This document shows positions 1-12,158 of a stretch of DNA of 12,158 nt, piece after piece. The notes under the pieces are model-generated. The model was not told the origin of the DNA and made no database searches. It saw only the letters and a list, made by a program, of their open reading frames with translations. The translations under genes and the position numbers were made by a program. Origin of the DNA: Candidatus Nanopelagicaceae bacterium (GTDB lineage Bacteria; Actinomycetota; Actinomycetes; Nanopelagicales; Nanopelagicaceae); the NCBI GenBank assembly GCA_023262125.1, contig JALRDT010000158.1:1-12158 (forward strand). Reading direction: 5' to 3'. Every line of letters begins with the position of its first letter. The stretch's first letter is position 1.

Positions 1-572
1 TCACCGGCCGGGGCGGCGTTCGGATTGGTGACGACGGCTCTAAGCAGGGCCGCTACCGCGGGACCGAAATAAGTGCCGCGCGAAAGAGCTGGCGTAATTT
101 CATCGCCGTGTCCACGGCCTACAGCAGTACCACCATGCAACATGAAAGGTACATCGCTGCCTAAATTACGCGCGACTTCCCCCAATTCATCTTTCGTAAG
201 TCCGAGTCCATAAAGTTGATCGATACCAAGCAAAGTTGCCGCTGCGTCTGCGCTGCCACCAGCCATTCCGCCCGCTACTGGAATGCTTTTATTAATCTCT
301 ACATCCAGTTTTGTGCTGGTATCGAATTTTTCAGACATTAACTGAACCGCCTTGAATACCAAATTGCTTTGATCTAGCGGGACACCTGTCGTGTAATCGC
401 CTTTAATTGAGATTGCGAATTGGTCGCTCTCAGAAATTTTTACTACATCCATAAGCGATACTGCTTGAAAAACTGTAACTACTTGATGATATCCATCCGC
501 TTCTTTAGGGCCTACAGATAATTGCAGGTTAACCTTCGCAGGAGCCTGAACCTCTACGGATTTATATCGCAT
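1..572 (-). CDS. ispE: 4-diphosphocytidyl-2-C-methyl-D-erythritol kinase, 3' end cut by window edge
   Basis: IspE phosphorylates CDP-methylerythritol with ATP in the cytoplasmic MEP pathway to isopentenyl diphosphate. Translating from the ATG at 572 gives PAKVNL (residues 11-16), the GHMP-kinase glycine motif VAGGMAGGSADAA (99-111), LGSDVPF with the expected catalytic Asp (about 140) and GGTAVGRG (147-154). About 190 residues are visible of a usual ~300. The ATG is the only sensible start, because an in-frame stop lies shortly upstream. There is no Shine-Dalgarno; a TACGCT hexamer lies 6 nt upstream. It follows rsmA by 23 nt and is the last visible gene of the metG run. Oddity: after GTYF (about residue 169, position 66) the reading frame stays open, but the expected family sequence (usually HWVLA or similar) is replaced by an Ala/Val-rich, high-GC tail. 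The first 65 bases may therefore not belong to this gene. Confidence 0.93.
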   Translation of the reverse strand, partial: MRYKSVEVQAPAKVNLQLSVGPKEADGYHQVVTVFQAVSLMDVVKISESDQFAISIKGDYTTGVPLDQSNLVFKAVQLMSEKFDTSTKLDVEINKSIPVAGGMAGGSADAAATLLGIDQLYGLGLTKDELGEVARNLGSDVPFMLHGGTAVGRGHGDEITPALSRGTYFGPAVAALLRAVVTNPNAAPAG

Positions 573-578
573 GGCATC

Positions 579-584
579 AGCGTA
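579..584 (-). promoter_or_regulatory. possible -10 hexamer for a leaderless ispE transcript
   Basis: TACGCT fits the actinobacterial TAnnnT pattern and lies exactly 6 nt before the ispE ATG, which has no Shine-Dalgarno. No -35 was recognised. The match may be chance; it is listed because the same spacing occurs before metG and pmt. Confidence 0.2.
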
Positions 585-595
585 GTAGTTTTATT

Positions 596-1417
596 TTAAA
601 TTTGCTTCGCAATCGCGATGTATGCAGAAATGTCTAACGCCTCACCACGCAATGTTGGATCGATGCCAGCATTATTGATTATTGATTCTGAATTTTCACC
701 CAATACTGAAGACATTGCAGATCGAATCATTTTTCGACGTTGCGAGAAAGCTGCATCAATCAAGGCGAAAACTTTGTGGCGAAAATCTTCATCTCCAAGT
801 GGACTGTGACGTTTAAAGTAAACCAGTTTTGAATCCACATTTGGCACTGGCCAGAAAATACTCCGAGCAATGTTGCCAGCTAGTTCAAGATCTGCCCACC
901 AAGCACTTTTTAGACTTGGCACGCCATAATCTTTATTGCCAGGTTTCGCTGCAAGTCGATCTGCGACTTCGGCTTGGACCATAACTACACCTTCGCGTAA
1001 AGATGGAAATCGCTCTAATAAATTCAATAGCACCGGCACTGAGACGTTGTATGGCAAATTCGCCACTAACACCGTTGGATTTTTCGGTAATTCAGAAATA
1101 ACTAGCGCATCCTTATTAATCACTATTAAATCAGCGCCTGGATTATGCGCTTCAACTGTAATCGGAAGTTGCTTTGCCAAGCGATCATCAATTTCAATTG
1201 CAATTAATGGTGTACCGGTTTCAAGTATGGCAAGAGTTAAAGATCCAAGACCGGGACCAATTTCAAGTGCCACATCCTCACTTGTAATTTGCACTTGACG
1301 AACAATTCTTTGACAAACATTGCCATCAATTACGAAATTCTGTCCCAATCCTTTTGAAGGATTTAATTCTAATTTCGCTGCTAATTCGCGAATTTCAGTC
1401 GCGCCTAATAAAGACAT
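596..1417 (-). CDS. rsmA: 16S rRNA (adenine(1518)-N6/adenine(1519)-N6)-dimethyltransferase RsmA/KsgA
   Basis: RsmA dimethylates two adjacent adenines in the 3'-terminal helix of 16S rRNA during late 30S assembly, using S-adenosylmethionine. The 273-residue protein has the family N-terminus LNPSKGLGQNFVID (18-31), the SAM-binding glycine loop LEIGPGLGSLT (51-61), the acidic EIDDRL (75-80) and the catalytic NLPYNVSVPVL motif (120-130). The C-terminal part with FWPVPNVDSKLVYF is also typical, and length is normal. Its ATG overlaps the tatD stop by one base (TAATG), so the two are probably translationally coupled. In many actinobacteria rpfB lies between tatD and this gene; here there is no room for it. 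Confidence 0.97.
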   Translation of the reverse strand: MSLLGATEIRELAAKLELNPSKGLGQNFVIDGNVCQRIVRQVQITSEDVALEIGPGLGSLTLAILETGTPLIAIEIDDRLAKQLPITVEAHNPGADLIVINKDALVISELPKNPTVLVANLPYNVSVPVLLNLLERFPSLREGVVMVQAEVADRLAAKPGNKDYGVPSLKSAWWADLELAGNIARSIFWPVPNVDSKLVYFKRHSPLGDEDFRHKVFALIDAAFSQRRKMIRSAMSSVLGENSESIINNAGIDPTLRGEALDISAYIAIAKQI

Positions 1418-2274
1418 TATTCGAATGAACCAAATAGTCGGACGGTATTAGCGGAAGTAACTGCAGCAATATGCTCAGGATCCACGTTGCGCTCATCCGC
1501 AATAAATCGGACGATGTTAGCTATTTGTGCGGGGGTGTTTAGCGCCCCTCTATGAGGACTAGGTGCAAGAAATGGAGAATCAGTTTCAACCAAGAGCAAC
1601 TCATCTGGCACATATTTAACCGCTTCCCGCAATGCTGGGGCATTCTTAAAGGTTACGGTGCCGGCAAATGAAAGAACATATCCACGTGCGGCACAATATT
1701 TCGCCATCTCTAAATCACCTGAATAACAATGAAAGATTGTTTTATCAGGCGCTCCGACATCTTCTAATACCTTCAATACATCTTCATGTGCATCGCGATC
1801 ATGTATTACTAAAGCTAATTTATTATCCTTTGCAATTTGAATATGCCTTCTAAAGGATTCTCTTTGAATCTCTTGCAATTCAAGAGGTGTTCGGAAGTAA
1901 TCCAAACCTGTTTCACCAATCGCTCGAACTCTTGGGTGTTTTGCTAGTTCAGAAATGATTGCAAGATCAGCTTCTAAATCTGAAACTATGGGTGCTTCAT
2001 TAGGGTGAAGCGCTACCGCAGCCAAGACTTGCTTTGGATATAGCTCAGCAAGTCGCACACACCATTTTGATTGTTCGGCTGAATACCCAACTTGGACAAT
2101 TCGATCTATGCCAGCAGCTGCCGCATCGGCAATGACCTCTGCAACTTCAGGGGAATCTGGTTCGGTATTTGTAACTATCTCTAAATGCGCATGCGCATCG
2201 ATTGCACTGACCTTTAATGGCTCTGGTGCCGGTGCAAGCGGGCGATCAATATCGCGATTGTGGCGATCAGCCAA
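1417..2274 (-). CDS. tatD: TatD family metal-dependent hydrolase (putative DNase)
   Basis: A TIM-barrel hydrolase of the TatD/YcfH family; characterised members are metal-dependent 3'-5' DNA exonucleases or repair nucleases. All expected metal ligands can be seen: the HxH pair in DAHAH (His28, His30), Glu121 in GETGLDY, His158 in IHDRD, His182 in FHCYSG and Asp232 in ETDSPFLAP. Length (285 aa) is slightly above the usual ~260 because of a ~23-residue N-terminal extension before DAHAH, common in actinobacterial members. The start is a TTG directly after the metG stop, with GGAAGAG (2278-2284) inside the end of metG; no ATG or GTG start is available before the barrel. The physiological substrate in this organism is not evident. 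Confidence 0.92.
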   Translation of the reverse strand: MADRHNRDIDRPLAPAPEPLKVSAIDAHAHLEIVTNTEPDSPEVAEVIADAAAAGIDRIVQVGYSAEQSKWCVRLAELYPKQVLAAVALHPNEAPIVSDLEADLAIISELAKHPRVRAIGETGLDYFRTPLELQEIQRESFRRHIQIAKDNKLALVIHDRDAHEDVLKVLEDVGAPDKTIFHCYSGDLEMAKYCAARGYVLSFAGTVTFKNAPALREAVKYVPDELLLVETDSPFLAPSPHRGALNTPAQIANIVRFIADERNVDPEHIAAVTSANTVRLFGSFE

Positions 2275-3846
2275 TTACTCTTCCAATCGCGGAAATAGTG
2301 GCGCACTCTTTGAAACTTTTGAGCCTGCTGGGAGAGTTCCCCAATTCGCCACTTCTCCAATTTTTTGCTCAGAAATTGAACCGAGTGTATTAGCTCCGAG
2401 TGAGTCCCATAATTTTTCACAAGTTTCTGGCATTACTGGATGTAATAAAACTGCTAACGCTCTAATACCTTCGGCGGTGTTATATAAAACTTCTTCTAGC
2501 TTTGCTTTATTTGCAGAATCTTTAGCTAGAACCCATGGTTCGGTCTCCGTAACATAAAGATTTATTCGTTTACAGAAATCCATAATTGCCAAAATTCCAC
2601 CTTGAAAATCAAGTGCACACATAGCGTTATCAGCAGTGCTAACTGTTTTGCTTAAGAGCTCAGCTAATTCACCACCATTTGCAGGTGCTGGTATTACGCC
2701 ATCACAATACTTTTCGATCATTGCAGTTAAGCGTGAAGCCAAATTACCAAAATCATTAGCCAATTCACTTGTATATCGAGCGCCCATGTCTTCCCAGGAG
2801 AAAGAACCGTCACTACCAAATGGAATTGCCCTCATGAAGTAATAGCGAAACGCATCTACTCCAAAATGATTGGTGATATCGCTAGGTGCAATACCGGTTA
2901 GCTTGCTCTTTGACATTTTTTCGCCACCGACCAATAACCAGCCATGTGCGAAGACTTTTCCTGGAACTGGCAATCCGGCGGCCATCAACATTGCCGGCCA
3001 AATTACTGCATGAAAGCGGAGAATATCTTTTCCAACTAAATGAACATCAGCTGGCCAAGTTTTGGCAAATTTCTGACCACCTTCAGAATCTGGATTATCA
3101 CCTAATCCGACAGCGGTCGCGTAATTAAGTAATGCATCAAACCAAACGTAAACAACTTGCTTGGTATCCCAAGGCACTGGGATACCCCAATTAAATGTGG
3201 AACGAGAAATTGAAAGATCTCTCACTTCACCTTCCAGAAATGAAATTACTTCGTTTCGAGCGCTTTCTGGTTGGCAGGCGTCAGGATTTTCTTTGTAGTG
3301 ATTTAAAAGTGGTTCTCGAAAATCTGATAACTTAAAAAACCAATTGTCTTCATCGACAATTTCAACTGGTTTGCTATGAATTGGACATAGTTTCTGCCCT
3401 TTATCATCAATCAAATCGCCTGGTAATTTAAATTCCTCGCACCCAACACAATATGGGCCTTCAAATTTGCCTGCATAAATAAATCCAGCATCTTTTAATT
3501 TCTGAAGAAAATTCTGGACTCGTTTTGTATGTCGTTCAGATGTTGTGCGAATAAAATCATCGTTAGCGATATTTAAAGCTTTCCAATTTGGTAGCCATGC
3601 ATCTGCAACTAATTTATCAACCCAATCTTGTGGAGCAACATTGTTTGCATCTGCTGTTCGCATGACTTTTTGGCCATGTTCGTCAGTACCGGTCAAATAC
3701 CAAGTTGGTTCACCTTTTTGGCGATGCCAACGAGTCAATACATCTCCAGCTACAGTTGTGTAAGCATGTCCAATGTGTGGCGCATCATTAACATAATAAA
3801 TTGGAGTCGTTACGTAATACGACTTGTTATTTGATTCGGCGCTCAT
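2275..3846 (-). CDS. metG: methionine--tRNA ligase
   Basis: MetG charges tRNA-Met, including initiator tRNA, with methionine and ATP. This class I synthetase shows the PHIGHAYT signature (23-30), TGTDEHGQK (52-60) and the KMSKS loop in GEKMSKSKLTG (308-318). A zinc-knuckle insertion carries CVGC (Cys133, Cys136) and CPIH (Cys154, His157), a single CxxC/CxxH knuckle. At 523 aa it is the short form without the C-terminal dimerising EMAP-like tRNA-binding domain, as in mycobacteria. It starts 9 nt after the rsmI stop with no Shine-Dalgarno. A TAGAAT hexamer lies 6 nt before the ATG, so it may have its own leaderless transcript in addition to readthrough from rsmI. tatD follows without a gap. Confidence 0.97.
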   Translation of the reverse strand: MSAESNNKSYYVTTPIYYVNDAPHIGHAYTTVAGDVLTRWHRQKGEPTWYLTGTDEHGQKVMRTADANNVAPQDWVDKLVADAWLPNWKALNIANDDFIRTTSERHTKRVQNFLQKLKDAGFIYAGKFEGPYCVGCEEFKLPGDLIDDKGQKLCPIHSKPVEIVDEDNWFFKLSDFREPLLNHYKENPDACQPESARNEVISFLEGEVRDLSISRSTFNWGIPVPWDTKQVVYVWFDALLNYATAVGLGDNPDSEGGQKFAKTWPADVHLVGKDILRFHAVIWPAMLMAAGLPVPGKVFAHGWLLVGGEKMSKSKLTGIAPSDITNHFGVDAFRYYFMRAIPFGSDGSFSWEDMGARYTSELANDFGNLASRLTAMIEKYCDGVIPAPANGGELAELLSKTVSTADNAMCALDFQGGILAIMDFCKRINLYVTETEPWVLAKDSANKAKLEEVLYNTAEGIRALAVLLHPVMPETCEKLWDSLGANTLGSISEQKIGEVANWGTLPAGSKVSKSAPLFPRLEE

Positions 3847-3852
3847 GTGATT

Positions 3853-3858
3853 ATTCTA
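3853..3858 (-). promoter_or_regulatory. candidate -10 box of a leaderless metG promoter
   Basis: On the minus strand TAGAAT (5 of 6 matches to TATAAT) overlaps the TAG stop of rsmI and is followed by AATCAC and the metG ATG. That spacing would place the transcription start at or next to the start codon. metG has no ribosome-binding site. No convincing -35 is visible (TTGCGG is too close), so this rests on the -10 and its spacing. Confidence 0.4.
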
Positions 3859-4695
3859 TTGGACGTTTTTAGCCGCAACCATCGCATCAAATACTTCACG
3901 TTTTGGAAGTTCTAACTCAGAAGCGACCGCAGTAATCGCTTCTTTTCTATCCATTCCTACGCTCTCATATCTACGAACGGCCTCAATAATCTCTTGTTGG
4001 CTCATAATTTTTGCGCCAGCGGTGGCGCCACTTAAAACTATGGTGATTTCACCAAGAATCTCTTTTGACTTTGCCCAGCTATATATCTGATTCAAAGTGC
4101 CGCGAATAGTCTCTTCATAAGTTTTTGTCATTTCGCGGCAAAGCGCACCTTCTCGGTTCTCACCCAATATTGATATCGCTACTTCTAAAGTTTCAATAAG
4201 TCGGTGAGGTGCTTCAAAGAAAACTATAGTTCGATTTTCAAATTTCAAATTTTCAAAGAATGTTTCGCGGGCGCCCTTTGTTCTAGGTACAAAACCTTCA
4301 AAGCAAAATCGATCCGTAGGTAAGCCTGATAATGCTAAAGCTGTTGTCACTGCACTTGGACCGGGCAAGACTTCGACGGGAATATTTTCTTCGATTGCTG
4401 CGCGAACTAATTTAAAGCCCGGATCGCTAACCGTTGGCATGCCAGCATCAGTAACTACCAGAACTTCCGCGCCATTTCTTAATTCATTGATAAGAAGAGC
4501 TGTCCGTTCATCTTCATTGCCCTCAAAAAAAGAGAGAACTTTCGCGCTACTTTTAACGCCTAAATCCTGACAGAGGCGTTGAAAACGACGTGAATCCTCT
4601 GCAGCAATAATTGATGCAGAGCCGATGGCTTCGATAAGTCGAGCTGAAGCATCGCCTGGATTACCAAGCGGCACACCAGCAAGTTTCAACTTCAT
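3856..4695 (-). CDS. rsmI: 16S rRNA (cytidine(1402)-2'-O)-methyltransferase RsmI
   Basis: RsmI methylates the 2'-hydroxyl of C1402 in the decoding centre of 16S rRNA, using S-adenosylmethionine. It belongs to the tetrapyrrole-methylase fold. Visible marks are LAGVPLGNPGD (5-14), AAEDSRR (31-37), TDAGMPTVSDPGF (82-94), LPGPSAV (110-116), FEGFVPR (132-138), FFEAPHR (159-165) and GEITIVLSG (215-223). With the ATG at 4695 the protein has 279 aa, close to the usual ~285. I prefer this start because MKLKLAGVPLGN matches the family N-terminus; the ATG at 4707 (adding four residues) is possible, and neither has a strong ribosome-binding site. It is the first gene of the rsmI-metG-tatD-rsmA-ispE run and is divergent from pmt, with the two 5' ends almost touching. 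Confidence 0.95.
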   Translation of the reverse strand: MKLKLAGVPLGNPGDASARLIEAIGSASIIAAEDSRRFQRLCQDLGVKSSAKVLSFFEGNEDERTALLINELRNGAEVLVVTDAGMPTVSDPGFKLVRAAIEENIPVEVLPGPSAVTTALALSGLPTDRFCFEGFVPRTKGARETFFENLKFENRTIVFFEAPHRLIETLEVAISILGENREGALCREMTKTYEETIRGTLNQIYSWAKSKEILGEITIVLSGATAGAKIMSQQEIIEAVRRYESVGMDRKEAITAVASELELPKREVFDAMVAAKNVQ

Positions 4696-4713
4696 GTGCG
4701 CAATCATCTCATC

Positions 4714-4719
4714 TACTCT
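4714..4719 (+). promoter_or_regulatory. possible -10 hexamer for a leaderless pmt transcript
   Basis: TACTCT fits TAnnnT and lies 6 nt before the ATG at 4726, which has no Shine-Dalgarno. TTCATG (4691-4696), 17 nt further upstream, is a weak -35 candidate (3 of 6). The rsmI 5' end overlaps this area, so the two divergent promoters would have to interleave. Confidence 0.28.
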
Positions 4720-4725
4720 TTACTT

Positions 4726-5949
4726 ATGTTTCCAACGTTGGCCATAACCTTCCTGGCCTTCTTTCTAAGAATCTTCAACCTATCTACTCCTAAAAGTTTG
4801 GTCTTTGATGAGATTTACTACGTGGATGGTGCTCGAGACTATTTGAAGCATGGCGTTGAGGTAACCAATGGGGCCGCAGAATTCGTAGTACATCCTCCCG
4901 TTGGAAAATGGCTTATTGCCGCTGGAATTAAGTTATTCGGCGATCATGAATTTGGTTGGCGAATCGCAGTTGCCATCGCTGGCACTTTAACTGTTTATTT
5001 GACGGCGCGTATTGCAAAAAGAATTTTCCATGAGAACCATTGGGCCACTCTTGCAGCGCTGTTGATGGCTTTAGATGGTTTGAATTTAGTTATGTCTCGT
5101 ACCGCCTTGCTAGATATATTTTTAACTTTATTTGTTCTGCTCTCTGTTAACTCTTGGCTTAAAGGAAATTATTTGTCCTTTTCGGTTTATTTAGGTCTTG
5201 CCATGGGAAGTAAGTGGAGCGCCTTGTATTTTATTTTTGTTTTCTTATTACTTGAATACATATTAAACAGAAACTTGATTCGGGTAATCCGAATTGGTTT
5301 TACGTCAATTGGAGTTTACATTTTAAGTTGGTTTGGTTGGTTTGCATCTTCACTTGGATGGGATCGCGATGCAAAGTCCAACCCGATATTTTCATTAATT
5401 TATTACCACAAAGAGATGCTTGGTTTTCATACTAGCTTGACTGAAAATCATTCTTATCAAGCAAATCCTTGGAGTTGGATTGTTATGGGAAGACCAACTT
5501 CCTTCTTTTATGAATCACCCAAAGGCTGCGGTACAAAAAGTTGTGCGCAGGAAGTTTTGGCATTAGGTACTCCAATACTTTGGTGGATTGGTGCAATTGC
5601 TCTAATTTTTCTAATCGGAATTAATTTACATAACTTTGCAATGCGTGAAGTTGAGCTCTCGTCTTTGATTCCATTCTTGGGAATTTTGGCGGGTTACACT
5701 CCATGGTTCTTCTTTCAGGAAAGAACTGTATTTACTTTCTATGCAATCGTATTCCAGCCATTTTTAATTCTGGCCATCGTATTATTAGCGAAAATAGCCT
5801 ATGAATACGATGAACGCTTGAAGAATTTAATTCTGGTAACAGTTATTGTTGTAGCGATAAATTTCATTTACTTCTACCCGATATTTACCGGTGTTTTAAC
5901 TTCATACGATGAGTGGTATTCACGTATGTGGTGGAGCTCTTGGATTTAG
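4726..5949 (+). CDS. pmt: polyprenyl-phosphate-mannose--protein mannosyltransferase (GT39, short form)
   Basis: A multi-pass membrane enzyme that moves mannose from polyprenyl-phosphate mannose to Ser/Thr of exported proteins outside the membrane. Visible family marks are the acidic LVFDEIYYVDGARDYL in the first loop, VVHPPVGKWLI, SRTALLDIF, MGSKWSALYF and the late MGRPTSFFYES...GCGTKSCAQEVLALGTP loop. About ten hydrophobic segments are visible. With this ATG it has 407 residues, clearly shorter than the roughly 500 of mycobacterial and corynebacterial Pmt: the N-terminal extension and the loop after the SRTALLDIF helix are reduced. An in-frame GTG at 4696 would add ten residues, but would place the start against the rsmI start codon. 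It is convergent with sepX, and the stop codons overlap by 4 nt. The Pmt-rsmI neighbourhood is conserved in actinobacteria. Confidence 0.92.
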   Translation: MFPTLAITFLAFFLRIFNLSTPKSLVFDEIYYVDGARDYLKHGVEVTNGAAEFVVHPPVGKWLIAAGIKLFGDHEFGWRIAVAIAGTLTVYLTARIAKRIFHENHWATLAALLMALDGLNLVMSRTALLDIFLTLFVLLSVNSWLKGNYLSFSVYLGLAMGSKWSALYFIFVFLLLEYILNRNLIRVIRIGFTSIGVYILSWFGWFASSLGWDRDAKSNPIFSLIYYHKEMLGFHTSLTENHSYQANPWSWIVMGRPTSFFYESPKGCGTKSCAQEVLALGTPILWWIGAIALIFLIGINLHNFAMREVELSSLIPFLGILAGYTPWFFFQERTVFTFYAIVFQPFLILAIVLLAKIAYEYDERLKNLILVTVIVVAINFIYFYPIFTGVLTSYDEWYSRMWWSSWI

Positions 5950-6710
5950 CTATTAACTGCGCGGTCGCGCTTATTAGCTGCCTCTTCTGCTAATTGTTGA
6001 TCAAATACCTCGTCTGCGCTTGGCGCTGCCGCAGCGAGCGCTTCACGTGCCAATCGTTCTTGCTCTTCACTCCATTGACCTGGAGTTGTTAAATCAATGA
6101 TTCGTCTTGGAGTTACCGCTTTAGGTGCATTCACATAAGTTGGAGCTGGAATCGAATTTGGCGTCCAAACATTTCTGGTAGCAGCGCTTCCTTGTGGAAG
6201 CAACACGATTCCTGTTATTTCTCGTTCTGCCAACGGTACCCAAAGTTCAGAATCTTGTTTTGGCGCCACAACCTCGGAGAGATTTACATGTGAGACACCG
6301 TTTGTGGTTCTTTGAAGACCTTCAATACGTCGACGTTGCACTCTTTGACGATTAATTGTTTTGCGAGTGTGTGCCAAATAGATTACAAAACCAGAAACTG
6401 GAATACCAATTGATAACCAACTTAATAGATTCATTGCTGCACCAACACTTGTCGCTAATAGAGAAGAGAAAATAAGAACGAAAATTATTCGACGTCGCAT
6501 CAGGGCTTGTGATTGCTTGAATGGAGCATCGAGATCTGTATGAATTGCAAGTGAGTAAGAACTTTCAGTTTCGCCAGCTACTACACGAAGAGCGCTCTTG
6601 TAACGTTCAACAGATTTTCCGGAAAATTCATCATGAGTATGAATCCAGCGAGGCAAGAAATAGGCGACCCACATTCCGATAATCGCCAAGTAAATAATTG
6701 CTGAAGCCAT
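5946..6710 (-). CDS. sepX: SepX/GlpR-like divisome membrane protein
   Basis: The N-terminus (a helix SAIIYLAIIGMWVAYFLPRW, then HDEFSG and SVERYKSALRVV) matches the actinobacterial SepX/GlpR family. SepX stabilises division in Streptomyces, and GlpR is the membrane receptor of the gephyrin-like protein Glp in Corynebacterium. The 254-residue protein has one N-terminal helix (3-20), a basic stretch RRR before a paired hydrophobic segment (about 74-113), a very basic linker (116-129) and a long hydrophilic tail. The tail contains PRRIIDLTTPGQWSEEQ (201-217), a motif I recall from family tails. The ATG at 6710 is chosen over an in-frame TTG at 6719; no Shine-Dalgarno is visible before either. 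It lies 49 nt downstream of rimJ in the glp-rimJ-sepX order. Assignment rests on N-terminal similarity, topology and context. Confidence 0.82.
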   Translation of the reverse strand: MASAIIYLAIIGMWVAYFLPRWIHTHDEFSGKSVERYKSALRVVAGETESSYSLAIHTDLDAPFKQSQALMRRRIIFVLIFSSLLATSVGAAMNLLSWLSIGIPVSGFVIYLAHTRKTINRQRVQRRRIEGLQRTTNGVSHVNLSEVVAPKQDSELWVPLAEREITGIVLLPQGSAATRNVWTPNSIPAPTYVNAPKAVTPRRIIDLTTPGQWSEEQERLAREALAAAAPSADEVFDQQLAEEAANKRDRAVNS

Positions 6711-6759
6711 GATGGCCAAAGATTAGTGTTTGAAATGTCCGATTTCGGGTATTTACACC

Positions 6760-7317
6760 CTACTTGATAGCAATATTTTCGCGAACGAAACAGTGGTGGT
6801 CTCTCCAGGCACCATCAATGTGTAAATAGCGGGGGCGCAAACCTTCATAAAGATAACCGCATTTTTCGGCAACTCTAATAGATGGTGAATTTTCGGGCCG
6901 AATATTAATTTCGATACGGTGCAATTCAAGTTCACTAAATGCAAAATCTGTCACCATGTTTACTGCTCTGCTCATGTAGCCACGATTAGCGTAATTACGA
7001 TCGATCCAATAGCCGATATGAGCGCCTCTAAGCGCCCCGTAAATGACCCCACCAAGATTTATCTGGCCAATCAAATTTGGCCCAATGAAAATCCCGAATG
7101 AGAAGGAGCGGCCAGCTCTCTCCTCTTTTCTATACGCCCTTACCATTTTATTGAAGCTAAGTGCGCTCTTTAATTCATCACTCTTTGAAGTACGTGGAAC
7201 TGTTGCTTCCCACTCTTCGAGCCACTCCCGATTCATTGCCCGGACTCTTCGCCATTGCTTTTTATCAGAGCTAGTGAACGGCCTTAGAAGAATCTCGCCA
7301 TCTGTAAGTTCAATCAT
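6760..7317 (-). CDS. rimJ: GNAT acetyltransferase of the RimJ/RimL type, in the glp-sepX module
   Basis: A GNAT-fold acetyl-CoA-dependent N-acetyltransferase; the family namesakes acetylate ribosomal proteins S5 and L12, but the substrate of this actinobacterial branch is unknown to me. Visible features: LRPFTSSDKKQWRRVRAMNR at the N-terminus (11-30), LIGQINLGGV (82-91), HIGYWIDRNYANRGYMSRAV, which carries the acetyl-CoA loop (100-119), and HRIEINIRPENSPSIRVAEK (133-152). The C-terminus RPRYLHIDGAWRDH (161-174) is highly characteristic. Length (185 aa) is normal. Its ATG overlaps the glp stop in an ATGA arrangement, so translation is coupled to glp. Position between glp and sepX is conserved in actinobacteria, which hints at a link to cell division, but that is inference. 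Confidence 0.92.
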   Translation of the reverse strand: MIELTDGEILLRPFTSSDKKQWRRVRAMNREWLEEWEATVPRTSKSDELKSALSFNKMVRAYRKEERAGRSFSFGIFIGPNLIGQINLGGVIYGALRGAHIGYWIDRNYANRGYMSRAVNMVTDFAFSELELHRIEINIRPENSPSIRVAEKCGYLYEGLRPRYLHIDGAWRDHHCFVRENIAIK

Positions 7318-8219
7318 TTTATTCTTGGCAAAATCACGGTGGTTAAAGTTTCTCCTGCTTTGAGTGCATCCCCAGGATTTACCGATACCAACGAGTTGGC
7401 CGCTGCCAAACTTACAAAATCTTCCTGTTCGGTAAATATTGAAACAGACGCGTTGTCATCACTCAAGTTTCCAAGAAGATATCGCCGGCCAGAAATTTCT
7501 CCTACAAAATCTCTTTCGAGCTTTGCTTTAACTGAAGGGCAAAAAACCTCTTTGGCGCCAATCATGGTTCTGATCATGGGACGGACGAATAATTGCATAG
7601 CGATATAAGCGGATATTGGATCTCCTGGCAAAGTTACAACTGGAGTCTTATCAGGACCAATGGTTCCAAAATTAAATCGACCGGTATTTTCTAATTCAAG
7701 ATCTACAACTTTAACTTCACCTAGTTGATTTAGAGACTTTGTGATTAGATCAAAAGAATCATCATTTCGTTCACCACTTACCACAATTAAATCTGCGCGA
7801 ACCAATTGATCTTCAACAATATCTTTTAATTCTTCTTCGTTATCCGGAATTGAATGCACTCTAAAAGCGACTCCACCAATTTCTCTAACGATTGTGGTCA
7901 GCTGCCAAGAGTTAGTTTCATACTCTTCGCTGCCGGTTATTGGATTACCAGGTTCTATTAAATCCGGACCAGCGGAAATAATTACCACTCGTGGGTGAGG
8001 TCTGGTTGGAAGATGACCTCGGCCAATCGAAGCTGCTAGACCAATGGTGGTCGATCGAATTGGTGAACCGCTTTTTAACACCAAACGTTCGCCGGCGAAG
8101 ATATCTTCAGACAAGGTTGCGCCATGAGCGTCTAGCAGAGGCAAATCAAGTGGCGCTAAAGGTTCGACAATAGAAAGCAGCGCGGTCAGGAACTCATCTA
8201 CACGCATTCGTTCTAGCAT
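7314..8219 (-). CDS. glp: gephyrin-like MoeA-family protein (Glp) lacking domain II and the active-site motifs
   Basis: Most similar in plan to MoeA/gephyrin-like Glp, which in Corynebacterium binds FtsZ and the membrane receptor GlpR; ordinary MoeA inserts molybdate into molybdopterin. The N-terminus (VDEFLTALLSIVEPLAPLDLP, LLDAHGATLSEDI) is standard. EDIFAGERLVLKSGSPI (38-54) then jumps directly to the sequence that normally follows domain II, so the ~100-residue lid domain with PPFDNSAMDGYA is cleanly absent. Domain III remains (about 72-225), but its key loops differ: SAGPDL (82-87) for STGDEL, SGERNDDSFD (148-157) for SGGVSMGxYD, LENTGRFNFG (176-185) for MQPGKPQGFG and LPGDPISAY (197-205) for LPGNPVSSY. 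A domain IV-like end follows (226-301). Length is 301 aa against the usual ~400. The start has AAGGTGGG (8223-8230). It heads glp-rimJ-sepX. Confidence 0.85.
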   Translation of the reverse strand: MLERMRVDEFLTALLSIVEPLAPLDLPLLDAHGATLSEDIFAGERLVLKSGSPIRSTTIGLAASIGRGHLPTRPHPRVVIISAGPDLIEPGNPITGSEEYETNSWQLTTIVREIGGVAFRVHSIPDNEEELKDIVEDQLVRADLIVVSGERNDDSFDLITKSLNQLGEVKVVDLELENTGRFNFGTIGPDKTPVVTLPGDPISAYIAMQLFVRPMIRTMIGAKEVFCPSVKAKLERDFVGEISGRRYLLGNLSDDNASVSIFTEQEDFVSLAAANSLVSVNPGDALKAGETLTTVILPRIK

Positions 8220-8229
8220 AATCCCACCT

Positions 8230-8242
8230 TACTTTAAAAGTA
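8230..8242. promoter_or_regulatory. inverted repeat in the glp / 5-FCL divergent spacer
   Basis: TACTTT-A-AAAGTA is a perfect 6-bp inverted repeat around a single central base. It abuts the glp Shine-Dalgarno and lies between two divergent genes. Each arm also reads as a TAnnnT -10-like hexamer in both directions. It could be an operator, a shared promoter core or chance in AT-rich DNA. Confidence 0.25.
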
Positions 8243-8286
8243 CTGCATAGTTCATGAGAAATGCTGATAGGGCCAGAAAGGAAATG

Positions 8287-8817
8287 ATGGCAATAAGAGA
8301 TAAAGCATCGCTCCGTGAAGAATTCCGCAAGTTGCGTAGTGAGCATCCAGCACATAGTGACTATTTGTACTTATTAGATATTCCAGAAATTATTAATGCA
8401 AAAGTAATTACGAGTTATTACCCATTACCTGGGGAGCCAAGTTTGATTACCTTAAATAAGGCACTCATCGAAGCAGGAAAAACTGTTTTGCTTCCTAGAA
8501 TTGTAAATAAGAAAATGGAATTTGTGCATGTTCAAGGTTCCCAAGATGATTTAATTCAAAAAGGTAAGTTTCACGAACCAGTTGGAAATATATTTATCGG
8601 TGAAATTCAAGTCTGTTTAATTCCAGCTACCGCAATTGATCAAAGTGGGGTCCGTTTAGGGCAAGGCGGCGGTTATTACGATCAATTTTTGACTGGAACT
8701 GCAGCTTTTAGAATTGGGATTATTCACGACCGCGAATTTGTTAAAAAACTTCCAAGCGAATGGTTCGATCAAAAAGTAGAAGCTATCGCAACTGAATCAG
8801 GATTTCGCCGAATCTGA
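8287..8817 (+). CDS. 5-formyltetrahydrofolate cyclo-ligase
   Basis: This enzyme (5-FCL, MTHFS) uses ATP to turn 5-formyltetrahydrofolate into 5,10-methenyltetrahydrofolate, returning the stored folate to one-carbon metabolism in the cytoplasm. Family marks are the N-terminal KASLREEFRKLR, TSYYPLPGEPSLITL, LLPRI, LIPATAIDQSGVRLGQGGGYYDQFL (substrate/ATP loop GGGYYD), then GIIHDREFV. With the ATG at 8287 the protein has 176 aa. This start is preferred because AAAGGA (8277-8282) lies 4 nt before it; ATG 8284 is too close, and ATG 8254 has no ribosome-binding site and leaves only 34 nt to the divergent glp start. The 3' end overlaps the convergent eamA gene by 21 nt. In mycobacteria the neighbouring genes are galU/glp on one side and Ruc on the other. 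Confidence 0.93.
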   Translation: MAIRDKASLREEFRKLRSEHPAHSDYLYLLDIPEIINAKVITSYYPLPGEPSLITLNKALIEAGKTVLLPRIVNKKMEFVHVQGSQDDLIQKGKFHEPVGNIFIGEIQVCLIPATAIDQSGVRLGQGGGYYDQFLTGTAAFRIGIIHDREFVKKLPSEWFDQKVEAIATESGFRRI

Positions 8818-9678
8818 TTTGTTGTTTAATATTGACATACTTGCTAAAACAAATATGCCACCGATTACTTGAACCCAAGTTGGCGCTCCTCTTCCGAGAA
8901 CAATTGCTCCAAAAACTCCAACTAATGGCACGATGTTAAATAAAACTGCCACATGCGTGCTCTTTACTCTTGCTGCAGCATAGTTGAATGCAATTATTGG
9001 AAGAGCTACACCGAATACTCCTGAAAGCGCACCTGCCACGTAGATCTCGCTGGCTCGGCCAACAAAATGACCACGGTCGAAAATTAACCACCACGAGAGC
9101 GCATAAATAGTTGAAAAAAGAGCTTGTCGAAAAGCCAAAGTTATTGGATTGATACTAGTTCCGAGCTTTTTTACTGCAACCGCATTTAGTCCGCAAAAAA
9201 TAGACGAGCCGACAAAACAAAGTGCGCCGAGACCGATAGTTAACGAAATTCCTGATTTATCAAAACTTCCCAAAGTTGCACCAATGATTCCCAAAATCAC
9301 CGCTGCTATTTCGTTGTGAGAAATTCGATCTTTAAGAAGTAATGCTGCCCACATCACAGTAAATAAAGCTTCTAGATTCAAAAGAATTACACCGGTGCTT
9401 GCCGTAGCCACGGTGTATCCATAATTTCCCAAAAGCCAAGCGATGCCAGGTTGCACCGCTCCCAATAAAGCGGCAATTTTCCAAGATACATCTTTATAAG
9501 TGCCGTTTCGAAATTTCCTTGGTCTAAAAATATAGAAAAATGAAATTACAAAGAAGCCCGCACCAATTTCAAGCAAAGTCTGTGCCGGTGCAGAGAGTTC
9601 GCTTACTGCTAAATCTGCTAAAGGGTTAGATAATCCCCAAGAAATCATTGCAGCAATCAGCAATAAATAATTGCGCAT
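8797..9678 (-). CDS. EamA/DMT-superfamily membrane transporter
   Basis: A 293-residue, very hydrophobic protein with about ten transmembrane helices arranged as two EamA repeats (about 4-137 and 150-285), typical of the drug/metabolite transporter superfamily. The first repeat opens with LLIAAMISWGLSNPL and contains LLNLEALFTVMWAALLL. The second contains AFRQALFSTIYALSWWL and AVLFNIVPLVGVFGAIVLG, and ends GGIFVLASMSILNNK. Substrates of such carriers range from amino acids to nucleosides and drugs, and cannot be read from the sequence. It starts 2 nt after the copD/ctaG stop, so it is probably translated from the same message as the CopC/CopD genes. Its 3' end overlaps the cyclo-ligase gene tail to tail by 21 nt, leaving no space for a terminator. 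Confidence 0.9.
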   Translation of the reverse strand: MRNYLLLIAAMISWGLSNPLADLAVSELSAPAQTLLEIGAGFFVISFFYIFRPRKFRNGTYKDVSWKIAALLGAVQPGIAWLLGNYGYTVATASTGVILLNLEALFTVMWAALLLKDRISHNEIAAVILGIIGATLGSFDKSGISLTIGLGALCFVGSSIFCGLNAVAVKKLGTSINPITLAFRQALFSTIYALSWWLIFDRGHFVGRASEIYVAGALSGVFGVALPIIAFNYAAARVKSTHVAVLFNIVPLVGVFGAIVLGRGAPTWVQVIGGIFVLASMSILNNKSDSAKS

Positions 9679-9680
9679 TG

Positions 9681-11504
9681 TTAATTATTTTTACTCTCTT
9701 TACGTGCGAGTTCTGCCAAGAATTGGTTGTACTTCGCCAAATCATCACTTTCGCCCATTGCGCTTGCTCTTGCAGTTTTACGATCAATTCTTTCAGTCTC
9801 TTTTTTATCTTCTCGCATCCATTGAATGAATGCTGCAGTCAATGCAATCAATATTGGTATTTCACCCATTGCCCAGCCAATCGCACCACCAGCGTATTGA
9901 TTTTCAAGCAAATCTAAATTAAGTGGATTTCCTATTGAAGTGTAATAACCACCATCCATCAAAGTTGTAGCTGACATAAGTGCTATTGAGAAGAATGCAT
10001 GAATACTCATTGCAGCAAAGAGAATAACTATTCTTACTACATTTGGCGGTCGATTTGGATTTGGATCTACGCCCACAATTACATGGAAAAAAAGAGCTCC
10101 TGCAAGCAGAAAATGTAAATTCATAAACAGGTGGCCAAGATGACTTCCCATCAAAGTTCCAAATAGTCCAGTGAAATAAAGTGCAAAAAGCGAACCGTCG
10201 AAAATCAAAAGCGCGACAACTGGATTGGTCATAAATTTTGCATATCTAGAGTGCAGAAAGCGAATCAGAATATTTCTGGGACCTTCTTCTTCGTTATCTC
10301 TTCCTGCAGGCAAAGTTCTTAATGCCAATGTGATTGGAGCTCCAAGTACAAGTGCAATTGGTGCAATCATTCCTAAAATCATATGTTCAATCATGTGGTA
10401 CGAGAAACCAAAGTGGGAGTAAACGCCAATTGCACCATTAACCGCATAATTGACGATCAAAATACCGATCATAAAGGAGACTGTTCTGCCGATAGGCCAT
10501 CTATCTCCTCGATTATTCAATATTCGAACACCTTTAAAATAAAGAAGTGAGGCGATAATTAAAAGAGCAAGAGTCAAAGCATCAGGTTGATATTCGAAAA
10601 TCCAAGTATTTAAAGTTGGAGAACCTGGAAAACTCAAACCTACTTGCTCTTCCAGTGGGTTTATAACTCCCGCTCTTACTGGGGGATTACTTTGACTTAA
10701 AAGAGTTCCCATAAACATTGTCATTAACATGACGACTGACTCTAAAATTATTTGGAAATTAATTTTCTCAGCTAACATTTTTCTAACTTTGGCTGCTAAT
10801 CCCAGAATAATAAAAGTCCAAATCAATTTTATCGAAAGTAGAACGGCATAGCTACTTTTCCATGAGCCTGAGAAGTTCAGTCTGATCCATGCATTTACAG
10901 CACCGCTTACTACAACCGTAAATGCAGCCCAATAAGCCAATCGGCTAAATCTAGTTAACGCCAATTTCTTATCTAATTCAGGGCTAATGACAATAACAAT
11001 TAATCCACCAACCCACATTGTTATGGCTACCACATGTACTAATAAAGTTCCGATAGCCATGAGATGGGAACCACCCGATGCAGAGTGACTCTGAAAAATA
11101 GGAGAAGAGACCGATATCAATGAAAGTAATAACACCAGAGCAACCTGAGTAATTCTCTCGCAACTTCTAATCCATGCCGCAACTACTGCCGCACCCACCA
11201 TTTGGATGGCTAAAAATTTACCTAAACTAATCTGTGTTACAAAAGAGCGAAGAGATGTGAATTCTAGAGCATCTATTAATGATACCTCTAATATCGAAGC
11301 TAAAGTCGCCACGATAAAAACTGCTGTCGCAGCTGACCAAACCCCAGCTGCTAGTCCCGCTTTTGCAATAAGTGTTTTATGTTCTTCACGAATTTTTCCG
11401 TGAAGATTTTTTGCAAAAAATACTATCGCCAATAAAAAGCCGATTGTTAGCGTAGCACTGAGCAAGTAAATGAATTTACTCAGCGTTAAAATTATTTCTA
11501 CCAA
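9681..11504 (-). CDS. CopD / cytochrome c oxidase assembly (CtaG) fusion membrane protein
   Basis: A 607-residue fusion known from actinobacteria. The first half (about 1-275) is CopD-like: eight or so helices with His140, His147 and His157 around SHSASGGSHLMAIGTLLVHV and the VGGL turn (165-168), as in copper-uptake proteins. The second half (about 300-565) is CtaG/Caa3-assembly-like: VYSHFGFSYHMIEHMILGMI (361-380), APIALVLGAPITLALR, LGHLFMNLHFLLAG (456-469), VDPNPNRPP, IHAFFSIALM, DGGYY and GGAIGWAMGEIPILI. CtaG proteins help bring copper to cytochrome oxidase. A charged cytoplasmic tail follows. The start is a TTG one base after the copC stop, with only a weak GAG upstream; no ATG exists before the first helix, so the start rests on coupling and topology. 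No oxidase subunit gene is in view. Confidence 0.9.
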   Translation of the reverse strand: MVEIILTLSKFIYLLSATLTIGFLLAIVFFAKNLHGKIREEHKTLIAKAGLAAGVWSAATAVFIVATLASILEVSLIDALEFTSLRSFVTQISLGKFLAIQMVGAAVVAAWIRSCERITQVALVLLLSLISVSSPIFQSHSASGGSHLMAIGTLLVHVVAITMWVGGLIVIVISPELDKKLALTRFSRLAYWAAFTVVVSGAVNAWIRLNFSGSWKSSYAVLLSIKLIWTFIILGLAAKVRKMLAEKINFQIILESVVMLMTMFMGTLLSQSNPPVRAGVINPLEEQVGLSFPGSPTLNTWIFEYQPDALTLALLIIASLLYFKGVRILNNRGDRWPIGRTVSFMIGILIVNYAVNGAIGVYSHFGFSYHMIEHMILGMIAPIALVLGAPITLALRTLPAGRDNEEEGPRNILIRFLHSRYAKFMTNPVVALLIFDGSLFALYFTGLFGTLMGSHLGHLFMNLHFLLAGALFFHVIVGVDPNPNRPPNVVRIVILFAAMSIHAFFSIALMSATTLMDGGYYTSIGNPLNLDLLENQYAGGAIGWAMGEIPILIALTAAFIQWMREDKKETERIDRKTARASAMGESDDLAKYNQFLAELARKESKNN

Positions 11505-11505
11505 T

Positions 11506-12024
11506 TTAACGCTCGTTATATAGCTTTCTTCCGTATAAAACCAAACCTATTGCAACTGCTAAACCGGCTACTCCGACTAACAAAACAAATATTGTTGTGC
11601 CAAACGAGCTCGAGTTTTGCACTTCAGGGTCTTTTGTTGCTGTTGGCTTAGGAGTTGTAATTTTATCGGGTGCATTGAAAGTGAATGTATAAATTCCAGT
11701 TAATGGAATATCTTCTTCTGAAATTAAAGAGTACTCGACTTGATAAATACCTTTTTCGGTAAGTGCAAGCAAGCCAACGACTGCATTAGTGCCATCTACT
11801 AAAAGTGCGCCATCATCTACTCTGTTGCCTTTTGGGTCCGTCACAATTATTTCGCTACCCATTGGAGCAAGTGGCGTATCTGTCGTTAATGAAACAGAAG
11901 TTGGCGCAATCGAAAGTATTGATCCACTTACCGGTGAAGTGCCAGTCAATAAATTAGCGAAGGCAGGTGTGATGGTTGCCATGCTAACCAAAAGTGCCGC
12001 GAAGAGTGCTCGGAAAGATCGCAT
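11506..12024 (-). CDS. CopC-like exported, membrane-anchored protein without histidines
   Basis: A 172-residue protein: signal peptide (1-23, MRSFRALFAALLV...AFA), a CopC-like beta domain (about 24-117) opening LLTGTSPVSGSILSIAP and closing LTGIYTFTF, a Pro/Thr/Lys linker and a C-terminal anchor helix (about 141-165). CopC carries copper in the periplasm or outside the membrane, usually for CopD. The classical Cu(II) ligands are gone: the mature N-terminal His is Asn, and the usual SADGHPVSG reads SEEDIPLTG (102-110). No His or Cys occurs in the predicted mature protein, and only one Met (55). The start at 12024 is chosen over 12138 because it gives a clean signal peptide and has AAAGGGAG (12028-12035) 3 nt upstream. 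One base separates it from copD/ctaG. Confidence 0.85.
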   Translation of the reverse strand: MRSFRALFAALLVSMATITPAFANLLTGTSPVSGSILSIAPTSVSLTTDTPLAPMGSEIIVTDPKGNRVDDGALLVDGTNAVVGLLALTEKGIYQVEYSLISEEDIPLTGIYTFTFNAPDKITTPKPTATKDPEVQNSSSFGTTIFVLLVGVAGLAVAIGLVLYGRKLYNER

Positions 12025-12123
12025 AAACTCCCTTTCAATTCGCGGTAATACTCTCACTTCTCTACACTTTACTTCTAGTAGCAAGCTAGCGTTTTTGAGA
12101 ACTATTACTGCGGGAGCGTGGAA
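12025..12123. promoter_or_regulatory. divergent spacer between copC and the FmdB-like gene
   Basis: These 99 bases are the largest gene-free interval in the window and must hold the start signals of both divergent genes. Shine-Dalgarno sequences are clear on both sides: AAAGGGAG (12028-12035, minus) and GGGAG (12112-12116, plus). TAnnnT-like hexamers are TAAAGT (12066-12071, minus strand) and TAGCGT (12087-12092, plus strand), but neither has a convincing -35. No operator-like repeat stood out beyond the short palindrome GCTAGC (12085-12090). Confidence 0.4.
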
Positions 12124-12158
12124 ATGCCAACGTACCAATACGAGTGCACCTCGTGTGG
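12124..12158 (+). CDS. FmdB/Ruc-family zinc-ribbon protein, 5' fragment
   Basis: Only the first 12 residues are in the window: MPTYQYECTSCG. This is the hallmark start of the FmdB-type zinc ribbon, with the first CxxC of the zinc knuckle. GGGAG lies 7 nt before the ATG. Next to a 5-FCL gene, the actinobacterial counterpart is Rv0991c (Ruc), a small redox-regulated chaperone with a zinc ribbon and a disordered tail. The Ruc identity rests on gene order alone and cannot be tested here because the rest of the gene lies outside. Confidence 0.75.
   Translation, partial: MPTYQYECTSC

Follow-up and report, generated by a model that had tools for sequence, protein, structure and literature searches.

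The glp locus

The stretch of DNA analysed here, referred to as the window, comprises 12,158 nucleotides of contig JALRDT010000158.1 from a Candidatus Nanopelagicaceae bacterium. Its reverse strand carries an intact open reading frame, with an ATG start, 301 codons for amino acids and 0 internal stops, that encodes a Glp protein devoid of domain II (the lid), together with genes for a GNAT acetyltransferase and for SepX/GlpR (Table 1). The SepX/GlpR protein of the window scores below the cut-off of all four NCBIfam SepX/GlpR models that it matched, so automatic annotation may overlook its gene. At the far end of the window (9681-12138), a CopC-domain gene (11506-12138) is followed by a gene whose product has CopD and CtaG domains (9681-11504), forming what their domain content identifies as a putative copper-handling or oxidase-assembly pair.

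Table 1. Features of the glp locus in the window. Coordinates of the junction, hinge 2, loop and hairpin were computed from residue numbers.
Feature	Position	Strand	Description
Lid-less glp	7314..8219	-	301-aa Glp orthologue; domains I, III and IV; no domain II
Junction of the missing lid	8091..8096	-	Codons of A42 and G43; full-length relatives have about 100 more residues here (alignment)
Hinge 2, proline-rich, RPHPRV, residues 73-78	7986..8003	-	PxPR pattern
Rewritten molybdopterin-binding loop SGERNDDSFDLI, residues 148-159	7743..7778	-	Alignment
Shortened hairpin LSDDNASV, residues 252-259	7443..7466	-	Corresponds to the hairpin by which C. glutamicum Glp binds FtsZ
GNAT acetyltransferase	6760..7317	-	Between glp and glpR; 4-base overlap with the end of glp
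SepX/GlpR	5946..6719	-	Membrane partner of Glp; TTG start (ORF list); NF050099 99.9 bits, cut-off 150
5-formyltetrahydrofolate cyclo-ligase	8254..8817	+	Divergent from glp; domain match

A MoeA/gephyrin fold without its lid

In a 61-row alignment, the window protein presents 0 residues in the columns of the lid, where three full-length Glps of its family have 98-103. The missing domain II, of approximately 100 residues, is absent in frame: the sequence passes directly across the junction (EDIFA/GERLVL), with flanking blocks at a predicted pLDDT of 95, and the MoeA lid domain with its DNSAMDG motif is absent from the protein. The alignment also reveals substitutions in conserved loops, with SGERNDDSFD in the place of the canonical SGGVSxGxYD and LPGDPISAY in that of LPGNPVSAY. 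The top NCBIfam match of the window protein is Glp_gephyrin, with 215.7 bits and a best stretch at model positions 138-403, and Glp is likewise the best NCBIfam model for four other lid-less proteins. This score falls short of the 475-bit equivalog cut-off of NF045515, which two full-length Glps of the same family clear with 508.6 and 543.1 bits. Among Pfam domains, MoCF_biosynth was detected above its cut-off and MoeA_N just as a sub-threshold fragment spanning residues 6-44.

The AlphaFold2 model of the window protein (pLDDT 91.3) presents the remaining MoeA/gephyrin fold with confidence and contains no lid. In superpositions, 283-298 of the 301 residues align to the listed entries for Cnx1E, the gephyrin crystal structure and E. 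coli MoeA, and the monomer model lies closer to the closed MoeA/gephyrin form (rmsd 2.0-2.6) than to the open form of Corynebacterium glutamicum Glp (rmsd 3.3-3.5). The original prediction, made on the sequence of the window, had proposed that domain II was lost in frame without a stop or frameshift and that the molybdopterin- and molybdate-binding loops had been rewritten, and it had named structure prediction and superposition as a check; the alignment and the lid-free model bear out both proposals. The architecture also departs from that of MoaB-type proteins with a single MoCF domain, as the match to MoaB is confined to model residues 50-226 and the window protein adds domains I and IV. 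MogA and CinA are further proteins of the single-MoCF-domain type.

Orthology with Glp and linkage to GlpR

In a tree of 61 proteins from which the lid columns were excluded, the 54 Glp rows separate from the 7 MoeA rows at 100/100, and the window protein branches within the Glp clade, away from the MoeA enzymes. The PxPR pattern of hinge 2 was found in all 31 lid-less Glps, in 21 of 23 full-length Glps and in 0 of 26 MoeA enzymes, and proline-rich hinge regions have been described as a feature of Glp (PMC10522489). The window protein is hence set apart from MoeA molybdotransferases (E. coli MoeA, PDB 1g8l; actinobacterial MoeA, NF050098) by this hinge as well as by its missing lid, its rewritten catalytic loops and the absence of an adjacent moaC.

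Thirty genomes were searched with a GlpR model. In all 21 lid-less genomes among them (15 from the family of the window, three from f39, one from f5 and two from f38), a GlpR gene lies close downstream of glp, on the same contig and strand. Family and genus codes here are those of this analysis, with f1, the family of the window, inferred to be the Nanopelagicaceae from the NCBI names of close homologues. All 21 GlpR scores are below the NCBI curated cut-off, which only two of the 30 genomes reach, and it is therefore position, rather than score, that carries the GlpR argument; in 14 control genomes, the same model matched in C. glutamicum only. The window protein lacks the four-domain plan and the corynebacterial FtsZ loop and scores below the NCBI cut-off for Glp, and it shares ancestry, hinge 2 and GlpR linkage with this group. 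It is thus a Glp orthologue, and more precisely a lid-less derivative of Glp.

Distribution and repeated loss of the lid

The 120 nearest homologues of the window protein, among 4260 found, are all 291-305 residues long, and Candidatus Nanopelagicaceae appears in the NCBI names of three of those listed. Some Glp matches as short as the lid-less form (L169, L173, L181) came from public MAGs whose records name Streptomyces griseus or Bifidobacterium breve, labels that look wrong. In a sample of 151 genomes from the order of the window, 149 presented a match, one of them (G099) apparently through a MoeA enzyme alone. Reading the lid state from the listed matches, in which lid-less forms start no later than query residue 9 and span at most 915 bases, 144 of 148 Glps were found to be lid-less and four to be full-length, the latter from genera g9 and g16 with frames of 404-409 residues.

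In a class-wide sample of 296 genomes, 275 of which presented a match, a single lid-less form outside the order was seen among the matches listed, in G279. Closer sampling and the search of the 30 chosen genomes returned further lid-less forms outside the order. In f39, genus g93 is lid-less (10 genomes with a whole frame) and its sister genus g94 (two genomes) is full-length. In f5, the one g71 genome, which is 70% complete, is lid-less, and all five g20 genomes retain the lid, with one frame cut by a contig end. In f38, both g123 genomes are lid-less and the 14 other matching genomes are full-length by frame. A paralogous origin was considered for the lid-less copy of f38 and dropped, as it is this copy that adjoins GlpR, while the full-length copy lies elsewhere with moaC. 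The two genomes concerned (G438 and G392; L131 and L132 versus L140 and L141), at 3.5-3.7 Mb, are larger than the other lid-less genomes.

On the best tree, the lid state changes four times. A single lid-less clade is rejected by the AU test (p = 1.1e-5), as are clades uniting f1 with f39 (p = 3.5e-4), f39 with f5 (p = 1.0e-4) and f5 with f38 (p = 0.0095), and a clade uniting f39 with f38 is not rejected (p = 0.235); these tests are weakened by the groups having been named after inspection of the tree. Three losses of the lid are well supported and a fourth is likely.

The FtsZ contact surface

In C. glutamicum, the centre of the Glp dimer binds the C-terminal tail of FtsZ, with an affinity reported as micromolar, and GlpR, a membrane protein (PMC10522489). 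The original prediction held that the domain III/IV body contacting FtsZ was intact in the window protein. This is correct for the fold but not for the contact hairpin, which numbers 7 residues in the window versus 11 between positions 360 and 370 of C. glutamicum Glp, with S for M361, D for R362 and A where Y369 would stand. The methionine is not a general feature of Glp, since no other Glp presents it among the 47 of 54 Glp rows listed. In a count without gaps over all 54 Glp rows, 15 of the 23 full-length Glps and three of the 31 lid-less ones have an aromatic residue where Y369 would stand; it is missing from all 23 lid-less proteins of the window's family and all five of f39, and kept in all three of f5 and f38. 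The shortened hairpin, together with the absence of the aromatic residue in 28 of 31 lid-less Glps, indicates that FtsZ binding may differ in these proteins or be gone.

The C-terminal tail of FtsZ is kept, with small variations, in all 29 FtsZs (L226-L254) found in the 30 genomes, one of which returned no FtsZ match. Of the lid-less genomes of the window's family, 14 gave an FtsZ match, and in 12 of these the tail reads I-D-[VI]-P-D-F-M; the FtsZ of the nearest genome ends in EIDVPDFMK. The form L-D-[VI]-P-D-F-L is that of the two others and predominates among the rest of the genomes. The full-length genera of this family and the lid-less genera g6 and g14 have a tail resembling LDVPDFLK, a contrast that may reflect co-variation with the Glp hairpin.

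These data bear on a credible, if tentative, alternative in which lid-less Glp still serves GlpR/SepX and no longer FtsZ, either with GlpR as its only partner or by linking it to something else. Besides the trimmed hairpin, the loss of the aromatic residue in most lid-less Glps (compared to eight of 23 full-length ones) and the constant presence of GlpR beside glp, such a role would fit the likeness of the model to the closed form, where the FtsZ groove described for C. glutamicum Glp is not open (PMC10522489). Against it, FtsZ retains its C-terminal peptide, the absence of the aromatic residue from eight full-length Glps suggests that the contacts seen in C. glutamicum may not hold for all Glps, and deletion of the same loop has been reported to abolish GlpR binding too (PMC10522489). 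GlpR binding appears to be the safer half of the proposed function, being better supported than FtsZ binding.

Molybdenum cofactor synthesis and linkage to moaC

Of the 151 genomes sampled from the order of the window, 55 gave a match to moaA (PF06463) and 53 to MoeA_N, these being nearly the same genomes; the corresponding figures for the 104 good-quality genomes are 38 and 37. The 144 lid-less genomes divide into 47 with moaA and a separate MoeA, two with moaA only, one with MoeA only and 94 with neither, 14 of the last being single-contig genomes. The presence of lid-less Glp in 94 genomes where neither moaA nor a MoeA lid domain was detected makes Moco synthesis an unlikely role for this protein. 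The nearest genome compared (G001) has moaA and a separate MoeA. In f39, nine of 12 g93 genomes combine moaA with two separate MoeA_N proteins and three have neither, with lid-less Glp whole in 10 of these 12; neither moaA nor a separate MoeA_N was found in the f5/g71 genome (G230), and each of the two f38/g123 genomes carries moaA plus a single full-length copy at another locus.

The four full-length Glps of the order, from the sister genera g9 and g16, show the reverse. Their genomes (G112, G036, G061 and G136) contain moaA and have Glp as their sole MoeA_N protein, with canonical lid and loops (L031-L034) and with moaC directly downstream of glp in all four, and E. coli MoeA aligns with one of them (L031) at 239 bits. 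These sequence features suggest that the g9/g16 Glps are probably bifunctional, acting as both enzyme and scaffold. Among moaA-bearing genomes, the presence of a separate MoeA is associated with lid state (Fisher's exact test, p = 5e-5), the four full-length genomes being close relatives.

Lid, motifs and moaC were scored for all 54 Glp rows of the tree, leaving out the 7 MoeA rows and using a motif test slightly looser than that of the wider set described below. Fifteen Glps combine the lid, the catalytic motifs and an adjacent moaC, eight have only the lid and 31 have none of the three, and no other combination occurs. Motifs and moaC go together in four independent pairs, a number too small for significance (sign test, p = 0.125). 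The wider set comprised 208 distinct proteins, with 15 fragments and then 26 MoeA enzymes (L035-L060) set aside. In it, moaC adjoins none of the 113 lid-less proteins with enough flanking sequence, three more having a short flank. The exceptions are nine f38 proteins that keep moaC yet fail the motif test, three of them with a changed lid motif among those listed, and one motif-complete protein without moaC. Eight full-length Glps whose catalytic motifs have decayed and which lack an adjacent moaC (L100, L120, L121, L124, L126, L127, L128 and L139) are candidate intermediates before lid loss.

It is improbable that lid-less Glp is still an enzyme, that is, a protein of MoCF fold binding a nucleotide or pterin in a reduced or changed reaction. 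The MoCF domain does exceed its Pfam cut-off and the fold of domain III is intact, but half of the substrate site, as stated for gephyrin (PMC12441120), lies in the missing domain, the loops have been rewritten and 94 of 144 lid-less genomes yielded no moaA and no MoeA_N.

Selective constraint and integrity of the gene

The comparison of the window gene with its nearest relative (G001) yielded a dN/dS of 0.030 at a dS of 0.60, and that of the f38 lid-less pair a dN/dS of 0.073 at a dS of 0.44. Three more lid-less pairs gave values of 0.042, 0.036 and 0.085 with dS near saturation (1.7-3.9), and in one further pair dS was fully saturated. Lid-less glp is under strong purifying constraint. In one genome (G142, L097), glp is interrupted into two frames of 218 and 125 residues, by a frameshift or an assembly error.

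That the gene might be a decaying paralogue or pseudogene, as its missing catalytic motifs, the separate MoeA and moaA of G001 and the split gene of G142 could suggest, is very improbable. The pseudogene reading was rejected on dN/dS values of 0.03-0.09, on the fixation of the lid-less form in 144 of 148 Glps and on its conserved synteny with GlpR, and glp persists in genomes without any other MoeA_N protein. A second copy with canonical loops, which the original prediction had named as the mark of a decaying paralogue, is not what the separate MoeA_N of 48 of 144 lid-less genomes represents, this being a distinct and deeply separate enzyme; nor does its other caveat, an assembly deletion betrayed by full-length relatives, apply with just four full-length Glps among 148. 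An assembly or gene-calling artefact, conceivable because many source genomes are metagenome-assembled, was rejected and has a negligible probability: no stop interrupts the frame across the junction, and the lid-less form is present in seventeen single-contig genomes of 99-100% estimated completeness and in CP015605.1 (strain IMCC19121), a record titled complete genome, seen among the best 80 of 575 loci and possibly one of the seventeen.

A proposed lid-less adaptor and its origin

The explanation that we regard as probable is that the window encodes the Glp of a streamlined freshwater actinobacterium of Nanopelagicaceae type, cut down to domains I, III and IV and acting as a catalytically dead adaptor. 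Such a protein would form a homodimer that holds the membrane protein GlpR/SepX and may link it to the Z-ring; it could not form the lid-to-lid filaments known from gephyrin, and would need none. The original prediction of a minimal Glp reduced to a pure cell-division scaffold is thus sustained in part. The part of it that is supported is a domain II-less Glp, fixed across a large clade, under purifying selection, located beside GlpR, present in genomes without detectable Moco synthesis and recurrent in other lineages; binding of FtsZ in the known mode is doubtful, given the trimmed hairpin, the lost aromatic residue and a model nearer to the closed form. The designation as a pure cell-division scaffold is one that we infer from these lines of evidence.

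The published C. glutamicum Glp (Cgl0883, PDB 8bve/8bvf) has a domain II, at residues 46-145 (PMC10522489), and the window Glp differs from it in the absence of this domain, in its shorter FtsZ-binding hairpin without the aromatic residue and in its closed-like monomer model. The closest tested equivalent found is the gephyrin E-domain in its engineered variant, which has the same domain plan minus the same domain. Gephyrin without subdomain II is reported to keep dimerisation and receptor affinity and to lose filaments, phase separation and synaptic clusters (PMC12441120). By analogy, lid-less Glp would most simply be read as a dimer that bridges GlpR and the Z-ring and needs no lid-to-lid polymer. 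Unlike that variant, lid-less Glp is natural and fixed, has no fused G-domain and has a bacterial membrane protein as its predicted partner, rather than a neurotransmitter receptor.

As to its origin, ancestral Glp may have been both enzyme and scaffold, encoded beside moaC. In lineages that lost Moco synthesis, or in which another MoeA took over, moaC would then leave the locus, the catalytic loops decay and the lid be excised last. This order of steps is deduced from present-day gene and motif combinations and shows most clearly in f5 and f39, which include sister genera whose Glps have decayed motifs and still a lid. On balance, we favour a course, taken repeatedly in Actinobacteria and in one direction only, from a protein that was both MoeA enzyme and division scaffold, a state apparently still present in g9 and g16, to a bare lid-less scaffold. 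Its product would be a natural counterpart of gephyrin minus subdomain II, and lid filaments, which synapses require, would be dispensable for the Glp-GlpR system.

No description of a natural lid-less MoeA or Glp was found in the open-licence PubMed Central literature. In a published study (PMC11733289), only matches with all three Pfam domains were retained, a filter that would exclude lid-less Glps. This, together with scores under the NCBI Glp cut-off, suggests how the lid-less form was overlooked. The lid-less form qualifies the published generalisation that all MoeA proteins resemble one another in their four domains. Another, that of the lost enzymatic role of Glp, is qualified by the two genera in which Glp appears to serve as the sole MoeA. 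The persistence of Glp in genomes without detectable Moco synthesis strengthens the claim that this protein has been repurposed and is not moonlighting. With 301 residues, the window protein is a handy target for a minimal Glp-GlpR-FtsZ structure. If the proposed reading is true, the lid-less Glps constitute a natural deletion experiment on what the partner of Glp needs, in which three domains suffice and the lid is not needed.
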